From the NCBI RefSeq assembly GCF_030063445.1, contig NZ_JASITD010000008.1, forward strand, positions 124,001 to 188,000: a stretch of 64,000 nt of DNA, given 5' to 3'. Shown here in pieces: positions 1 through 64,000 of this stretch (its first letter is position 1; each line of letters begins with the position of its first letter). The DNA comes from Hymenobacter sp. H14-R3 (GTDB taxonomy: Bacteria; Bacteroidota; Bacteroidia; Cytophagales; Hymenobacteraceae). Position numbers and translations under genes: made by a program. The notes under the pieces were generated by a model. That model made no database searches and had not been told where the DNA came from. It saw nothing but the letters and a program-made list of their open reading frames with translations.

Positions 1-1308
1 GGTGGTGAAAATGGGCTTCACGGCCTCGTTGCCCTGGGCGTAGATACCCCGGATTTTACCCGCCCCATTGTCGAGGTTGAAGTAAGCCGACAGCTTCTCG
101 TGGTCGGGCTTGAGCAGCATGGTGGCAGGGTCGGCGAAGTGGTTTTTTACGTAGTTGCGCGAGCCGTGCAGGCCCTCCTCCTCCTCGCCCCACAGGGCAA
201 TGCGGATGGTGCGGCGCGGCTTGAGGCCGCTGGCTTTCAGAATGCGCACGGCCTCCATCATCACGGCTACGCCGGCGGCGTTGTCGGTGGCGCCGGTGGC
301 GGCGTGCCACGAGTCGAGGTGGCCACCGAGCATGACGACCTCACTTTTCAGCTTCTTATCGGTGCCGGGAATTTCGGCCACCACGTTATAGCCCTTGAGG
401 TCCTGGGTCTGGAAACGGGTTTTGGTTTCCAGCTCTACTTCGACCGGAATACCAGCCTCCACGAGGCGAATAAGGCGCAGCTGGTCCTCGCTCGACATTT
501 CCAGCTCGGGCAATACCGGCTTGGCATCGGCGGCGTAGGGCGCGCCGTTGGTGGTGAACACGGTGCCGTCGGAGCCGCGGCCGGGGCTGAGCACGGCAGC
601 CGCGCCTTCGGCCAGCAGCATATCGTTCAGCTTCTGGCGCAGGGCGCGGGCGGCCAGCAGGGCGGCGCGGCGGGCCTCGGGGTTGGCTTCGGCGGGGCGG
701 TTGGCGGCGGTGGGGGCCCCGCCGCCAGCGGGCGCGTCGGCCAGCTTTTGCAGGTCTTCGGCGCTCAGGCGCTTGGCGTCGGGCTCGAAGTTGGGGGTGG
801 GTGGCGTGGCCACGGGCAGCACCACTATTTTATCGCGCAGCTGGCCCTGGTACTTGGCCAGGTCAGCTTCCTCCTTGGCATTCACGTAGATAACCGGCTT
901 GCGCAGGCTGCCGGCGGTGCTGGGCGTCCAGGCCTTGGGCACGCCAATGAGGGCGTGGTAGTAAGGGGCCGTCATGGCCACGTAACTCTTGTCGATATCC
1001 CAGCCGCGGCCGAAATCGCCCCAGGCTTCCACGTTGGCATTGGCCAGGCCGTAGTCGGTGAGGCGCTTTTTGGTCCAGGCGTTGGCGCGGGCCAGGCCCT
1101 CGGAGCCGGCCAGGCGCGGGCCACACACGTCGGTGAGGTAGAAGGCCGTTTCCATTACCTTGGAGCGGTTGAGGCCTTCGTCCTTGATTTTGGCTAGCGC
1201 GGCGGCGTCCAGCTTGTCGGGGGTTTGGCTGGCGCCGGCGGGCGCTTGGGCCAGGGCGGGAGCGGCCAACAGGCTAGCGGCAACGAGGGTAAGGAAAGTT
1301 TTTTGCAT
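1..1308 (-). CDS. M28-family metallopeptidase with PA domain, 3' end cut by window
   Basis: Secreted zinc aminopeptidase of the M28 type. Reading from the ATG at 1308 the protein begins with a clear signal peptide (MQKTFLTLVAASLLAAPALAQ). A long middle region (about residues 120-270) fits the protease-associated insert. The metal ligands follow: GGHLDSW (His, Asp), ATGATDNAAG (bridging Asp), EEEEG (catalytic Glu plus metal Glu) and NLDNGAG. The 436 codons present run off the left edge, so the last His ligand and C-terminus are outside the window. It probably degrades peptides in the periplasm or outside the cell. Divergent from the efflux operon that starts at 1698. A long GC-rich open frame on the other strand (100-1197) is a shadow with Gly/Ala/His-rich, non-protein-like composition. 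Confidence 0.85.
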   Translation of the reverse strand, partial: MQKTFLTLVAASLLAAPALAQAPAGASQTPDKLDAAALAKIKDEGLNRSKVMETAFYLTDVCGPRLAGSEGLARANAWTKKRLTDYGLANANVEAWGDFGRGWDIDKSYVAMTAPYYHALIGVPKAWTPSTAGSLRKPVIYVNAKEEADLAKYQGQLRDKIVVLPVATPPTPNFEPDAKRLSAEDLQKLADAPAGGGAPTAANRPAEANPEARRAALLAARALRQKLNDMLLAEGAAAVLSPGRGSDGTVFTTNGAPYAADAKPVLPELEMSSEDQLRLIRLVEAGIPVEVELETKTRFQTQDLKGYNVVAEIPGTDKKLKSEVVMLGGHLDSWHAATGATDNAAGVAVMMEAVRILKASGLKPRRTIRIALWGEEEEGLHGSRNYVKNHFADPATMLLKPDHEKLSAYFNLDNGAGKIRGIYAQGNEAVKPIFTT

Positions 1309-1697
1309 CCAGAAATGCGGGTTGGTTTGACAAAAGGCAATGGTGCTGCAAAGAGAAGGACACCAGCTGCGGCGCGGGCGTTGCGTATGGCGGCCGGGCA
1401 CGCCACGCAACGGCAAGCCGCAAAACCGCGACCATGCCTGTCAATCTACCGCCCGGCTACCTAATTACGCTCGGCCGCTGCGCCCTAAGTACACAAAGTT
1501 AAATCTTGCAAAGGTCTCATTATAAATATTTTATGAAAATACCTTAACTACCTGCCGTTCGCCTGGGCAGCTAGCAAGCGTTTCGCGCGGCCCTCAACCC
1601 GCGGGCCATTTATCCGTTTGGCGAGATTGGCCGGTTGCCGCGAGCAGGTAACCAACCGCCAATAACCTTTGCCGTACTCACTCGGTTGAAGTTTCTT
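1309..1697. promoter_or_regulatory. Divergent intergenic region with promoter signals
   Basis: A 389-base gap between the M28 peptidase (-) and the efflux operon (+). The stretch from about 1490 to 1550 is strikingly AT-rich compared with its surroundings. At 1494-1501 the minus strand reads TAACTTTG, matching the Bacteroidota -7 motif TAnnTTTG, and could drive the peptidase with a leader of about 180 bases. No convincing -33 TTG at the usual spacing was found. On the plus strand a near-match (AACCTTTG, about 1664-1671) precedes the outer membrane channel gene. I see no further gene here. Confidence 0.35.
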
Positions 1698-3074
1698 ATG
1701 AAGATTTTATCCTGCACCGCACGAGGTCTTTTTCGGACCTTTTTGACGTGCCTGCTACTGGGGCCGGGCTTGGCTTGGGGCCAGCGCCAATTGCCTGCCC
1801 CACCCCCGCCGCCGGCCGGGCCGCTCACCCTTCAGCAGTGCCTGGGCTACGCGCTGGCCTACCAGCCGCTGGTGCGCCAGGCCCGCCTCGACGAGGGCAT
1901 TGCCGATGCCGGCAACCGCGTGTCGCTGTCGGCTTGGCTGCCGCAGGTGAATGCCACGGCCGTGGGCCAGCACTATTTTGGGCTGCCGTTTACCGTTTTT
2001 CCTGACCCTACCACGGGTATCTCCACGCCGCGCCAGCTGGGCGTGAAAAACGTGACGACCCTGGGCGTGGCCGGCACGCAGGTTATCTATAATAACGATG
2101 TGCGCCTGGCCGCCCGCCAAGCGCCCCTTAACCGGCTGGCGGCGGGCCAGAACACGATTAACAATAAGATTGCGACCGTGTCGGACGTGAGCAAAGCGTT
2201 TTACAGCGTGTTGCTATCGCAGCGCCAGGCGGCCGTGTTTGATGCGGATATCCGCCGCCTCACGCGCAACTTCGTGGATGCCCGCAACCGCTACGACGCG
2301 GGCATTGTGGACAAAACCGACTTTTTACAGGCCCAGATTTCCCTCAATAACTCGAAGGCCAGCCGCAAGCAGTCGCTGGAAGCCGTGAACTCCAACACCG
2401 CCTATTTACAGCAGCTGATGGGACTGCCGGCCACCCGGCTCGTGCAGCTTAAGTACGATACGCTGCAACTGGAGCGCGAGGCTGTAGTAGATACGCTGGC
2501 CCAGCTCGACCCCACCAATCGCATTGAGTACCAACAGGTACTGACCCAGAAGTCGTTGCAAGGCACGACGGTCGATTATTACCGGCTGGGCTTTTTGCCG
2601 GCGCTGTCGGCCTTTGGCAACTACAACTCGGTGTACCAGGCCAATGCCGTGAGCGACCAATATCAGAAACGCTTCCCCAACTCGTACGCGGGCATGCAGG
2701 TGGCGCTGCCGCTGTTCACGGGCTTCCGGCGCACCCAGAATCTGCGCCTGGCCCGCCTGCAAGACCAGCGCGTGGATGAAGACCTGCTCGGCACCCGCAA
2801 CCAGGTAACCACCGAGTATGCCACCGCGCTGGCCAACTACAAAGGCTACTACGAAGCCTACGTGCAGAGCCGCGAAAACCTCGACCTCTCGCGCCAAGTG
2901 TACACCGTGGTGGATATCCAATACCGCGAAGGCATTAAGGCTTACCTCGACTTGCTGGTGGCCCAAACCACACTCCGCACCTCGCAGCTCAACTACTACA
3001 GCGCCTTGTTTCAGGTTTTGACCAGCAAGGTCGAGTTGCTGCGCACGCAGGGCGTACTGCCCACTTCTTATTAA
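1698..3074 (+). CDS. TolC-family outer membrane efflux channel
   Basis: 458 residues from the ATG at 1698. An upstream in-frame ATG at 1635 would put 21 charged and polar residues before the signal peptide, so 1698 is preferred (MKILSCTARGLFRTFLTCLL, cleavage after WGQ). The body has the duplicated outer membrane factor layout: long alpha-helical stretches rich in Gln, Ala and Asn (around 130-240 and 330-450) alternating with short beta strands such as YAGMQVALPLFTG. It would form the outer membrane duct of a tripartite RND pump. Only 16 bases separate it from the adaptor gene and the pump gene follows, so the three form one operon. The substrate cannot be told from sequence. Confidence 0.9.
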   Translation: MKILSCTARGLFRTFLTCLLLGPGLAWGQRQLPAPPPPPAGPLTLQQCLGYALAYQPLVRQARLDEGIADAGNRVSLSAWLPQVNATAVGQHYFGLPFTVFPDPTTGISTPRQLGVKNVTTLGVAGTQVIYNNDVRLAARQAPLNRLAAGQNTINNKIATVSDVSKAFYSVLLSQRQAAVFDADIRRLTRNFVDARNRYDAGIVDKTDFLQAQISLNNSKASRKQSLEAVNSNTAYLQQLMGLPATRLVQLKYDTLQLEREAVVDTLAQLDPTNRIEYQQVLTQKSLQGTTVDYYRLGFLPALSAFGNYNSVYQANAVSDQYQKRFPNSYAGMQVALPLFTGFRRTQNLRLARLQDQRVDEDLLGTRNQVTTEYATALANYKGYYEAYVQSRENLDLSRQVYTVVDIQYREGIKAYLDLLVAQTTLRTSQLNYYSALFQVLTSKVELLRTQGVLPTSY

Positions 3075-3090
3075 TTTCCGCTTCCTATAA

Positions 3091-4239
3091 ATGAAGACCA
3101 ACTACCTGGCGCTGTGTGCCATTGCGGGCCTGCTAGCCAGCACCGCGTGCGGCAAAAAAGAAGAAAAGAAAAACGCTGCCCCCCCGCCCACCCCCGTGAG
3201 CGTGGTAACGGCCAGCACGACCCCCGCCGTGTACTACGACCAGTACCCCGCCACGGTAGTGGCCCTCAAAACCGTGGAGCTGCGCTCGCAGGTGACGGGC
3301 TTTATCACGAGCCTCAATTTCCAGGAAGGCGAGCTGGTGCCGGCCGGCAAGGTGCTGTACGAGATTGACAAGCGCCAGTTTGAGGGCGCCTACCAGCAGG
3401 CGCTGGCCAACCTGCGCAGCGCGCAGGCCTCGGCCCAGAATGCCCAGGTAAACCAGGTGCGCTACCAGCGCCTGCTTCAGCAGGATGCCGTGGCGCGCCA
3501 GCTGGCCGAAAACGCCAGCACCACCGCCAGCACCGCCTCGGCGCAGGTGGCGGCGGCGCAGGCGGCCGTTACTATTGCGCGCACCAACCTGGGCTTTGCC
3601 ACCATCAAAGCGCCGTTTGCGGGGCGCATCGGCATTTCGCAGGTGCGGCTGGGGGCACAGGTGAGCGCGGGTACCACGCTGCTCAACACGATTTCGAGCG
3701 AGAACCCGATTGCGGTGGACTTTGCGGTGAATGAGACTAACATTCAGCGCTTTATTACGCTGCAAGACCAAAAAGGCGCGGTGAGCGACTCCGTGCTGCG
3801 CTTCGTGCTGCCCAGTGGCCAGGCCTACAAGCAGCCGGGCAAAATCCAGACCATCGACCGGGCCGTGGATGCCCAGACTGGTACCATCACGGTACGCGTG
3901 CAGTTTGCCAACCCCCAGCGCCAGCTCAAGGATGGCCTCAGCGGCGTGCTCAAGGTGCTGAATACGCAGTCGGGCAGCCGCCTCGTCATTCCCAACAAAG
4001 CCATTGTGGAGCAGATGGGCGAGAACTTCGTGTATGTGGCCCTCGGCGACAGCGCCAAGCAGCGCAAGGTGCAGCTCGGCCCGCGCCTGCGCGATGATAT
4101 TGTGATTCTCAGCGGTATCAAAAACGGGGATAAAATCGTGACCGAAGGCGTGCAGAAGCTGCGCGACGGCGGCAAAATTCAGGTGAGCGCCCCCGGTGCA
4201 GCAGTGGCGGCCCCGGCCGGGCCGCCGGCTGCCAAATAA
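3091..4239 (+). CDS. RND efflux periplasmic adaptor lipoprotein (AcrA/MexA type)
   Basis: Membrane fusion protein that links the inner membrane pump to the outer membrane channel. 382 residues. Lipobox LLASTAC puts the lipidated cysteine at residue 20, followed by a Lys/Pro-rich tether. Then come the barrel-sandwich half (VELRSQVTGFITSLNFQEGE), a helical hairpin of Ala/Gln-rich heptads (about 100-165), the second sandwich half (TIKAPFAGRIG) and the beta-barrel and membrane-proximal domains (about 190-360). The C-terminus is an Ala/Pro tail. Second gene of the efflux operon; the next gene starts 98 bases later, after a palindrome. Confidence 0.93.
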   Translation: MKTNYLALCAIAGLLASTACGKKEEKKNAAPPPTPVSVVTASTTPAVYYDQYPATVVALKTVELRSQVTGFITSLNFQEGELVPAGKVLYEIDKRQFEGAYQQALANLRSAQASAQNAQVNQVRYQRLLQQDAVARQLAENASTTASTASAQVAAAQAAVTIARTNLGFATIKAPFAGRIGISQVRLGAQVSAGTTLLNTISSENPIAVDFAVNETNIQRFITLQDQKGAVSDSVLRFVLPSGQAYKQPGKIQTIDRAVDAQTGTITVRVQFANPQRQLKDGLSGVLKVLNTQSGSRLVIPNKAIVEQMGENFVYVALGDSAKQRKVQLGPRLRDDIVILSGIKNGDKIVTEGVQKLRDGGKIQVSAPGAAVAAPAGPPAAK

Positions 4240-4244
4240 TATTG

Positions 4245-4329
4245 GCTGTTAGCTGATAGCTGTTAGCTGTTAGCTCCTCTCTGCTAGCTTCTTACAAAAG
4301 CTATCGGCTAACAGCTATCAGCTAACAGC
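4245..4329. repeat. 23-bp palindrome between adaptor and pump genes
   Basis: The left arm 4245-4267 and right arm 4307-4329 are perfect reverse complements, with a 39-base spacer. The arms are themselves built from the direct repeat TGTTAGCT/GATAGCT. It lies inside the efflux operon, nine bases before the pump ATG at 4338. It could form a strong RNA hairpin that stabilises the upstream message or lowers pump expression relative to the adaptor. The sequence is not a simple terminator because no T-run follows either arm. Confidence 0.8.
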
Positions 4330-4337
4330 TTAAAACA

Positions 4338-7300
4338 ATGATTGCAGAAACCTTTATTCGCCGGCCCGTCACTGCCATTGTTGCCTCGCTGGTAATCGTG
4401 CTGGTGGGCGTGCTGGCCATGCTGAACCTGCCCATCGGGCAGTACCCCGAAATCACGCCGCCCACGGTGTCGGTAACGGGTAGCTACATCGGGGCCGACG
4501 CCCAAACCGTGGAGCAAACCGTGGCCACGCCCGTGGAAGTGCAGGTGAACGGTACCCCCGGCATGACCTATCTGCAAAGCAACAGCACCAGCAACGGGCA
4601 GATGAGCATGACGGTGAACTTTGAGGTGGGCACCGACATCAACATTGCCGCCCTCGACGTGCAGAACCGGGTGGGCATTGCCACCCCTACCCTTCCGCAA
4701 GAAGTTCAGCGCCTGGGCCTTACGGTGCGCAAGCGAAACCCCAGCATCTTGATGCTCGTGGCCATGTACGCGCCCAAGGGCAGCCACAGCACCACCTTTC
4801 TCGACAACTACGCCAACGTGTTTATCAAGGACGCGCTGCTGCGGACCAAGGGCGTGGGCGACATTGTGAGCCGGGCCGATGACTTCTCGATGCGCATCTG
4901 GCTCAAGCCCGATAAGCTGGCCCAGCTGGGCGTGACGGCGGCCGACATTTCGGCCGCCCTGGCCGAGCAGAATGCCCAGATTGCGGCCGGCTCCATTGGT
5001 GCGCCGCCCGCCCAAAAAGGGCAGTCGTTCGAGTACATCGTCACGGTGCAGGGCCGCCTGGCCACCATTGAGCAGTTTGGCAACGTCATCGTGAAAACCC
5101 GGCCCACCGACGGCTCGCTGGTGTATCTCAAGGACGTGTCGCGCATTGAGTTGGGCAAGTTCAACTACGCCAACAACTCGTTTGTGGATGGCAAGCGCGC
5201 CTCCTACCTACTTGTGTACCAGGCACCTGGCGCCAATGCCCTGGCTACCTACGACAACGTGCTGGCCACCATGAACCAGCTGAAGAAGCAGTTCCCGGCC
5301 GACCTCGACTACATCGTGCCCTTTGAGGCGGCGAGCGTGGTGAAGGTGTCCATTAAGGAGGTGGTCGAAACGCTGGGCGAGGCCCTGCTGCTGGTTATCA
5401 TCGTGGTGTTCGTGTTTCTGCAAAGCTGGCGCTCCACGCTCATCCCGGTACTCGCCATTCCGGTGTCCATTATCGGCACATTTATCTTCTTTATTCCGCT
5501 GGGCTTTACCATTAACACGCTGACGCTCTTTGGTTTCGTGCTCGCCATTGGTATTGTGGTCGATGACGCCATTGTGGTGGTGGAGGCCGTGGAAGTGAAC
5601 ATGAACGAGCGCAAGATGAGCCCCCTGGATGCCACCCTGGAGGCCATGCGCGAGATATCGGCCCCGGTTATTGCCATTGCCCTCATTTTGGCGGCGGTGT
5701 TTGTGCCGGTGGGCTTCATTCCGGGCATCACGGGGCGGCTGTATCAGCAGTTTGCCATCACCATCGCCATCTCGGTGCTGATTTCGGCCTTCGTGGCTTT
5801 GTCACTCACGCCGGCCCTGTGCGTGCTGCTCCTCAAGCCGCACGAGGAAGGCGAGCATGGCGAGCCTAAAGGCCTGCTAAACAAAGGTTTCAAGAAATTC
5901 AACGACTGGTTTGGCCGCGTTACCGAGAAGTATGGCAACGGGGTGCAGCGCGGCATCAAGCACTCGCGCTTCGTGGTGATTATCCTGCTTTGCATTTTGG
6001 TGGGGGCCGGGTTGCTGTTCCGCAGCAAGCCCAGCGGCTTCCTGCCCACCGAGGATGAAGGCCGCATTATCATCACCTTCAACCTGCCCGAAGGTGCCTC
6101 CACGGGCCGCACCGTGGCCACGCTGCAAGAGATGATGAAGGAACTGAGCAAGACCAAAGGCATCGCGCACTACGCGGCGCTGGGCGGCCTCAACGCCGTT
6201 AACTTCTCCTCCAAATCGAACTCCGGCACCATTTTCTGCCAGCTCCAGCCCTGGGAGGACCGCAAGGCCAAAGAACTGCAGCTAACTGGCCTCATGGCCA
6301 GCGTGCAGCAGCGCATGGCGCGCTTTAAGGAGGCTACGACGGTGGTTATTTCGCCGCCGGCCATTCCAGGCCTGGGTAACACGGGCGGCTTCTCGTTCAT
6401 TTTTCAGGAACGCGAAGCCGGGGGCGATATTCAGGCATTTGATGCCAACCTGCAAAAATTTCTGGGGGCCATTCGCAAGCGGCCCGAAATCGCGTCGGGT
6501 TTCTCGTTTTTCACCGCCAACACGCCGGGCTATAAGCTCGAAATCGACCGCCTGAAGGCCAAGAAGCTGGGCGTATCCATCACGGAAATTGGCAACGCGC
6601 TGCGCACCTACCTGGGCAGCGCCTACGTCAACGACTTCACGCTCTATGGCCGCACGTTCCGCGTAGTGGCGCAGGCCGACTCGTCGTACCGCGGCGATAT
6701 CTCCGACCTGGGCCAGTACTACGTGCGCAACGCCGCTGGCGGCATGGTGCCGCTGAGCACGCTCACCACGTACAAGCGCACCGAAACGGCCCCGCTCATC
6801 TCGCACTACAACCTGTTTCGGGCGGCCGAAATCAACGGCAACCCGGCCCCCGGCTACAGCTCGGGCGACGCCATTAAGGCCCTCCAGGAAACCGCCGCGC
6901 AGATTCTGCCCCAGGGCTATGGCTTCGAGTTTTCGGGTTTGAGCCGCGAAGAATTGCTGGCCGGCGGCCAAACGATTTACATCTTCGCGCTGTCCATCAT
7001 CTTCGTGTTCCTCTTTCTGGCCGCGCTGTATGAAAGTTGGTCGGTGCCGTTCTCGGTGCTGCTGGCCGTGCCGGTGGGTATTTTTGGGGCCATCCTGGCG
7101 CTCATTTTCCTACCCAAGCTCACCAACAACGTGTACGCCCAAATCGGGATGATTACGCTCATCGGCCTCTCGGCCAAGAACGCCATTCTGATTGTCGAGT
7201 TTGCCAAGGAGCGCGTAGATAAGGGCATGCCGCTGGTCGATGCCACGCTCGAAGCCGTGCGCCAGCGCCTGCGCCCCATTATCATGACCTCGCTGGCGTT

Positions 7301-7577
7301 TATCCTGGGTATTCTGCCGCTGGTGTTCGCTTCCGGCGCGGGGGCCCAAAGCCGCCAGACGCTGGGCTGGACGGTGCTCGGCGGCATGCTGTCGGCTACG
7401 GGCATGGGCATTTTCATCGTGCCGGTGCTCTACGTCATCATCACGCGCTTCGCCTACGGCAAAGAAAAGCTGGCTGAGCTGGAGAAAAACTACAAGCCCG
7501 ACGAGGAGCACGGCGGTCCTAAACCCGACGAGCCGCAGCCCCAAGGCGACGCCCCGGGCGCGCCCGTACCGGCCTAG
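4338..7577 (+). CDS. RND efflux pump inner membrane subunit (AcrB/HAE1 family)
   Basis: Proton-driven multidrug-type exporter of 1079 residues, normal for the family. It begins MIAETFIRRPVTAIV, the typical TM1 entry. Twelve membrane segments are expected in two halves: TM1 at about 10-30, TM2-TM6 at about 345-500, TM7 at about 550 and TM8-TM12 at about 880-1045. Large periplasmic porter domains fill the gaps. The TM4 proton-relay pair is visible in GIVVDDAIVVVE (Asp near 407-408), and the partner Lys of TM10 in GLSAKNAILIVEFAKE (near 945). The C-terminal 45 residues form a Pro/Glu-rich cytoplasmic tail. It completes the tripartite operon with the channel and adaptor. Confidence 0.95.
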   Translation: MIAETFIRRPVTAIVASLVIVLVGVLAMLNLPIGQYPEITPPTVSVTGSYIGADAQTVEQTVATPVEVQVNGTPGMTYLQSNSTSNGQMSMTVNFEVGTDINIAALDVQNRVGIATPTLPQEVQRLGLTVRKRNPSILMLVAMYAPKGSHSTTFLDNYANVFIKDALLRTKGVGDIVSRADDFSMRIWLKPDKLAQLGVTAADISAALAEQNAQIAAGSIGAPPAQKGQSFEYIVTVQGRLATIEQFGNVIVKTRPTDGSLVYLKDVSRIELGKFNYANNSFVDGKRASYLLVYQAPGANALATYDNVLATMNQLKKQFPADLDYIVPFEAASVVKVSIKEVVETLGEALLLVIIVVFVFLQSWRSTLIPVLAIPVSIIGTFIFFIPLGFTINTLTLFGFVLAIGIVVDDAIVVVEAVEVNMNERKMSPLDATLEAMREISAPVIAIALILAAVFVPVGFIPGITGRLYQQFAITIAISVLISAFVALSLTPALCVLLLKPHEEGEHGEPKGLLNKGFKKFNDWFGRVTEKYGNGVQRGIKHSRFVVIILLCILVGAGLLFRSKPSGFLPTEDEGRIIITFNLPEGASTGRTVATLQEMMKELSKTKGIAHYAALGGLNAVNFSSKSNSGTIFCQLQPWEDRKAKELQLTGLMASVQQRMARFKEATTVVISPPAIPGLGNTGGFSFIFQEREAGGDIQAFDANLQKFLGAIRKRPEIASGFSFFTANTPGYKLEIDRLKAKKLGVSITEIGNALRTYLGSAYVNDFTLYGRTFRVVAQADSSYRGDISDLGQYYVRNAAGGMVPLSTLTTYKRTETAPLISHYNLFRAAEINGNPAPGYSSGDAIKALQETAAQILPQGYGFEFSGLSREELLAGGQTIYIFALSIIFVFLFLAALYESWSVPFSVLLAVPVGIFGAILALIFLPKLTNNVYAQIGMITLIGLSAKNAILIVEFAKERVDKGMPLVDATLEAVRQRLRPIIMTSLAFILGILPLVFASGAGAQSRQTLGWTVLGGMLSATGMGIFIVPVLYVIITRFAYGKEKLAELEKNYKPDEEHGGPKPDEPQPQGDAPGAPVPA

Positions 7578-7586
7578 TACCTTTGA

Positions 7587-7638
7587 GTTGAAAACGAAGA
7601 AAGCCAGGTCGCAGGACCTGGCTTTCTTCGTTTTCAAC
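7587..7638 (+). terminator. Hairpin terminator after efflux operon
   Basis: Perfect 24-bp stem (7587-7610 with 7615-7638) and a 4-base loop, 9 bases after the pump stop codon. The arms contain AAAACGAAGAAAG and CTTTCTTCGTTTT, giving a U-rich 3' side. A TACCTTTG promoter-like octamer lies immediately before it at 7578-7585. Confidence 0.85.
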
Positions 7639-7655
7639 CCGTTCAGGAAGTTGCC

Positions 7656-7755
7656 AGAATGTCATGCCGACCGCGGGGAAGCACCTCACGTGTGGTACTA
7701 ACTCAATCGCTCAACGATGCGAGCGAGATGCTTCCCTGCGGTCGGCACGACGTTC
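7656..7755. repeat. Imperfect long palindrome upstream of GH43 gene
   Basis: The 31-base arms (about 7656-7685 and 7726-7755) match as reverse complements at about 27 positions. The arms centre on GCCGACCGCGGGGAAGCA and its counterpart TGCTTCCCTGCGGTCGGC. It occupies most of the gap between the efflux terminator and the GH43 gene. It looks like a dispersed intergenic element, though only this copy is in the window. Confidence 0.65.
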
Positions 7756-7795
7756 TGATAGACCTTATATTACCCCCTGAATCATCCTCCCCCTG

Positions 7796-8836
7796 ATGCG
7801 CTTTTTACGCTTACTGCTCCTGCTGCTCCTAGCCAGCGGCCCCGCCTGCGGCCAGCCCACGTTCACCAACCCGCTGCTGCCCGCCGGGGCCGACCCATGG
7901 GCCATCTACCACGCGGGCAGCTACTACTACATGCATACCACGGGCCGCGACCTCAGCATCTGGAAAACGGCGAGCCTCGCGCAGCTTGGGCAGGCCACCA
8001 AAACCGTTATCTGGACGCCGCCCGCCACGGGCCCCTACTCCAAGGAAATCTGGGCCCCCGAGCTGCATTTTCTGGCCGGTAAGTGGTACGTGTACTTCGC
8101 CGCCGACGGGGGCAGCAACAACGACCACCGCCTCTACGTGCTCGAAAACCCCGCCCCCGACCCTACTACGGGCAAGTGGACGCTAAAAGGCGAACTCAAA
8201 ACGCCCGGCAACAAGTGGGCCATCGACGGCTCGGTCTTCGAAAGCCAGGGCCGGCTCTACGCCCTGTGGTCGGGCTGGGAGGGTGATGAGAACGGCCGCC
8301 AGGACATTTACCTGGCTCGCCTCAGCAACCCCTGGACCATCAGCGGCCCGCGCGTGCGCATCTCCGACCCGCGCTTTGGCTGGGAGCAGCATGGCCTGCT
8401 GCCTCGCTTCGCGCCCGGCGAGCCAGCGATGGTGCTCGTCAACGAAGGCCCGCAGTTCTTGGCCAGCCCCAACGGCCGGGTCAACGTAGTGTATTCGGCC
8501 AGCGGCTGCTGGACCGATTTTTACGCCCTGGGCCTGGTCTGGGCCGAGCCGGGGGCCGACCTGCTCAACCCCGCTTCCTGGCATAAGGAGCCGCAGCCCG
8601 TGTTCCGCGCCCAAAACGTGCAGGGCACCTACGCGGCGGGCCACAACAGCTTCTTCGACTCGCCCAACGGCAAGCAGCACTGGATTCTCTACCACGCCAA
8701 CGCCGAGCCGGGCCAGGGTTGCGGCCGCGCCCGTACCCCGCGCATGCAGCCCTTCACCTTCGCCGCTGACGGCGCGCCCGTTTTTGGCGACCCGCTCCCG
8801 CTGGGTGAGTTGCTGTCAGTGCCCGATGCTAAGTAG
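7796..8836 (+). CDS. Secreted glycoside hydrolase family 43-like protein
   Basis: Five-bladed beta-propeller glycosidase, probably acting on arabinose- or xylose-containing plant polysaccharides. 346 residues with a signal peptide of about 19 residues (MRFLRLLLLLLLASGPACG). The three GH43 catalytic positions are visible: Asp33 in GADPW (general base), Asp144 in AIDGS (pKa modulator) and Glu217 in NEGP (general acid). Also typical are the blade motifs IWAPELHFLAGKWYVYFAA and the closing WILYHAN. There is no carbohydrate-binding or type IX sorting domain, so it is probably periplasmic. It stands alone, with no sus-type genes next to it. Family call is firm; substrate is inference. Confidence 0.88.
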   Translation: MRFLRLLLLLLLASGPACGQPTFTNPLLPAGADPWAIYHAGSYYYMHTTGRDLSIWKTASLAQLGQATKTVIWTPPATGPYSKEIWAPELHFLAGKWYVYFAADGGSNNDHRLYVLENPAPDPTTGKWTLKGELKTPGNKWAIDGSVFESQGRLYALWSGWEGDENGRQDIYLARLSNPWTISGPRVRISDPRFGWEQHGLLPRFAPGEPAMVLVNEGPQFLASPNGRVNVVYSASGCWTDFYALGLVWAEPGADLLNPASWHKEPQPVFRAQNVQGTYAAGHNSFFDSPNGKQHWILYHANAEPGQGCGRARTPRMQPFTFAADGAPVFGDPLPLGELLSVPDAK

Positions 8837-8905
8837 TGCGTCAAAGGCATGCAAAGTCGTCCGTCATTGCATAAGACTTATTTGATTCAAGAAAACATCC
8901 CGCTA

Positions 8906-8946
8906 AACAGAAAAAGCCTGACTAAATTAGCCAGGCTTTCTCTGTT
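8906..8946. terminator. Bidirectional terminator between GH43 gene and fabI
   Basis: Stem formed by 8906-8920 and 8932-8946 (AACAGAAAAAGCCTG against CAGGCTTTCTCTGTT, one mismatch) with a short AT-rich loop. It has A-rich and T-rich flanks on both sides and sits between two convergent genes, so it can end both transcripts. Confidence 0.8.
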
Positions 8947-8970
8947 CATACCGAATTCGGGCAACGGGAT

Positions 8971-9792
8971 TTACTCCCCCGCCTTCTCCATCATATCGGC
9001 CAGCACCTGCGAGATGCCGGTGCTGCTGAAACCGCCGTCGTGCATCAGGTTTTGCATGGTTACGTAGCGCGTGAAGTCCGAAAACAGCGATACGCAGTAG
9101 TCAGCGCAGGCCTCGGCGGGCGCGTTGCCGAGGGGCGACATTTTCTGGGCGTACTCATAAAACGCGTTGAAGCCCGCAATGCCGGTGCCCGCCGTGGTTT
9201 TGGTGGGCGACTGCGAAATGGTGTTCACGCGCACCTTTTTGAGGTGGCCCAGGCGCTGGCCGTAGCTGCGGGCAATGCTTTCGAGCACCGCCTTGGCCTG
9301 CGCCATATCAGTGTAGTCGAGGAACGCGCGCTGGGCAGCTATGTAGCTGAGGGCTACCACGCTACCCCACTCGTTGAAGGCATCCTGCTTTTCGGCCACG
9401 GCCAGCATCTTGTGCAGCGACAGCGCCGACACGTCGAGCGTCTGCTGGAAAAACTTGTAGTCGAGGTCGCCGTAGCTCTTGCCCTTGCGGATGTTGGCGC
9501 TCATGCCAATGGAGTGCAGCAGGAAGTCGATTTTGCCCCCAAAGTGCGCCTGCGCCTCCGTAAACAGCGTGCCCAGCTCTTCCATCGACGTGGCGTCGGC
9601 CGGAATGATGGGCGCGTCAATCTCGGCGGCCAGCGCCTTTATTTCGCCCATGCGCATGGCCAGCGGAGCGTTGGTGAGCACAATGCGGGCACCCTGCTCG
9701 TGGGCCTTCTGGGCTACTTTCCAGGCAATGGATTGGGAATTGAGCGCGCCGGAGATAATGCCGACTTTGCCGGCGAGGAGGTTGGAGGACAT
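8971..9792 (-). CDS. fabI: Enoyl-[acyl-carrier-protein] reductase (NADH), FabI type
   Basis: Catalyses the last reduction of each fatty acid elongation cycle. 273 residues, normal length. Classical FabI features are the Rossmann start GIISGALNSQSIAW with its Ser-Ile-Ala motif for NAD binding, the LLHSIGMS strand and the active site Tyr150, Tyr160 and Lys167 (spacing Y-x6-K in YTDMAQAK). The substrate-binding loop follows, containing SQSPTKTTAGTGI. The C-terminus has the GGFSSTGIS motif. Starts at the ATG whose complement is 9790-9792. Monocistronic by appearance: a terminator lies downstream and a weak hairpin upstream. Confidence 0.95.
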   Translation of the reverse strand: MSSNLLAGKVGIISGALNSQSIAWKVAQKAHEQGARIVLTNAPLAMRMGEIKALAAEIDAPIIPADATSMEELGTLFTEAQAHFGGKIDFLLHSIGMSANIRKGKSYGDLDYKFFQQTLDVSALSLHKMLAVAEKQDAFNEWGSVVALSYIAAQRAFLDYTDMAQAKAVLESIARSYGQRLGHLKKVRVNTISQSPTKTTAGTGIAGFNAFYEYAQKMSPLGNAPAEACADYCVSLFSDFTRYVTMQNLMHDGGFSSTGISQVLADMMEKAGE

Positions 9793-9853
9793 GCAGTGAA
9801 ATGGTGAAATGGTGAACTGCTATGGAGGACCCCCAGGCAGCACCCAGAAATAA

Positions 9854-9878
9854 GGCCGCAAGTTACGGATTTGCGGCC
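9854..9878 (-). terminator. Possible weak terminator of the 9954-10364 gene
   Basis: Eight-base stem GGCCGCAA/TTGCGGCC with a 9-base loop. On the minus strand it is followed by TTATTTCT. It lies between the stop of the hypothetical gene at 9954 and the fabI start. Short stem, so only a tentative call. Confidence 0.35.
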
Positions 9879-9953
9879 GCCTCTTTAGCCGGATGCCGGC
9901 TGCACCCCGGCTTTCCTACTTAAATTCGTCGGCAAGCCTTCAAGCAAAATGCC

Positions 9954-10364
9954 TTATCGGCACTTATGCAAATCTACTTGATAGCTAGACTCTATAACCT
10001 GCGTATCCAAGTGGTACTGGTAACCTTGCAGTACCATGAATGCCCCTAGCAGTGCAGTAGCAGCAACCACCTGCGTCAGTGAATCCTTCTGTCTTTCGAG
10101 TACAAGTCGTCCCTGCTCCGTTCGCTTTATCGTCCATTGCACCGTCCCTATTGCCAGGCAACTCACTAGCAACCTGTAGCCTAGCGAAACCTTGGCGGCA
10201 GTCAGGGCGGCATCGTGGTTGGCGAGAAACGCCTGCCGGCAGGCCAGGGGGCTAGCGAAGCCTTTTTTCCACTTATCCAGCAAGTCACCGCGCGTGGCCA
10301 GGGTCAGCCAGTGCCCAGGCTCCAGAGCGCCTGTGTGAGGCAGCCGGTAAACTATTTTTTTCAT
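9954..10364 (-). CDS. Hypothetical membrane protein, 136 aa
   Basis: Family not recognised. The protein has a basic N-terminal cytoplasmic part (MKKIVYRLPHTGALEPG, then a region with WKKGF). Two hydrophobic segments, about 60-77 (VSLGYRLLVSCLAIGTV) and about 101-117 (VVAATALLGAFMVLQGY), are joined by a charged loop (KRTEQGRLVLERQKDS). The C-terminal end is short and polar. It would sit in the inner membrane with both ends on the same side. The gene is less GC-rich than its neighbours and lies in a cluster of three unrecognised minus-strand genes (9954-11705) between fabI and recN. Confidence 0.6.
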   Translation of the reverse strand: MKKIVYRLPHTGALEPGHWLTLATRGDLLDKWKKGFASPLACRQAFLANHDAALTAAKVSLGYRLLVSCLAIGTVQWTIKRTEQGRLVLERQKDSLTQVVAATALLGAFMVLQGYQYHLDTQVIESSYQVDLHKCR

Positions 10365-10403
10365 TGTGCTGGTTTTATAAACAACCTCACTGGCTGGCCG
10401 AAA

Positions 10404-10448
10404 TAACTAAAGAAAAGCGGGCCGGAAATAGCCCGTCCCGCTTTAGTT
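10404..10448 (-). terminator. Terminator of the 10507-10824 gene
   Basis: On the minus strand AACTAAAGCGGG pairs with CCCGC plus CTTTAGTT across a 15-base loop, with a TTTT bulge forming the U-rich tract. It lies 59 bases past the stop of the small membrane protein gene at 10507 and upstream of the 9954 gene. Confidence 0.55.
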
Positions 10449-10506
10449 CATCTGTTCGGTCTGCCTCAAGTGTAAAGATTGTTCCTCTTACGTTCGCACT
10501 ACAAGG

Positions 10507-10824
10507 CTAGAAAAAAACTAATTGAAATTTTTCTCCTACAACATGAGCCGAATACCAAACTGCCCAGTACATTATCGAGGCGATACCAAATGGCACAAGC
10601 ACTGAAAATAACCAAGCATTAAGATAATGCCCCTCCTTAAAGGATTTTAACCCTCGGTTTATTACATTCATTTGCACACCAAATGCTAAAATCATTATTG
10701 GAAGAGCGAAATGTTGGTGTCTAAAGTGCTGCCAGGATGCGTTCATTACTAGCATGACACAAAAGAGCTGCACGGACGCAAACGAATAAAAGTTTCTTGA
10801 ATAGTACATAGCTAGTTGCGGCAT
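10507..10824 (-). CDS. Hypothetical small membrane protein, 105 aa
   Basis: Family not recognised. Three hydrophobic stretches are visible: about 15-30 (FASVQLFCVMLVM), 38-55 (HFALPIMILAFGVQMNV) and 68-90 (YLNAWLFSVLVPFGIASIMYW). Between them lies a basic loop (NRGLKSFKEG). The gene and its flanks are clearly AT-richer than the fabI and recN genes on either side, consistent with acquisition from elsewhere. It is followed by its own terminator at 10404-10448. The ATG at 10824 is the only good start. Confidence 0.55.
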   Translation of the reverse strand: MPQLAMYYSRNFYSFASVQLFCVMLVMNASWQHFRHQHFALPIMILAFGVQMNVINRGLKSFKEGHYLNAWLFSVLVPFGIASIMYWAVWYSAHVVGEKFQLVFF

Positions 10825-10885
10825 CCTGCCAATGCGGATTGGTAATCAGCCTCAATTCCATTGAGCGAAGATGAGAACCTATAAA

Positions 10886-11653
10886 TTACAGGCCAGCACA
10901 TCCAGTAGCGTAAATACCCCCCACGCCACCGCCAATTACCGGAGCAAAAGGTCCGGTTTCGATGGCTATTCCAGTAGTATATGTAGCTACTTCACCAGCC
11001 GACCAGCCGCAACCAAGTAGACCTGCTATCATTTCTGACGTAGCTACATTTTTATCGCTCTGCCTCTTAACTTCGGCATTTTGCCTACAAGAGTACCAAG
11101 GACCATTAGTACCATCATTATAAGCCTCTTCATTATTCATGCTAGGGCCACATTCATCACAGTTGTTGTAGTGGCAATCAGAGCATATATCACCATTGCG
11201 AAGTGTTTTGGCCGTTTGCTTTGCCGCTAGCGGTTGATGAGCAAAAATTACCGGGTATTTGCGTCCCAGTTTATTAGAAGCTAACTGCGGCGCTTCGGTC
11301 AAAACAGATAAGGGAAGCCTCTCTAAAAATATCCCTGACTTGGCCAGTTTTCCTTTTGCACTCGTAAACTGGCTCAGGTGAACAAGGTACTGATTCACGT
11401 CCTTAAAGCTTAGAAGCTTGATAGCCAGTACCAGGCTATCCTTATCATTACGGCTCAGCAGCAGGCTAACCCGTTTGCTCATTGCTATCCGCTTTGGTTC
11501 GCTATGGGCATCGCGCAGGTTATTATAGAGCACGTCTCGCATGTCGGAGGTCAGCGTAACGATACGTAGGAAGGAGGTATCAGCGACTATCGCCTGAGCG
11601 GATAGCTGCACCGGAACAACTCCCTTACTTTGGTCGGATGAGCATTGCAGCAA
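10886..11653 (-). CDS. Hypothetical secreted protein, 5' end probably frameshifted
   Basis: Family not recognised. The open frame of 255 codons can only begin at a TTG (11653). Its first residues (LLQCSSDQSKGVV) do not look like a start. One frame away, an ATG at 11705 encodes a good signal peptide, MKLLLIRAFLFSCLLSNLAA, that stops shortly after running past 11653. A single-base shift near 11640-11653 would join the two into a secreted protein of about 272 residues. The mature part has a cysteine cluster (CSDCHYNNCDEC) and ends in a Gly-rich tail (GGGVGGIYATGCAGL) resembling tails of bacteriocin-like peptides. Either a recent pseudogene, a sequencing error, or an unusual start. Confidence 0.5.
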   Translation of the reverse strand: MLQCSSDQSKGVVPVQLSAQAIVADTSFLRIVTLTSDMRDVLYNNLRDAHSEPKRIAMSKRVSLLLSRNDKDSLVLAIKLLSFKDVNQYLVHLSQFTSAKGKLAKSGIFLERLPLSVLTEAPQLASNKLGRKYPVIFAHQPLAAKQTAKTLRNGDICSDCHYNNCDECGPSMNNEEAYNDGTNGPWYSCRQNAEVKRQSDKNVATSEMIAGLLGCGWSAGEVATYTTGIAIETGPFAPVIGGGVGGIYATGCAGL

Positions 11654-11782
11654 GATTACTGAGCAGGCAGGAAAATAGAAACGCTCGAATTAAAAGTAGC
11701 TTCATGTGGAAAAGAGTTGGTGAAGTAGTTGAGGCAAATCTAGTACAAAACTTCTTCTATACAACTCTGGTCAAAGCTTCTT

Positions 11783-13456
11783 TTATTCCGCTAGAACTTC
11801 GCCGCGCAGCGCCAGCAGCTCGCGGGCGCTTTGCAGGGCATTTTCGCTGGGCTTGGCTCCAGCAATCATGTGCGCAATTTCCTTGATGCGGTCCTCCGGG
11901 CTCAGCTGCCGGATGCGGCTCACGGTGCGGTCGGCGCGGTCTTCCTTGTACACAAAGTAGTGGGTATCGCCGGCTGCCGCCATTTGCGGCAGGTGCGAAA
12001 TGGCCACCAGTTGGTGCTTGTGCGCCATCTGCTGCATCATGCGGCCCACCTTCACCGCAATCTCGCCGCTGATACCGGTGTCGATTTCATCAAACACAAT
12101 CGTGGGCAGCGCCGTTTTATCTGCCAGCATGTACTTGATGCACAGCATCAAGCGCGAAAACTCGCCGCCCGAAGCGGCCTTGCTCAGCGTTTGGGGCTGC
12201 GCGCCCTTGTTGGCCGTGAACAGGATGCTCACCACATCGGAGCCGCTGGCGGCCAGCGGGCCGGTTTTGTGCTCCACCACAATGCGGGCGTGGGGCATGC
12301 CCAGGTCGGCCAGCAGCGCGCTCAACTCCTTCTCAAACTTGGGGAAAGCCTTGCGGCGGCTGTCCGAAAGCTTGGATGCCTGGGTGGTGGCCTGCTTGAG
12401 GGCCGCGTCCGAATCTTTGCGCAGGCGCGTAATTTCCTTGTCCAGGTTCAGCACCGAGCCCACTTTCTGGCGCAGCGTTTCGCGGGTTTCGAGCAAGCCG
12501 GGCACGTCGCGGCGCTGGTGCTTGCGCTGCAAGTTGTAGAGCACCGTGAGGCGCGCTTGCAGCTCCTCGGCACGGGCGGGGTCGCCCTCGGTGCGGCGCT
12601 CGGCAGTTTCGACCTCGTCGGCAATATCGTGCAGCTCAATCAGGCAGCTTTCCAGGCGCTGGCGCAGCTCGCGGAAGTGCTCGGAGTAGCCCCCCACCTG
12701 CCCCAGCAGCGTGGAGGCGTCCTTCATGGTGCCGGTGGCGCAGCTCTCGCTGTCGCGCAGGCCGTGCAGCGCCTGGCTCAGCTTGTACTTTATTTCCTCG
12801 GCGTGCTCCAACTGCTTCACCTCTTGCTCCAGGGCTTCTTGGTCCTCTTTGTCGAGGCTGGCTTCTTCTAACTCACTCAACAGAAAGCTGTTGTAATCCA
12901 ATTCCTTGCTGGCCTGCACGGCCTGGTCTTCCAGCGCCCGGAGGTCGGTTTCGAGGCGGCGGTACTGGCGGTAGGCGCTGCCATACTGCGTGCGGGTGGG
13001 CACAAGGTTAGCGTAGAGGTCGAGCAGGTTAAGCTGAAACACGCCATCGCCCAGCAGCAGCGTATCGTGCTGCGAGTGAATGTCCATTAGGTTGGCGCCA
13101 ATCTTACGCAGCGCGTCCAGCGTCACCGGCGTGTCGTTCACAAACGCCCGCGACTTGCCCGCGGGACTAATCTCGCGCCGCAAAATGCACTGCGTATCAT
13201 AGTCCAGGTCTTCCGACTCAAAAATATCCTGCAACTGGTAATTCGTAATGTCGAACTGCCCCTCAATCACGCACTTACGCTCGGTATGGAAGAGCATCCG
13301 CGAATCGGCCCGGTTGCCGAGTAATAGCCCAATGGCTCCCAGCATAATGGATTTGCCCGCCCCCGTTTCGCCGGTAATAATGTTGAGCAGCGGCGACGGC
13401 CGCATCTCTAATTGCTCAATCAGAGCGTAATTCTGAATACGTAAATCGACTAACAT
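11783..13456 (-). CDS. recN: DNA repair protein RecN
   Basis: SMC-like ATPase that helps repair double-strand breaks. 557 residues, normal length. The Walker A motif is GETGAGKS at 29-36, preceded by the family-typical start MLVDLRIQNYALIEQLE. Two long coiled-coil arms (about 150-225 and 250-365) flank a short hinge. The C-terminal head has the signature LSKAASGGEFSRLMLCIK, the Walker B VFDEIDTGISG and the switch His in AISHLPQ. Last gene of the long minus-strand run starting with the OstA-like gene. The 345 bases upstream are filled with nested palindromes, so it may have its own transcript or be read through. Confidence 0.97.
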   Translation of the reverse strand: MLVDLRIQNYALIEQLEMRPSPLLNIITGETGAGKSIMLGAIGLLLGNRADSRMLFHTERKCVIEGQFDITNYQLQDIFESEDLDYDTQCILRREISPAGKSRAFVNDTPVTLDALRKIGANLMDIHSQHDTLLLGDGVFQLNLLDLYANLVPTRTQYGSAYRQYRRLETDLRALEDQAVQASKELDYNSFLLSELEEASLDKEDQEALEQEVKQLEHAEEIKYKLSQALHGLRDSESCATGTMKDASTLLGQVGGYSEHFRELRQRLESCLIELHDIADEVETAERRTEGDPARAEELQARLTVLYNLQRKHQRRDVPGLLETRETLRQKVGSVLNLDKEITRLRKDSDAALKQATTQASKLSDSRRKAFPKFEKELSALLADLGMPHARIVVEHKTGPLAASGSDVVSILFTANKGAQPQTLSKAASGGEFSRLMLCIKYMLADKTALPTIVFDEIDTGISGEIAVKVGRMMQQMAHKHQLVAISHLPQMAAAGDTHYFVYKEDRADRTVSRIRQLSPEDRIKEIAHMIAGAKPSENALQSARELLALRGEVLAE

Positions 13457-13801
13457 AAATCGCTGATTTAAACAGATTGCGCTGATTTCGCTGATTCTAT
13501 CGGCGCGTTATAGCTTTCTTTTTGTTTTGCTTTTTTAGCTCTACCGAACCCGCCCGTCCTTGCGAGCGCAACGCAGTGGAGCGCGGCAATCTTTCCTTGG
13601 TCGTTCGCATAAGCTGGTTAGTAACCCCAGCGTGAAGGAAAGATTGCCGCGCTCCACTGCGTTGCGCTCGCAAGGACGAACGGGTTCGGGTAAGCCCGGT
13701 AGAGCAAACCCACCTTGATTAATTTATTTTCCGTGCTTCTGCCCCCATGCATCGCTAATTGCTGGCGCCCGAATCAGTGAAATCAGCGAAATCTGTCTAA
13801 A
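13457..13801. repeat. Nested inverted repeats filling the recN-porD gap
   Basis: A 345-base gap without a gene. Outer pair: 13457-13497 and 13771-13810 are near-perfect reverse complements built around AAATCGCTGATTT. The left arm abuts the recN start codon and the right arm contains the stop codon of the DUF4835 gene. Inner pair: 13543-13598 and 13635-13691 carry CTTGCGAGCGCAACGCAGTG and its complement. The inner element has a second copy at 55976-56090 (about 42 of 44 bases identical in the left arm), so it is a dispersed repeat of the REP or MITE kind. No transposase is present. Confidence 0.85.
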
Positions 13802-14719
13802 TCAGCGATTAATTGTTTGGTACTTGGCCAGGTTACCGGGGTCTACATCGGTGAGCAGCGTGAGTAGCTGCTGCTTCTGCTGAATGTCGGTGCTGGTGCG
13901 GAAGATATTGGTAATCTCGTCGGCCTTGGCATCGAAGAAAGCGCGCAGGAACAACGTATTGGGGCGCACGGTATTTGCTTTTTGAATACCCGTGAGCGCC
14001 GCCAAAATGGAGGTGCGCGCCTCGTCGGGCTTCTCAATAAAAATATCCATACCCTGCCGGTAGTAGGCATACAGGCCGGTGCGGAAGGCTTCCAGCTGCG
14101 GGTCGGTGAGGTTATTGAGCAGCCAGTAGCGGTTACGGGGGCTAGCATCGGTCCAGCCACCATCCGACTCATTGGTAATCGTTTGGCTGCTAGAGTATTG
14201 CATAATCACCCGCGCCTGGTCGTAGTACGTAGTGCCCCCGAACTTAGCAAACGAATCCTGGTCGCTACCAATCGCCAGGTAGGCGTAAAAGGCCAGCAGC
14301 GACGATAAATTGCCCACAAAGTTGCTGGGCGAAAAATCGAGCGGCGTCTGCGGGGTATAGTTGAAATTAAAGCTCCGGTCGTTGATGCTTAGCAAGTTGG
14401 TTTCGTAGCCAGTGCCGTACACGGGCCGGGTGGCAATGAGACGCATGGTGCTCTGGTACGTGCCGTTCTGCGGAATGCCCGTGATGCCCACAAATAGGCG
14501 CAGCTTGATGCGCTCCTCGGGCCGGTAGGTCTGCCGCGTCCAGGTGCGCGTATTTAGGTAGGCCGTCATGTCCTTTTGCAGCTGCGCCACGAGCGTGGGG
14601 TCGGTAATCGTCACGTTTTCCAGCGAGATAACTACCTGCGCATTAAGCTCTTGCGCCTGGGCGCTATGCGTAGCCGCCACCCCAACCAGCAACGATAACA
14701 GCACCAACAACTTACGCAT
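13802..14719 (-). CDS. porD: DUF4835 family protein, type IX secretion PorD-like
   Basis: Secreted protein of 305 residues with signal peptide MRKLLVLLSLLVGVAATHSAQAQE. The body matches the DUF4835 family by order and motifs: an N-terminal strand ELNAQVVISLENVTIT, a WTRQTYRPEERIKL region and SPSNFVGNLSSLLAFYAYLAIGSDQDSF in the middle. The C-terminal part (about 200-300) is helical. The family is named PorD in type IX secretion literature and is typically encoded between coaBC and recN, as here. Its stop codon lies within the palindromic repeat at 13771-13810. The start at 14719 overlaps the end of coaB by 8 bases. Family assignment is from memory of the motif pattern and gene order. Confidence 0.75.
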   Translation of the reverse strand: MRKLLVLLSLLVGVAATHSAQAQELNAQVVISLENVTITDPTLVAQLQKDMTAYLNTRTWTRQTYRPEERIKLRLFVGITGIPQNGTYQSTMRLIATRPVYGTGYETNLLSINDRSFNFNYTPQTPLDFSPSNFVGNLSSLLAFYAYLAIGSDQDSFAKFGGTTYYDQARVIMQYSSSQTITNESDGGWTDASPRNRYWLLNNLTDPQLEAFRTGLYAYYRQGMDIFIEKPDEARTSILAALTGIQKANTVRPNTLFLRAFFDAKADEITNIFRTSTDIQQKQQLLTLLTDVDPGNLAKYQTINR

Positions 14720-15365
14720 ACACAGCAGAAAAACGGGTCAGAATAAGCGATACCAGCGTGCGGGCCAGTTCGGTTTTGGCTTGTAATTCAAAGTTAAGCA
14801 CCTCCCCGGCCCGGTCGAGCACGGTCACCTTGTTGGTATCGTGGCCGAAGCCCGCCCCGGCATCGCGCAACGAGTTGAGCACCACCAGGTCGAAGTTTTT
14901 GCGACGCAGCTTGTCCTGGGCATGCGCCAGCTCGTTGGTAGTTTCCAACGCAAAACCAACGGCAAATTGTTCAGCCCGCTTGCTTTGGCCGAGCGTGGCG
15001 GCAATGTCCACGTTCTTCACCAGCTCCAGGGTGAGCGTTTCGCCCGCTTTCTTGATTTTTTCGGCGGCCACAGTGGCCGGCCGGTAGTCAGCCACGGCGG
15101 CGGCAAACACCCACACATCGGCCAGCGGCGTGGCCAGCGCGGCCGCCTCGTACATCTGCTGGGCCGTTTCGACGTGCACCGTGGTAATGAGCGGGTTACT
15201 GGGCGAGGGCAGCGCCGTGGGGCCGCTCACCAACGTTACGGCTGCGCCGGTGGCGGCAAAGGCTTCGGCCAGGGCGTAGCCCATTTTGCCAGTCGAGCGG
15301 TTGCCCAGGAAGCGTACCGGGTCGAGAGGTTCGTAGGTGGGGCCGGCGGTGAGGAGAACGCGCAT
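14712..15365 (-). CDS. coaB: Phosphopantothenate-cysteine ligase (CoaB), separated from CoaC
   Basis: Second half of what is normally a single bifunctional CoaBC (Dfp) protein in coenzyme A synthesis; it joins cysteine to 4'-phosphopantothenate. 217 residues from the ATG at 15365. Motifs: RVLLTAGPTYEPLDPVRFLG (dinucleotide-binding start), NRSTGKMG, FAAAVADYRP, VKNVDI, and VGFALETTNEL. The reading frame remains open further upstream through the palindrome at 15371-15433 but in a frame different from coaC, so the two halves are separate proteins. Overlaps porD by 8 bases. Confidence 0.93.
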   Translation of the reverse strand: MRVLLTAGPTYEPLDPVRFLGNRSTGKMGYALAEAFAATGAAVTLVSGPTALPSPSNPLITTVHVETAQQMYEAAALATPLADVWVFAAAVADYRPATVAAEKIKKAGETLTLELVKNVDIAATLGQSKRAEQFAVGFALETTNELAHAQDKLRRKNFDLVVLNSLRDAGAGFGHDTNKVTVLDRAGEVLNFELQAKTELARTLVSLILTRFSAVYA

Positions 15366-15370
15366 GAAAT

Positions 15371-15433
15371 GTAGGGTAAGCTTTAGCTTGCCTTTTTGGC
15401 TGAGGAAATGTGGCAAGCTAAAGCTTACCCTAC
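15371..15433. repeat. Perfect palindrome separating coaC from coaB
   Basis: The arms 15371-15392 and 15412-15433 are perfect 22-base reverse complements (GTAGGGTAAGCTTTAGCTTG... ) with a 19-base loop. On the minus strand the arm read first supplies the TAA stop of coaC (15425-15427) and the second arm ends 5 bases before the coaB ATG. A single arm of the same element occurs at 47909-47930 and a related longer palindrome at 28709-28811, so it is a dispersed intergenic repeat. Confidence 0.9.
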
Positions 15434-16015
15434 AAAAAACTTCTCCAACTCGGCCACAATCTGCTCGGGCTCCAGCATGCGGCCGGGGCCGCTGAGGCCG
15501 CTGGCCAGCGCGCCGCTGGGCGAGTCGAATACGTGGTTGCCAAACGAGCGCAGCCGCTGCATATTCTGCTGCACGGCCGGGTGGGCGTACATATCTAGGT
15601 CCATGGCCGGGGCCAGAAACACCGGGCACCGCGCCGATAAATACACAGCGCTCAACAAATTAGGGCACAAACCATTAGCTAACTGCCCCAATGTGTTGGC
15701 ACTAGCTGGGGCAATGACATAGGCTTCGGCCCAGAGGCCCAGCTCTACGTGGTTGTGCCATTGCCCACTGGCCGCATCACGCAAAAAGCCCGTCAGGACG
15801 GGCTTTTTGGAGAGGGTGCCCAGGGTGAGGGGCGTAACGAAGGCGGCGGCGGCTTCGGTGAGGATAACCTGCACCTCGGCCCCGGCCTGCACCAGCAGCC
15901 GCACCAGCGGCGCGGCTTTGTAGGCGGCAATGCTGCCGCTCACGCCTAGCAGCAGGCGGCGGCTTTGCAGCGGCGCTGATGGGCTACTGCTTGCAACTTG
16001 TTGGTTGGCAGTCAT
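15425..16015 (-). CDS. coaC: Phosphopantothenoylcysteine decarboxylase (CoaC), separated from CoaB
   Basis: Flavoprotein that decarboxylates 4'-phosphopantothenoylcysteine. 196 residues. Motifs: LLLGVSGSIAAYKAAPLVRLL (FMN-binding start), active site His in WHNHVELGLWAE, APASANTLGQLANGL, and AMDLDMYAHPAVQQN. This last motif corresponds to the PAMN-xM substrate loop, with Asp replacing the usual Asn. The protein ends EKFFVG, just where the CoaB domain would begin in the fused enzyme, and the stop lies in a palindromic repeat. Upstream is rpoZ, 38 bases away, in the usual Bacteroidota gene order. Confidence 0.93.
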   Translation of the reverse strand: MTANQQVASSSPSAPLQSRRLLLGVSGSIAAYKAAPLVRLLVQAGAEVQVILTEAAAAFVTPLTLGTLSKKPVLTGFLRDAASGQWHNHVELGLWAEAYVIAPASANTLGQLANGLCPNLLSAVYLSARCPVFLAPAMDLDMYAHPAVQQNMQRLRSFGNHVFDSPSGALASGLSGPGRMLEPEQIVAELEKFFVG

Positions 16016-16053
16016 TTAGTTAACTAATTAACAATCAACAAGTTACGATTGCC

Positions 16054-16392
16054 TTAGAATAACTCGCGGGGGATAATTACGGGCGCCGCCTCGGGCGTTT
16101 CATAGTGTAGCTCGCCGGCGATGAATTCCTCAATAGCCTGGCTAGTGGGCTTGGGCTGGCGCTCATACTGCTTGCTGATTTCAATCTGCTCGCGGTTTTC
16201 GAATACTTCTTCGAGGTTGTCAACAGTGGTGGCAAACTCGGCGAGGCGGTCGGTCAGCTCCTCTTTCAGCTTCACCGACAGTTGGTTGGCGCGCTTCGAG
16301 ATGATGGAGATAGCCTCGTACACGTTGTTATTCGAAGTCGTGATGTCGGCCAGGTTGCGGGTGACGATGGAGGCGGAAGCGGGGGTCTTCAT
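16054..16392 (-). CDS. rpoZ: RNA polymerase omega-like subunit (RpoZ family)
   Basis: 112 residues. It carries the omega core: SIVTRNLADITTSNNNVYEAISIISKRANQL followed by KLKEELTDRLAEF. Bacteroidota omega proteins diverge from the proteobacterial type, but the position between bamD and coaBC is the conserved one for this protein. It helps assemble or stabilise the core RNA polymerase. The C-terminal third (QYERQPKPTSQAIEEFIAGE) is the family-typical acidic tail. Transcribed with bamD upstream, 105 bases away. Confidence 0.88.
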   Translation of the reverse strand: MKTPASASIVTRNLADITTSNNNVYEAISIISKRANQLSVKLKEELTDRLAEFATTVDNLEEVFENREQIEISKQYERQPKPTSQAIEEFIAGELHYETPEAAPVIIPRELF

Positions 16393-16497
16393 GGGTTGCT
16401 GGGGTATCAGGTAGGCGGTGGTAGCGGCCGGTTGGCGAGCAGTAAGTCATTCGGCACAAGGCCCCTGACTATCGGCTAGCAACTGGCAGCCAGTAAA

Positions 16498-17337
16498 TTA
16501 GTTTTTAGCGGCGGCATCGTTGGCTTCGGGCACGCTTTTGAGGCGTTCAAGCTCAGCGCGGCTGTCATCGTACATGGATTGGGCCAGGCGGATATTTTTG
16601 CTCTGCGGATAGGTATCGATGAAGTGCTGGTAAATGGCTACCGCATCGGTGAACCGCTCGCGTTGCTTGGCCTCTACGCTTTCCTTGGCCCAGGCGTACT
16701 GCGCTTGCAACCGAATGTAATCGGCCTGCTCGCTGTACACCGAACCCGGATACTGGGTGGTAAAGTTGCCGAGCGACGTAACGGCCGCCTGGTTGTAGCG
16801 CAGTGCGTAGTAGAGCTTAGCACTCTGGAAAGCCTTGTTTTCCAGCTTCTTCTGTAATTCCTGCGACATGCTTTCGGCCTCTGTGCGGAACTGGCTCGTG
16901 GCGTAGGTATTCAGGAAATCCTGGATGGTTTCGACCGCCGTGATGGTGTTGGTCTGGTCCAGTTCGTAGCCCGGCGAGTCGCGGTACAGCGACTTGGCGC
17001 GCAAAAACGACGCCTCCTCCACCAGCGGCGAGTTGGGGTAGGTGTCGATAAACTGCTTGAAATAGTACGCGCTCAGCACGTAGTTGCGCTGCTGGTAGTT
17101 GGTGTTGGCGAAGTAAAACTGCGCTTTCTCGGCCTCGGGGCGGCCCTTAAGCAGCGGAATCAGTTCCTCCAGCAGCGTGCCCGAACGAAAGAAGTCACCT
17201 TTATCGTAATACTTGATAGCGGCCTCGTATTTTTCATTTACGTTACCGCTTTTGAGCAGTTTCTGATAGCCCGTGCAGGCCCCTAGCGAGAGGGTGCCGG
17301 TTAGCAGGGCCGCAGTAATCAAACGGGAGAATCGCAT
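16498..17337 (-). CDS. bamD: Outer membrane protein assembly lipoprotein BamD
   Basis: Lipoprotein of the BAM complex that inserts beta-barrels into the outer membrane. 279 residues. Signal peptide and lipobox are in MRFSRLITAALLTGTLSLGAC, lipidated Cys at 21. Then TPR-like helical repeats: YEAAIKYYDKGDFFRSGTLLEELIP (about 37-61), AQFYFANTNYQQRNYVLSAYYFKQFIDTYP (about 72-101) and TDAVAIYQHFIDTYPQS near 235-250. Length is normal. A TACCTTTG promoter motif ends only 8 bases before the ATG, suggesting a leaderless or nearly leaderless message. Confidence 0.93.
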   Translation of the reverse strand: MRFSRLITAALLTGTLSLGACTGYQKLLKSGNVNEKYEAAIKYYDKGDFFRSGTLLEELIPLLKGRPEAEKAQFYFANTNYQQRNYVLSAYYFKQFIDTYPNSPLVEEASFLRAKSLYRDSPGYELDQTNTITAVETIQDFLNTYATSQFRTEAESMSQELQKKLENKAFQSAKLYYALRYNQAAVTSLGNFTTQYPGSVYSEQADYIRLQAQYAWAKESVEAKQRERFTDAVAIYQHFIDTYPQSKNIRLAQSMYDDSRAELERLKSVPEANDAAAKN

Positions 17338-17345
17338 ATAAAGGG

Positions 17346-17353
17346 CAAAGGTA
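17346..17353 (-). promoter_or_regulatory. bamD promoter -7 element
   Basis: TACCTTTG on the minus strand, a perfect match to the Bacteroidota TAnnTTTG. Only 8 bases separate it from the bamD ATG, so transcription would start at or next to the start codon. No clear -33 TTG at standard spacing. Confidence 0.6.
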
Positions 17354-17408
17354 CTAGTAAAACGGCAGCCGGCCCACCGGGAGCTCGGCCCTGCTAAGAG
17401 CCGCGGGC

Positions 17409-19190
17409 CTAGCGCGGGGTTGCAGCGGTGGCCGGGCGGACCGCCGCCGGCACCGCCGTAACCGGGGGCCGAGGCGCGGCCGTGGGGGTAGCTGGTTTGG
17501 CGGGCGGAGTAGCCGGCTTGGCTTTAGACCGGACTTTCGCCTTGGTTTTAGTCTTGGTCTTGGCTTTCGGCTTGGGTTTGGCTTGCTTGAGGTCGCTGGC
17601 GAAGTGCTTGCCGAAAACCTGGCGGCGCGTGGGCCGCTCGGCAGGCCGCCACCGGAAGGCCTTAAGCTCCTTATTTTCAGCCAGTAGCTCGTGCACCGGT
17701 ATGTAGCTGGCCTCGGGGTTGGTGAGCCAGGTGAGCTGCTTGATTTTGTTGTCGACGAAGCGCAGCGTCATGGTGGCCGACACCGACTTGTTCATGCCGC
17801 TGAGCACCGTATCGCCATCGAGGGTAAAGTAGAGGCTTTCGGCGTTGCCCAGCACATCGATACGGGCCATTTGGCCGCGCTGGAAGTAGGCTATCATGTT
17901 GCGGCCCTTCACCTGGTTGTAGTTCTGCACGGTATCTTCCTGAATAGCAAAGGCATTGCTGAACAAGTTGGCCCGGTCGAGCTGGCCGTGCTTGAAGCGC
18001 AGGTTCATCGAATCGGAGGTAAGCTGGTTGTGAGCCTGCCACACCACCGGGTCGCGGTTGAGATAGATGATGCTGTCCTGGCGGTCGTAGGTGAGCGAGT
18101 CGCAGCGTCCCTGCATCTTGCCCCTGAAAATCTGCACTTTAGGCCAGGCGTAGAGGATAGGGCGCTGCACGGCGCGGTTGGGCCGGGCTTCCACGCTCAG
18201 CAGCGTGTCGGCAGCCATGTAGAGCGTGTCTTTGCCCGAAATGTTGCGCATCACCGGCCGCGCCCCGAAGAGCTTGGTGCGGCCCAGCGCCCGCCAGTAG
18301 CGGCCCTGCTCGCCGCGCAGCACGAGGTTATCCTTCTTGGAAATGAGCGAAACGTGGCCCGTAGCCACGCCGTAGAGCTTCACCTGGTCATACACCAGCA
18401 CGTCGCCGCCGAGCAGGTAGCCGGGCGTTTCTATTTGGGCTTTTTCGGCAAAGTTAGAGATGCGCGTTACCGTATTATAGGTACCTTTTTCGGCGTACAA
18501 GTCGCCCTGCGCGCTCTTGATGCGGGTCGGCCCATTGAAGTACGCGATTTTGCTGATAGTATTAAACGTGAGCGTGTCGTTGCGCAGGTCGGTGGGCTGG
18601 CCGGTTTCGTCGAGCGAAACCAGGTGCACATCGCGCTTAAAAACAAAGACTTTGCTATTAGTATCGTAAAAGCCCTGCTGGCTGTCGAGGGTATTTTTGG
18701 GGTCTACGAGGTGGCCGCCCACAGTGTAGAAGGCCGTTTTGCGGTTCAGGTCGTAGTCGAGGGCCGTGGTGGTGAGCGTCATGCGCGGGTCGTGCATCAC
18801 CACCTGCTTACCGGTCATGCGGGCGGTGCGCTTGTTGCCATCATAGAAACCGTGGTCGCCGGTGATGGTCATGGTGTCGCTCTGCACAATGCGCACGTTG
18901 CTAAACGCCTCAATCTCATTACGTTCCAGGTACTGGTAGGCCGAGTCGCAGTACAGCAGCACATCCTGTTGCCTGAACGACACGTTACCCAGCAACTTCC
19001 TGATTTTCACCCCATTATAATCGCCACCGCGCAGCTCACCGGTACCGGGCAGCAGCTCTACGGGCGTGCCCTTCACGGGCTGAGGACCGGGGCCGGCGGG
19101 CCGGGGCGCAGTAGCGGGCCGATTTTGGGCGTAGAGCGCGCCCAGTGGCAGCAAAAGCAGGAGAGCTAAGAAAAAACGGAGAAGCGGCAT
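17409..19190 (-). CDS. OstA/LptA-like secreted protein
   Basis: 593 residues from the ATG at 19190; a TTG three codons upstream (19199) is less likely. Signal peptide MPLLRFFLALLLLLPLGALYAQ. The body is a string of beta strands of the OstA fold that repeat every 20-30 residues: GNVSFRQQDVLLYCDSAYQY, NEIEAFSNVRIVQSDTMTITGD and ARMTGKQVVMHDPRMTL. The family is implicated in lipopolysaccharide transport (LptA, N-terminal domain of LptD). The C-terminal 80 residues are a Lys/Pro/Ala-rich low-complexity tail (KAKTKTKTKAKVRSKAK), an unusual addition. First gene of the run leading to bamD. Confidence 0.85.
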   Translation of the reverse strand: MPLLRFFLALLLLLPLGALYAQNRPATAPRPAGPGPQPVKGTPVELLPGTGELRGGDYNGVKIRKLLGNVSFRQQDVLLYCDSAYQYLERNEIEAFSNVRIVQSDTMTITGDHGFYDGNKRTARMTGKQVVMHDPRMTLTTTALDYDLNRKTAFYTVGGHLVDPKNTLDSQQGFYDTNSKVFVFKRDVHLVSLDETGQPTDLRNDTLTFNTISKIAYFNGPTRIKSAQGDLYAEKGTYNTVTRISNFAEKAQIETPGYLLGGDVLVYDQVKLYGVATGHVSLISKKDNLVLRGEQGRYWRALGRTKLFGARPVMRNISGKDTLYMAADTLLSVEARPNRAVQRPILYAWPKVQIFRGKMQGRCDSLTYDRQDSIIYLNRDPVVWQAHNQLTSDSMNLRFKHGQLDRANLFSNAFAIQEDTVQNYNQVKGRNMIAYFQRGQMARIDVLGNAESLYFTLDGDTVLSGMNKSVSATMTLRFVDNKIKQLTWLTNPEASYIPVHELLAENKELKAFRWRPAERPTRRQVFGKHFASDLKQAKPKPKAKTKTKTKAKVRSKAKPATPPAKPATPTAAPRPPVTAVPAAVRPATAATPR

Positions 19191-19196
19191 TCGGGC

Positions 19197-19204
19197 CAAA
19201 GTTA
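19197..19204 (-). promoter_or_regulatory. Promoter -7 element of OstA-like gene
   Basis: TAACTTTG on the minus strand matches TAnnTTTG and ends 6 bases before the ATG at 19190, implying a leaderless transcript. It also supports the ATG at 19190 over the upstream TTG, which would lie within or beside the motif. Confidence 0.55.
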
Positions 19205-19412
19205 CGGCGGGTGGCGGGGCCTAACGCGCATCGGGGCAACCTAGTGCCCGGCGGGGCGGGCGGGTGGCCCGAGCCCCTCTTTTGCTGCCGGGCGGCGGCG
19301 ACGGGCGGGCCTTTTTGCGCGGTTGCGTTCGCTGCCTGCGCTGCCGGCTAGGTTATAGCGCGAACTTTGCAGCCTCCCCAGCCGGTTTGGCCGGCTGCTT
19401 CACTCTTTCGCC

Positions 19413-20741
19413 ATGCTCGACCAGATTCGCCAATTCATTACTGATAATACCCTTTTTAACCTCGAAACCGATACCGTGCTGGTGGCCGTGAGCGGCGGCC
19501 TCGACTCGGTGGTGCTGCTCGACGTGCTGCACCGGCTGGGCGTGTCGCTGGCCGTGGCGCACGGCCATTTCGGCCTACGCGGCGAAGAGGCCGACGCCGA
19601 CGAGCAGTTCGTGCGCAAGCTGGCCAAACAGTACGAGGTACCCTATTTCGCCGAGTATTTCCAGACCAAGGCCTTTGCCGAGCGCGAGGGCATTTCCACC
19701 CAAATGGCGGCCCGGCTGCTGCGCTACCGCTGGTTTGAGCAGGTGCGGGCCACCAATGAGTACGCCGCCGTGGCCACCGCCCACCACCGCCGCGACGCCG
19801 CCGAAACCATGCTGCTCAACCTCACCCACGGCACCGGCCTGGCGGGGCTGCACGGCATTCGGGCCAAAAATGACTTTGTGGTGCGCCCCATGCTGGCCTG
19901 CGAGAAGGACGATATCTACGACTACATCGCCACCAACCGCCTCATCTGGCGCGAAGATGCCAGCAACGACAGCCCCGTGTACCAGCGCAACCGCCTGCGC
20001 CTGGAGGTGCTGCCCGTGCTGCGCGACATCAACCCCAACCTGGATAACACCCTGGCCGCCAGTGCCGAGCGCGTAGGCGGGGCCGAAGAAATAGTGCGCC
20101 GCTACGTGGCCGACACCGCCGCCCAGGCCCGCCGCGACGCACCCGAGGCCGTGTATTTCAGCATTGCGCTGCTCCAAAACACGGCCGCTACCACGCTGGT
20201 GCTGCACGAGATGCTGCGGCCCTTCGGCTTTTCGTGGGTGGTGAGCAAGGAAATCGCGGCCAGCTTCACGGGCTTGTCGGGCAAGCAGTTTGACTCGCCC
20301 ACCCACCGGCTGGTGAAGGACCGAGACCAACTCGTGATTACCCCGCGCCGCCTGGCGCAGTACGGCACCTTCCAACTAGCTGAAAACCAAGAAGATTTAC
20401 TGGCCGATGGCCTGCGCCTACGCGCTACCTACCACGAGGGGGCTGGCTACGAAATTCCGCGCTCGCGCAGCACCGCCGCCCTGGATGTGGACAAGTTGAG
20501 CTTCCCGCTCACGCTGCGCCGCTGGCGCGAGGGCGACTGGTTTATGCCCCTGGGCATGAAGGGCAAGAAGCACCTCAGCGACTTTCTCATCGACCAAAAA
20601 GTACCTCTCAACCTAAAGGACGAGGTGCGCGTGCTGACCGCCGCCGACGGCAAAATCTGCTGGGTGGTGGGCTTCCGCGTCGATGACCGCTTTAAGGTGG
20701 AAGAAACTACGGCGCGGGTGGTGGCCGTGCAGCGCCTGTAA
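19413..20741 (+). CDS. tilS: tRNA(Ile)-lysidine synthetase
   Basis: Modifies cytidine 34 of tRNA-Ile(CAU) to lysidine using ATP, so the anticodon reads AUA. 442 residues. The PP-loop motif is SGGLDS at 27-32. Further family motifs are AHGHFGLRGEEADADEQFV, VATAHHRRDAAETMLLNL, GLAGLHGI and EDASNDSPVYQRNRLR. The C-terminal domain includes LRRWREGDWFMPLGMKGKKHLSDFLID, the tRNA-acceptor binding part. Divergent from the OstA-like gene. A GAACTTTG stretch about 40 bases before the ATG may be part of its promoter. Confidence 0.96.
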   Translation: MLDQIRQFITDNTLFNLETDTVLVAVSGGLDSVVLLDVLHRLGVSLAVAHGHFGLRGEEADADEQFVRKLAKQYEVPYFAEYFQTKAFAEREGISTQMAARLLRYRWFEQVRATNEYAAVATAHHRRDAAETMLLNLTHGTGLAGLHGIRAKNDFVVRPMLACEKDDIYDYIATNRLIWREDASNDSPVYQRNRLRLEVLPVLRDINPNLDNTLAASAERVGGAEEIVRRYVADTAAQARRDAPEAVYFSIALLQNTAATTLVLHEMLRPFGFSWVVSKEIAASFTGLSGKQFDSPTHRLVKDRDQLVITPRRLAQYGTFQLAENQEDLLADGLRLRATYHEGAGYEIPRSRSTAALDVDKLSFPLTLRRWREGDWFMPLGMKGKKHLSDFLIDQKVPLNLKDEVRVLTAADGKICWVVGFRVDDRFKVEETTARVVAVQRL

Positions 20742-20815
20742 ATAACAGCGATTACTTATTTAAGCGGTTCGTTTTCCAGCCGCGTGTATATTGCTGGCCC
20801 AATAACCAGCAGTGT

Positions 20816-21361
20816 ATGCGCGGCTCTTTTTTATCCCTGATTCTGGTGGGCTTAGCTGGCTACCAGGCCGCCGCCCAAACCCCGACGCTGGCCCCCGAGC
20901 CGGCCGCGTTGGTCGGCACCTATCGCCTCACCTACCAGCCCGACTCGACCAACCCAGCCAGGCGCTCGGATATTTTCTATCTGCTGCTGGGCAAAACGCT
21001 GTCAAAATTCCAGAGCCGGGGCGAGCAGGCAGCCGATTCGCTGCTGGCAGTGGCCAACGCAACGCCCTTCACCCACGAAAACGCCCAGTAAGTGACCGAC
21101 ACGCGCGGCCAGCTCACCTTCGGGCTCACCCGGCTGCGCCAGCTGGGTGCCCCGGTAGCCATTGCCCCACCCGAAGCCGACGCCAAGCTCATCACCAAGG
21201 CCGACTTCGTGCGCGGCAAGGCCGACTACGAGCGCACGGCCTTCGAGCAAATACTGGCCAACGGCAACATTCGCTTCGGCACCCCCGAGCAAACCGAAAC
21301 CGCCAAGGTCAAGGCCCGCAACCGCGCCAAGCGCAAGACTAACCCCCTGGAATTAAAGTAG
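20816..21361 (+). pseudogene. Decayed GLPGLI-family gene lacking its centre
   Basis: One reading frame from ATG 20816 to the stop ending at 21361, interrupted by an in-frame TAA at 21089-21091. The N-terminal part has a signal peptide (MRGSFLSLILVGLAGYQAAAQ) and TYRLTYQPDSTNP, aligning to TYRLIFRPDSTSP in the intact gene at 22106. The part after the stop (TDTRGQLTFGLTRL to KTNPLELK) aligns with the C-terminal third of that gene (SDVTNSYTFELIGL to RSNNPIELK). About 100 residues between them, including the defining GLPGLI motif, are missing. GC content is that of the surrounding genome, so this appears to be the resident copy, now broken by an internal deletion and a nonsense codon. Confidence 0.85.
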
Positions 21362-21716
21362 TTTTACCGTTCTTAGCATTCAAGTATTTTGGTAATTTTT
21401 CAATCAAGCAATTGCACATGAGTGAAAATAATTTCATTGTTTATCAGCCTCTTATCAACAGTGGCACTATATTTTAACACTAGAAATTAGGAAGTCTATT
21501 TTTTTTTTCCGAAGTTTTACAGCCGTCATCGGTCGCCACGCAGTCTCTTGCTCAATGCATTAGCTGACGTGGCCCGGTGCCGGCAAGCCACTACCGGGTT
21601 GGCTCCCCATTTCGTATGCGATGGCCCAACAAGGTTCTGCACCTGGGCTTTATCGGGAGGGCAGCCTCACATGGTTCCGGGGGTCAGCGGAGCCGGGAAT
21701 TTTTCTCTGTTTTTTT
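21362..21716. other. AT-rich intergenic stretch, start of foreign-looking segment
   Basis: 355 bases without a recognisable gene. The first 180 bases are strongly AT-rich with a run of ten T (about 21499-21508). The following part is GC-richer and holds a small hairpin (CCCGGT at 21573-21578 with ACCGGG at 21593-21598), which could be a leader structure for the small secreted protein at 21717. I see no match to a riboswitch class I know. Confidence 0.5.
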
Positions 21717-21998
21717 ATGAAAAAGCTTTTTTTAATGGCTGCCTTATTGGGCAGTACTTCGCTCGTTAGCATGGCAGCTGGTACGCCTGCTAATAGAAAT
21801 GCAGCTTCTAGTTCCACCACTGTTCAGCTTGGTCGGCAAAATATCAAATCCATAACCCAGTTGTTGTATAAGCGCTCAGGTTATGGTTGTGTCGGTGTTT
21901 GCCTTTCGTGTGATATAGAAATGACTTGCTGCGGTAACTCAATACAAGATATTCTTGCTATTGCTGATGGCTGGGACAATCTTATTTGCATAGGGTAA
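21717..21998 (+). CDS. Small cysteine-rich secreted protein, 93 aa
   Basis: Unrecognised family. From the ATG at 21717 the product has a clean signal peptide (MKKLFLMAALLGSTSLVSMAA) and a mature part of about 72 residues. The first half is Ser/Thr/Asn-rich; the second half holds six cysteines in GYGCVGVCLSCDIEMTCC and DNLICIG. It may fold by disulfides in the periplasm or outside. AT-rich like the GLPGLI gene 107 bases downstream and probably arrived with it. A peptide substrate of, or companion to, the GLPGLI/receptor-like pair is a reasonable guess but unproven. Confidence 0.6.
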   Translation: MKKLFLMAALLGSTSLVSMAAGTPANRNAASSSTTVQLGRQNIKSITQLLYKRSGYGCVGVCLSCDIEMTCCGNSIQDILAIADGWDNLICIG

Positions 21999-22105
21999 TC
22001 AATAACAAACCAGAAGAATAGGGAATGTAAACATTTTTTGTTTATTATCTTTATTCTTCTGGTTTTGAGTTATAATTAACCTCGTTAATAATCAATTAGG
22101 AAATC

Positions 22106-22951
22106 ATGACTAAGTTGCTTATATTTTTTGCTTGGGTATGTGTAATTAGAAACGGCGTTGGGCAACCCATGCAAAGTGCTACTGGTGCGAATGTCAAACT
22201 GGCATGTACTTACCGCCTCATATTCAGACCGGATTCTACTAGCCCCAATACCTTAACAGAAAAAATGCAACTACTTGTTGCAGGTGAATTTTCTGAATTT
22301 AAGAGTGTACCTCAAGCTAGAGATTCAATCAAAGCTGCCATCTTGGCTAAGGGTGACGCAAATGGGATAAATAATGAAGATATCGGACGCTCTATAAGCG
22401 CAATGCTTAGAGCCCCTAGCCGTAAGTTCAACTATTCGGTGTACAAATTTTTTAGTAATAAGCAGTGCGTTGTCTATGACGACATTATGCGGGAGCACTA
22501 TAAGTATGAAGAGGTCAAATACCCCTTGACTTGGCAACTGTTTGCAACTACTGCGAAAGTAGGCGACTATAAATGCCAAAAAGCTACTACTTATTTTGCA
22601 GGTCGGCAGTATGAGGCATGGTTTACAAGAGAAATTCCGGTCAGCGAAGGTCCATATAAATTCAGTGGTCTGCCAGGACTTATTATTAAAATAAGCGATG
22701 TGACTAATAGTTACACGTTTGAATTAATTGGCTTAGAAAAGCCGACAAGGCTTTATTCCATTGGCTTGCCTACGCAGTTGACTATGAGTACTACTAAGCG
22801 CCTATTTTTTGAGGCTGTGAAATCAACTCGTGAAAACGCTGTTAATCTAGCATCTCAATCTGGTGTTACATTTAAGAACCCGGATTTAGTTAGAGCCCAT
22901 CTAACAGAAAAGATAAAACGTTCAAATAATCCAATCGAGTTGAAGTATTAA
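22106..22951 (+). CDS. GLPGLI family secreted protein
   Basis: 281 residues with a signal peptide (MTKLLIFFAWVCVIRNGVGQ). The hallmark is YEAWFTREIPVSEGPYKFSGLPGLI with the conserved GLPGLI at about 195-200, and the preceding GDYKCQKATTYFAGR strand. The C-terminus ends RSNNPIELKY, a typical family ending. Function of the family is unknown; members are extracytoplasmic and often lie beside TonB-receptor-like proteins, as here (next gene starts 11 bases after the stop). Strongly AT-rich compared with the genome. It is a full-length paralog of the decayed gene at 20816. Confidence 0.9.
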   Translation: MTKLLIFFAWVCVIRNGVGQPMQSATGANVKLACTYRLIFRPDSTSPNTLTEKMQLLVAGEFSEFKSVPQARDSIKAAILAKGDANGINNEDIGRSISAMLRAPSRKFNYSVYKFFSNKQCVVYDDIMREHYKYEEVKYPLTWQLFATTAKVGDYKCQKATTYFAGRQYEAWFTREIPVSEGPYKFSGLPGLIIKISDVTNSYTFELIGLEKPTRLYSIGLPTQLTMSTTKRLFFEAVKSTRENAVNLASQSGVTFKNPDLVRAHLTEKIKRSNNPIELKY

Positions 22952-22961
22952 ATACCGCATT

Positions 22962-25673
22962 GTGCCGCGATTAACTTGGTTGAATTGTAAGCTTATTCAA
23001 CGTTCGGTCACCTATGCTATTTTTTTGCTGAGTATATCAATACCAGCTCATGCCCAAACTATCCTCACTGGCACCGCCCGCAACGCCGCCGGCCAGCCGC
23101 TGGAAGGCATCTTGCTAGAAGCCGAAACCAAGACCCAGCCGCCCGCCTCGGCCTTCGTCATCTCGGGGGCCGATGGCGGGTTTCAGCTGACCTTACCCCC
23201 CACGCCGGCCAGCGACTCGCTGCGCCTCTCGGCCCGCGCCCTGGGCTACGCCGAGCAGCTTATCCGGCTGGTGAACCGCAGCCAGCCGGTGGCCATCAAA
23301 ATGGCGGAGAGCACCACCGCGCTCAAGGAGGTGGTGGTGCAGGGTGCGCCCATCACGCGGCAGGGCGACACGCTCAGCTACAAAGTCGATGCCTTTGCCA
23401 GCAAGCAGGACCGCGTGATTTCGGACGTGCTCAAGAAGATGCCGGGCATTGAGGTGGCCAGCGACGGGCAGATTTCCTACGAGGGGCGGCCCATCAGCAA
23501 GTTTTACATCAACGGGCAGGATTTGCTGGAGAGCCGCTACAACCTGGCCAGCGACAACCTGCCCAGCGGGGCCGTGCAGAGCGTGCAGGTGCTCGAAAAC
23601 CACCAGCCCATCCGTGCGCTCGACAAGCTGGTACACCCCGACAATGCGGCGCTCAACATCAAGCTAAAGAGTAAGATAACCGCCACCGGGCAGGCGCGGC
23701 TGGGCGCGGGGCTGGTGCCGTCGCCCACTTCGGCGCTGTGGAGCGCCAACGTGTCGCCGATGCTGTTTACCAAAAAGCAGCAGCTCATCGATACCTACCA
23801 GGGCAACAACACCGGCCAGGACGTGGCCGCCGAGCTCAAGCCCCTGACAATGGCCGACTTGCAGCAGCAAAGCGAGAGCAGCAACCAGAAGCCCGACCTC
23901 ACCCACATCCAGGGCCTGGGCCAGCCGCCGGTGGCCGCCAGCCGCTACCTCTTCAACCGGGTGCACCTGCTGAGCGCCAACCACCTGGTCACCATTAGCA
24001 AGGAAAACCAGCTGCGGGTGAATGCCTCGTACCTGCACGATGTGCAAACGCAGCGCGGCAGCTCGCAGACGTTCAATTATTTACCTGATAATCAAACGGT
24101 TAAAATTACGGAAGATAAATATAACAGGTTGTATTTCAATACGTTGCAAACGGACCTGGCGTTCATCAAAAATATCAAGGACTACTACCTCAAAAATACC
24201 TTGAATCTGCAGGGCAGTTGGGATTCGCAGACCAGCGACATTTACCGGGCCGAGAGCGGGGCGCGCATTACGCAGGCGGCGCGCAACCCGTTTTTGGCGG
24301 CTACCAACCGGCTGGGGCTGGTGCGGCCGCTGGGCACGGGCAAGATTTTGCAGGCGTCGTCGCTGGTATTTTACACCAACTCGCCGCAGCGGCTGGCGGT
24401 GAGCCCCAGCGTGTTTGCCCAGGCCCTCACGGGCGGCGCGGCCACCGATACCACCCGGCAGCAGGTGCGGCTGGGGTCGTTTTTTACAAGTAACTCGCTG
24501 GGGCTCACCGCCAGCCGCGGGCACTGGGCCTACTCGGGCACGGCCGGCTTCTCAACCGAGATTCAGCGCCTGACTTCGGCCCTGGAAACCGCGCCCGAGC
24601 CCGCCACGGCGGGCCTGCCCCTGCGCAACGACCTGGCCTGGGCCCGCACCCGCGCCTACCTGCAGCCCGGCCTAGGCTACAAAAGCGACCTGTGGAACGC
24701 CACCCTCGACCTGCCGGTGAGCTACTACGACTTCCAGGCTCACGACGACGCGCTGGCCGCCGGGCAGCGCCTGCGCGTGCTGGTGGCCGAGCCCCGCCTC
24801 AGCGCCCGCCGCGACCTGGGGGCGCTGTGGTACGCCTCGGCGGGCGCGGGCCTGCGCAATGGCTTTGGCGATATTTCGCAGCTCAACTACGCCTACATTC
24901 TGCGCGATTACCGCACCTTGCAGCGCAACGACGCGCCGCTGCCGCGCAGCATCGGACAGAGCTACAACGCGGGGCTGTATTTCAAGAATCCGCTCAAGTC
25001 GCTGTTTTTCAGCACCAATTATTCGTTTTCCACTACGCTTAGCAACCGCCTGTACAGCAGCCGGGTAGATGCCAGCGGGGCCCTCACCACGGTGGCGCTC
25101 GACCAGGACAGCCGCCGCGTGAGCCACGCGGTGTTTGGCAACGTCAGCAAGTTTGTGAGCCCCTGGAAAACCAATTTCAGTCTTAACCTGTCGGCCAGCC
25201 GCAGCCGCCAGCCGCAGGTGCTCAATGGCACGCTGGCCCAAACCACCAGCCGCTCGGCCACGGCCACCTTCAAAACCAGCGTATCGGCCTTCGACTGGGG
25301 CAGCCTCGATTACAGCGCCACGCTCACCGCCCTGCGCAGCACCGTGGAAGGCGCACCCGCCCAACCGCTGGCCCTGCTGCAAGCCCACCACGCCAGCGCC
25401 AGCATCTTTCCGGTGGGCCGCCACGCCCTCACGGCCGCCGCCGACTACTACGCCAGCCGGGGGCCGGCCGACCCGGTACGCGCCGTATTTGCCGACCTCA
25501 CCTACCGCTACACGCTGCCCACGGCCCGCAAAATTGATTTAGAGCTGCGCTGGAACAATATTTTCGACACCCGGCAGTACCAGTACAGCTACGTGAGCCA
25601 GTTTGTGCTGGCTCAAAGCACCTACCAGCTGCGGCCGGCCCAGGTGCTAGCCTTGGTGCGGCTGTCGCTGTAG
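22962..25673 (+). CDS. TonB-receptor-like outer membrane protein with carboxypeptidase-like domain
   Basis: About 903 residues from a GTG at 22962 (no better start; signal peptide ends PAHAQ). Residues about 33-115 form a carboxypeptidase-regulatory-like beta domain (TGTARNAAGQPLEGILLEAETK). Then a plug-like region (VVVQGAPITRQGDTLSYKVDAF, VISDVLKKMPGIEV, FYINGQDLLESRYNL) and a C-terminal beta-barrel of about 600 residues. It would reside in the outer membrane with the upstream GLPGLI protein as partner. The first 90 bases are AT-rich like the upstream genes, then composition jumps to GC-rich, so the gene is chimeric. A second AT-rich patch lies at 24070-24200. The stop codon lies in a palindrome. 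Confidence 0.85.
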   Translation: MPRLTWLNCKLIQRSVTYAIFLLSISIPAHAQTILTGTARNAAGQPLEGILLEAETKTQPPASAFVISGADGGFQLTLPPTPASDSLRLSARALGYAEQLIRLVNRSQPVAIKMAESTTALKEVVVQGAPITRQGDTLSYKVDAFASKQDRVISDVLKKMPGIEVASDGQISYEGRPISKFYINGQDLLESRYNLASDNLPSGAVQSVQVLENHQPIRALDKLVHPDNAALNIKLKSKITATGQARLGAGLVPSPTSALWSANVSPMLFTKKQQLIDTYQGNNTGQDVAAELKPLTMADLQQQSESSNQKPDLTHIQGLGQPPVAASRYLFNRVHLLSANHLVTISKENQLRVNASYLHDVQTQRGSSQTFNYLPDNQTVKITEDKYNRLYFNTLQTDLAFIKNIKDYYLKNTLNLQGSWDSQTSDIYRAESGARITQAARNPFLAATNRLGLVRPLGTGKILQASSLVFYTNSPQRLAVSPSVFAQALTGGAATDTTRQQVRLGSFFTSNSLGLTASRGHWAYSGTAGFSTEIQRLTSALETAPEPATAGLPLRNDLAWARTRAYLQPGLGYKSDLWNATLDLPVSYYDFQAHDDALAAGQRLRVLVAEPRLSARRDLGALWYASAGAGLRNGFGDISQLNYAYILRDYRTLQRNDAPLPRSIGQSYNAGLYFKNPLKSLFFSTNYSFSTTLSNRLYSSRVDASGALTTVALDQDSRRVSHAVFGNVSKFVSPWKTNFSLNLSASRSRQPQVLNGTLAQTTSRSATATFKTSVSAFDWGSLDYSATLTALRSTVEGAPAQPLALLQAHHASASIFPVGRHALTAAADYYASRGPADPVRAVFADLTYRYTLPTARKIDLELRWNNIFDTRQYQYSYVSQFVLAQSTYQLRPAQVLALVRLSL

Positions 25674-25770
25674 GGGCGCGTCGCACGCGCCCACAGGCGT
25701 TCGGTTACGCTGTTGCGGAGTTGTCAGCATCTTGCTCCTATCTGGCCGGGCGCGTGCGACGCGCCCCTAC
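25670..25770. repeat. 23-bp palindrome at the end of the receptor-like gene
   Basis: The arms 25670-25692 and 25748-25770 are perfect 23-base reverse complements (GTAGGGGCGCGTCGCACGCG...), with a 55-base spacer. The TAG stop of the receptor-like gene (25671-25673) is inside the left arm. Can form a strong hairpin and may act as a terminator-like or stabilising element, although no T-run follows. Confidence 0.85.
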
Positions 25771-25874
25771 CGGCCCCCGTACAACGCAAAGGCGCATTGC
25801 CACGCAGCTTTCGGGCGTACTTTTACCAAGCCAGACTTGCTGGCTTTGTTCCCCCCTACCATTCATTAATTCCC

Positions 25875-26819
25875 ATGAAAGTCACCGTAGTTGGAGCTGG
25901 CAACGTGGGCGCTACCTGCGCCGATGTGCTCGCCACCCGTGAAATTGCCAATGAAGTTGTTTTAGTTGACATTAAGGAAGGCTTCGCCGAAGGTAAGGCG
26001 CTCGATATCTGGCAGAAATCGCCGATTATTGGCTACGACACCCGCACGGTGGGCGTTACCAACGACTACGCCCGCACTGCGGGCTCGGAGGTAGTGGTTA
26101 TCACCTCGGGCCTGCCCCGTAAGCCCGGCATGAGCCGCGACGACCTGATTGCCACCAACGCCGGCATCGTGAAGTCAGTGACTGAGCAGGTGGTAAAGCA
26201 CTCGCCGAACGCCATTATCATCATCGTGAGCAACCCGCTCGACGTGATGACCTACCAGGCGCACCTCACCGCCAAGCTGCCCCGCGAAAAGGTGTTCGGC
26301 ATGGCCGGCATCCTCGACACGGCCCGCTACCGCGCCTTTTTGGCCGAGGCCCTCAACGTGAGCCCCAAAGACATTCAGGCGGTGCTCATGGGTGGCCACG
26401 GCGACACCATGGTGCCCCTGCCCCGCTACACCACCGTGGGCGGCATCCCGGTGACCGAACTCATTGACAAAGCGAAGCTTGACGCTATCATCGAGCGCAC
26501 TAAGTCGGGTGGCGGCGAGCTGGTGAAGCTCATGGGCACCTCAGCCTGGTACGCGCCCGGCGCGGCCGCGGCCCAAATGGTGGAAGCCATCGTGCGCGAC
26601 CAGCGCCGCGTGTTTCCGGTGTGCCTGGAGCTGCAAGGCGAGTACGGCATCAACGGCGTGTACCTTGGTGCCCCGGTTATCCTGGGCAAAAACGGCGTGG
26701 AGCGCGTGATTGAATTGCAGCTCAACGACGAAGAAAAGGCGATGCTCGAAACCTCGCGCGGCCACGTGAAAGAGGTAATGGATGCCTTGGATAAGATGAG
26801 CGCCGCCCCGGCCGCGTAG
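25875..26819 (+). CDS. mdh: Malate dehydrogenase
   Basis: Oxidises malate to oxaloacetate with NAD in the citric acid cycle. 314 residues from the ATG at 25875, belonging to the lactate-dehydrogenase-like group. Motifs: GAGNVG at 7-12 for NAD, the acidic residue ending VVLVDIKEG, and the mobile loop with GLPRKPGMSRDDL. The Arg pair in that loop gives malate specificity. Also VSNPLDVMTY and the catalytic His in GGHGDTMVPL. A longer in-frame start at 25713 would overlap a palindrome and add an unlikely leader. Followed by a perfect terminator. Confidence 0.96.
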   Translation: MKVTVVGAGNVGATCADVLATREIANEVVLVDIKEGFAEGKALDIWQKSPIIGYDTRTVGVTNDYARTAGSEVVVITSGLPRKPGMSRDDLIATNAGIVKSVTEQVVKHSPNAIIIIVSNPLDVMTYQAHLTAKLPREKVFGMAGILDTARYRAFLAEALNVSPKDIQAVLMGGHGDTMVPLPRYTTVGGIPVTELIDKAKLDAIIERTKSGGGELVKLMGTSAWYAPGAAAAQMVEAIVRDQRRVFPVCLELQGEYGINGVYLGAPVILGKNGVERVIELQLNDEEKAMLETSRGHVKEVMDALDKMSAAPAA

Positions 26820-26841
26820 TCATTTCAGCCCTTGCGTTTAT

Positions 26842-26883
26842 AAAAAAGCGGCCCGCTGGCAATTGCCAGCGGGCCGCTTTTTT
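26842..26883 (+). terminator. Perfect palindromic terminator after mdh
   Basis: Fully symmetrical 42-base palindrome, 21 bases per half (AAAAAAGCGGCCCGCTGGCA... ), ending in six T. Lies 22 bases after the mdh stop. Symmetry means it can also stop transcription from the other side. Confidence 0.92.
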
Positions 26884-26930
26884 AGTGGTTGTTGATGATA
26901 GTCAGTACCTTGCGGGCCTAACACCTCTTC

Positions 26931-27563
26931 ATGCACCTCAATTTAATTGACACCAACCAGGACGTAGTCACGGCCTGGGAGCAAGTATTTGCCGATGTGC
27001 CGCAGGTTACCATCCGGTGCGGCTCTATTTTCGATTACCCGGCCGATGCGCTAGTCAGCCCCGCCAACAGCTTCGGCTACATGAATGGCGGCCTGGATTT
27101 CGCCATTTCCAAGCACCTGGGCTGGCATTTGGAGAAGGACTTGCAACGCCTCATCCGCGAAAAGCACTACGGGGAATTATTGGTTGGGCAGGCCGAAGTA
27201 TTGCCCACCGGTAGCCCGGCCTTCCCCTACTTGATTGCCGCGCCTACTATGCGCACGCCCATGACCATCACGCGCGGCCCTAATGTGTATCAGGCCATGA
27301 AAGCCATTCTGGTGCTTTTGCGCTACGGTAAGCTAGCTACTGGTGAACTAGTTAGCAGCAAAATTCAAACCGTCGCCATTCCGGGTTTGGGTACGGGTAT
27401 TGGCCAAGTACGGCCGCTCGTGTGCGCCCGCCAAATGCGCCTAGCCTGGGAAGACGTGGTGCACGAAAAGTTTGCGACCGAAACCGGCTGGGAGCAGATG
27501 TGCGCTAACTACGCGTACTTCTACACGCACAATGAGTCGGATATTAAATATGACATTCCGTAA
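26931..27563 (+). CDS. Macro domain protein
   Basis: 210 residues with one macro domain, which binds ADP-ribose or its derivatives. Core features: ALVSPANSFGYMNGGLDFAIS (ligand-binding loop 1, residues about 40-60), VGQAEVLPTG, YLIAAPTMRTP and the second loop VAIPGLGTGIGQV near 145. The C-terminal extension to YDIP is helical. Related single-domain proteins occur in bacteria and phages; the exact substrate (ADP-ribosyl groups, ADP-ribose phosphate) cannot be decided. No toxin-like ADP-ribosyltransferase gene is next to it. Stands between the mdh terminator and the GT9 gene. Confidence 0.82.
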   Translation: MHLNLIDTNQDVVTAWEQVFADVPQVTIRCGSIFDYPADALVSPANSFGYMNGGLDFAISKHLGWHLEKDLQRLIREKHYGELLVGQAEVLPTGSPAFPYLIAAPTMRTPMTITRGPNVYQAMKAILVLLRYGKLATGELVSSKIQTVAIPGLGTGIGQVRPLVCARQMRLAWEDVVHEKFATETGWEQMCANYAYFYTHNESDIKYDIP

Positions 27564-27607
27564 ACGCATAACTGCCTAGGAAACCGCGCTGGTTTTCGGC
27601 CCAAGCC

Positions 27608-27615
27608 TACCTTTG
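27608..27615 (+). promoter_or_regulatory. Promoter -7 element before the GT9 gene
   Basis: TACCTTTG, perfect TAnnTTTG match, ending 10 bases before the ATG at 27626. This predicts a transcript starting only a few bases before the start codon. Confidence 0.5.
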
Positions 27616-27625
27616 GGGCCTGCTT

Positions 27626-28696
27626 ATGTCTGCACCTCCGCTCCCCACGCTGCTCATCCAAACCGCTTTTATCGGCGACGTTATCCTGGCCACGGCGCTG
27701 GTCGAATACTTGGCGCTGCACGAGCCCGCTGCGCCGCTCGACGTGCTGGTGCGGCGCGGCAACGAGGGCTTGCTGGCAAATAATCCGCACATTCGGCGGG
27801 TATTAATCTGGGACAAAAAGAATAAAAAGTACCCGAATTTACTGAAATTATTATCGCAAATTCGGCAGGCGAAATACGGCCGGGTGGTTACGTTGCAGCG
27901 CTTTGCCAGCACGGGGTTCCTCACGGCGTTTTCGGGTGCGGCCGAGCGGGTAGGCTTTGCGGAAAACCCTTTTAGCCGCTTTTTTACGCGGCGCGTGCCG
28001 CACGTTATCGGCGACGGCACGCACGAGGTGGAACGCAACCTTCGGTTGCTTAATTCGGGGTTTGGAAAGAGGGAGAAGGAATTAATTCCGGCTAATTCCC
28101 TGCCAAATAATTCCTCATTCCAACTTCCAACTTCCAACTTAAAAATATACCCTACCCTGGCCGATGAAGTCGCCGCCGCGCCCTACGCGGCCGTGGGCGA
28201 GTACCTCTGCCTCGCGCCTACTTCGGTCTGGTTCACCAAGCAGTATCCAGAAGAAAAATGGCTGGAATTACTGGCCGCGCTGCCGCCCGAGTTGCCGGTG
28301 TACTTGCTGGGCGGCCCGCCCGACACGGCCGCCTGCGAGAGGCTGGCGCGGGCGGCGGGCCGGCCGGGCCTGGTTAATTTATCGGGTAAATTATCGTTGC
28401 TGGCCTCGGCGGCGCTCATGCGCGGGGCCGTTTTAAATTATGTCAACGACTCGGCTCCGCTGCACCTGTGCTCGGCGGTGGATGCGCCGGTGTGCGCCAT
28501 TTTTTGCTCCACGGTGCCCCGGTTTGGGTTTGGGCCGCTGAGCACGTTTTCGCGAGTGGTGGAGCATCCGGGGCCGCTAGCGTGCCGGCCGTGCGGGCTG
28601 CATGGGCACGCCCGGTGCCCACTGGGGCATTTTCGCTGCGCGCTGGAAATTGAGGCACCGCAGCTGCTAGCGGCGCTGGCCGAGGCGCGGGCGTGA
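27626..28696 (+). CDS. Glycosyltransferase family 9 (heptosyltransferase-like)
   Basis: 356 residues, GT-B fold of the heptosyltransferase family that adds heptose or related sugars to lipopolysaccharide core. N-terminal motif LLIQTAFIGDVILATALVEYL (the usual xxGDxxLxTP), Asp13-equivalent base in FIGD. C-terminal nucleotide-sugar domain: CLAPTSVWFTKQYPEEKWLELL, YLLGGPPDTAACE, LSGKLSLLASAALMRGA and VNDSAPLHLCSAVD. The end has a Cys cluster (CRPCGLHGHARCPLGHFRCALE), common in this subgroup. The segment 28050-28145 (about residues 142-174) is AT-rich with TTCCAACTTCCAACTT repeats and looks like an in-frame insertion into the interdomain linker. Confidence 0.88.
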   Translation: MSAPPLPTLLIQTAFIGDVILATALVEYLALHEPAAPLDVLVRRGNEGLLANNPHIRRVLIWDKKNKKYPNLLKLLSQIRQAKYGRVVTLQRFASTGFLTAFSGAAERVGFAENPFSRFFTRRVPHVIGDGTHEVERNLRLLNSGFGKREKELIPANSLPNNSSFQLPTSNLKIYPTLADEVAAAPYAAVGEYLCLAPTSVWFTKQYPEEKWLELLAALPPELPVYLLGGPPDTAACERLARAAGRPGLVNLSGKLSLLASAALMRGAVLNYVNDSAPLHLCSAVDAPVCAIFCSTVPRFGFGPLSTFSRVVEHPGPLACRPCGLHGHARCPLGHFRCALEIEAPQLLAALAEARA

Positions 28697-28708
28697 CGCA
28701 AAGCGAGG

Positions 28709-28811
28709 TAGCGTAAGCTTCAGCTTGCGAGCGAGCGTAGCGAGCAGACGGGACCGCACGGCGCGAACGACTATGCTCGCTGCGCTCGCTCGCAAGCTGA
28801 AGCTTACGCTA
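28709..28811. repeat. 38-bp palindrome between convergent GT9 and NRAMP-like genes
   Basis: The arms 28709-28746 and 28774-28811 match as reverse complements at 37 of 38 positions (outer part GCGTAAGCTTCAGCTTGCGA). The stop codon of the minus-strand transporter (28804-28806) is inside the right arm. The core AAGCTT-AGCTTG is shared with the palindrome between coaC and coaB; the AGCGAGC part is shared with the palindrome at 59894. Confidence 0.88.
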
Positions 28812-29994
28812 TATTGAGCTGCTCCCACACTACGCGCAGGCTGAGGCTGCCCATGATGGCCACTACGACCCAGCCGGCCACCAGCATCCAGCGGGGGTGG
28901 TGGTAGGTGCCCATGAGGCGGCGGCTGGTGGCGGCCACGAGGATAATACCGAGGGCGATGGGCAGTATCAGGCCGTTGAGCGCGCCGGCAAACAGGAGCA
29001 GCTGCGTGGGCTTGCCCACGAGCACGAAGATGCTGGTTGACAACACGATGAATATCGAAATGCAGGCCCGCTCGTGGCGCTCAAACACCGGGTGAAACGT
29101 TTTGAAAAACGATACTGACGTGTAGGCTGCGCCCACCACCGAGGAGATGGCGGCGCTCCACAAAATGATGCCGAACACGCGGAAACCCACCTCGCCCGCC
29201 GCCGCGCGGAATACGCCCGCCGCCGGGTTATCGGCCTCCAGCGCAGCGCCTTGGCTCAGCACGCCCACAATGGCCAGGAACAGTACGAACCGCATGAAGG
29301 TGGAAATAACGATGCCGCTCACGGCGCTGCGCGTGACTACCGCTTGGTTGTCAAGCCCTTTGATGCCGGCATCGAGCAGGCGGTGCGCGCCCGAAAACGT
29401 GATGTAGCCGCCCACCGTGCCGCCCACGATGGTGACAATGGCCGCCGCGCTCACCTTGGCGGGCAGCAGCGTGTGGTGCAGCGCTTGCAGCAGCGGCGGG
29501 TGCGCGCTGAAGGCAATACCCAGCGTGAGCAAAATCTTGACCGTGCCCAGAATCTTGGTGAAGCCGTCGAGCATCTTACCCACTTCGCGCACCCAAAACA
29601 GCACTAGTGCCACCCCGCAGCTGATGATGGCACCCTGCTCGTAAGAAAGGCCAGTGAGCACGTTCAGCCCCAGCCCGCAGCCGGCAATATTGCCGATATT
29701 AAACGCAAAGCCCCCCAGAATGACCATCGCCGCCAGGAAGTAGCCCAGCCCCGGCAGCAGCTTATTGGCCAGGTCCTGGGCCCGCAACTCGCTCACCGTG
29801 AGGATGCGCCAGGTATTGAGCTGCGCGCCCACATCGAGCACCACTGACACGAGGATGACAAACCCGAAGCTGGTGAGCAGCTGCTGGGTAAACACGGTGG
29901 TCTGAGTCAAAAACCCCGGGCCGATGGACGAGTTGGCCATCAAGAAGGCGGCGCCCAGGCTGGCCCCGCCGAAGGCGCGAAACTTCGGCTTCAT
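28804..29994 (-). CDS. NRAMP-like divalent metal/proton transporter (YcsG type)
   Basis: 396 residues from the ATG at 29994, which overlaps the pxpA stop by four bases. About 11 hydrophobic segments. The first carries [23 protein letters not shown], similar to the NRAMP TM1 region (the DPG motif is replaced by S-x-GPGF). TM6 region has [21 protein letters not shown]. This divergence from true metal-binding residues and its operon with 5-oxoprolinase genes match the Bacillus YcsG arrangement, where transport of 5-oxoproline or a related compound is suspected rather than metals. Substrate remains inference. Last gene of the pxp operon. Confidence 0.8.
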
Positions 29995-30791
29995 CGGCCG
30001 CTGGGCGAAGGGGTGGCCGGCGCGGGGCCGGGAATCTGCACCACCACGCCGGCCCCGGCCAGGGCCGTGCGCAGCTGCCGGGCAAATTCCAGGGCGTGCG
30101 CGCCGTCGCCGTGCAGGCACACCGTATCGGCCCGAATGGCTACTTCCGTGCCCTGCTGCGTGCGGACCCAGCCGCCCTGCACCATGCGTAGTACCTGGGC
30201 AATGGCAACTTCTGAACTGGTGATGAGGGCGTCGGGCTGGCGGCGCGGCGTGAGCGTGCCGTTGGGCTGGTAGGTGCGGTCGGCGAAGACTTCGTGGGCG
30301 GTGCGGAGGCCGATTTTTTCGCCGGCCTTGGTCAGCTCCGAGCCGGCCAGGCCGTAGAGCATCAGCTCGGGCTGCACTTTATAGAGGGCTTCGGCGATGG
30401 CCTCGGCCAGGGCGGCGTTGGTGGCGGCCATGTTGTAGAGCGCGCCGTGGGGCTTGAGGTGGTGCAGCTGGCCGCCCTCGGCGCGCACCACGGCGGCCAG
30501 CGCCCCGAGCTGGTACACGGTCATATCAAACGCTTCCTCGGCCGAAATATCCATATTGCGGCGGCCGAAACCCACTAAATCGGGCAGGCCGGGGTGCGCC
30601 CCGATGGCCACGCCGGCCGCCAGCGCTCGGCGCACGGTTTGGCGCATCACGCTGGGGTCGCCGGCGTGGAAGCCGCAGGCCACGTTGGCCGACGTGAGCA
30701 GGGGCATGAGCTCGGCGTCCTGGCCCAGGGTCCAGGCACCGAAGCTTTCGCCCATGTCGCAGTTTAAATCAACGGTAGTACTCGCGTTCAT
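29991..30791 (-). CDS. pxpA: 5-oxoprolinase subunit A (LamB/YcsF family)
   Basis: Part of the ATP-dependent PxpABC enzyme that opens 5-oxoproline (pyroglutamate) to glutamate. 266 residues. The signature is at the start: [19 protein letters not shown], then [39 protein letters not shown] and [17 protein letters not shown]. The C-terminus reaches [18 protein letters not shown]. It overlaps pxpC by four bases (30788-30791) and the transporter by four bases (29991-29994), showing tight translational coupling. Confidence 0.95.
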
Positions 30792-31792
30792 AAGAGAGAT
30801 TTCAGGTAAACAGCCCGCGCCAGGGCCCGCAGGCGCTGCTCCTGCGCAAGGTACAGCGCCTGCGCTTCGGCCAACGCTACCGGCTGGAAGCGCAGCAGCG
30901 TGCCTGGCAGTGCCTGGGCCAGCCGGCCGAGGTCGGCGGTGATGACCTGGGCCAGCCGGGGGTAGCCGCCGGTGGTCTGGCGGTCGGCCAGTAGCACAAT
31001 GGGCTGGCCGCCGGCCGGCACCTGAACCGTGCCAAACGTGACGGCGCTCGATAGCAATTCGGTGGCCGTGGTGCGCGCCAGCAGCGGCCCGCTGAGCCGG
31101 CAGCCCATGCGGTCGACCTCGGTAGTTACGGTGAAATTTTCAGTCCAGAAAGCCCGCTGGCTGGCCGGCGCAAACTGCTCGTACTCAGGCCCTGGCAATG
31201 CACGCGCTACCAGCGGCTTGCCGGGGCAAGCTGTTCCTATAGCGGCTACATACCACTTGGCAGCGGCCCAATCTTCTGATTCATTGAGTTTTATGGCATC
31301 AAATAAGCGCCGCGCGGCAACCGGCCACTCCCCCACCGGCAGCACGTCGCCAGCCTGCAAGGCCCGGCCGGCCAGCCAGCCCAGCGCGGCGCGCAGGTAG
31401 GTGGCGCGGCTGCCCAGCACCAGCGGCACGGCCACGCCGCCCGCCACAGCCAGCCAGGCCCGACCGCTTGTTTTGGATGCGCCAAAGGCCAGTACCGCAC
31501 CGGCGCGCACCGCCACCGGCCGCCCCAACGGCACCGGCTCGCCGCCGATGGTAGCCGCCAGGTCGGCCCCGGTGAGCGCCAGCAGCGCATCGGTTTCGAA
31601 GCGCAGCGTGGGGCCGCGCAGGGTGCATTCGAGGCCGGCGGCGGTTTCGGGGTTGCCCACCAGCAGGTTGGCGGTGCGCAGGGCCGTGGCATCAAGCGCG
31701 CCGCTCACCACGAGGCCGGTTTTTTGGTAGCCGGGGCGGCCCAGGTCCTGCACGGTGGTGAGCAGGCCGGGCTTTAGCACGCTAATGCTCAT
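30788..31792 (-). CDS. pxpC: 5-oxoprolinase subunit C (KipA, biotin-dependent carboxyltransferase-like)
   Basis: 334 residues. Motifs of the AHS2/KipA domain: [30 protein letters not shown], then [52 protein letters not shown]-like [11 protein letters not shown] and [20 protein letters not shown]. Works together with PxpB as the ATP-using part of 5-oxoprolinase. Coding region overlaps pxpB by 11 bases and pxpA by 4, so the subunits are made in a coupled fashion. Confidence 0.95.
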
Positions 31793-32504
31793 GGCTCAGG
31801 CGCTGAAACTCGGCTATTGAAATGGGCACGAAGCGCAGCCGGTCGCCGGCTTGCAGCAGGCTGGGCTGGGCTCGGTTCGCATCAAACAACCGCAGCGGCG
31901 TGCGCCCGATGAGCTGCCAGCCGCCCGGCGTGGGCAGCGAGTACACGCCCGTTTGCACGCCCGCGATGCCTACCGCGCCCGCCGGTACCAGCGGCCGGGG
32001 CTGGGCGCGGCGCGGGGTAGCCAGCCGCGCATCGAGCCCGCCGAGGTAAGGAAAGCCAGGTGCAAAGCCCACCATGTGCACCAGATACTCGGGCGCTGAA
32101 TGCAAGACAATTACTTCATCCACTGCAAGTTGCGCATGGCTAGCCACTAGGTCGAGGTCGGGCCCGAACTCGCCGCCGTAGCACACCGGAATCTCGACCA
32201 GCGGACCGGGCTCGTAGCTGGCGGCGGCGTCATGGGCAACCGGCAACAGGCGTTGCAAGTAGCTGGCTACCTGGTCGTAGGGTAGAATTTCGCCAAGGTG
32301 CAGCGCCCACGGGTCGTAGTAAACGGTGAGGGTGGTGAAGGCCGGCACGTACTCGCGTAGGCCGGCAAAGGGCTGCTGGTCAAGCACCTGGGCAAATGCC
32401 TGGATGAGCCGGTGCGTGGCCGGGTCAATGGCCTGGCCAAACTCCAGCACCACGGCTGCATCGCCGAGCGGATAGAGGCGCATAGGCGGTGAAGAGTCAG
32501 CCAT
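31782..32504 (-). CDS. pxpB: 5-oxoprolinase subunit B (KipI)
   Basis: 240 residues; first gene of the pxpB-pxpC-pxpA-transporter operon. AHS1/KipI motifs are LYPLGDAAVVLEFGQAID at the start, IPVCYGGEFGPDL, HMVGFAPGFPYLGGLDARL, TPRRAQPRPLVPAGAVGIAG and GVYSLPTPGGWQLIGRTP. In Bacillus the homolog was first described as a kinase inhibitor, but genetic work defines the trio as 5-oxoprolinase. Start ATG at 32504; the divergent M1 peptidase gene begins 53 bases away. Confidence 0.95.
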   Translation of the reverse strand: MADSSPPMRLYPLGDAAVVLEFGQAIDPATHRLIQAFAQVLDQQPFAGLREYVPAFTTLTVYYDPWALHLGEILPYDQVASYLQRLLPVAHDAAASYEPGPLVEIPVCYGGEFGPDLDLVASHAQLAVDEVIVLHSAPEYLVHMVGFAPGFPYLGGLDARLATPRRAQPRPLVPAGAVGIAGVQTGVYSLPTPGGWQLIGRTPLRLFDANRAQPSLLQAGDRLRFVPISIAEFQRLSHEH

Positions 32505-32517
32505 GCGGGTCGCGGCT

Positions 32518-32525
32518 TAGTTTTG
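32518..32525 (+). promoter_or_regulatory. Promoter -7 element of the M1 peptidase gene
   Basis: TAGTTTTG matches TAnnTTTG, 31 bases before the ATG at 32557. It lies in the short divergent gap between pxpB and the peptidase gene. Confidence 0.4.
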
Positions 32526-32556
32526 AGGAAATTGTTTGTCGTTTGTCACGCTTGCT

Positions 32557-35175
32557 ATGTCCGTGAACTACCGTAAATATGGGGTGCTCGGCGGCCTGTT
32601 GCTGGCCGCTGCCTGCCAGCGTGCCACTTACCCCACTGCTGCCACCGCCGCCACTACCCCCAGCGTGCCACCCGTGGTGACCGGCGTGAGCCGCGAGCTG
32701 GCCGAGTTTCGCAAGCAAACCATCAGCCGCGTGGCCTACGAATTGCGGCTGGCCGTGCCCGCCAGCAAGGCCGACCCGGTGCGCGCCGAGGAAACCATCC
32801 GCTTCCGGCTGCGCGATAACCGCACCCCGGTGCAGCTCGATTTCAAGGGGCAGGCCAGTCAGTTGCGCAGCCTCACTATCAACGGCCAACCGGCCGTAAT
32901 CGACTACCGCCAGGAGCACTTAGTCCTACCGGCCAGCGCATTGCGCACGGGCGACAATGTAATTGGTATTATTCTCACAGCCGGCGACTTATCGCTCAAC
33001 CGCAACGCCGACTACCTCTACACGCTGCTCGTGCCCGACCGTGCCCGCACGGTGGTGCCGGTGTTCGACCAGCCCAATCTGAAGGCGACTATCACGCTGG
33101 CGCTGGACGTGCCCGGCACCTGGGAGGCCGTGGCCAATGGGCCGTTGCGCGAAACCTCGCCCCCCACGGCCGACGACGTAAAACCTGGCGTGAAAAGCTA
33201 CGCTTTCGCCCCATCCGATTCCATTAGCACTTACCTGTTTTCATTCGCGGCGGGCAAGTTTACGCGGGTGAGCCAGCGGGTGAATGGCCGGCCGATGAGC
33301 TTCTTGCACCGCGAAACCGACTCGACCAAAATCCGTCTTAGTATGCCCACCATTTTCCGGTTGCACGGCGAGGCGCTGAGCTTTCTGGAGCAGTACACGG
33401 GCATCCCCTACCCGTTTCAGAAATTTGACTTTACGGCCATTCCCGACTTTCAGTACGGCGGCATGGAGCACGTGGGGAATATTGATTACAAGGCCGCTAG
33501 CCTGTTTTTGGACGAGGGCGCGACTAAGGACCAGCTGCTGGCCCGCCAAAACCTCATCGGCCACGAAACGGCCCACATGTGGTTTGGCGACCTCGTAACG
33601 ATGCAGTGGTTCAACGACGTGTGGATGAAGGAGGTATTCGCCAATTTCATGGCCGATAAGATGAACCCCGAGGCCGCCGCCGGCCCGGCGCAGCTGCTCA
33701 AGTTCGTGACCGACCACTACCCTGCCGCCTACGCCGTGGACCGTACCGCCGGGGCCAACCCCATCCGGCAGCCGCTGGAGAATTTGCAGAACGCGGGCTC
33801 GCTCTACGGCGGCATCATTTACCACAAAGCCCCCATTATGATGCGGCAGCTGGAGCGGCTGATGGGCGAGCAGCCGTTTCAGGAAGGCGTTCGGGAATAT
33901 CTCAAAAAATACGCCCACGGCAACGCCACCTGGCTCGACCTCATCGCCATTCTCGATGCCCACACGCCCGCCGACCTCGCCGCCTGGAACCAGGTGTGGG
34001 TGAACCAGCCCGGCCGCCCGGTATTCGACTACACGCTGCAAACACCCGCCGGTCAGCCCGCGCAACTCATTATCAGTCAGCACGCTGAGGATGGCTCCGA
34101 CCGCCTGTGGCCCCAGCAGTTTGAGGTGCTGGCCGTGTACCCCAGCGGCCCCGTGGCGCTGCCCGTGAACATGAGCCAGCGCGAAGTGCGCGTGGCGCTG
34201 CCCGCTGGCAAAGGTGTGCCCAGCTACGTGCTGCTCAACGCGCAGGGCCTCGGCTACGGCGTGTTTCCGGTGGCCCCGCAGGCGGCCGACCACCTGGCCA
34301 GCCTCCCCGACCCGGTGGCCCGCGCCAGCACCTACATCGCCCTCTACGAGAACATGCTGAGCGGCCGGGGCCTCGCGCCGCGCCTACTGCTCGACCGCTA
34401 CCTCGCCCAAACGGCCCACGAAACCAACGACCTCAATATCAAGCTGCTCACGGGCCAGATGAGCGCTATTTTTTGGCAATTTCTGAAGCCGGCCGAGCGC
34501 GATGCCCTGGCCCCGGACCTGGAAAAAGCCCTCTGGCTAGCCATGCAGGCGCAGGCAAAACCCGGCGAGCAGAAGCTGTATTTCAAAGCCTACCAAAGCA
34601 TTGCCCTAACCCTGGCGGCCCAGCAGCGCCTCTACCGCATTTGGCGCGGCCAAAAAGCCCCCGGCCTGGTCAAGCTGACCGAAGATGACTACACCGCCCT
34701 GGCCCTGGCGCTGGCCGTGCGCGACTACCCTACGGCGCAACCCATTCTGCCGCAGCAGCTTGCGCGCATCACCAACGTGGACCGCCGCCAGCGGCTGCAA
34801 TTTATGATGCCGGCCCTCTCGCCCGAGGTAGCAACCCGCGACGCGTTTTTTGCCTCGCTCAAAGACGAGAAAAACCGCGAGAAGGAGGCCTGGGTGCAGG
34901 CCGCCCTCGGCTACCTACACCACCCGTTGCGCCAGGCTACCTCCGAAAAATACCTGCCGGCCAGCCTCGATTTGCTGGAGGAAATTCAGCAGACGGGCGA
35001 TATCTTTTTTCCGGCCGGCTGGCTGCAAGGCACGCTGGGCAGCTACCAGTCGGCCACGGCGGCGGCCACGGTGCGCGGGTTTCTGGCGGCGCACCCCGGC
35101 TACAACCCGCCGCTGCGGGCCAAGCTGTTGCAAGCGGCCGACGACCTGTTTCGGGCCGAGAAACTGGCGCGGTAG
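32557..35175 (+). CDS. M1-family aminopeptidase lipoprotein
   Basis: 872 residues from the ATG at 32557; a TTG at 32536 would only add seven residues before the signal peptide. Lipobox LLLAAAC gives a lipidated N-terminus, so it acts in the periplasm or on the outer membrane. The N-terminal beta domain (about 45-250) is followed by the exopeptidase motif YGGMEHVGN (the family GxMEN with His for Asn). The zinc site is HETAHMWFGDLV (His336, Glu337, His340), with third ligand Glu359 in WMKEVFANF. A helical C-terminal domain (about 560-870) completes the family layout. Its stop TAG is the left edge of a palindrome. Confidence 0.93.
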   Translation: MSVNYRKYGVLGGLLLAAACQRATYPTAATAATTPSVPPVVTGVSRELAEFRKQTISRVAYELRLAVPASKADPVRAEETIRFRLRDNRTPVQLDFKGQASQLRSLTINGQPAVIDYRQEHLVLPASALRTGDNVIGIILTAGDLSLNRNADYLYTLLVPDRARTVVPVFDQPNLKATITLALDVPGTWEAVANGPLRETSPPTADDVKPGVKSYAFAPSDSISTYLFSFAAGKFTRVSQRVNGRPMSFLHRETDSTKIRLSMPTIFRLHGEALSFLEQYTGIPYPFQKFDFTAIPDFQYGGMEHVGNIDYKAASLFLDEGATKDQLLARQNLIGHETAHMWFGDLVTMQWFNDVWMKEVFANFMADKMNPEAAAGPAQLLKFVTDHYPAAYAVDRTAGANPIRQPLENLQNAGSLYGGIIYHKAPIMMRQLERLMGEQPFQEGVREYLKKYAHGNATWLDLIAILDAHTPADLAAWNQVWVNQPGRPVFDYTLQTPAGQPAQLIISQHAEDGSDRLWPQQFEVLAVYPSGPVALPVNMSQREVRVALPAGKGVPSYVLLNAQGLGYGVFPVAPQAADHLASLPDPVARASTYIALYENMLSGRGLAPRLLLDRYLAQTAHETNDLNIKLLTGQMSAIFWQFLKPAERDALAPDLEKALWLAMQAQAKPGEQKLYFKAYQSIALTLAAQQRLYRIWRGQKAPGLVKLTEDDYTALALALAVRDYPTAQPILPQQLARITNVDRRQRLQFMMPALSPEVATRDAFFASLKDEKNREKEAWVQAALGYLHHPLRQATSEKYLPASLDLLEEIQQTGDIFFPAGWLQGTLGSYQSATAAATVRGFLAAHPGYNPPLRAKLLQAADDLFRAEKLAR

Positions 35176-35236
35176 CGCGGACTTTTAGTCCGCGGGCCGG
35201 TACGTCTGCTACTTGCGAACTAAAAGTCCGCGCTAC
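35172..35236. repeat. 18-bp palindrome after the M1 gene
   Basis: The arms 35172-35189 and 35219-35236 are perfect reverse complements (GTAGCGCGGACTTTTAGT). The TAG stop of the peptidase gene (35173-35175) is inside the left arm. A second short palindrome, CGCGGACTTTTAGTCCGCG, is nested in the left side. Confidence 0.82.
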
Positions 35237-35273
35237 TACCCGAACTTTGTTGCTTTCGCCGGTTATAGCATCC

Positions 35274-36509
35274 ATGTCTGATTACCACCAATTCGAATAT
35301 CCCAACGGCATCCGGCTTCTGCACAAAGAAGTGCCGCACACCAAGATTGCGCACTGCGGCTTTTTGCTCGATATCGGCTCACGCGATGAGCAGGCCCATC
35401 AGCAGGGCCTAGCCCACTTTTGGGAACACATGGCCTTTAAGGGCACCAGCAAGCGCAAGTCGTTTCACATCCTCAACCGCCTCGAAACCGTGGGCGGCGA
35501 GCTGAACGCCTACACCACCAAGGAGAAAATCTGCTTCTACGCCACGCTGCTCAGCACCCACTTCGAGCGGGCGTTTGAGCTGCTTACCGACCTCACCTTC
35601 AACTCGTTATTTCCGGAGAAGGAAGTAGAGAAAGAGCGCGGCGTGATTCTGGAAGAGATGAGCATGTACCAGGATGCGCCCGAAGACGCCATCATCGACG
35701 ACTTCGACGCCGTGATATACGGCGAGCACCCGCTGGGCATCAACATCCTGGGTACCCGCGAGAGCGTGAGCGGCTTTCAAACGGCTGATTTTCACACCTT
35801 TTACGACGAGAACGTGCGCACCGACCGGCTGATTTTCAGCTCGGTGAGCAACCTGCCGTTCAAGGAAGTGAAGCGGCTGGCCGACCGGTTTCTGGCGCCC
35901 ATTCCGGCCCGGCTGGGGCCGCGCGAGCGGCTGCCGTTTGGCGGCTACGTGCGCCGCGACCGCACCGAGTCGCGGCCCATCTCGCAGGCGCACTGTCTGG
36001 TGGGCGGCCCCGCCTACCCGCTAACCGACGAGCGCCGGGTGCCGTTTTTCATGCTCAATAACATCCTGGGCGGCCCCGGCATGAACTCGCGCCTCAACCT
36101 GGCCGTGCGCGAAAAGTACGGCCTCGTGTACACCATCGACAGCTCGTATTCGCCCTACACCGACACCGGCTTGTTCGGCATTTACTTCGGCACCGAGGCC
36201 AAGCAGCTCAACCGCACGCTGGGCTTGGTGCAGAAAGAGCTGAAACTGCTGCGCGATAAAGAGTTAACCACCAGTCAATTACACGTAGCCAAAAACCAGC
36301 TCATGGGCCAGCTCGCCATGAGCGAAGAAAGTAACTCGGGCCTGATGCAGCTGCTGGGCAAAAGCACCCTCGACCTGGGCCGCGTGGAGCCACTGAGCGA
36401 GATTTTTGGTAAAATCGAGCGCGTAACGGCCCGCGAATTGCGCGAGCTGGCCAACGAAGTGCTGACCGAGGACAACCTCAGCATTTTGCAGTACGTACCC
36501 GAGAAATAG
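35274..36509 (+). CDS. M16-family zinc peptidase (processing-peptidase-like)
   Basis: 411 residues from ATG 35274; an upstream ATG at 35247 lies too close to the palindrome and adds a non-family leader. The inverted zinc motif HxxEH is HFWEHMAFKGT (His48, Glu51, His52), followed by NRLETVGGELNAYTTKEKICFYA and ERGVILEEMSMYQD, which holds the third ligand. The C-terminal half has YGLVYTIDSSYSPYTDTGLFGIYFG, also typical. No signal peptide, so probably cytoplasmic. Only 7 bases separate it from the SRA-HNH gene, suggesting co-transcription. Confidence 0.92.
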   Translation: MSDYHQFEYPNGIRLLHKEVPHTKIAHCGFLLDIGSRDEQAHQQGLAHFWEHMAFKGTSKRKSFHILNRLETVGGELNAYTTKEKICFYATLLSTHFERAFELLTDLTFNSLFPEKEVEKERGVILEEMSMYQDAPEDAIIDDFDAVIYGEHPLGINILGTRESVSGFQTADFHTFYDENVRTDRLIFSSVSNLPFKEVKRLADRFLAPIPARLGPRERLPFGGYVRRDRTESRPISQAHCLVGGPAYPLTDERRVPFFMLNNILGGPGMNSRLNLAVREKYGLVYTIDSSYSPYTDTGLFGIYFGTEAKQLNRTLGLVQKELKLLRDKELTTSQLHVAKNQLMGQLAMSEESNSGLMQLLGKSTLDLGRVEPLSEIFGKIERVTARELRELANEVLTEDNLSILQYVPEK

Positions 36510-36516
36510 CAGCTGC

Positions 36517-37422
36517 ATGGCTAAGTCTGCGTCCGTTTTTGGCCCGGTGCCGGGCATTGCACTGGGCCACGAGTTTGCCAACCGCCTGGAGCTGTGGGGC
36601 GCGGGCGTGCACCGCCAAACGCAGGCCGGCATCAGCGCACGGCAGGGCGAGGGGGCCGAGAGCATCGTGCTCTCGGGCGGCTACGAGGACGATGAAGACT
36701 TAGGCGCGGTCATTATTTACACCGGCCGGGGCGGGCGCAGCGCCGAAAGCCAGCAGCAGGTAGCCGACCAAACCCTGACCGGGGCCAACCGCGAGCTGGC
36801 CCGCAACGTGCTCACCGGCCTGCCCGTGCGCGTGACGCGTAAGGTGACGGAAGCCGGCCGCACGTTTTACCGCTACGCGGGCCTCTACCGCATTGCCAGC
36901 TACTGGGCCGAAACCGGCAAATCGGGCCACCGCGTCTGGCGCTTCCGGCTCGAAGAGCTGGTAGCCTGGGACGTGGAGCCGCACGTGGCGGCCCCGGCGG
37001 CCGACCTCTTTACTGCCCAGGAACCCGCGCCCGCCTACGGCCCCGCGCCGCGCCGGCTGGCTACTACGCTGCGCCTGGTGCGCGACACGGCCGTGACGCG
37101 CCAGGTGAAAGCGCTGCACGACTACCACTGCCAGGTGTGCAGCGAGCGGCTGGCCAGCCCGGCGGGGCCGTATGCCGAGGCGGCGCACATTCGGCCGCTG
37201 GGCGCGCCGCACCACGGGCCCGATGTACTGGCCAACGTGCTGTGCCTCTGCCCCAACCACCACGTGCTTTTTGACCTGGGCAGCTTTGGCGTGGCCGATA
37301 ATGGCGCCCTGCTCGGCCTGCCCGGCCAATTGCGGCGGCACCCGCAGCACGCAGTGGCACCCGAGTTTCTGGCGTATCACCGGGCGCATTTCTACGAGCC
37401 GCAGGCCGGCGAGCTAGCCTAG
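36517..37422 (+). CDS. SRA (YDG)-HNH fusion, probable modification-dependent endonuclease
   Basis: 301 residues with two domains. Residues about 8-150 form an SRA/YDG domain, a reader of modified cytosine: FGPVPGIALGHEFANRLEL, GVHRQTQAGISARQGEGAESIVLSGGYEDDED, YTGRGGR, ANRELARNVLTGLPVRVTRKV and YAGLYRIASYWAETGKSGHRVWRFRL. Residues about 190-275 form an HNH nuclease with a CxxC zinc knuckle: YHCQVCSERL, AEAAHIRPLG and NVLCLCPNHHVLFDLGSFGV. In known proteins this combination cuts DNA carrying modified cytosines (type IV restriction). First of two adjacent SRA genes, spaced 7 bases apart. Modified base and defence role are inference. Confidence 0.88.
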   Translation: MAKSASVFGPVPGIALGHEFANRLELWGAGVHRQTQAGISARQGEGAESIVLSGGYEDDEDLGAVIIYTGRGGRSAESQQQVADQTLTGANRELARNVLTGLPVRVTRKVTEAGRTFYRYAGLYRIASYWAETGKSGHRVWRFRLEELVAWDVEPHVAAPAADLFTAQEPAPAYGPAPRRLATTLRLVRDTAVTRQVKALHDYHCQVCSERLASPAGPYAEAAHIRPLGAPHHGPDVLANVLCLCPNHHVLFDLGSFGVADNGALLGLPGQLRRHPQHAVAPEFLAYHRAHFYEPQAGELA

Positions 37423-37429
37423 CGCCGCC

Positions 37430-37879
37430 ATGCCCATTTCCACTTTCGGCCACGTTGGCCAGGCCCGGCCAGGCGACTTATTTGCCTCGCGCCTCGACTT
37501 GTCACTACGCGGGCAGCACCGGCCGCCGCGGGCGGGCGTGTGCGCCACCGTGGCCCACGGCGCCGAAAGCATCATCCTGGCCGACCAGTACGAGGACGAT
37601 GAGATTCATGAGGACTACTTCTGGTACGCGGGCCACGGCGGGCGCAACGGCCAGACCGGCCGCCAGGTAACCGACCAGGAGTTCAACCACCGCAACCGGG
37701 CGCTGGCCCGCAGCCAGGAAACCGGCCGGCCGGTGCGCGTTTTTCGGCGGGTAGCCAGCGCGGGCGCGGCTTGGCAGTTTCGCTACGAAGGGCTGTGGCG
37801 CGTGGTGGCGCACGAGCACGTAGCCGGCAAGTCGGGCTACCGCGTGTACCGTTTCCGGCTGGAGCCATTTTACCCTTAG
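37430..37879 (+). CDS. Stand-alone SRA (YDG) domain protein
   Basis: 149 residues, a single SRA domain. It parallels the first half of the preceding protein: FGHVGQARPGDLFASRLDLS, HRPPRAGVCATVAHGAESIILADQYEDDEI, YAGHGGRNGQTGRQVTDQEFNHRNRALARSQETGRPVRVFRRV and GLWRVVAHEHVAGKSGYRVYRFRLEPF. So the pair arose by duplication followed by loss or gain of the HNH part. It could act as a competing or partnering reader of modified DNA, or regulate the nuclease. It lies 7 bases after the fusion gene and 16 before the O-methyltransferase gene, in an operon-like row. Confidence 0.85.
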   Translation: MPISTFGHVGQARPGDLFASRLDLSLRGQHRPPRAGVCATVAHGAESIILADQYEDDEIHEDYFWYAGHGGRNGQTGRQVTDQEFNHRNRALARSQETGRPVRVFRRVASAGAAWQFRYEGLWRVVAHEHVAGKSGYRVYRFRLEPFYP

Positions 37880-37895
37880 CTAGTAGCTTATTCCG

Positions 37896-38540
37896 ATGAT
37901 TGACAACGCGATACAAGAATACGCCGACCAGCACTCGGGCCCCGAGCCGACGCTGTTGCACCAGCTTTGGCGCGAAACCCACTTGCAGCTGCTGATGCCG
38001 CGCATGGCCACCGGCCACTGGCAGGGCCGGCTGCTGAGCATGCTTTCGCACCTTGTTAAGCCGCGTAAGATATTGGAAATCGGCACGTTTACGGGCTATG
38101 CTACGCTGTGCTTGGCTGAAGGACTAGCCGAGGGCGGGCATCTGCACACCATCGAAATCAACCCCGAGCGCGAAAGCCGCATCCGGCGCTACGTGGCCGC
38201 GGCGGGCCTCACGGCGCGGGTAAGCCTGCACATCGGCGATGCGCGCGATGTTTTGGCGGGCTTGGTCGGCGAAGTGTGGGACTTGGTCTTTATTGACGCC
38301 GACAAGCTCCATAACGGTCGGTATTTTGAGCTTGTAATCGAGCAGGTGCGGCCGGGTGGCTTGCTTATCGTGGACAATGTGCTGTGGGGCGGCAAGGCAC
38401 TGGCTACCTACCTACTCAAAGCCAACGACCACGACACCCGTGCCGTGCGCGCCTTTAATGAGCAGCTGCGCCACGACCCGCGCGTGGTGCCGCTACTGCT
38501 GCCGGTGCGCGACGGCCTGCTGCTGCTGCGTAAACTATAA
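37896..38540 (+). CDS. SAM-dependent O-methyltransferase
   Basis: 214 residues, caffeoyl-CoA/catechol O-methyltransferase-like class I methyltransferase. Motif I is ILEIGTFTGYATLCLAEGL, then LHTIEINPE, IGDARDV, the metal-binding VFIDADKLHNGRYFE and VDNVLWGG. It methylates a small hydroxylated molecule; it lacks DNA methyltransferase motifs, so the placement after two SRA genes is not evidence for a DNA-modifying partner. Probably co-transcribed with them and with the M16 gene. Confidence 0.9.
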   Translation: MIDNAIQEYADQHSGPEPTLLHQLWRETHLQLLMPRMATGHWQGRLLSMLSHLVKPRKILEIGTFTGYATLCLAEGLAEGGHLHTIEINPERESRIRRYVAAAGLTARVSLHIGDARDVLAGLVGEVWDLVFIDADKLHNGRYFELVIEQVRPGGLLIVDNVLWGGKALATYLLKANDHDTRAVRAFNEQLRHDPRVVPLLLPVRDGLLLLRKL

Positions 38541-38561
38541 GCTCCTATCAATCTGACTTTT

Positions 38562-41474
38562 ATGCGTTCTCTACTCCTGATTGGCCCGGCGTTACTGCTG
38601 ACAACCAGCGCGTTTGCGCAAAGCGCCGTGCGCGGCAAGGTGCTCGATGGCAAGGACCAGAGCCCGCTCATCGGGGCCAACGCGGTGCTCGTGCACCTAC
38701 CCGATTCGGTGCGTACCGGCACCGCCGTGGGCCCCGATGGCGGCTTCGAGATTTCGGGCGTGGCCCCCGGCCGCTACGTGTTCGTGGCCTCCTACATTGG
38801 CTACCAGGACCAGCGCCAGCCCGTGACGGTGCCCACCGGCGGCGCGCCCGTGGTGCTGGGCACGGTGGCGCTCCAAACGGGCGGCATCGCCCTCAAAACG
38901 GTGGTCGTAACCGGCGAGCAGGTGCAAGTGGTGCAGCGCGGCGACACCACCAGCCTCAACGCGAAAGCCTTCAAAACCAACCCCGATGCCACGGCCGGCG
39001 ACCTCATCGCTAAGATGCCGGGCATCTCGGTCGATGCCTCGGGCAAAACCCAGGCGCAGGGCGAAACCGTGCAGCAGGTGCTCGTGGATGGCAAGCCGTT
39101 CTTTGGTACCGACCCCGACGCGGTGCTCAAAAACCTGCCCGCCGATGCCATTGACCGGGTCGAGATTTTTGACCAGCAGAGCGAGCAAAGTCGCTTCTCG
39201 GGCTTCAACGACGGCAACACGCAGAAAACGCTGAACATCATCACCAAGCCGGCCTTTCGCAACGGGCAGTTTGGGCGGGCGGTGGTGGGCGCGGGCCCCG
39301 CCCGCTACCGGGCCAGCCTGAACCTCAACGACTTCCACGGCAACCGGCGCACCACGGTGCTGGCCCAGAGCAACAATGTGAACGAGCAAAATTTCGGCAC
39401 CGACGACCTGCTGGGCGTTATCGGCAACTCAGCCCCCGGCGGCGGTGGGGATGGCGGGCGCGGCGGCCGGGGTGGCGGCGGCGGCTCGGGAGGCAACGCC
39501 GGCGACTTTTTGGTGAGCCAGAACGGCGGCATCAGCAAGACCACGGCGGCGGGCCTCAACTACTCCAATAGCTGGAATAGGAAAACCGAGCTGACGGGTA
39601 GCTACTTCTTCAATCATTCCAATAACACCCTCAATAGCAATACGTTGCGCCAGTACGTGCTACCAGGCCAAAGCAATACGACGTATACCGAAAACTCGCT
39701 TTCGGGCAGCACCAACACCAACCACCGCGCCAATTTCCGGCTCGACCATAAAATCGACTCTGCTACGTCGGTACTGTTTCGGCCCCGCATTTCGTGGCAG
39801 CAAAACGATGCCAGCCAGACGCTGGCCGGTATCACGGCCCGCGAGGGCATGCCGCAGAGCCAGATTAATACGCGATATAACTCTAACAACGAGGCTATTA
39901 ACCCGGGCGGCGACCTGCTGCTGCGCCGCAAGGTGGGGCACAAGGCGGGCCGCACGCTCTCACTCAGCCTCAACGGCTCGTACAACGCGCGCAACGGCAC
40001 GTCGGTGCTGAACACTACCCGCGTGGGCGGCACCGGCACCAACCTCAACCAGCAGTCGGTACTGACCCAGAAGAGCGGCACCATGGCCGGCAACCTGGCC
40101 TACACCGAGCCGGTGGGCCAGCACGCCCAGCTGCAAGCCAACTACGCGCTCAGCTACGCGCCCAACAACTCCAACAAGCTCACCAACAACTTCAACGCCG
40201 GCGACCAGGGCTACACGCGGCTCGATTCGGCGCTGAGCAACGTGTTCAACAACTACTACCTCACGCAGGGCGGCGGGCTGAGCTACCGCTACAACACGCG
40301 CACCATTCAGGCCTCGGTAGGGGCCAGCGCGCAGGTGGCGCGGCTGCAGGGCGACCAGACGTTTCCGCGCCCCGGCCCGGTCGATTACACGTTCTGGAAC
40401 GTGCTGCCCCAGGCCAACCTCACGTGGCGGCCCGACCGCTCGCACAACGTGCGGCTGTTTTACCGCACCAGCACCAACGCCCCCAGCCTGAGCCAGTTGC
40501 AGGCCGTGGTCAACAACTCCAACCCGTTGCAGCTCATCATCGGCAACCCCAACCTCAAGCAGGAATACGCCCACAACCTGGTGGCCCGCTACACAGCGGC
40601 CCGCGCCGATAAAAACAGCAATTTCTTCGCCCTGCTCGCGGGCAGCTACACCCAGAATCCCATTGCCAATAGCACGTTGGTGGCCGTGCGCGACACCACG
40701 GTGCGGCCCATCCTCAACGACCAGACCATCGGCGTAGCGCTGCCAGCCGGGGCGCAGCTCACGCAATCGACCAACTTGCGGGCGCAGTACACCGTGCGGG
40801 CGCTGGCCAACTACGGCCGGCCGCTCACGGCCATCAAGTCGAATTTCAACGCGAGCCTGGGCGGTAGCTTCAGCCAAAACCCTGGCATTGTGAACAATGC
40901 GCTCAACTACGCCCGCACCCCGGCCCTCACCGGCGGCCTGGTGCTGAGCAGCAACGTGAGCCCCAGCCTGGACTTTACGCTCTCCTCCAACTCGACGCAG
41001 AGCTACGTGCGCAACACACTCAGCAAGCAATTGAATAACAATTACTTCAGCCAGCTCACGCGCCTAAAATTTAGCTGGATAGTGGGGCCGGGCATCTCGT
41101 TTCAGACCGACGTGGCCCACCAGCTCTACCGCGGCCTCAGCAGCGCCTATAACCAGAACTACGTGCTGTGGAACGCCTCCATCGGCAAGAAGCTATTCCC
41201 AGGCCAGCGCGGCGAAATCAAGCTCTACGCCTTTGATATTCTCAAGCAGAACCGGGCCATCCAGCGCAACGTAAACGTGGCGTATTACGAAGATGTGCAA
41301 ACCACCGTGCTCCAGCAATACCTCATGCTCTTGTTCACGTATAACATCCGCTCAGCTAATATGGCGGCCCTGCCGGAAGGCCCGCCCGAGCGCGGCGGCC
41401 GCGGCGGCTCCAACGGCCGGTCCGGCGGCGGGCAGCCGGGCGGCGGGGGCTTTGGCGGCCCTCCCGGCGGGTAA
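38562..41474 (+). CDS. TonB-receptor-like outer membrane protein with carboxypeptidase-like domain
   Basis: 970 residues. Signal peptide MRSLLLIGPALLLTTSAFAQ. A carboxypeptidase-regulatory-like domain follows at about 22-110 (VRGKVLDGKDQSPLIGANAVLV, GRYVFVASYIGYQDQ). A plug region with VQVVQRGDTTSLNAKAF, AGDLIAKMPGISVD, VLVDGKPFFGTDPDAVLKNLP and RVEIFDQQSEQSRF comes next. The rest is a large barrel. A Gly-rich stretch (about residues 290-308, GGGGDGGRGGRGGGGGSGG) sits in the early barrel, and the last 30 residues are also Gly/Arg/Pro-rich, unusual for a barrel whose C-terminal strand should end in an aromatic residue. Ligand unknown. Confidence 0.85.
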   Translation: MRSLLLIGPALLLTTSAFAQSAVRGKVLDGKDQSPLIGANAVLVHLPDSVRTGTAVGPDGGFEISGVAPGRYVFVASYIGYQDQRQPVTVPTGGAPVVLGTVALQTGGIALKTVVVTGEQVQVVQRGDTTSLNAKAFKTNPDATAGDLIAKMPGISVDASGKTQAQGETVQQVLVDGKPFFGTDPDAVLKNLPADAIDRVEIFDQQSEQSRFSGFNDGNTQKTLNIITKPAFRNGQFGRAVVGAGPARYRASLNLNDFHGNRRTTVLAQSNNVNEQNFGTDDLLGVIGNSAPGGGGDGGRGGRGGGGGSGGNAGDFLVSQNGGISKTTAAGLNYSNSWNRKTELTGSYFFNHSNNTLNSNTLRQYVLPGQSNTTYTENSLSGSTNTNHRANFRLDHKIDSATSVLFRPRISWQQNDASQTLAGITAREGMPQSQINTRYNSNNEAINPGGDLLLRRKVGHKAGRTLSLSLNGSYNARNGTSVLNTTRVGGTGTNLNQQSVLTQKSGTMAGNLAYTEPVGQHAQLQANYALSYAPNNSNKLTNNFNAGDQGYTRLDSALSNVFNNYYLTQGGGLSYRYNTRTIQASVGASAQVARLQGDQTFPRPGPVDYTFWNVLPQANLTWRPDRSHNVRLFYRTSTNAPSLSQLQAVVNNSNPLQLIIGNPNLKQEYAHNLVARYTAARADKNSNFFALLAGSYTQNPIANSTLVAVRDTTVRPILNDQTIGVALPAGAQLTQSTNLRAQYTVRALANYGRPLTAIKSNFNASLGGSFSQNPGIVNNALNYARTPALTGGLVLSSNVSPSLDFTLSSNSTQSYVRNTLSKQLNNNYFSQLTRLKFSWIVGPGISFQTDVAHQLYRGLSSAYNQNYVLWNASIGKKLFPGQRGEIKLYAFDILKQNRAIQRNVNVAYYEDVQTTVLQQYLMLLFTYNIRSANMAALPEGPPERGGRGGSNGRSGGGQPGGGGFGGPPGG

Positions 41475-41562
41475 TACCGGTGCTAGGTATCCCCCCACCG
41501 TTCACCTTTTCTGCCTAACTTGCCAGCAGTAGATGGGGCGAGCTGTTGACTGACACATTGTT

Positions 41563-43404
41563 ATGAAAAAACTTTTCCCGGCTTTGCTGCTGGGGCTGGC
41601 CAGCCGCCCGGCGCTGGCCATGCCCCCGCCTACCGTACCAGCTACCCTCGACCTGGCGGGCCTGCACCTGACGCTCGACGCCAATGCCCGCCAGTTGGTG
41701 CAGGCCAAGGTGAACAGCCTGTGCCGCCACACCGCCTCGCTGGAGGCCCGCGTAGCCCTGGCCGAAGCCGCGTTTCCGCTCATCGACCAGGTGCTGGCCG
41801 AAGAAGGTGTGCCGGCCGATTTTCGGTACCTGGTGCTCCAGGAAAGCGCCTTGCAGGGCAACGCCGAAAGCAACCACGGGGCCGTGGGCTACTGGCAGCT
41901 CAAGCGCGAAACGGCCCTCAGCCTGGGCCTCACCGTGAACGGCAGCATCGACGAGCGCCGCCACCTCACGGCCAGTACCCGCGCTGCCGCCCGCTACCTA
42001 GTGCGCAACAACGCCACGCTGCACAACTGGGCCAACGCCCTGCTCAGCTACCAAACCGGCCTCGGCGGCGTGCGGCCCTACGTGCAGCCCCGCGACGCCG
42101 ACGCCACCCAAATGGCGTTTACGGGCCGCACCAACCAGTACTTACTCGATTTTGTGGCCCAGAAGCTGGTTTTTGAGCCCGCCTGCGCCCAGCACGCGGT
42201 GCCCTTCGTGCCCTGGCGTGAGGTGCCCGCCGCCCCCGGCCAAAGCCTGGCCCAGCAAGCCGCCTCCTACGCCGCCGACCCTGCCGCCGTGGCCCAGCTC
42301 AACCCCTGGCTGCTGGCCCGGGCCGTGCCCCAGGATGGCCGCGCATACACGCTGCTGGTGCCGCTGGCCGGCGCGCTGCCCCTGGCGACCATGCCCGCCC
42401 TAGTCATTCCAACGGCGGCGCTCCCTGCCCCCAACTACTTGCGCATCAATGGTATACGGGCCCTGCTGGCCCGACCCAACGAAACCCCGGCCGCCCTGGC
42501 CGAGCGCGGTGGGGCCAGCCTGGGCTTCTTTCTAAAGGTAAACGAACTGGCTGATGACGAACCACTTACTGTCAATGAGCCTTACTTTTTTCAACGTAAA
42601 AAAGAATCGGCCGATGAAGACTACCACGTAGTAGCTCCCGGCCAAACGCTGGCCGCCGTAGCCCAGCACTATGGCGTATTGCGCCGCGCCCTGCGCCTCT
42701 ACAACCACCTGCCAAACGAGGAAGCCATAAGGCCCGGCTTAGTGCTGTGGCTCAGCCACAGCCGCCCCCGCAACGTGGCGGCCGAATACCAAGCCGTGCC
42801 CGGTAGCCGCCCGGTAGCCGTGCGGCCCCCGCTGGTGCTGGCCCCCGCTACGCCCGCTCCTGCGCAACCCCTGCCCGCGCCGGATAATGACGAGGAGGAG
42901 TTGGCTTCCATCAACGACTTGCCTACCGAGGTACCAGGCCCGCCGGTGCAGCCCCTGCCCGCGCCTAGCCCGGCAATAGTCGCGGAGGATGTGCCGGCCC
43001 CAACGCGGCCGGTAGTAGTGGCCCCGGTGCCCGTGCGGCCAGTACGGCCCCTGGCGGCCCCCTCTCCCGATTTTAGCCATCCATACCTGGTGGCCCCCGG
43101 CGAAACCCTATATGCCCTGGCTCGCCGCGTGGGCGTGCGCCCCACCGAGCTGGCCGCTTGGAACAATATCTCGCCCGTGGCCCCGCTGCGGGCCGGCCAG
43201 GCGCTGCACCTCAGCCCACCTGCTGCCGAGCCCGACTTAGTGGTCAGCGCCAGCAGCAACGGCAGCTACACGGTAGCGACTGGCGACACGTTCTACAGCA
43301 TCTCGCGCCGCTACAACTGCACCGTAGCGGCTCTGCTAGCTCACAATGAGCGGCCCGCCCCCACCCTGCGCGTGGGCGAAACCCTGCGCGTGCCCCGGCA
43401 ATAG
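41563..43404 (+). CDS. Lytic transglycosylase with three LysM domains (MltD-like)
   Basis: 613 residues. Signal peptide MKKLFPALLLGLASRPALA. The transglycosylase domain (about 75-200) has the catalytic Glu94 in VLQESALQGNAESNHGAVGYWQLK, followed by ALLSYQTGLGGV. It cuts peptidoglycan to anhydro-muropeptides. Three LysM peptidoglycan-binding repeats follow: about 348-395 (YHVVAPGQTLAAVAQHYGV), 506-551 (YLVAPGETLYALARRVGV) and 567-611 (YTVATGDTFYSISRRYNC). A Pro/Val-rich linker at 410-500 connects the first to the others. Ends at a strong bidirectional terminator. Confidence 0.92.
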   Translation: MKKLFPALLLGLASRPALAMPPPTVPATLDLAGLHLTLDANARQLVQAKVNSLCRHTASLEARVALAEAAFPLIDQVLAEEGVPADFRYLVLQESALQGNAESNHGAVGYWQLKRETALSLGLTVNGSIDERRHLTASTRAAARYLVRNNATLHNWANALLSYQTGLGGVRPYVQPRDADATQMAFTGRTNQYLLDFVAQKLVFEPACAQHAVPFVPWREVPAAPGQSLAQQAASYAADPAAVAQLNPWLLARAVPQDGRAYTLLVPLAGALPLATMPALVIPTAALPAPNYLRINGIRALLARPNETPAALAERGGASLGFFLKVNELADDEPLTVNEPYFFQRKKESADEDYHVVAPGQTLAAVAQHYGVLRRALRLYNHLPNEEAIRPGLVLWLSHSRPRNVAAEYQAVPGSRPVAVRPPLVLAPATPAPAQPLPAPDNDEEELASINDLPTEVPGPPVQPLPAPSPAIVAEDVPAPTRPVVVAPVPVRPVRPLAAPSPDFSHPYLVAPGETLYALARRVGVRPTELAAWNNISPVAPLRAGQALHLSPPAAEPDLVVSASSNGSYTVATGDTFYSISRRYNCTVAALLAHNERPAPTLRVGETLRVPRQ

Positions 43405-43437
43405 CAGGCAGGCTGTTTTACCTGATTAGCCCAAGAG

Positions 43438-43479
43438 AAAAGCCCCGCGTACCGATTAATCAGTACGCGGGGCTTTTTT
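43438..43479. terminator. Bidirectional terminator
   Basis: The 15-base stem AAAAGCCCCGCGTAC/GTACGCGGGGCTTTT has a 10-base loop and T/A runs on both sides. Lies between the convergent lytic transglycosylase and thioredoxin-like genes. Confidence 0.9.
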
Positions 43480-43494
43480 ATGTAAATTCTTATC

Positions 43495-44973
43495 TTACAG
43501 TTTATTAAGGGTCACGGCGCGGTAAGCGGCCGCGCGGCCCACAGCGGCCTTCAGGTCGTCTTGCAGGGCCCGGCTGCTGAGGCTGCGCGGGTGCAGGTCT
43601 AGCAAGGTACCGTCTTCGGCAATGAGCACGGCGCTGGGCAGGCGCTCGATGCTATAGGCTTGGCGCAAGGCCTCGCGGCGGCCGGGCGGCACGCTCACCT
43701 GCACGCCGGTGAGGGCGGGCATGGCGCAGGCTACCGTTTGCTGCCAGTGGGTGAGCGACTCGTCCAGCGCCACCATTACTACCACAATGGGCTGGCCCGC
43801 TACGGCAGCCGTTATTTCTTTCAGGTGCGGAATTTCCCGCTGGCCGGCCGGAAATCGGCTATCCCAAAACATCAGGTACACTAGCTTGCCCCGGTAGTCG
43901 GCCAGCGACAGCTTGCGACCATCTACGGTGCGCATCGCAACGGGGGGGGCCACGCTACCGATGGCAAACGACTGGTGGTCAGCCAAATCGGTGCGCAGCT
44001 GGGCTACCCAGCCCGCCGGGGCCCGGCCCGAGGCTTCGTAGCTGCTGAGCATGGCCTGGGCGTGCGCCACGTGGCCCTGCCGAATGGTTTCGAGCACAAT
44101 GCGGCCCAGCACCACGGGCCGCGCCTGGGCACTCAACAGCTTGTCAGCCAGGCTATAGCACGTGGGGAAGTAATCGGGATTGGTAGGCTGGTGGCCTGTG
44201 GTGCGGGCCTGGTAATGCACGTAATCCAGCAGAAAGTCCTGGTAGTGCGGGCTGGGCACGGCCAGCTCGTTGCCGGGCAGCAGGCCGGGCTGCTGCAAAA
44301 AATCGTAGTAGTTGGTCGATAGCTCCGGGCGGGGCTGGCTCACTACGGTCTGCTCGCGCAGGTCGGCGTAGGTGAGGCGGTCCTCGGCGTAGGTATAGGC
44401 GATATCTGCCTCGGCGTAGGCTTGGAAAGCGGGCGTGAAACTGCCGCGGCGGCCAGCCTGCTTCAACAGCGTCTGCTCGTGGTCGCGGCGATAATCAAGA
44501 AACGTCAGAAAGCCTTTCTCCGGCAACGAAATATTATCAGGTAATACCTGAAAGGCATCGTTGCTACCGAATTTCCGGCTGAATTCCTGCAAGTAGTTGT
44601 TGGCGGCGGCGGCGGGCCGGTGCGCGGCCCCGTCACCCGAGTCAAACCTGATGGTGGTGGTGAGCTCCGGCGCATCGCCGTGCAGCGCCAGCACGTCACC
44701 CGGCTCCAGAAACACCGTCAGTTCCTCATCGCCGTAGCTGAGCTGGGCCAGCGTGGGCTGCGTGAGTGGTACCTGCATTGTGAAGTCCCCGTTGGGCGCT
44801 ACGTGCACGGCCCGTTGCTGCTCGTGGGTGGCCAGGGGCTGGCTCCACCATCTGAGTAGTAATTTCTCGGTTCCCGTGTTGGTGAGGTGGCCCCGCAGCT
44901 CGGCGGTAGTTTGGGCGGCCGCTGGGGTCGCCAGCAGCGTTAAGCTCGTCAACCAGAGAGTTAGGGAATTCAT
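43495..44973 (-). CDS. TlpA-like thioredoxin-fold protein lacking the CxxC motif
   Basis: 492 residues from the ATG at 44973. Signal peptide MNSLTLWLTSLTLLATPAAAQ. The N-terminal part (about 22-110) is a DUF4369-like beta domain (AELRGHLTNTGTEKLLLRWW). A helical middle region follows, and the C-terminal domain (about 345-480) is thioredoxin-like: IGSVAPPVAMRTVDGRKLSLADYRGKLVYLMFWDSRFPAGQREIPHL. Where TlpA/ResA proteins have WCxxC, this has WDSRFPAGQ, so both catalytic cysteines are missing and it cannot act as a thiol reductase in the usual way. It may bind or scaffold something instead. Function unknown. Confidence 0.8.
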   Translation of the reverse strand: MNSLTLWLTSLTLLATPAAAQTTAELRGHLTNTGTEKLLLRWWSQPLATHEQQRAVHVAPNGDFTMQVPLTQPTLAQLSYGDEELTVFLEPGDVLALHGDAPELTTTIRFDSGDGAAHRPAAAANNYLQEFSRKFGSNDAFQVLPDNISLPEKGFLTFLDYRRDHEQTLLKQAGRRGSFTPAFQAYAEADIAYTYAEDRLTYADLREQTVVSQPRPELSTNYYDFLQQPGLLPGNELAVPSPHYQDFLLDYVHYQARTTGHQPTNPDYFPTCYSLADKLLSAQARPVVLGRIVLETIRQGHVAHAQAMLSSYEASGRAPAGWVAQLRTDLADHQSFAIGSVAPPVAMRTVDGRKLSLADYRGKLVYLMFWDSRFPAGQREIPHLKEITAAVAGQPIVVVMVALDESLTHWQQTVACAMPALTGVQVSVPPGRREALRQAYSIERLPSAVLIAEDGTLLDLHPRSLSSRALQDDLKAAVGRAAAYRAVTLNKL

Positions 44974-45123
44974 CAATAGCAAATAGTGAAGAACAAAACC
45001 AGAAGCGTGCGCGGTAGCGGCCCCCTAGTCTTTACGCCAATCCAGTGCTTGGCGTTCCCAATGTCGGCATATTTCCGAAATTGTCGCCAGCTTTGCGGCC
45101 CCAAAGACCCTTACCCGCCCCCC

Positions 45124-45939
45124 ATGTCACAGCATAAAGAAGTCAAATTAGTTACCACCCACCAGATGCTGGCCATGAAGCAGCGAGGCGAAAAAATCTC
45201 CATGCTCACGGCCTACGACTTCTCGATGGCCCAGATTCTGGACGGCGCCGGGGTAGATGTGCTGCTCGTGGGCGACTCGGCTTCCAACGTGATGGCGGGC
45301 CACGAAACCACCCTGCCCATCACCCTCGACCAGATGATTTACCACGCCCAGAGCGTGGTGCGGGCCGTGAAGCGCGCCTTTGTGGTGGTCGATATGCCGT
45401 TCGGCTCCTACCAAGGCAACTCGTCGGAGGCCCTGCGCTCGGCCATCCGCATTATGAAGGAGAGCGGCGGCCACGGCATTAAGCTCGAAGGCGGGGCCGA
45501 GATTAAGGACAGCATCACGCGCATTCTCACGGCCGGCATCCCGGTGATGGGCCACCTCGGCCTCACGCCCCAAAGCATCTATAAGTTTGGCACTTATAAC
45601 GTGCGGGCCAAAGAAGAATCTGAGGCCCAGAAACTTATCGAAGATGCCCACTTGCTCCAGGAAATCGGCTGCTTTGGCCTGGTACTCGAAAAAATACCCG
45701 CTTCCCTGGCCAAGCGCGTGGCCGAGGAGCTAACCATCCCGGTCATTGGCATCGGCGCCGGGCCCGACGTAGATGGCCAGGTGCTGGTGGTGCACGACGT
45801 GCTGGGCATCACCAAGGAATTCAAGCCACGCTTTCTGCGCCGCTACGCCGAGCTCCACGATATTATGACGGAGGCCGTGCAGCACTACGTAGCCGACGTG
45901 AAAAGCCGCGAATTTCCGAGCAAGGAGGAGGGCTATTAG
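45124..45939 (+). CDS. panB: 3-methyl-2-oxobutanoate hydroxymethyltransferase
   Basis: First step of pantothenate synthesis: transfers a hydroxymethyl group from methylene-tetrahydrofolate to ketoisovalerate. 271 residues from ATG 45124, normal length. An upstream in-frame ATG at 44986 would add a non-family leader. Motifs: [82 protein letters not shown] and [21 protein letters not shown]. The coenzyme A branch is also represented by coaC and coaB at 14712-16015. A palindrome with few mismatches follows at 45954. Confidence 0.96.
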
Positions 45940-45953
45940 CTGGTTGGGGGTAA

Positions 45954-46023
45954 CGCGGACGCTGCGGGTCCGCGCGTATTATCGTTGAATAACGCTCTTA
46001 CGCGCGGACCCGCAGCATCCACG
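45954..46023. repeat. Near-perfect palindrome after panB
   Basis: The 25-base arms (45954-45978 and 45999-46023) match at 23 positions; core CGCTGCGGGTCCGCGCGTA. A 16-base perfect palindrome, CCCGCGCTAGCGCGGG, lies further on at 46102-46117 before the pseudouridine synthase gene. Either may help end panB transcription. Confidence 0.7.
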
Positions 46024-46187
46024 ATACCCTAACTCCAGAAACCGCGCCCGCCGTACCTTCGCCGGCGGCAAGCCACTCGGTTGGGTTATTAATTACACAA
46101 GCCCGCGCTAGCGCGGGTGGGCTGCCGCTTCTTTTTTGGTGACCAGAACTATCTTTTCCGCAGCCCGCGCTGCGGCCCTACTACCGC

Positions 46188-46901
46188 GTGAACCGTCCGA
46201 ACCTGTGGGCCGAAGGCCAGGAAATTATTTTCGAAGACAATCACCTGCTGGTGATTAATAAGCCTGCCGGCATCCTGGTGCAGGGCGACGCCACCGGCGA
46301 CGAGCCTCTCTCTAAAAAGGCCGAGGAATACCTGAAATTCAAGTACAAGAAGCCTGGTGCGGCCTTTGTAGGCGTGGCCCACCGCATCGACCGGCCGGTA
46401 TCGGGCATCGTTATTCTGGCCAAAACCAGCAAGGCCCTGAGTCGGCTCAACGAGATGTTCCGCGACAGCCAGATGACCAAAACCTACTGGGCGCTCACCG
46501 GCAAGCCACCCGTGCCCGAGCACGGCAAGCTGGTGCACTGGCTGGTAAAAGACCCCATGCGCAACGTAACCAAGGCCTACACCGACAAGCACGGCCAAGG
46601 CCAGCGCTCCGAACTAAACTACGAGCTGCTGGGCCCCGCTGCCAACCGCTATCTACTAAAAATCAACCCCATAACCGGCCGGCCGCACCAGATTCGGGTG
46701 CAGCTCGCCACGGGCCTGCACACGCCCATTGTGGGCGACGTGAAGTACGGCTTCCTCAACCCCCTGCCCGACGTGAGCATCGCCCTGCACGCCCGGCAGC
46801 TGGAGCTGCAACACCCAGTGACCAAGGAAGCTATGAAATTTGTAGCGCCTCTTCCCGACGCCCCGCACTGGGACGCAGCGCGGGCTTTTTATACTGCGTA
46901 G
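46188..46901 (+). CDS. RluA-family RNA pseudouridine synthase
   Basis: 237 residues from a GTG at 46188. Converts uridine to pseudouridine in rRNA or tRNA. The catalytic loop is VAHRIDRPVSGIVILAK with Asp68; other family motifs are IIFEDNHLLVINKPAGILVQGD, KTYWALTG, LKINPITGRPHQIRVQLA and PIVGDVKYG. No N-terminal S4 domain, so it belongs to the short RluA type. Which RNA position it modifies is not visible. The following gap (46902-47125) shows no gene; it holds a CATTCACTCATTC repeat. Confidence 0.93.
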   Translation: MNRPNLWAEGQEIIFEDNHLLVINKPAGILVQGDATGDEPLSKKAEEYLKFKYKKPGAAFVGVAHRIDRPVSGIVILAKTSKALSRLNEMFRDSQMTKTYWALTGKPPVPEHGKLVHWLVKDPMRNVTKAYTDKHGQGQRSELNYELLGPAANRYLLKINPITGRPHQIRVQLATGLHTPIVGDVKYGFLNPLPDVSIALHARQLELQHPVTKEAMKFVAPLPDAPHWDAARAFYTA

Positions 46902-47125
46902 GCAAGTCAATGAGTAAGGGGGCGAAGGATGCAGGCAGGAGAAAAAATCACTCATTCACTCATTCATCAATTCGCTCCCTGACTAAGGGTGTAACATTAT
47001 GGCATTGTGAAGGAGTGGGGCTATTTCGGCTAAACAACGGCCGTAATTTTGTCTTAACGGTGAACTAAGCCCCGCAGGAATAACTTGTGCGGGCGGCGCC
47101 AACCTCACACCTTTTTCATTATCGA

Positions 47126-47899
47126 ATGGCCATCCTGGTTTTCTTCGTTGCCCATTATTACTTATCGCTGTTCACGCAGACGTTTTATCTGCACCGCTAC
47201 GCGGCGCATAAAATGTTCACCATGAACAAGTTCTGGGAGCGCTTCTTCTACTTGTTCACGTATGTCTGCCAGGGCAGCTCCTTCCTGTCGCCGCGGGCCT
47301 ATGCGCTGCTGCACCGCATGCACCACGCCTACTCCGACACGGAGCTGGACCCGCACTCGCCCCACTTCTCGAACAACGCGTTCGACATGATGTGGAAGAC
47401 CAAGAACATCTACAACGATGTGCTCAACGACAAGCATGAGCTGGCCGAGCGCTTCGATGGGGATATCCCGCAGTGGAAAGCCCTGGAGGCTTTTGGTGGC
47501 ACCGTGTACTCGCGCCTGGGCTGGGGCACGGCCTACGTGCTGTTCTACATCGGCTTTGCTACCGCCTGGTGGCAGTATCTGCTGCTCCCCATTCACTTCC
47601 TGATGGGCCCGATTCACGGCGCTATCGTAAACTGGGGCGGCCACAAATACGGCTACCAGAACTTCGATAACAACGACAAGAGCAAGAACACGCTGGCCCT
47701 GGATTTCCTGGCCTTTGGTGAGCTATTTCAGAACAACCACCACAAGCTGCCGATGCGCGTAAACTTCGGTGTAAAGTGGTGGGAATTTGACCCTACTTAC
47801 GTGGCTATCTGGACGTTGGACAAAGCCCGTATTATTAAGATAAAGCGCAAGAACGTGCAGCCCAAGCAGCGAGTCAAAAAGCTGGCGCAGGCCGCTTAG
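47126..47899 (+). CDS. Acyl-CoA/acyl-lipid fatty acid desaturase
   Basis: 257 residues from ATG 47126 (a GTG at 47087 is possible but would precede the first membrane segment with Pro/His-rich residues). Membrane-bound diiron desaturase: the three His clusters are HRYAAHK (HxxxxH), LHRMHHAYSDTELDPHSP (HxxHH) and QNNHHKLP (third box). Membrane segments are at about 2-18 (VFFVAHYYLSLF), 120-140 and 145-165. Introduces a cis double bond, probably delta-9, and helps keep membranes fluid. Regioselectivity is inference. Confidence 0.88.
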   Translation: MAILVFFVAHYYLSLFTQTFYLHRYAAHKMFTMNKFWERFFYLFTYVCQGSSFLSPRAYALLHRMHHAYSDTELDPHSPHFSNNAFDMMWKTKNIYNDVLNDKHELAERFDGDIPQWKALEAFGGTVYSRLGWGTAYVLFYIGFATAWWQYLLLPIHFLMGPIHGAIVNWGGHKYGYQNFDNNDKSKNTLALDFLAFGELFQNNHHKLPMRVNFGVKWWEFDPTYVAIWTLDKARIIKIKRKNVQPKQRVKKLAQAA

Positions 47900-47908
47900 G
47901 CGCACGAC

Positions 47909-47965
47909 GACAAGCTAAAGCTTACCCTACATAAAAAGGTCGAAGTTTCACTTCGGCCTTTTTTA
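47909..47965 (+). terminator. Single arm of coaC-type repeat plus terminator
   Basis: 47909-47930 repeats one arm of the coaC/coaB palindrome (CAAGCTAAAGCTTACCCTAC). It is followed by a hairpin, AAAAAGGTCGAAGT (47933-47946) with ACTTCGGCCTTTTTT (47950-47964), which is a good terminator for the desaturase gene and lies just before the rpsP promoter. Confidence 0.8.
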
Positions 47966-47981
47966 TTGCCCTGATTCTCCG

Positions 47982-47989
47982 TACCTTTG
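47982..47989 (+). promoter_or_regulatory. Promoter -7 element of the rpsP-rimM-trmD-rplS region
   Basis: TACCTTTG, perfect TAnnTTTG, 66 bases before the rpsP ATG and directly after a terminator, as expected for a fresh transcription unit. Confidence 0.6.
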
Positions 47990-48055
47990 CGGCCCCAAAC
48001 AGGGAAAACAATCTCACCCAGATGCACGAGATGCATCGCACAACCCCCAAGGTTT

Positions 48056-48610
48056 ATGGCAGTTAAAATCCGCCTCGCCCGCCGTGGCCGCAAGAAGGCC
48101 GCAACTTACGACATCGTAGTAGCCGACGCCCGCGCTCCCCGCGATGGCCGCTTCATCGAGAAGCTTGGTACCTACAACCCCAACACCAACCCCGCTACCA
48201 TTACCTACGACAGCGACCGCGCTTTCTACTGGGTAATGACCGGTGCTCAGCCTACTGAAACCGTCCGCGCTATGCTCGCCTACCGTGGCGTATTGCTGCG
48301 TCGTCACCTCCAGCTGGGTGTAGTTAAAGGTGCGCTGACCCAGGAAGTTGCTGACCAGCGCTACCAGACGTGGTTGGACGAGAAGAACAACAAAATCGAA
48401 GCCAAGAAGACTGGCCTCACCGACACGAAAGCTGAAGCCCGCGTTAACGCCCTAGCTGCCGAAACCAAAGTGAAGGAAGCCCGCACCGCCGCCTTGGCGC
48501 AGAAGCAAGCTGCTGCTCTGGCCGCCGCTACGCCCGCTGCCCCTGCTGCTGAAGAGACTACTGAGGAAACGACGGAAACCGCCGAAACTTCGGCCGAAGC
48601 CGCCGCATAG
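48056..48610 (+). CDS. rpsP: 30S ribosomal protein S16 with long C-terminal extension
   Basis: 184 residues from ATG 48056. The S16 core occupies the first 80 residues: MAVKIRLARRGRKKAATYDIVVADARAPRDGRFIEKLGTYNP and AYWVMTGAQPTETVR-like FYWVMTGAQPTETVRAML. Typical S16 proteins have 80-90 residues; here about 100 additional residues of Lys/Ala/Glu-rich helix end in an acidic Thr/Glu/Ala tail. Such extensions are usual in Bacteroidota. Codon use differs slightly from neighbours (more T-ending codons), as expected for a highly expressed gene. Confidence 0.96.
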   Translation: MAVKIRLARRGRKKAATYDIVVADARAPRDGRFIEKLGTYNPNTNPATITYDSDRAFYWVMTGAQPTETVRAMLAYRGVLLRRHLQLGVVKGALTQEVADQRYQTWLDEKNNKIEAKKTGLTDTKAEARVNALAAETKVKEARTAALAQKQAAALAAATPAAPAAEETTEETTETAETSAEAAA

Positions 48611-48640
48611 GCTTGCTAGCCCTGGCTTGCTAACTTATTG

Positions 48641-48685
48641 AACACGAACGTCATGCCGTGCGCTGCCCGGCATGACGTTCGTGTT
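48641..48685. repeat. 18-bp palindrome between rpsP and rimM
   Basis: The arms 48641-48658 and 48668-48685 (AACACGAACGTCATGCCG and complement) are perfect with a 9-base loop. It may act as attenuator or mRNA stabiliser in the ribosomal operon, lowering rimM relative to rpsP. Confidence 0.8.
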
Positions 48686-48731
48686 TAGGTCGGCGTACCC
48701 ACTTTTTTACTGCCCCTATTCCTCCCCGCGC

Positions 48732-49298
48732 ATGACGCTCGACGAATGCTTTGAGCTTGGCTTTATAGTGAAGCCGCACGGCCTGAAAGGCCAGATGGTA
48801 ACGCAGCTGGACGTGGACGACGCCTCGACCTACGACCGGCTCAAAACCGTGTTCCTGGCCCTGGCCGCCACCCCTACCAAGCTCACCGCCTACCAGATAG
48901 AGCGCGTGAACCCGCAAGCGGGCCAGCGCGTGCTGCTCAAGCTGCGGGGCATCGAGCGCATTGAGGAGGCCGAGCCGTTGCGCGGGTCCAAGCTCTGGCT
49001 GCCGCTAAGCGAGCTGCCGGCACTCGGCGAAGCGCAGTTCTACTTTCACGATGTCATTGGCTTTCAAGTAATTGACGAGAAAGAAGGCGCGCTGGGCCTA
49101 GTAGAGAACTTCTACGAATTTCCGCAGCAGGATGTGCTGGCCATGCGCTACCAAGGCCAGGAAGTGCTGCTGCCCGTGGTGGATGAGCTGGTGAGCCACG
49201 CCGACATGGAGAAAAAGCAGCTGTTTGTCAACATGCCCGACGGCTTGCTGGACATCTACATGAACCCCGGCGCACACAAAAACCCGAACGCCGACTAG
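48732..49298 (+). CDS. rimM: Ribosome maturation factor RimM
   Basis: Needed for maturation of the 30S head; binds S19. 188 residues from ATG 48732. N-terminal RimM domain: LDECFELGFIVKPHGLKGQMVTQLD. C-terminal PRC barrel: LPLSELPALGEAQFYFHDVIGFQVIDEKEGALGLV to VLLPVVDELVSHADMEKKQLFVNMPDGLLDIY. The usual place is between rpsP and trmD, as here. Confidence 0.95.
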   Translation: MTLDECFELGFIVKPHGLKGQMVTQLDVDDASTYDRLKTVFLALAATPTKLTAYQIERVNPQAGQRVLLKLRGIERIEEAEPLRGSKLWLPLSELPALGEAQFYFHDVIGFQVIDEKEGALGLVENFYEFPQQDVLAMRYQGQEVLLPVVDELVSHADMEKKQLFVNMPDGLLDIYMNPGAHKNPNAD

Positions 49299-49363
49299 CC
49301 CCAAAGCTAGCCAGCCTGCGCAGCAGGCGTATCTGTGAAACCCGTTAAATCCGTAAATCCGCG

Positions 49364-50038
49364 GTGCGTATAGACATTCTCACCTGCCAGCCGGCGCTGC
49401 TCGAAAGCCCGTTTGCCCATTCCATTGTGAAGCGGGCGCAGGATAAGGGTTTGGCCGCCATCCACGTGCACAACTTGCGCGACTATGCGATTAACAAGCA
49501 TGGCCAGCTTGATGACTACGTGTTTGGGGGCGGGGCGGGCATGGTGCTGCGCGTGGAGCCCATTGCGGCCTGGATTGATGAGTTGCAGGCCCAACGGACT
49601 TACGATGCCATCATCTACCTCACGCCCGACGGCGAGGTGCTACGCCAACCGCTGGCCAACCGACTTTCGCTGCTGGGCAACATTATCCTGCTGTGCGGCC
49701 ACTATAAGGGTGTGGACCAACGCATTCGCGACCAATACGTTACGCACGAAATCAGCCTCGGTGATTTCGTAATGAGTGGGGGTGAGTTGGGCGCGGCCGT
49801 GCTGGTCGATGCCGTGGTAAGACTGTTGCCCGGCGTGCTGGGCAACGAAGAATCAGCCCTCTCCGACTCTTTCCAAGACGACCTTCTGGCTCCTCCCGTG
49901 TACACCCGGCCGGCCGAATGGCGCGGGCTAGCCGTGCCCGACATTCTTCTTTCGGGCAACACGCCCAAGATTGAGGAGTGGCGCCACGAGCAGGCGCTAG
50001 CCCACACCCAGGCCAAAAGGCCCGATTTGTTGCATTAA
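49364..50038 (+). CDS. trmD: tRNA (guanine-N1)-methyltransferase at position 37
   Basis: 224 residues from GTG 49364. Methylates G37 of tRNAs and prevents frameshifting. SPOUT fold with trefoil knot; motifs [108 protein letters not shown] and [25 protein letters not shown]. The C-terminus ends [17 protein letters not shown]. Followed at 134 bases by rplS with its own promoter. Confidence 0.97.
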
Positions 50039-50072
50039 TCAAGCCGCTGCCAGTTAATTAACGACCCAGCAC

Positions 50073-50103
50073 TTGCTTTTCTGCGCTTAATTTTCTATCT
50101 TTG
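50073..50103 (+). promoter_or_regulatory. rplS promoter
   Basis: -33 TTG at 50073-50075, 20-base spacer, -7 TATCTTTG at 50096-50103. This is a full match to the Bacteroidota sigma-A promoter pattern, 68 bases before the rplS ATG. AT-rich spacer. Confidence 0.75.
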
Positions 50104-50171
50104 CGCTCCGTTTCGCAAAATACCAACCAGCGGGCAGCGGCGCTGCCTACTTCGTAATTCTTTTTTTCGCC

Positions 50172-50552
50172 ATGAGCGTACTACTCGACTTTATCAATGC
50201 CGAAGGCCAGGAGCGCCGCGCCAGCTTTCCCAAGTTTGCAGCCGGTGACACCATTATCGTCCACGTGAAAATCCGTGAGGGTAACAAGGAGCGCATTCAG
50301 CAGTTCCAGGGCGTGGTTCTCCAGCGTCGCAACCCCAGCAGCAACGGGGAGACTTTCACCGTTCGCAAAATCTCGAACCAGATTGGTACCGAGCGGATTT
50401 TCCCGCTGCTGTCGCCTAACATCGACAAAATTGAGGTAATCCGTCGCGGTAAGGTGCGTCGTGCTCGTCTGTTCTACCTGCGTGGCCTGTCGGGCAAAGC
50501 TGCTCGTATCAAAGAGCGCCGTCTGAACGTGATTCCCAAAGTAGCCGCGTAA
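50172..50552 (+). CDS. rplS: 50S ribosomal protein L19
   Basis: 126 residues, normal length. Motifs: [13 protein letters not shown]-like [33 protein letters not shown], then [54 protein letters not shown]. It lies at the 30S-50S interface. Completes the conserved rpsP-rimM-trmD-rplS group and is followed by a strong terminator. Confidence 0.98.
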
Positions 50553-50582
50553 GCTGCGCTTTCCTTAGCCATAAAGAGTGTG

Positions 50583-50617
50583 CCGGCCTTCCCTTCGCGG
50601 GAAGGCCGGTTTTTTTG
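50583..50617 (+). terminator. rplS terminator
   Basis: 11-base stem CCGGCCTTCCC/GGGAAGGCCGG with a 5-base loop and a run of seven T. Lies 30 bases after the rplS stop. Confidence 0.95.
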
Positions 50618-50716
50618 TGGCCTGCTTTGGCGTATTAGCGCGGACAAGGGACCTGGAAACCGCGCTAATGGTGCGCTACGCCTGCCTTGGTAAAGCGCCG
50701 CTCTTGCAACAATTGA

Positions 50717-50724
50717 TACCTTTG
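50717..50724 (+). promoter_or_regulatory. Promoter -7 element of aminotransferase gene
   Basis: TACCTTTG, matching TAnnTTTG, 35 bases before the ATG at 50760. A short inverted repeat (ATTAGCGCGG at 50634-50643 with its complement at 50660-50669) lies upstream. Confidence 0.55.
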
Positions 50725-50759
50725 AGAGTCTTTAGTGCTCTCTCCCTACCTCCTATCCT

Positions 50760-52019
50760 ATGCGTATTTCCCGGCTGGCCGACCAGATGAGCGGCTCCGA
50801 AATTATTAAGATTGGCAATGCCGTGAGCGAGCAGATTCGCCAGGGCGAAACCATCTGCAACCTTACCATTGGTGATTTTGACCCCAAGCTGTTTCCCATT
50901 CCGGCCGAGCTGCGCGATGGGGTAATTGCCGCCTACCAGGCCGGGCAGACCAACTACCCGCCCGCCGCCGGCACCGCCGACATGCGCCAGGCTGCGGCCG
51001 ACTTTCTACGCAAACGCCTAGGCCTCAACTACTCGCCCGTCGACGAGTTTCTGGTGGCCGGGGGCTCGCGCCCGCTTATTTACGCCGCTTACCTGGCCCT
51101 GGTGGACCCCGGCGACCGCGTGGTATTCCCGGTGCCGTCGTGGAACAACACCCACTACTGCCACCTCTCGGGAGCGCAGCAGGTGACCGTGCCCACCCAG
51201 CCCGAAAACGACTTTATGCCTACTGCCGACGAGTTGGCCCCGCAGCTGGCCGGCGCTACGCTGCTGGCGCTGTGCTCGCCGCTCAACCCCACGGGCACGG
51301 TATTTACGAAGGAAGGCCTGGAAGAAATCTGCGACCTAGTGCTAGCCGAAAACCAGCGCCGCGGCCCCGACGAGAAGCCGCTCTACATTCTGTACGACCA
51401 GATTTACTGGCTCCTAACCTTCGGTCAGACCCAGCACTTCGACCCCGTGAGCCTGCGGCCCGCCCTGCGCGACTACGTGGTGTACATCGACGGTATTTCG
51501 AAGTGCTTTGCCGCTACCGGCGTGCGCGTGGGCTACGCCTTTGGGCCCAAGCAGGTGATTGACAAGATGAAAGGTCTATTAGGCCACGTTGGGGCCTGGG
51601 CCCCCAAGGCCGAGCAAGTAGCCACGGCCGCTCTGCTACCCCAGACGGCGGCCGTCGATACCTTCCTGGCCGAGTTGAAGGCGGGCCTGCAAGGCAGCCT
51701 CGACGCGGCATACCGTGGCCTGAAAGACCTGGGCGCACGCGGTTACCCCGTGGATGCCATTGTGCCGGCGGGAGCCATCTACCTCACCGCCAAAATCGAT
51801 GTACTGGGCCGCACTACGGCGGCCGGCGAGGTGCTGGCTACCACCAAGGAAATTACCTCCTATCTGCTCACCGAAGCCGGGCTGGCGGTGGTGCCGTTCA
51901 GCGCCTTTGGGGCGGAGGCGTCGGAGCCGTGGTTCCGGCTGTCGGTGGGGGCCGAGTCGCAGGCTTCTATTGAGGCCGCGTTGCCGCGCTTGCGCACCGC
52001 GCTGGATAAGCTAACGTAG
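50760..52019 (+). CDS. Pyridoxal-phosphate aminotransferase, class I/II
   Basis: 419 residues. Aspartate-aminotransferase-like fold type I enzyme. The PLP lysine is Lys248 in YIDGISKCFAATGVRVGYAFGP. Other motifs: LTIGDFDPKLFPIP, NYPPAAGTADMRQAAADFL, AGGSRPLIYAAYLALVDPGDRVVFPVPSWNN, CSPLNPTGTVF and ILYDQIYWLLTF (Asp-x-x-Tyr for the ring nitrogen), ending with EPWFRLSVGAES (substrate Arg). The amino donor and acceptor cannot be deduced. Convergent with the SDR gene across a 37-bp palindrome. Confidence 0.92.
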   Translation: MRISRLADQMSGSEIIKIGNAVSEQIRQGETICNLTIGDFDPKLFPIPAELRDGVIAAYQAGQTNYPPAAGTADMRQAAADFLRKRLGLNYSPVDEFLVAGGSRPLIYAAYLALVDPGDRVVFPVPSWNNTHYCHLSGAQQVTVPTQPENDFMPTADELAPQLAGATLLALCSPLNPTGTVFTKEGLEEICDLVLAENQRRGPDEKPLYILYDQIYWLLTFGQTQHFDPVSLRPALRDYVVYIDGISKCFAATGVRVGYAFGPKQVIDKMKGLLGHVGAWAPKAEQVATAALLPQTAAVDTFLAELKAGLQGSLDAAYRGLKDLGARGYPVDAIVPAGAIYLTAKIDVLGRTTAAGEVLATTKEITSYLLTEAGLAVVPFSAFGAEASEPWFRLSVGAESQASIEAALPRLRTALDKLT

Positions 52020-52023
52020 AAAG

Positions 52024-52120
52024 CGCGAGGTTTCGCGAAGTAAAAAGAGGTTTCGCAAGGTAAGAGAACAGCTTGTTCCTTCCCCTTGCGAAACCTCTTT
52101 TTACTTCGCGAAACCTCGCG
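52024..52120. terminator. Perfect 37-bp palindrome, bidirectional terminator candidate
   Basis: The arms 52024-52060 and 52084-52120 are perfect 37-base reverse complements with a 23-base loop. They contain CGCGAGGTTTCGCGAAGTAA and GAGGTTTCGCAAGG, the latter an imperfect direct repeat of the former. It fills nearly the whole gap between two convergent genes and ends 4 bases from the SDR stop codon. Confidence 0.85.
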
Positions 52121-52124
52121 TTAT

Positions 52125-53180
52125 TTATTCATCGGTGGCGGGCACCAGCGGCCCGTTGAACGCCGCTGGCTTGACAGTTGGCGACTTTTTACCCATGAAC
52201 AGGGCGATAGTGGTGGCCAGTGTGGTAGCTGCCACCACGCCGGCCACTACCGGGTTTAGGCGGGCGCGGGTGTAGAGGCTGGTTTCCATTACGTGGCCGG
52301 GGTTGTTGCCGCGCGCTTTAGCGCGTGGGCCGCTGGGGCGGTACAGCGAGCCGGCGGGGTTCACGGCTTTGGTGCCTGCCTGCTTCTGCTGGGCCACGCC
52401 GGTTTTGGCTTCTACCCAGTCCATTATGCCGGGGGCGTATTTGTTGATGCTACTCATGATTTTGCCGCCGCCGCCCACAAATACGTCGCGCATGGGGTTC
52501 ACGGCGGCGTGCAGAATGGCGTTGGCCACTTCCTCGGGGGCATACACCGGCTGAGGCAGCTTCGGCTTTTCGGGCAGGTAGTTGCGGGCGTGCTCGGGGA
52601 AGGGCGTATTGATGGCGGCCGGCTTGATGAGCGTTACCGACACGGGGGCTTTTTCATCGGCCAACTCAATGCGCAGCGCATCGGTGAAGCCCTTCACGGC
52701 GTGTTTGCTGGAGGCGTACATGCCCTGAATGGGCACCGCCACATCCGATACCACACTGCCGAGGTTGATGAGCGCGCCGCCGTGCTTTTTGAGGTGCTTA
52801 ATGGCTTCGAGCGAACCATTAACGACGCCCCAGAAGTTGGTGTCGTACAAGCGCTTAAAGTCTTCGAGGTTGCCTTGCTCCAGCTTGCCCCACATGCCAA
52901 CGCCGGCATTATTGACCCAGGTGTCGAAGCCCCCGAAGTTGGCGTGGGCGGCCTCGTGGATGCGGCGCACGGCGTCGGGGTCAGCCACGTCAGCAGCCAC
53001 GGTGGCAATATTGCCGCCAATGTGGCGGGCCACGGTATCGAGGTCGGCTTGCGAGCGGGCGGCCAGCACGAGGCGGGCCCCGGCCTTGGCGGCGGCGCGG
53101 GCCGTGGCCAGGCCAATGCCGCTGGTAGCGCCGGTAATAACGATGACCTGTCGGTCGAGCGGTTTGAGTTTAACAGACAT
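52125..53180 (-). CDS. SDR-family oxidoreductase with C-terminal membrane segment
   Basis: 351 residues. Classical short-chain dehydrogenase: VIVITGATSGIGLATARAAAK (GxxxGxG at 17-23), VNNAGVGMWGKL, INLGSVVSDVAVPIQGMYASSKHAVKGF (catalytic Ser, Tyr and Lys in YASSK), and LIKPAAINTPF. Beyond the usual 250-residue fold there is a tail with VVAGVVAATTLATTIALFMG (about 312-331), a probable membrane anchor. Substrate unknown. The same architecture is known from other soil Bacteroidota and Proteobacteria. Confidence 0.88.
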   Translation of the reverse strand: MSVKLKPLDRQVIVITGATSGIGLATARAAAKAGARLVLAARSQADLDTVARHIGGNIATVAADVADPDAVRRIHEAAHANFGGFDTWVNNAGVGMWGKLEQGNLEDFKRLYDTNFWGVVNGSLEAIKHLKKHGGALINLGSVVSDVAVPIQGMYASSKHAVKGFTDALRIELADEKAPVSVTLIKPAAINTPFPEHARNYLPEKPKLPQPVYAPEEVANAILHAAVNPMRDVFVGGGGKIMSSINKYAPGIMDWVEAKTGVAQQKQAGTKAVNPAGSLYRPSGPRAKARGNNPGHVMETSLYTRARLNPVVAGVVAATTLATTIALFMGKKSPTVKPAAFNGPLVPATDE

Positions 53181-53289
53181 ATCTAAAAGGAGCGTAGAAA
53201 AGGAAAACGTAGCAGTGCTGCTACCCCAAACTTTACGGGCCGCCGGGCAAAATGGATAAGGCGGAGCTTAGGCCCCGCGGTGCTCCCCT

Positions 53290-53297
53290 TACCTTTG
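53290..53297 (+). promoter_or_regulatory. dxr promoter -7 element
   Basis: TACCTTTG, perfect TAnnTTTG, 28 bases before the GTG at 53326. Confidence 0.5.
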
Positions 53298-53325
53298 AGC
53301 TTCTATTCCCAACCCTACTTATCTG

Positions 53326-54498
53326 GTGGATTCTTTTTCGATAACATCTTCTCCTAAAGGCTTGGCGCTGCTGGGCTCCACGGGCTCCATTGGCACGCAG
53401 GCGCTGGACGTGGTGCGCGAGCAGCGCGGCCGGTTTCGGGTGGCGGTGCTCACGGCGGGACGGCAGTGGCAGCTGCTGGTGCAGCAGGCGCAGGAGTTTC
53501 GGCCGGCCGCCGTGGTCATCAACGACGAATTTTACCAAGAGGTGAAGGCCGCCCTGGCTGGCCAGCCCGAAACCCAGGTGCTGGCCGGCGCGGCCGCCCT
53601 CACCGAGGTGGTGCAGCGGCCTGATGTGGTCGTGGTGCTCACGGCGCTGGTGGGCTACGCAGGCCTCGCGCCCACGGTGGCCGCCATTCGGGCGGGCAAG
53701 GCCATTGCGCTGGCCAACAAGGAAACGCTGGTAGTAGCCGGTGAGCTGATAACCAAGCTGGTACAGGAGTACGGCGTGCCGCTGCTACCCGTCGATTCGG
53801 AGCACTCGGCCATCTTTCAGTGCCTAGCAGGCGAGGCGCAGAACCCCATCGAAAAGGTGATTCTTACGGCTTCGGGCGGGCCGTTTCGGGGGCGCAGCAC
53901 CGCCGAGCTGGCGCACATTACCAAGGCCCAGGCGCTGAAGCACCCTAACTGGACGATGGGGGCCAAAATCACCATCGACTCGGCCACGCTCATGAACAAG
54001 GGCCTGGAAGTGATTGAGGCTAAGTGGCTTTTCAACCTGCGCAACGACCAAGTTGACGTGGTGGTGCACCCCCAAAGCATCGTGCACTCGCTAGTACAGT
54101 TTGAGGACGGCTCGCTGAAAGCGCAGCTGGGTCTGCCCGATATGAAGCTGCCCATTCAGTACGCGCTGGGCTACCCGCAGCGGCTGCGGAATGATTTTCC
54201 GCGGTTTTCGTTTCTCAACTACCCCACCCTCACCTTCGAGGCCCCCGACCTGGCCACGTTTCGCCACCTGCCGCTGGCCTACGCGGCCATGCAGCGCGGC
54301 GGCACCGCTGCTTGCGTACTCAACGCGGCCAACGAGGTAGCGGTGGCCGCATTTTTGCAAGACCAGGTAAGCTTTCTGGGCATGGCCGATGTGGTGGCCG
54401 ACTGCCTGCAAAGGGTACCGTATCTTGCAGACCCAACTTTGGCCGACTATGCGGCCACCGATGCCGAAGCGCGGCGCGTAGCAACCAGTTTGCTCTAA
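53326..54498 (+). CDS. dxr: 1-deoxy-D-xylulose 5-phosphate reductoisomerase
   Basis: Committed step of the MEP isoprenoid pathway. 390 residues from a GTG at 53326. Motifs: ALLGSTGSIGTQALDVV (NADPH, 17-23), ALANKETLVVAGELI, PVDSEHSAIFQCL (metal ligands), LTASGGPFRGRS, HPNWTMGAKITIDSATLMNKGLEVIEAKWLF, VVVHPQSIVHSLVQFEDGSLKAQLG and LNAANEVAVAAFL. All catalytic positions are present. Followed at 131 bases by rseP, a common Bacteroidota neighbour. Confidence 0.97.
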   Translation: MDSFSITSSPKGLALLGSTGSIGTQALDVVREQRGRFRVAVLTAGRQWQLLVQQAQEFRPAAVVINDEFYQEVKAALAGQPETQVLAGAAALTEVVQRPDVVVVLTALVGYAGLAPTVAAIRAGKAIALANKETLVVAGELITKLVQEYGVPLLPVDSEHSAIFQCLAGEAQNPIEKVILTASGGPFRGRSTAELAHITKAQALKHPNWTMGAKITIDSATLMNKGLEVIEAKWLFNLRNDQVDVVVHPQSIVHSLVQFEDGSLKAQLGLPDMKLPIQYALGYPQRLRNDFPRFSFLNYPTLTFEAPDLATFRHLPLAYAAMQRGGTAACVLNAANEVAVAAFLQDQVSFLGMADVVADCLQRVPYLADPTLADYAATDAEARRVATSLL

Positions 54499-54511
54499 CA
54501 ATCATTGTTCT

Positions 54512-54610
54512 GCTGACGAAGGAAGCATCTTATCACGGCTGCTTTCGTCAGAATTACCCTTCCCAACCGGCGCGAGCGTGATAAGGTCCTTCGCAAGCTC
54601 AGGATGACAG
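54512..54610. repeat. Imperfect inverted repeat between dxr and rseP
   Basis: GACGAAGGAAGCATCTTATCACG (about 54514-54536) faces CGTGATAAGGTCCTTCG (about 54577-54593), reverse complements with a 4-base gap. Additional similarity of the outer ends. It resembles a dispersed intergenic element but only one copy is in the window. Confidence 0.55.
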
Positions 54611-54629
54611 CTTAACGTAACATTCTCTT

Positions 54630-55973
54630 TTGGAAATTCTCATTATGATTGGCCAGCTGGTGCTGGGCCTTTCGCTGTTGGTTGGCTTGCACGAATTTGG
54701 GCACTTTGCCTTCGCCAAGCTTTTTAAGATTAAAGTCACGAAGTTTTACATCTTTTTTGACTTCCTGTTTCCGCTGCCGCACGTCTGGAATTTCAGCCTG
54801 CTCAAGAAGAAAGTAGGCGACACGGAGTATGGTATCGGCTGGTTTCCGCTGGGTGGCTACGTGGCCATCCACGGCATGGTGGATGAGACGCAGGACGCCG
54901 ACGCGCTGGCCGGCCCGCCGCAGCCCGACGAGTTTCGGGCCAAGCCCGCTTGGCAGCGCCTGCTGGTAATGCTGGGCGGCATCATCATGAACGTGATTAC
55001 GGGCATCGTCATTTTCTCGGCCCTCACCTACAAGCTGGGCGAAAGCTACCTGCCCGCCACTGAGGCGCGCTACGGCGTGGTTACCAGCAAGTTGGGCCGC
55101 GACATCGGCTTCCGCGATGGCGACCAAGTGGTGAAAATCAACGGCCGGCCCTTCACCGAGTTCAACGAGGTGTACGACCCCAACGTGCTGCTCAACAACG
55201 AGACCTACTACACCGTGGAGCGCGGCGGCCAGCTCATCGACCTGCCCAAACTGCCCAAGAACTTCTTCGACCGCCTCAACAAGCAGGGCGACAGCCTCTT
55301 CGTGGAGGCCCGCTCGCCCTTTACCCTGGCCGAGGTAGTGGCCGGCAACCCCGCTGCCAAAGCGGGCATTAAGGTGGGCGACCGTATCACCCAGATTGGC
55401 AGCACGCCCATCCGGTACTACGACGAGTTGCTGCGCACGCTGCCCCGCTACAAGGGCCAGACCATTCCCATCACGGTAACCCGCGATGGCCAGTCGCTGG
55501 CGCTGCCCGTGGCCGTGAGCGCCGCCGGCAAAATCGGTGTGCGCCCCAAGCCGGAGCTCAATTTCAGCACCCGCTACTATGGCCTGGGCGAGTCGGTACC
55601 GCAGGGCACCAAGCAGGCCTTCAGCGTTATTACGCTGCAAGCCAAGGCGTTTGGCAAGATTTTGAAGCGCGAAGCGTCGGCGTCGGAAAGCCTGGGCGGC
55701 CCGGTGGAGATTGCCCAGCAGTTTGGCGGCGTCTGGAACTGGCCCCACTTCTGGAGCCTGGTGGGCACGCTGAGCATGGTGCTGGCCTTCATGAACCTGC
55801 TGCCCATTCCGGCTCTTGATGGCGGCCACGTGCTGTTTCTGCTCTACGAGATGATTCTGCGCCGCAAACCGTCGGAGAAGTTTCTGGAAGGTGCCCAGCG
55901 CGTGGGCACTATGCTGATTCTGGCGCTTATGGCCTATGTTATTGTCATTAAGCAGGTTATGAAACTTTTTTAA
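54630..55973 (+). CDS. rseP: RIP metalloprotease (site-2 protease, RseP family)
   Basis: 447 residues from a TTG at 54630. An ATG at 54645 gives a form five residues shorter; the longer one matches the family-typical ME-LIM-IGQL start. Intramembrane zinc protease that releases regulators such as anti-sigma factors. HEFGH at 21-25 lies in TM1, the second metal motif is NLLPIPALDGGH near 393 in a late TM, and a PDZ domain is at about 225-300 (SPFTLAEVVAGNPAAKAGIKVGDRITQIG). Ends directly at a dispersed palindrome. Confidence 0.94.
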   Translation: MEILIMIGQLVLGLSLLVGLHEFGHFAFAKLFKIKVTKFYIFFDFLFPLPHVWNFSLLKKKVGDTEYGIGWFPLGGYVAIHGMVDETQDADALAGPPQPDEFRAKPAWQRLLVMLGGIIMNVITGIVIFSALTYKLGESYLPATEARYGVVTSKLGRDIGFRDGDQVVKINGRPFTEFNEVYDPNVLLNNETYYTVERGGQLIDLPKLPKNFFDRLNKQGDSLFVEARSPFTLAEVVAGNPAAKAGIKVGDRITQIGSTPIRYYDELLRTLPRYKGQTIPITVTRDGQSLALPVAVSAAGKIGVRPKPELNFSTRYYGLGESVPQGTKQAFSVITLQAKAFGKILKREASASESLGGPVEIAQQFGGVWNWPHFWSLVGTLSMVLAFMNLLPIPALDGGHVLFLLYEMILRRKPSEKFLEGAQRVGTMLILALMAYVIVIKQVMKLF

Positions 55974-55975
55974 TC

Positions 55976-56090
55976 GCCCTTGCGAGCGCAACGAAGTGGA
56001 GCGCGGCAATCTTTCCTTCACGTCGGGGGCACTAACCCCACGGAAAAGGAAAGATTGCCGCGCTTCACTTCGTTGCGCTCGCAAGGACGA
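55976..56090. repeat. Second copy of dispersed inverted repeat
   Basis: The arms 55976-56018 and about 56046-56090 are reverse complements and almost identical to the inner repeat at 13555-13691 (CTTGCGAGCGCAACG, GGCAATCTTTCCTT). The central loop differs in sequence and length. It starts just after the rseP stop codon (55971-55973). Confidence 0.88.
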
Positions 56091-56121
56091 CTGGTTTCTG
56101 GCTTCGTTTTTCCCTATCATT

Positions 56122-56628
56122 ATGCGGCGCATTCTTCTCCTTTCCCTCGTGCTACTGGGGCTGCCGGGCGCGGCGGGCACCCGCCACGCCTACCACACCA
56201 GCATTCTGGAGCTCAAGCTCAACCCCCAAAAGCAGCAGGTAGAGCTAGCCCTGAAGGTGTTTACCGACGACTTCAGCCGGGCGCTTTCGCAGGGCCAGGC
56301 CAAGGCCGTGGACCTGCGCTCGCCGGGCGCGCTGCCCCTGGCCGAACTCTATCTGCACCAGCACCTGAAGCTGAGCCTGCCGGCCGCCCCGCGCCAGCCG
56401 CGCCGCCCGCTCGACGTGCAGTTTCTGGGCCTGCAACCCGAAAAAGATGCCTACTGGCTCTACGCCAAAGTGCCGCTGCCCCGCCCCACCAAGGAGCTGC
56501 TTATTCAGCAAGACATGCTGCTGGAGTTGTTCTCCGACCAGATGAACATTGTAAACGCCGAGGGCAACGGTAAGAAAATCAGCGCGTTGCTGCGCAGCGG
56601 CCACGAAGAGGAAGTGTTGAATTTCTAA
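56122..56628 (+). CDS. DUF6702-like secreted protein
   Basis: 168 residues from ATG 56122, which lies just past the palindrome. Signal peptide MRRILLLSLVLLGLPGAAGT. Then RHAYHTSILELKLNPQKQQVELALKVFTDDFSRAL, a pattern of the Bacteroidota DUF6702 family (HxYxTS at the mature N-terminus, then a beta strand and FxDDF). The C-terminus has QDMLLELFSDQMNIVNAEGNGKKISALLRSGHEEEVLNF, also typical. Function unknown; related genes sometimes neighbour M1 peptidases, not here. Convergent with the DUF2461 gene, 12 bases between stops. Confidence 0.75.
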   Translation: MRRILLLSLVLLGLPGAAGTRHAYHTSILELKLNPQKQQVELALKVFTDDFSRALSQGQAKAVDLRSPGALPLAELYLHQHLKLSLPAAPRQPRRPLDVQFLGLQPEKDAYWLYAKVPLPRPTKELLIQQDMLLELFSDQMNIVNAEGNGKKISALLRSGHEEEVLNF

Positions 56629-56640
56629 CAAACAGGCAGC

Positions 56641-57318
56641 TTACTCTTTGGCCGTGGCGGCGGTCAGCCAGTCGCAAAACGGACCCAGGCCGCGCAGCGC
56701 GGCCAGCACCTGCGCCCGAAAAGCGTCGGGGCTGAGCGAGCGCACCTCGGCATCGGGCAGCGGGTGGCTGAGCAGGAAGCTCTTGTGGCGCAGCCAGTTG
56801 GCCTCGGGGTGGGTGGCTTCGTAGCCAGCCGGCATTTTCTTGAGTTGCGCGCCGCCCATACCCTGCGGGAAGAGCTGCCGGGCGGTGGGCGTAGCCAGCA
56901 GCGCGTGCAGGTCTTCGGCCGCGTAGTCGATTTCCTGGCGGATGGCGGCTAGCTGCTCCTTGGTAGGCTCGTAGATGCCGCCGGCCACCAGCGTCTGGCC
57001 GTGGGGGCCCACCTGGATGTAGCGGCCCGGTCCCTCGCTTTGCTTGCCGCCCACGGCAAAGTAGGCCGATAAGTGCGTTTTGTACGGCACCTTCACCTTG
57101 GAAAAACGCACATCGCGGTAGATGCGGAAGATGCACTTTTTGGGCTCCAGGCCGGCCAGGGCGGGCTCGTCCTGGGTTAGCTCGCGCAGCCAGTAGGCCA
57201 CGTCCTGCTCAAAATCGGCCCGGAGCTGGTCGAAGGTTTCTTTGTGGGCCTGAAACCAGTCGCGCTCGTTGTGCTGAGCCAGGTTTTCGAGGAAATGAAA
57301 GAGAGTAGCGGGGTTCAT
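56641..57318 (-). CDS. DUF2461 domain protein
   Basis: 225 residues from ATG 57318; more upstream starts lack family similarity. TIGR02453-type conserved protein: LFHFLENLAQHNERDWFQAHKETFDQLRADFEQ, CIFRIYRDVRFSKVKVPYKTHLSAYFAVGGKQ, GRYIQVGPHGQTLVAGGIYEP and KSFLLSHPLPDAEV. The family is widespread in bacteria and fungi and has no established function. No signal peptide. Divergent from the L,D-transpeptidase-like gene. Confidence 0.9.
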   Translation of the reverse strand: MNPATLFHFLENLAQHNERDWFQAHKETFDQLRADFEQDVAYWLRELTQDEPALAGLEPKKCIFRIYRDVRFSKVKVPYKTHLSAYFAVGGKQSEGPGRYIQVGPHGQTLVAGGIYEPTKEQLAAIRQEIDYAAEDLHALLATPTARQLFPQGMGGAQLKKMPAGYEATHPEANWLRHKSFLLSHPLPDAEVRSLSPDAFRAQVLAALRGLGPFCDWLTAATAKE

Positions 57319-57414
57319 AGACCACAAAGATGCGGGGCGCGGGGGCGAATGCGCGGGGCTTATACTGCCGGCCGCCCCCGAAACGTTGGGCAGGCTCAAC
57401 CCTATTTTACGCTT

Positions 57415-58143
57415 ATGCGCGCACTGTTAACGGCTTGCCTACTGCTGGGCTTACTGGGCCCGGCCTGCGCCCAGCCGGGCCTGCCGCCCGCCACGGCCGA
57501 CTGCTGGCCCCAGCAGTTGACCTTTCCGCGGGTGTGGGTGGCCTACGCGCGCTGCTGGCCCGCGCTGGCCAGCCGCCTGCAAGCTCAGCACCTCGACCCG
57601 GCCCGGCTGGAGGTATTTTTTCGACTCATCAAAACCAGCCGGACGCTGGAAGTGTGGGCCCGCAACCACGGCGAGGCGGCATTCCGACTGCTGGGCGGCT
57701 ACCCGCTGGCGGCTGTTTCGGGCTCGCTGGGGCCCAAGCGCCAGGCCGGCGACGGGCAGGTGCCTGAAGGCTTTTACACCATCGACCGCTTCCAGCCAAG
57801 GAGCGCCTTTCACCTCGCGCTGGGCCTCGACTACCCCACGTCCGACGACCTGCTGGCCATCGGCCTGGGCGACCCCGGCGGCGATATCTTCCTGCACGGC
57901 TCCAACGTGACGGTGGGCTGCCTGCCCCTCACCGACGCGGGCATCGACGAGGTGTATCTGCTGGCCGTGGCAGCGCGGGCGGCCGGGCAGGCCAGCCTGG
58001 CGGTGCATATTTTCCCGTTTCCGTTGGTAGATAGCGAGTTGCGGCAGCGCGCGGTCAACCCAAATGCCGCTTTTTGGCGAGGGCTGGTGCCGGGCTACGC
58101 TTACTTTGAAACGCACCACACGTTGGCAGCTGACCCGCATTGA
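57415..58143 (+). CDS. L,D-transpeptidase-like (YkuD/YafK type) secreted protein
   Basis: 242 residues from ATG 57415. Signal peptide MRALLTACLLLGLLGPACAQ. The YkuD active site is GDIFLHGSNVTVGCLPLTDAGIDEVY with His161 and Cys169, and the preceding GFYTIDRF and LGLDYPTSDD strands. YafK-type proteins act on peptidoglycan-linked peptides, for example releasing or making crosslinks to proteins. Promoter-like TATTTTAC lies just upstream. No further genes on this strand until 60067. Confidence 0.85.
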   Translation: MRALLTACLLLGLLGPACAQPGLPPATADCWPQQLTFPRVWVAYARCWPALASRLQAQHLDPARLEVFFRLIKTSRTLEVWARNHGEAAFRLLGGYPLAAVSGSLGPKRQAGDGQVPEGFYTIDRFQPRSAFHLALGLDYPTSDDLLAIGLGDPGGDIFLHGSNVTVGCLPLTDAGIDEVYLLAVAARAAGQASLAVHIFPFPLVDSELRQRAVNPNAAFWRGLVPGYAYFETHHTLAADPH

Positions 58144-58189
58144 TGATGTTTTTGATAACTTACTAAAAATCAATTACTTAATAACCCAA

Positions 58190-59734
58190 CTAATACGCTG
58201 TATTAGCCCCCGATACCAGGTAGGTAGGGTCTTCCTGAATATTGACGTCGATAATGGCACCGGCGTTGCCCAGCAGCTTGCGGCAATCGGGGCTGAGGTG
58301 GCGCAGGTGCAGGGTTTTGCCGGCGCGGGCGTAGCGCTCGGTGAGTTTGTGCAGGGCGTCGAGGGCCGACATATCGGCCACGCGACTCTCGCGGAAGTCG
58401 AGCACCACCTCGGCGGGGTCGTGGGCCACGTCAAACTTTTCGCCGAAAGCCTGCACCGAGCCAAAAAACAGCGGGCCGTAGAGCTCGTAGTGCTTCACGC
58501 CGGCCGCGTCGAGGTGATGGCGCGCCCGGATGCGCTGCGCATTTGCCCAGGCAAAATTGAGGGCCGACACTACCACGCCCAGTAGCACGGCCAGGGCCAG
58601 GTTTTGCGAAATGGCCGTTACGAGCGTCACGAGCAGCATTACCAGCACATCGGGCAGCGGCATGCGGCGCAAAATGCGCAAGCTGGCCCACTCAAACGTG
58701 CCGATAACCACCATAAACATCACACCCACCAGCGCCGCCAGCGGCAGCCGCTCGATGAGCCCTGAACCGGCCACCACGAAGCCCGCCAGCGCCAGCGCCG
58801 CCACCACGCCCGAGAGCCGCCCGCGCCCGCGCGATTCGAGATTCACCATCGTTTGGCCAATCATGGCGCAGCCACCCATGCCGCCCGTGAGGCCCGAGGC
58901 AACGTTGGCCAGGCCCTGGGCCACGCAATCCTGATTGCCGCGGCCGCGGGTATCGGTCATTTCATCGACCACGGTGAGGGTGAGCAGGCTTTCGGTGAGG
59001 CCCACCAGCGCCATGATGAAGGCATAGGGCAGCACCACCCCCAGCGTGTGCCAGGTGTAGGGCACCTGCGGCAGGTGCGGCACGGGCAGCCCGCCCGCAA
59101 TGGAGGCGATGTCGCCCACCGACTTGGTTTGCAGCCCGCCGCCAATAACGAGCGCCGACACCACGATAATAGCCACCAGCGAAGCCGGCACGGCCTTGGT
59201 CAGTTTGGGCAACACGTACACGATGGCCATCGTCAGGGCCACCAGGCCCGCCATCAACAGCAGCGCCGGGCCCGCGAGCCAGTGCATGGCGCCGGCCGCA
59301 TCGCGCACCTTAAACTGCTCTAGCTGCGCCATGAAGATGATGACGGCCAAGCCATTAACAAAGCCGTAGACTACCGGTTGCGGCACCAGCCGGATAAACT
59401 TACCGAAGCGCAGCAGCCCAATAACCACCTGGATAACGCCCATCAGCACCACGGCCGGAAAAAGGTACTCGATGCCCCGCTGGGCCACCAGGCTCACAAT
59501 AACCACCGCCACCGAGCCGGCCGCGCCCGATATCATGCCCGGCCTACCGCCAAACACGCTGGTAATAAGACAGATAACAAAGGCCGAGCCGATGCCCACC
59601 AGCGGGCTGATGTGGGCCAGCAGTGCGAAGGCCACCACCTCCGGCACCAGGGCCAGCGCCGTGGTGAGGCCCGCCAGCACTTCGTCTTTAACGTTGACTT
59701 TGTACTGACTGAAATAAGAAAGCGAAAACTGCAT
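58190..59734 (-). CDS. SulP-family anion transporter with STAS domain
   Basis: 514 residues from ATG 59734; a TTG at 59755 adds seven residues and is less likely. Inner membrane transporter with 10-12 hydrophobic segments. Family motifs: ALVPEVVAFALLAHISPLVGIGSAFV, ISGAAGSVAVVIVSLV, GFVNGLAVIIF and FIMALVGLTESLLTLTVVDEMTDTRGRGNQDCVAQGLANVASGLTGGMGGCAMIGQTMVN. A C-terminal STAS domain (about 420-510: YELYGPLFFGSVQAF, VVLDFRESRVADMSALDALHKL) regulates the family. Likely substrate sulfate or bicarbonate; not decided. Ends 46 bases from the convergent upstream gene. Confidence 0.92.
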   Translation of the reverse strand: MQFSLSYFSQYKVNVKDEVLAGLTTALALVPEVVAFALLAHISPLVGIGSAFVICLITSVFGGRPGMISGAAGSVAVVIVSLVAQRGIEYLFPAVVLMGVIQVVIGLLRFGKFIRLVPQPVVYGFVNGLAVIIFMAQLEQFKVRDAAGAMHWLAGPALLLMAGLVALTMAIVYVLPKLTKAVPASLVAIIVVSALVIGGGLQTKSVGDIASIAGGLPVPHLPQVPYTWHTLGVVLPYAFIMALVGLTESLLTLTVVDEMTDTRGRGNQDCVAQGLANVASGLTGGMGGCAMIGQTMVNLESRGRGRLSGVVAALALAGFVVAGSGLIERLPLAALVGVMFMVVIGTFEWASLRILRRMPLPDVLVMLLVTLVTAISQNLALAVLLGVVVSALNFAWANAQRIRARHHLDAAGVKHYELYGPLFFGSVQAFGEKFDVAHDPAEVVLDFRESRVADMSALDALHKLTERYARAGKTLHLRHLSPDCRKLLGNAGAIIDVNIQEDPTYLVSGANTAY

Positions 59735-59866
59735 AAAAAGCTGAGGTATAGGCAAAAGAAAAGCCGCACGCTTCGGCTGGGAAGCGGCGGCAACAGGGTT
59801 TCTGGCCGGTATTCAGGGTGGGGTGAGCTTGAAAATAAGCGGCCGGAAAGGGGTCATAAACGCCTA

Positions 59867-59874
59867 CAAAGATA
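59867..59874 (-). promoter_or_regulatory. Promoter -7 element of the SulP gene
   Basis: TATCTTTG on the minus strand, perfect TAnnTTTG, giving a leader of roughly 125 bases before the ATG at 59734. The leader includes a small AGCCG/CGGCT hairpin near 59762-59778. Confidence 0.45.
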
Positions 59875-59893
59875 CGAAATGCGCCGCCGGGTT

Positions 59894-60000
59894 GTAGCGC
59901 GAGCTTTCCAGTTCGTGCGCGAGCGCAGCGAGCAGCTTGCGTAGGTCGGCAGCCGGTCCCGGATGCTCGCTGCGCGCACGAACTGGAAAGTTCGCGCTAC
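59894..60000. repeat. Long palindrome between divergent SulP and beta-propeller genes
   Basis: The arms 59894-59934 and 59964-60000 match except for one base and a 4-base deletion (outer part GTAGCGCGAGCTTTCCAGTT, inner part GCAGCGAGCA). The inner part resembles the palindrome at 28709-28811. The 332-base gap 59735-60066 holds this repeat and the promoter but no gene. Confidence 0.82.
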
Positions 60001-60066
60001 GGCCCGGCACACCACCCGGCACGGTTTTTTCGTTGAAGCGGGTACTCATCCTTCCCTACTTTGCCC

Positions 60067-61185
60067 ATGCGCCGGCTCCTTCTTGCCCTTTTCGTTTTCG
60101 CCTTTTTTACCCAACCCACTAGCGCCCAGCGGCCTACCGACTTGTGGTACTTTGGCCGCCAGGCCGGGCTGAGCTTCGCCAACGGCGCGCCCACGCCGCT
60201 GCTCGACGGGGCCATGACCACCTACGAAGGCTGCGCCGTGGCCACCACCAAGCGCGGTGAGCTGCTGTTTTACACCGACGGCCAAACCGTGTGGAACCGC
60301 CAGCACCAGCCCATGCCGGGCGGCCGCCGCCTCCTGGGCAGCGGCAGTAGCACGCAATCGGCCCTCATCGTGCCCGACCCCGGCTCGGGCAACATCTTCT
60401 ACATTTTCACGGTGGCTCCGCAGGGCAGCCCCGACGGCCTGCGCTACTCGGTGGTCGACATGACCCGCGCCGAAGGCCTCGGCGACGTGCCCCGTGCCAA
60501 CCTCCTGCTACTCACGCCGGTAGCCGAGAAGCTGGCCGCCGTGCGCCACCCCAACGGCCGCGACGTGTGGGTGGTGGCCCACCGCTGGAACTCCAACGCC
60601 TTCGTGAGCTACCTCGTCACGGCCGAGGGCGTGCAGGCCGGCAAGCCCATTCTCAGCAACGTGGGCAGCATGAACGCCGGGCCCGGCCGCAACGCCATTG
60701 GGGCGCTCAAGTTTTCGCCCGATGGCACCAAGCTGGCCGCCGCTCTGTGGCGCGAAAACAACAAGTTTGAAGTCTATGACTTTGACCGCAACACTGGCAA
60801 GGTGAGCAACCCGCGCAGCTTCGGGCCCTACCAGGAAGCCTACGGCGTCGAGTTTTCGCCCGATGGCCGCCTGCTCTACGGCACCTGCAACGGCGACACC
60901 AAGGATAAGAAAGTAGCCGCCGGCATGAGCGAAACCCAGATACTGCAATTCGACCTCAAAACCAAGGTTGCCGTGCCGGTGGGCCACTCCTCCAACCACA
61001 AAATCGGGGCTTTGCAACGCGGGCCCGACGGCAAAATCTACGTGGCCCGCGAGGACAATTCCTTCCTGGGCGTGATTGAGCAGCCCAACACCAGCGGCGC
61101 GGCCTGCGGCTACGTCGACGATGGCCTCAAGCTGGGCGGGCGGCGCAGCAAACTCGGGCTGCCGGGCTTCGTGGTGGAGCCTTAG
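60067..61185 (+). CDS. Secreted beta-propeller protein of the T9SS-associated type
   Basis: 372 residues from ATG 60067. Signal peptide MRRLLLALFVFAFFTQPTSAQ. The mature start DLWYFGRQAGLSFANGAPTPLLDGAMTTYEGCAVATTKRGELLFYTDGQTVWNRQHQPMPGGRRLLG, with STQSALIVPDPGS, is the pattern of the propeller that precedes gliding-motility C-terminal domains in many Bacteroidota. Repeats with SPDG (ALKFSPDGTKLAAALW, GVEFSPDGRLLYGT) mark propeller blades. The C-terminal sorting domain itself is absent: the protein ends right after the propeller (GLPGFVVEP). Full-length homologs often continue; this may be a natural short form. Confidence 0.78.
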   Translation: MRRLLLALFVFAFFTQPTSAQRPTDLWYFGRQAGLSFANGAPTPLLDGAMTTYEGCAVATTKRGELLFYTDGQTVWNRQHQPMPGGRRLLGSGSSTQSALIVPDPGSGNIFYIFTVAPQGSPDGLRYSVVDMTRAEGLGDVPRANLLLLTPVAEKLAAVRHPNGRDVWVVAHRWNSNAFVSYLVTAEGVQAGKPILSNVGSMNAGPGRNAIGALKFSPDGTKLAAALWRENNKFEVYDFDRNTGKVSNPRSFGPYQEAYGVEFSPDGRLLYGTCNGDTKDKKVAAGMSETQILQFDLKTKVAVPVGHSSNHKIGALQRGPDGKIYVAREDNSFLGVIEQPNTSGAACGYVDDGLKLGGRRSKLGLPGFVVEP

Positions 61186-61266
61186 CGGGTGGTGTCGGGG
61201 CGTAGTTTGCCCGGCCCACGCAACCTTTATTGGCCGGGCCGGCTCCCAGGTATGAGGCGGCGGGGT

Positions 61267-61274
61267 TATTTTTG
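61267..61274 (+). promoter_or_regulatory. Promoter -7 element of the FKBP gene
   Basis: TATTTTTG matches TAnnTTTG, 15 bases before the ATG at 61290. Confidence 0.5.
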
Positions 61275-61289
61275 CACAAAAACCAATTT

Positions 61290-62216
61290 ATGAAATCATT
61301 TTTTTCGGGAAAATTGCGCCGGCTGCCCGTGGTGCTGATGTGGTTGCTAACGGCGGGCCTGCTCACTACGGCTTGTAAAAAGGACAACGAAACCACGACC
61401 GACTACACCACCGTGGACGATGCCGCCATTAAAAAGTACCTGGCCGACAACGCGATAACTACCGCGCAGAAGCAGCCTTCGGGCCTGTACTACATTCCCG
61501 TAACGACCAACGCTGCCGCGCCGAAACCCACGGCCAACCAAATAGTATCCATCCTCTACACGGGCAAGCTGCTCAATGGCACCGTGTTCGACGCTACGTC
61601 GCAGCGCGACAACACGCCGTTGAGCTTCATCCTGGGAGTCAACCGGATAATTCCGGGCCTGGAGGAAGGCATTTCGCTCATGCACAAGGGCGACAAGGCC
61701 GTGTTCCTCATCCCGTCGGGGCTGGCCTACGGCCCGAGCGGCGCCGCCCCCAGCATTCCGGCCAACGCCGTTATCAGCTTCGAGGTGGAGCTGACGGACA
61801 TCAACACGAGCTTCGCCGTGCCCGACGATAACCTCATCGTCCGCTACCTGGCCAAGAACAACATCACCACCGCCCAGAAGCAGACCTCGGGCCTGTACTT
61901 CGTGCCCACCGTCAGCAACCCCACCGGCGTGCCGGCCGCCGCGGGCAAAACCATCTCGGTACTCTACACTGGTAAGTTGCTGAACGGCACGGTGTTCGAC
62001 GCCACCAAGGCCAACAATGTGCCGTTTACGTTTGTGGTAGGAGCCATGCCCAAGCAGGTAATTCCTGGCTTCGATGAAGGCATCAGCCTGATGCGCAAGG
62101 GCGAGAAAGCCACGTTGCTCATCCCCTCGGCGTTGGCCTATGGGGCCTCGGGCTCGGGCTCCATCCCGGCCAACGCAGTTATCACCTTCGATGTGGAAGT
62201 AGTCGACGTGAAATAA
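61290..62216 (+). CDS. Tandem FKBP-type peptidyl-prolyl isomerase lipoprotein
   Basis: 308 residues from ATG 61290. Lipobox LLTTAC with Cys29, so anchored in a membrane facing the periplasm. Two FKBP domains, about 80-182 and 205-308, each preceded by a linker that is also repeated (NAITTAQKQPSGLYYIPV and NNITTAQKQTSGLYFVPT). Both have VSILYTGKLLNGTVFDAT / SVLYTGKLLNGTVFDAT and LIPSGLAYGPSG / LIPSALAYGASG, and both seem to keep the aromatic pocket (Tyr, Phe, Asp, Phe, Ile, Tyr, Phe). Catalyses proline isomerisation in protein folding. The duplication looks recent. Followed by a long perfect terminator. Confidence 0.93.
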   Translation: MKSFFSGKLRRLPVVLMWLLTAGLLTTACKKDNETTTDYTTVDDAAIKKYLADNAITTAQKQPSGLYYIPVTTNAAAPKPTANQIVSILYTGKLLNGTVFDATSQRDNTPLSFILGVNRIIPGLEEGISLMHKGDKAVFLIPSGLAYGPSGAAPSIPANAVISFEVELTDINTSFAVPDDNLIVRYLAKNNITTAQKQTSGLYFVPTVSNPTGVPAAAGKTISVLYTGKLLNGTVFDATKANNVPFTFVVGAMPKQVIPGFDEGISLMRKGEKATLLIPSALAYGASGSGSIPANAVITFDVEVVDVK

Positions 62217-62223
62217 CTGACAT

Positions 62224-62302
62224 AAAAGCAGTTAGCCATAAACAAGCGGGCCCCTTGCGCGAAATGTGCAAGGGGCCCGCTTGTTTATGGCTAACTGCTT
62301 TT
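62224..62302. terminator. Perfect 35-bp palindrome, bidirectional terminator
   Basis: The arms 62224-62258 and 62268-62302 are perfect 35-base reverse complements (AAAAGCAGTTAGCCATAAAC..., ...GGGCCCCTTGC) with a 9-base loop. It begins and ends with A/T runs between the convergent FKBP and DUF5723-like genes. Confidence 0.92.
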
Positions 62303-62315
62303 GTACTCACTAAAC

Positions 62316-63737
62316 TTATCTTTTGCCAATCTTAAAGCGCAGAAAACCAAGCGCTACCGAGGAATACGGGTTGTTCTCGGTGAAGTAGCCCGCCACGCTG
62401 CGGGTGCTGAGGCCGGCTTCCCACACGGGTGTTACGAAGGTGACGCCCAGCGGCACGCTCAGGCTGTAGCCCGCGCCGCCGCTCACGCCGGTGCTCAGGC
62501 GTACCCAGCGCACGGGCTTAAAGTCGAGGCCCGCGCCGATGAACGTAGTGGGCAGGTTACCAGCCACTTTATTGAGCGGCACCGTCACGTCGAGGCCGGC
62601 TTCAAACAGCTCGGAGATGCGCACGCCGCCGCCCAGGCGCAGCTTGGCGGGCAAGTCGGCGCGGCGCTCCTGGGCCGTTTGGTAGGTGAAGAGCGTTTTG
62701 CCGCTGTCGCCAAACTGGTTCACAATGTTTTGCACCACGTCGTAGGTGGCGAGGCCGCTGTACTGCGGAAACGTCAGGCTTTGGTCGGTAGCCGTGATGA
62801 CGTTGCCGGTCCAGGTCATGGAGCCCAGGTCGGTAACCGACGCGCCCAGGCGGATAACCTTGCCCACCTCGGCCGCCAGGCCCAGGTCGAAGCCATTGCC
62901 GTGGCCCACGGGCTGCAACCCGCTGCCGTTCTGGTAGTTGAAGGTGGGGCTGCTGGCCAGGCTGCCGTAATTGATATCGAACACCGGCGAGAGCGACGAA
63001 TACGCCGAAAGGCTGCCGCCCCCGATGCGCACGTCGGCCACCCCAATGCCCTGGATGTAGCGGTAGCCCGCCCCGGCGGTAAGCTTGATAACGCCCGGCA
63101 CGTTAAACACTTCCACCCCGTAGCCAATATTAAACTCGTTGGTGAGCGCTAGTTGCAGCTGCGTACCGTCGAGTGCGGCCGAGAGCAGCGGCGGCGGGGT
63201 GCCGCCGCGCGGGGTGCCCGCCGCGTCGTAGTACTGCTGCACGATGGCCGCCTGTTGGCCATTCACGATGATGTCGGCGCTATTTTGGTTGAGGGCCACG
63301 TGGCCGCTCAGGCGCTGGCGCACCGACACGGCCAGGCCACCCAGGCCCGGCGGCAGGGTCACGGCCAGGCCGAAGGCCGTGGCATCGGCATTGATGTTGA
63401 GCGCGTTATTACTAGTGAGGTTGGCCACCAACGCGGTGCGCTCGGCGGCCGTGAGCGCGTCGTTGGCGTGAAATAGCAGCTTCTTGAACTGGCTGTTGGT
63501 CAGCGACTGCGAGCCCGCGCCCGCGCCCACCTCCCCTATTGTGAAGGAAATGAGGCTGTTGCCCTGCCGGCCCAGGTTGGCGGGGTTGATGCCCAGCGCT
63601 TGGTAGTCGGGGGCAAACGTGTTGACCACGCCCCCGCGGCCGGTGGCCGAGAAGTTGCTCAGCTCATTTTGGGCCAGCGCGGGCGTGGCGGCCAGCAGGC
63701 CCAAGGCGGCGGGCAGCCAGGAAAGACAGGTTTTCAT
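62316..63737 (-). CDS. DUF5723-like outer membrane beta-barrel protein
   Basis: 473 residues from ATG 63737. Signal peptide MKTCLSWLPAALGLLAATPALAQ. The mature start ELSNFSATGRGGVVNTFAPDYQALGINPANLGRQGNSLISFTIGEVG is the family-typical opening of PorV/DUF5723-like barrels (NPA.lg motif). Repeated amphipathic strands continue to the end, finishing SVALGFLRFKIGKR. Such proteins may shuttle or anchor type IX secretion cargo or carry other roles; the exact function is unknown. A TAGTTTTG promoter motif lies 38 bases upstream. Confidence 0.75.
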   Translation of the reverse strand: MKTCLSWLPAALGLLAATPALAQNELSNFSATGRGGVVNTFAPDYQALGINPANLGRQGNSLISFTIGEVGAGAGSQSLTNSQFKKLLFHANDALTAAERTALVANLTSNNALNINADATAFGLAVTLPPGLGGLAVSVRQRLSGHVALNQNSADIIVNGQQAAIVQQYYDAAGTPRGGTPPPLLSAALDGTQLQLALTNEFNIGYGVEVFNVPGVIKLTAGAGYRYIQGIGVADVRIGGGSLSAYSSLSPVFDINYGSLASSPTFNYQNGSGLQPVGHGNGFDLGLAAEVGKVIRLGASVTDLGSMTWTGNVITATDQSLTFPQYSGLATYDVVQNIVNQFGDSGKTLFTYQTAQERRADLPAKLRLGGGVRISELFEAGLDVTVPLNKVAGNLPTTFIGAGLDFKPVRWVRLSTGVSGGAGYSLSVPLGVTFVTPVWEAGLSTRSVAGYFTENNPYSSVALGFLRFKIGKR

Positions 63738-63775
63738 AGACGAAGGCAACGCCGGAAGCGCGGGCGTACTACCCG

Positions 63776-63783
63776 CAAAACTA
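63776..63783 (-). promoter_or_regulatory. Promoter -7 element of the DUF5723-like gene
   Basis: TAGTTTTG on the minus strand matches TAnnTTTG, 38 bases before the ATG at 63737. Confidence 0.45.
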
Positions 63784-63950
63784 CGGCCCCGGGGTAGCGG
63801 GCCGGCGGGGGTATTCGGCCAATGAGGCAAGTTAATCTGCTATTCATACCAAAAAATGGCTAGGTGCGCCGGGCCACCCCGCCCAGCAAAGAACCAGCTG
63901 CCCGGCCGGCGCGGAGGCTGCCCCAGCGGCCGGATGCGTATTTTGCGGCC

Positions 63951-64000
63951 GTGCCTGCTCCCATTCTCTCCGCCGCCGACTATGCCCAGGGCCTCGCCGC
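63951..64000 (+). CDS. Start of a gene cut by window end
   Basis: GTG at 63951 opens MPAPILSAADYAQGLA and runs off the edge. A TATTTTG stretch directly upstream (about 63939-63946) may be its promoter. The fragment resembles the N-terminus of MeaB/ArgK-type GTPases (LSxxDYxxGI), but 16 residues are too few to say. Confidence 0.35.
   Translation, partial: MPAPILSAADYAQGLA

Follow-up and report, generated by a model that had tools for sequence, protein, structure and literature searches.

Why does a receptor-like gene of Hymenobacter begin inside an AT-rich block that also carries an intact GLPGLI gene, directly downstream of the remains of a GC-rich GLPGLI gene? We addressed this question in a 64-kb stretch of DNA (the window; coordinates are positions within it). 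Our main reading, to which we give a probability of about 0.78, is that the block represents the present allele of a cassette that is hypervariable, occupies a fixed Hymenobacter site and is exchanged between species by homologous recombination. It draws on the synteny and composition of the locus, the hypervariability of the cassette, conflict between trees, breakpoints, the chimeric receptor of one relative and the co-variation of the small protein with GLPGLI. The locus is laid out as follows.

19413-20741, plus strand: tilS, the conserved left flank (tblastn synteny in 14 genomes, the window's included).
20816-21361, plus strand: relic GLPGLI pseudogene (blastp of its two halves; GC3 82).
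21531-21716, plus strand: conserved, GC-richer non-coding leader (72-87% DNA identity to relatives).
21717-21998, plus strand: small secreted Cys-rich protein of 93 aa (profile matches in the genus and in other families).
22106-22951, plus strand: intact AT-rich GLPGLI gene, 281 aa (TIGR01200, E 9.5e-44; tree).
22962-23060, plus strand: AT-rich receptor signal peptide, where the exchanged unit ends on its 3′ side (DNA identity to orthologues).
23061-25673, plus strand: mature receptor with a CarboxypepD_reg domain, a weak plug match and a predicted TonB-type beta barrel; the conserved part of the locus.
25872-26819, plus strand: mdh, the conserved right flank (tblastn synteny).

The GC content of positions 21362-23055 is 40.7%, compared with 61.1% for the whole window, and no other 1,694-nt stretch of the 64 kb is as low (z = -4.6). 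The upper edge of the block lies directly past the relic stop (21361), and the lower edge at 23060, the codon following the signal peptide (...AHAQT). GC3 is 83 in tilS, 82 in the relic, 38 in the small-protein gene, 36 in the GLPGLI gene, 33 in the receptor signal peptide, 85 in the mature receptor and 80 in mdh. An earlier note, made from the letters of this DNA, had described a drop in composition past the relic stop and a rise at the end of the receptor signal peptide, and the GC and codon analysis that it proposed bears this out (GC3 drops from ~83 to 36, then returns to 85; 33-38 inside the block and 82-85 in the relic and flanking genes). The contents that it listed were also found, namely the small Cys-rich gene, the intact GLPGLI gene and the first 30 or so receptor codons, by our count ~27-33; the receptor starts at a non-ATG codon, either GTG at 22962 or a downstream TTG. 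Composition is not uniform within the block, with 31% GC in 21362-21530 and 59% in the non-coding leader. This leader recurs at 72-87% DNA identity in the relatives G115 (two copies), G036, G099 and G114, and an Rfam search of the AT-rich block, leader included, gave no match.

We searched 120 genomes of the genus for receptor orthologues, with one genome sampled per species and with H. cyanobacteriorum, H. actinosclerus and Hymenobacter sp. UV11 among the relatives. A full-length orthologue was found in 18 of them and a remnant in one more (G034, sp. UV11). In 14 genomes, that of the window among them, the receptor has tilS on one side and mdh on the other (tblastn synteny), and these tilS-linked orthologues show 51-86% identity. 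At 13 of the 14 loci the receptor-adjacent GLPGLI gene is AT-rich (29-40% GC), with 62-69% GC in the receptor and 62-68% in tilS. The AT-rich cassette is therefore the common state of the tilS-mdh locus in Hymenobacter, being present even in deep lineages whose receptor is just 51-55% identical to that of the window. A GLPGLI gene located elsewhere in a Hymenobacter genome (G010) is not AT-rich (61% GC in 62% flanks).

The loci differ in what accompanies the cassette. G115 carries, in order, tilS, three intact GC-rich GLPGLI genes, two tandem AT-rich cassettes of small gene plus GLPGLI, and the receptor; one of the two cassettes is of the window's type, and the tandem arrangement resembles what an intermediate of swapping by gain and then loss would look like. 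Three GC-rich GLPGLI copies are present in G036, where the contig begins within tilS. In G073, the exception among the 14 with a receptor-adjacent GLPGLI gene of 54% GC, a GC-rich GLPGLI gene of the x3 type lies directly 5′ of a truncated receptor copy. Neither a second GLPGLI cassette nor a further small gene of the family was found in the window's own genome, which makes it unlikely that a silent copy served for conversion.

Cassette replacement is NEVERTHELESS real and recurrent. G117 and G121 share 97% protein identity in TilS and 90% in the mature receptor, and 29% in GLPGLI; the corresponding values for G081 and G117 are 95%, 94% and 34%. The GLPGLI protein of G121 is 58% identical to that of G099 and 62% to that of G104, where the receptors are 52% and 66% identical, and the closest kin of the diverged GLPGLI proteins of sister species are encoded by distant members of Hymenobacter, again at this locus. 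In AU tests, the receptor data reject the GLPGLI clade of G036, G121, G099 and G104 (p = 9e-7) and the tilS data reject G121, G099 and G104 together (p = 1e-35); the GLPGLI data in turn reject the group of G081, G117 and G121 (p = 8.5e-5), the window's receptor clade (p = 1.4e-7) and the pair of G104 and G095 (p = 1.5e-4), all with large likelihood gaps and with p values that are optimistic because the groups were picked after seeing the data. Small-protein similarity co-varies with GLPGLI similarity when receptor distance is controlled for (partial Mantel r = 0.43, p = 1e-4). With one genome per species in the sample, no recent swap of alleles inside a single species was seen.

The earlier note had proposed a replacement by homologous recombination in one event, and had taken an AT-rich block at the same place in all Hymenobacter genomes, together with congruent trees, as pointing the other way. 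The block does occupy one and the same site in 13 of the 14 genomes, yet the trees are incongruent; the tree conflict and the breakpoints described below uphold swapping at the locus, whereas the wide presence of the block argues against a single event.

Between close relatives compared two by two, 86-91% of the DNA is identical from tilS up to a point ~40-65 nt inside the small gene, where identity is lost, the homology ending within the region of its signal peptide. For most pairs, identity is back 3-18 nt before the first codon of the mature receptor. It is back earlier between G117 and G081, which keep the native receptor signal peptide in common, and ~150-170 nt into the mature receptor between G104 and G095 and between G016 and G027. 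Across pairs, breakpoints are thus concentrated where the receptor gene begins, the region in which the earlier note had placed its crossover, and the receptor signal peptide is not always within the exchanged unit. The similarity of the signal peptides was also compared with that of GLPGLI over all genomes, and a general co-travel of the two was not significant (partial Mantel r = 0.10, p = 0.14); co-travel is upheld for individual cases only.

One relative carries a chimeric receptor gene of the sort that the earlier note had proposed for the window. Residues 1-57 of the G104 receptor show 84-89% DNA identity to G099, which belongs to the other clade, and 42-54% to the sister G095; from residue 78 onwards, identity is 82-96% to G095 and 58-80% to G099. 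The G104 receptor gene is chimeric, with its first ~60 mature residues coming from another clade. As for the window's own allele, its receptor signal peptide has 30-50% DNA identity to every relative compared, while the next 19 codons have 79-89%. Because identity is lost there, yet the signal peptides of ostA and bamD can still be aligned in those of the same genome pairs that have them, we infer from this lost alignability that the allele likely, although not provably, came by a crossover at the signal-peptide end.

Could such a pattern arise with no exchange at all, through very fast divergence in place under relaxed or positive selection, with weak selection or mutation bias making the cassette AT-rich? 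Several genomes have a broken small gene and some a broken GLPGLI gene, which speaks for this possibility, as part of the cassette would then often be weakly constrained. It is disfavoured, and we give it a low probability, on account of the strongly AU-supported tree conflict, of the chimeric G104 receptor and of unalignable DNA flanked by 86-91% identity. Divergence in place also sits poorly with GLPGLI identities of 58-62% where receptors share 52-66%, as opposed to 29-34% in sisters whose receptors share 90-94%, and with the G010 gene, whose GC matches that of its flanks.

The relic bears on a different proposal, that of the earlier note, in which one recombination from a low-GC relative replaced a native GC-rich GLPGLI partner and left it to decay. 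The sharp GC edges, the decayed GC-rich GLPGLI gene adjacent to the block and the gene in front of the truncated receptor copy of G073 fit with it; judging by G073, the GC-rich GLPGLI type may once have been a receptor partner. However, the relic is not one gene. Its N-terminal half (20816-21091, ending in TAA) is of the x1/x2 type, with a best blastp match of 61% to G115x2, and its C-terminal half (21092-21361), joined in frame, is of the x3 type (58% to G115x3 and 55% to G073x); ~100 residues including the entire GLPGLI core are missing, with the TAA at the junction. On these alignments, the relic is best read as a fusion that would stem from the collapse of at least two GC-rich tandem GLPGLI paralogues. 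G115 retains such paralogues intact beside its AT-rich cassettes. The relic is thus not a displaced native partner: its tandem array coexisted with a cassette and was not displaced by one.

A low-GC origin for the window's allele fared no better. The tree places its GLPGLI gene not with low-GC Bacteroidota, as had been expected, but within an all-Hymenobacter clade that excludes outside homologues (support 100/98), as sister to the inner G115 cassette (G115b; 55% identity, support 100/98). The best match outside Hymenobacter reaches 40% identity in the order sample (292 genomes) and 41%, across part of the length, in the class sample (395 genomes), and no closer donor outside the genus was found in these 292 and 395 genomes. 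The sequences indicate no low-GC donor among the genomes sampled, although unsampled donors are possible. Along with the shared location of the AT-rich cassette in all but one of the 14 genomes and the intact GC-rich arrays next to AT-rich cassettes in G115 and G036, the position in the tree and the double origin of the relic leave the single replacement largely refuted and improbable. Mobilization by a site-specific recombinase or mobile element recognizing the conserved leader is very improbable. That leader does precede each cassette in one clade (twice in G115), but a second clade shows exchange with no leader, the 3′ breakpoints vary in position, the first lying ahead of the signal peptide and the last ~60-75 codons inside the mature receptor, no integrase gene was seen among the listed ORFs between tilS and mdh, and the only transposase-like ORFs noted there are those disrupting the GLPGLI gene of G099.

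Under the cassette reading, the exchanged unit would consist of the mature part of the small protein and GLPGLI, to which the receptor signal peptide, or a longer stretch of the receptor's 5′ end, would be added in some cases. Ordinary homologous recombination in conserved flanks would replace one species' cassette with another's, using the end of tilS, the leader and the small-protein signal peptide on the upstream side and the conserved receptor on the downstream side. AT-richness would be a standing property of the cassette pool, and the relic would be the collapsed remnant of a separate GLPGLI tandem array that coexisted with the cassette.

The small proteins combine a conserved signal peptide (MKKLxLLAALxxGxSF) with a hypervariable mature part that carries a C-x(n)-SC-x(n)-CG-x(n)-C pattern near the C terminus. 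Strong profile matches in the genus all fall at loci with such a receptor. When the profile was built from the mature part alone, it detected family members 5′ of GLPGLI in other Cytophagales families (E ~1e-6, 110 ORFs), and the profile search of the 292 order genomes gave further small proteins, several of them beside known GLPGLI matches. Receptor homologues across the order adjoin GLPGLI matches, with GLPGLI 5′ of the receptor and small proteins upstream in several cases. By these profile and homology matches, the trio of a small Cys-rich protein, GLPGLI and a putative Oar-like TonB-type receptor is also present in Cytophagales families beyond this one. The small protein matched no Pfam or NCBIfam family above cut-off, PADLOC returned nothing, there was no match to a known toxin or defence family, and we found no literature on a small Cys-rich protein plus TonB in Bacteroidota.

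The window's GLPGLI protein is a clear member of its family (TIGR01200 / PF09697 Porph_ging; 149.9 bits to TIGR01200 against a cut-off of 50, KFSGLPGLI motif present), for which the literature that we found gives no function. What sets it apart from the family in general is its variation from one close species to the next and its exchange together with the small gene upstream. Its model (pLDDT 85) is a half barrel closest to the N-terminal domain of PNGF-II, followed by LolA-type carriers and VioE. The fold predicted for it would be common to these proteins, but sequence identity is low (~13%) and the catalytic glycanase domain is lacking.

The receptor resembles Oar, a CarboxypepD_reg TonB-dependent transporter of Myxococcus xanthus required for PopC secretion (PMC6434023), in having an N-terminal CarboxypepD_reg domain and a predicted TonB-type barrel. 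The domain was detected in all 18 orthologues at E ≤ 1e-3 (best 1.3e-9), although at 26.5 bits the window's own match is under the Pfam cut-off of 32.3. In comparison with Oar, the plug match is weak (PF07715, E 0.035, below cut-off; pLDDT <50 in this low-confidence N-terminal part), the gene is genetically linked to those for GLPGLI and for a small Cys-rich protein, and a TonB box and a role in secretion are putative. A sequence search in the PDB gave no match to the receptor. Foldseek matches of its model to FecA, FhuA and FpvA (E 1e-9 to 1e-7, with TM-scores of 0.3-0.4 only) support a predicted TonB-type barrel.

In Vibrio cholerae, effector-immunity modules of type VI clusters are exchanged by homologous recombination (PMC5361080). 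In Hymenobacter too, a variable pair is exchanged within conserved flanks with no integration site, and mosaic trees and a conserved, putative delivery machinery are further points of likeness. The arrays of left-over paralogues known from V. cholerae may have a counterpart in the GC-rich GLPGLI arrays, but these form their own orthologous groups in the tree. The Hymenobacter cassette differs in having no type VI machinery, in pairing a Sec-type small Cys-rich protein with GLPGLI and in lying 5′ of a TonB-type barrel. The evolutionary pattern is closest to effector-immunity exchange in V. cholerae; any toxin or immunity activity would be putative, and we do not claim membership.

A hypervariable small-protein/GLPGLI pair traded between species next to a constant barrel suggests where specificity resides, and points to an undescribed system with an exchangeable specificity part. 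The small protein might be a variable secreted cargo, GLPGLI its matched periplasmic LolA-like partner and the Oar-like barrel a generic transporter, with antagonism, self/non-self recognition or phage pressure behind the variation; we offer this tentatively. More doubtful is a Cytophagales system in which the variable small protein would be exported or recaptured through the conserved TonB-type barrel, with GLPGLI as a matched half-barrel carrier or immunity protein and specificity changed by swapping the pair. If true, GLPGLI proteins, an orphan family widespread in Bacteroidota, would gain a role. The pairing of small protein, GLPGLI and barrel makes their function testable. Recombination, for its part, shapes the 5′ end of a receptor gene.

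The loops of the receptor were also considered as the site of specificity and were set aside, as they gave modest peaks (near residues 514-574 and 769-798), unlike the replacement seen in the cassette. The small genes of G099, G104, G117 and G121 look broken while the receptor is intact, and in G099 transposase-like ORFs disrupt the GLPGLI gene.

The following features were observed in the window and at Hymenobacter receptor loci (L-numbers, in their own coordinates; G-numbers denote the genomes).

Window 21531-21716: conserved, GC-richer non-coding leader preceding the small gene
L053 (G099), 7218-9049: GLPGLI gene split by transposase-like ORFs
L057 (G073), ~6900-7940, minus strand: truncated receptor copy fused in frame to a small Cys-rich protein ORF
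L068 (G034, Hymenobacter sp. UV11), 9414-10208: decayed module, remnants upstream of mdh
Window 10886-11653, minus strand: 255-aa Cys-rich ORF whose C-terminal end is Gly-rich and bacteriocin-like

The UV11 remnants comprise a tilS fragment, the N half of a relic GLPGLI and, from the receptor, just its C-terminal end. The module is therefore dispensable.

Elsewhere, the receptor is intact beside cassette genes that are, or appear to be, damaged. That of G099 persists despite the split GLPGLI and a small gene whose ATG is replaced by ACG. Intact receptors are also found in L060 (G104), L066 (G117) and L067 (G121), where the small genes carry an apparent frameshift near the 5′ end or middle, which could reflect true decay or homopolymer sequencing errors.

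The G073 fusion (345 aa) suggests module duplication followed by collapse. In L052 (G115), two differing small-protein/GLPGLI cassettes lie in tandem with a GC-rich GLPGLI fragment between them, an arrangement that may be an intermediate in cassette replacement.

The leader shares 72–87% identity with counterparts in G115 (two copies), G036, G099 and G114, is not present in the second clade, a Hymenobacter group also showing cassette exchange, and had no Rfam match; it may be a promoter or a 5′ regulatory RNA.

The 255-aa ORF, which had no match in Pfam, lies in another AT-rich patch of the window (~45% GC).
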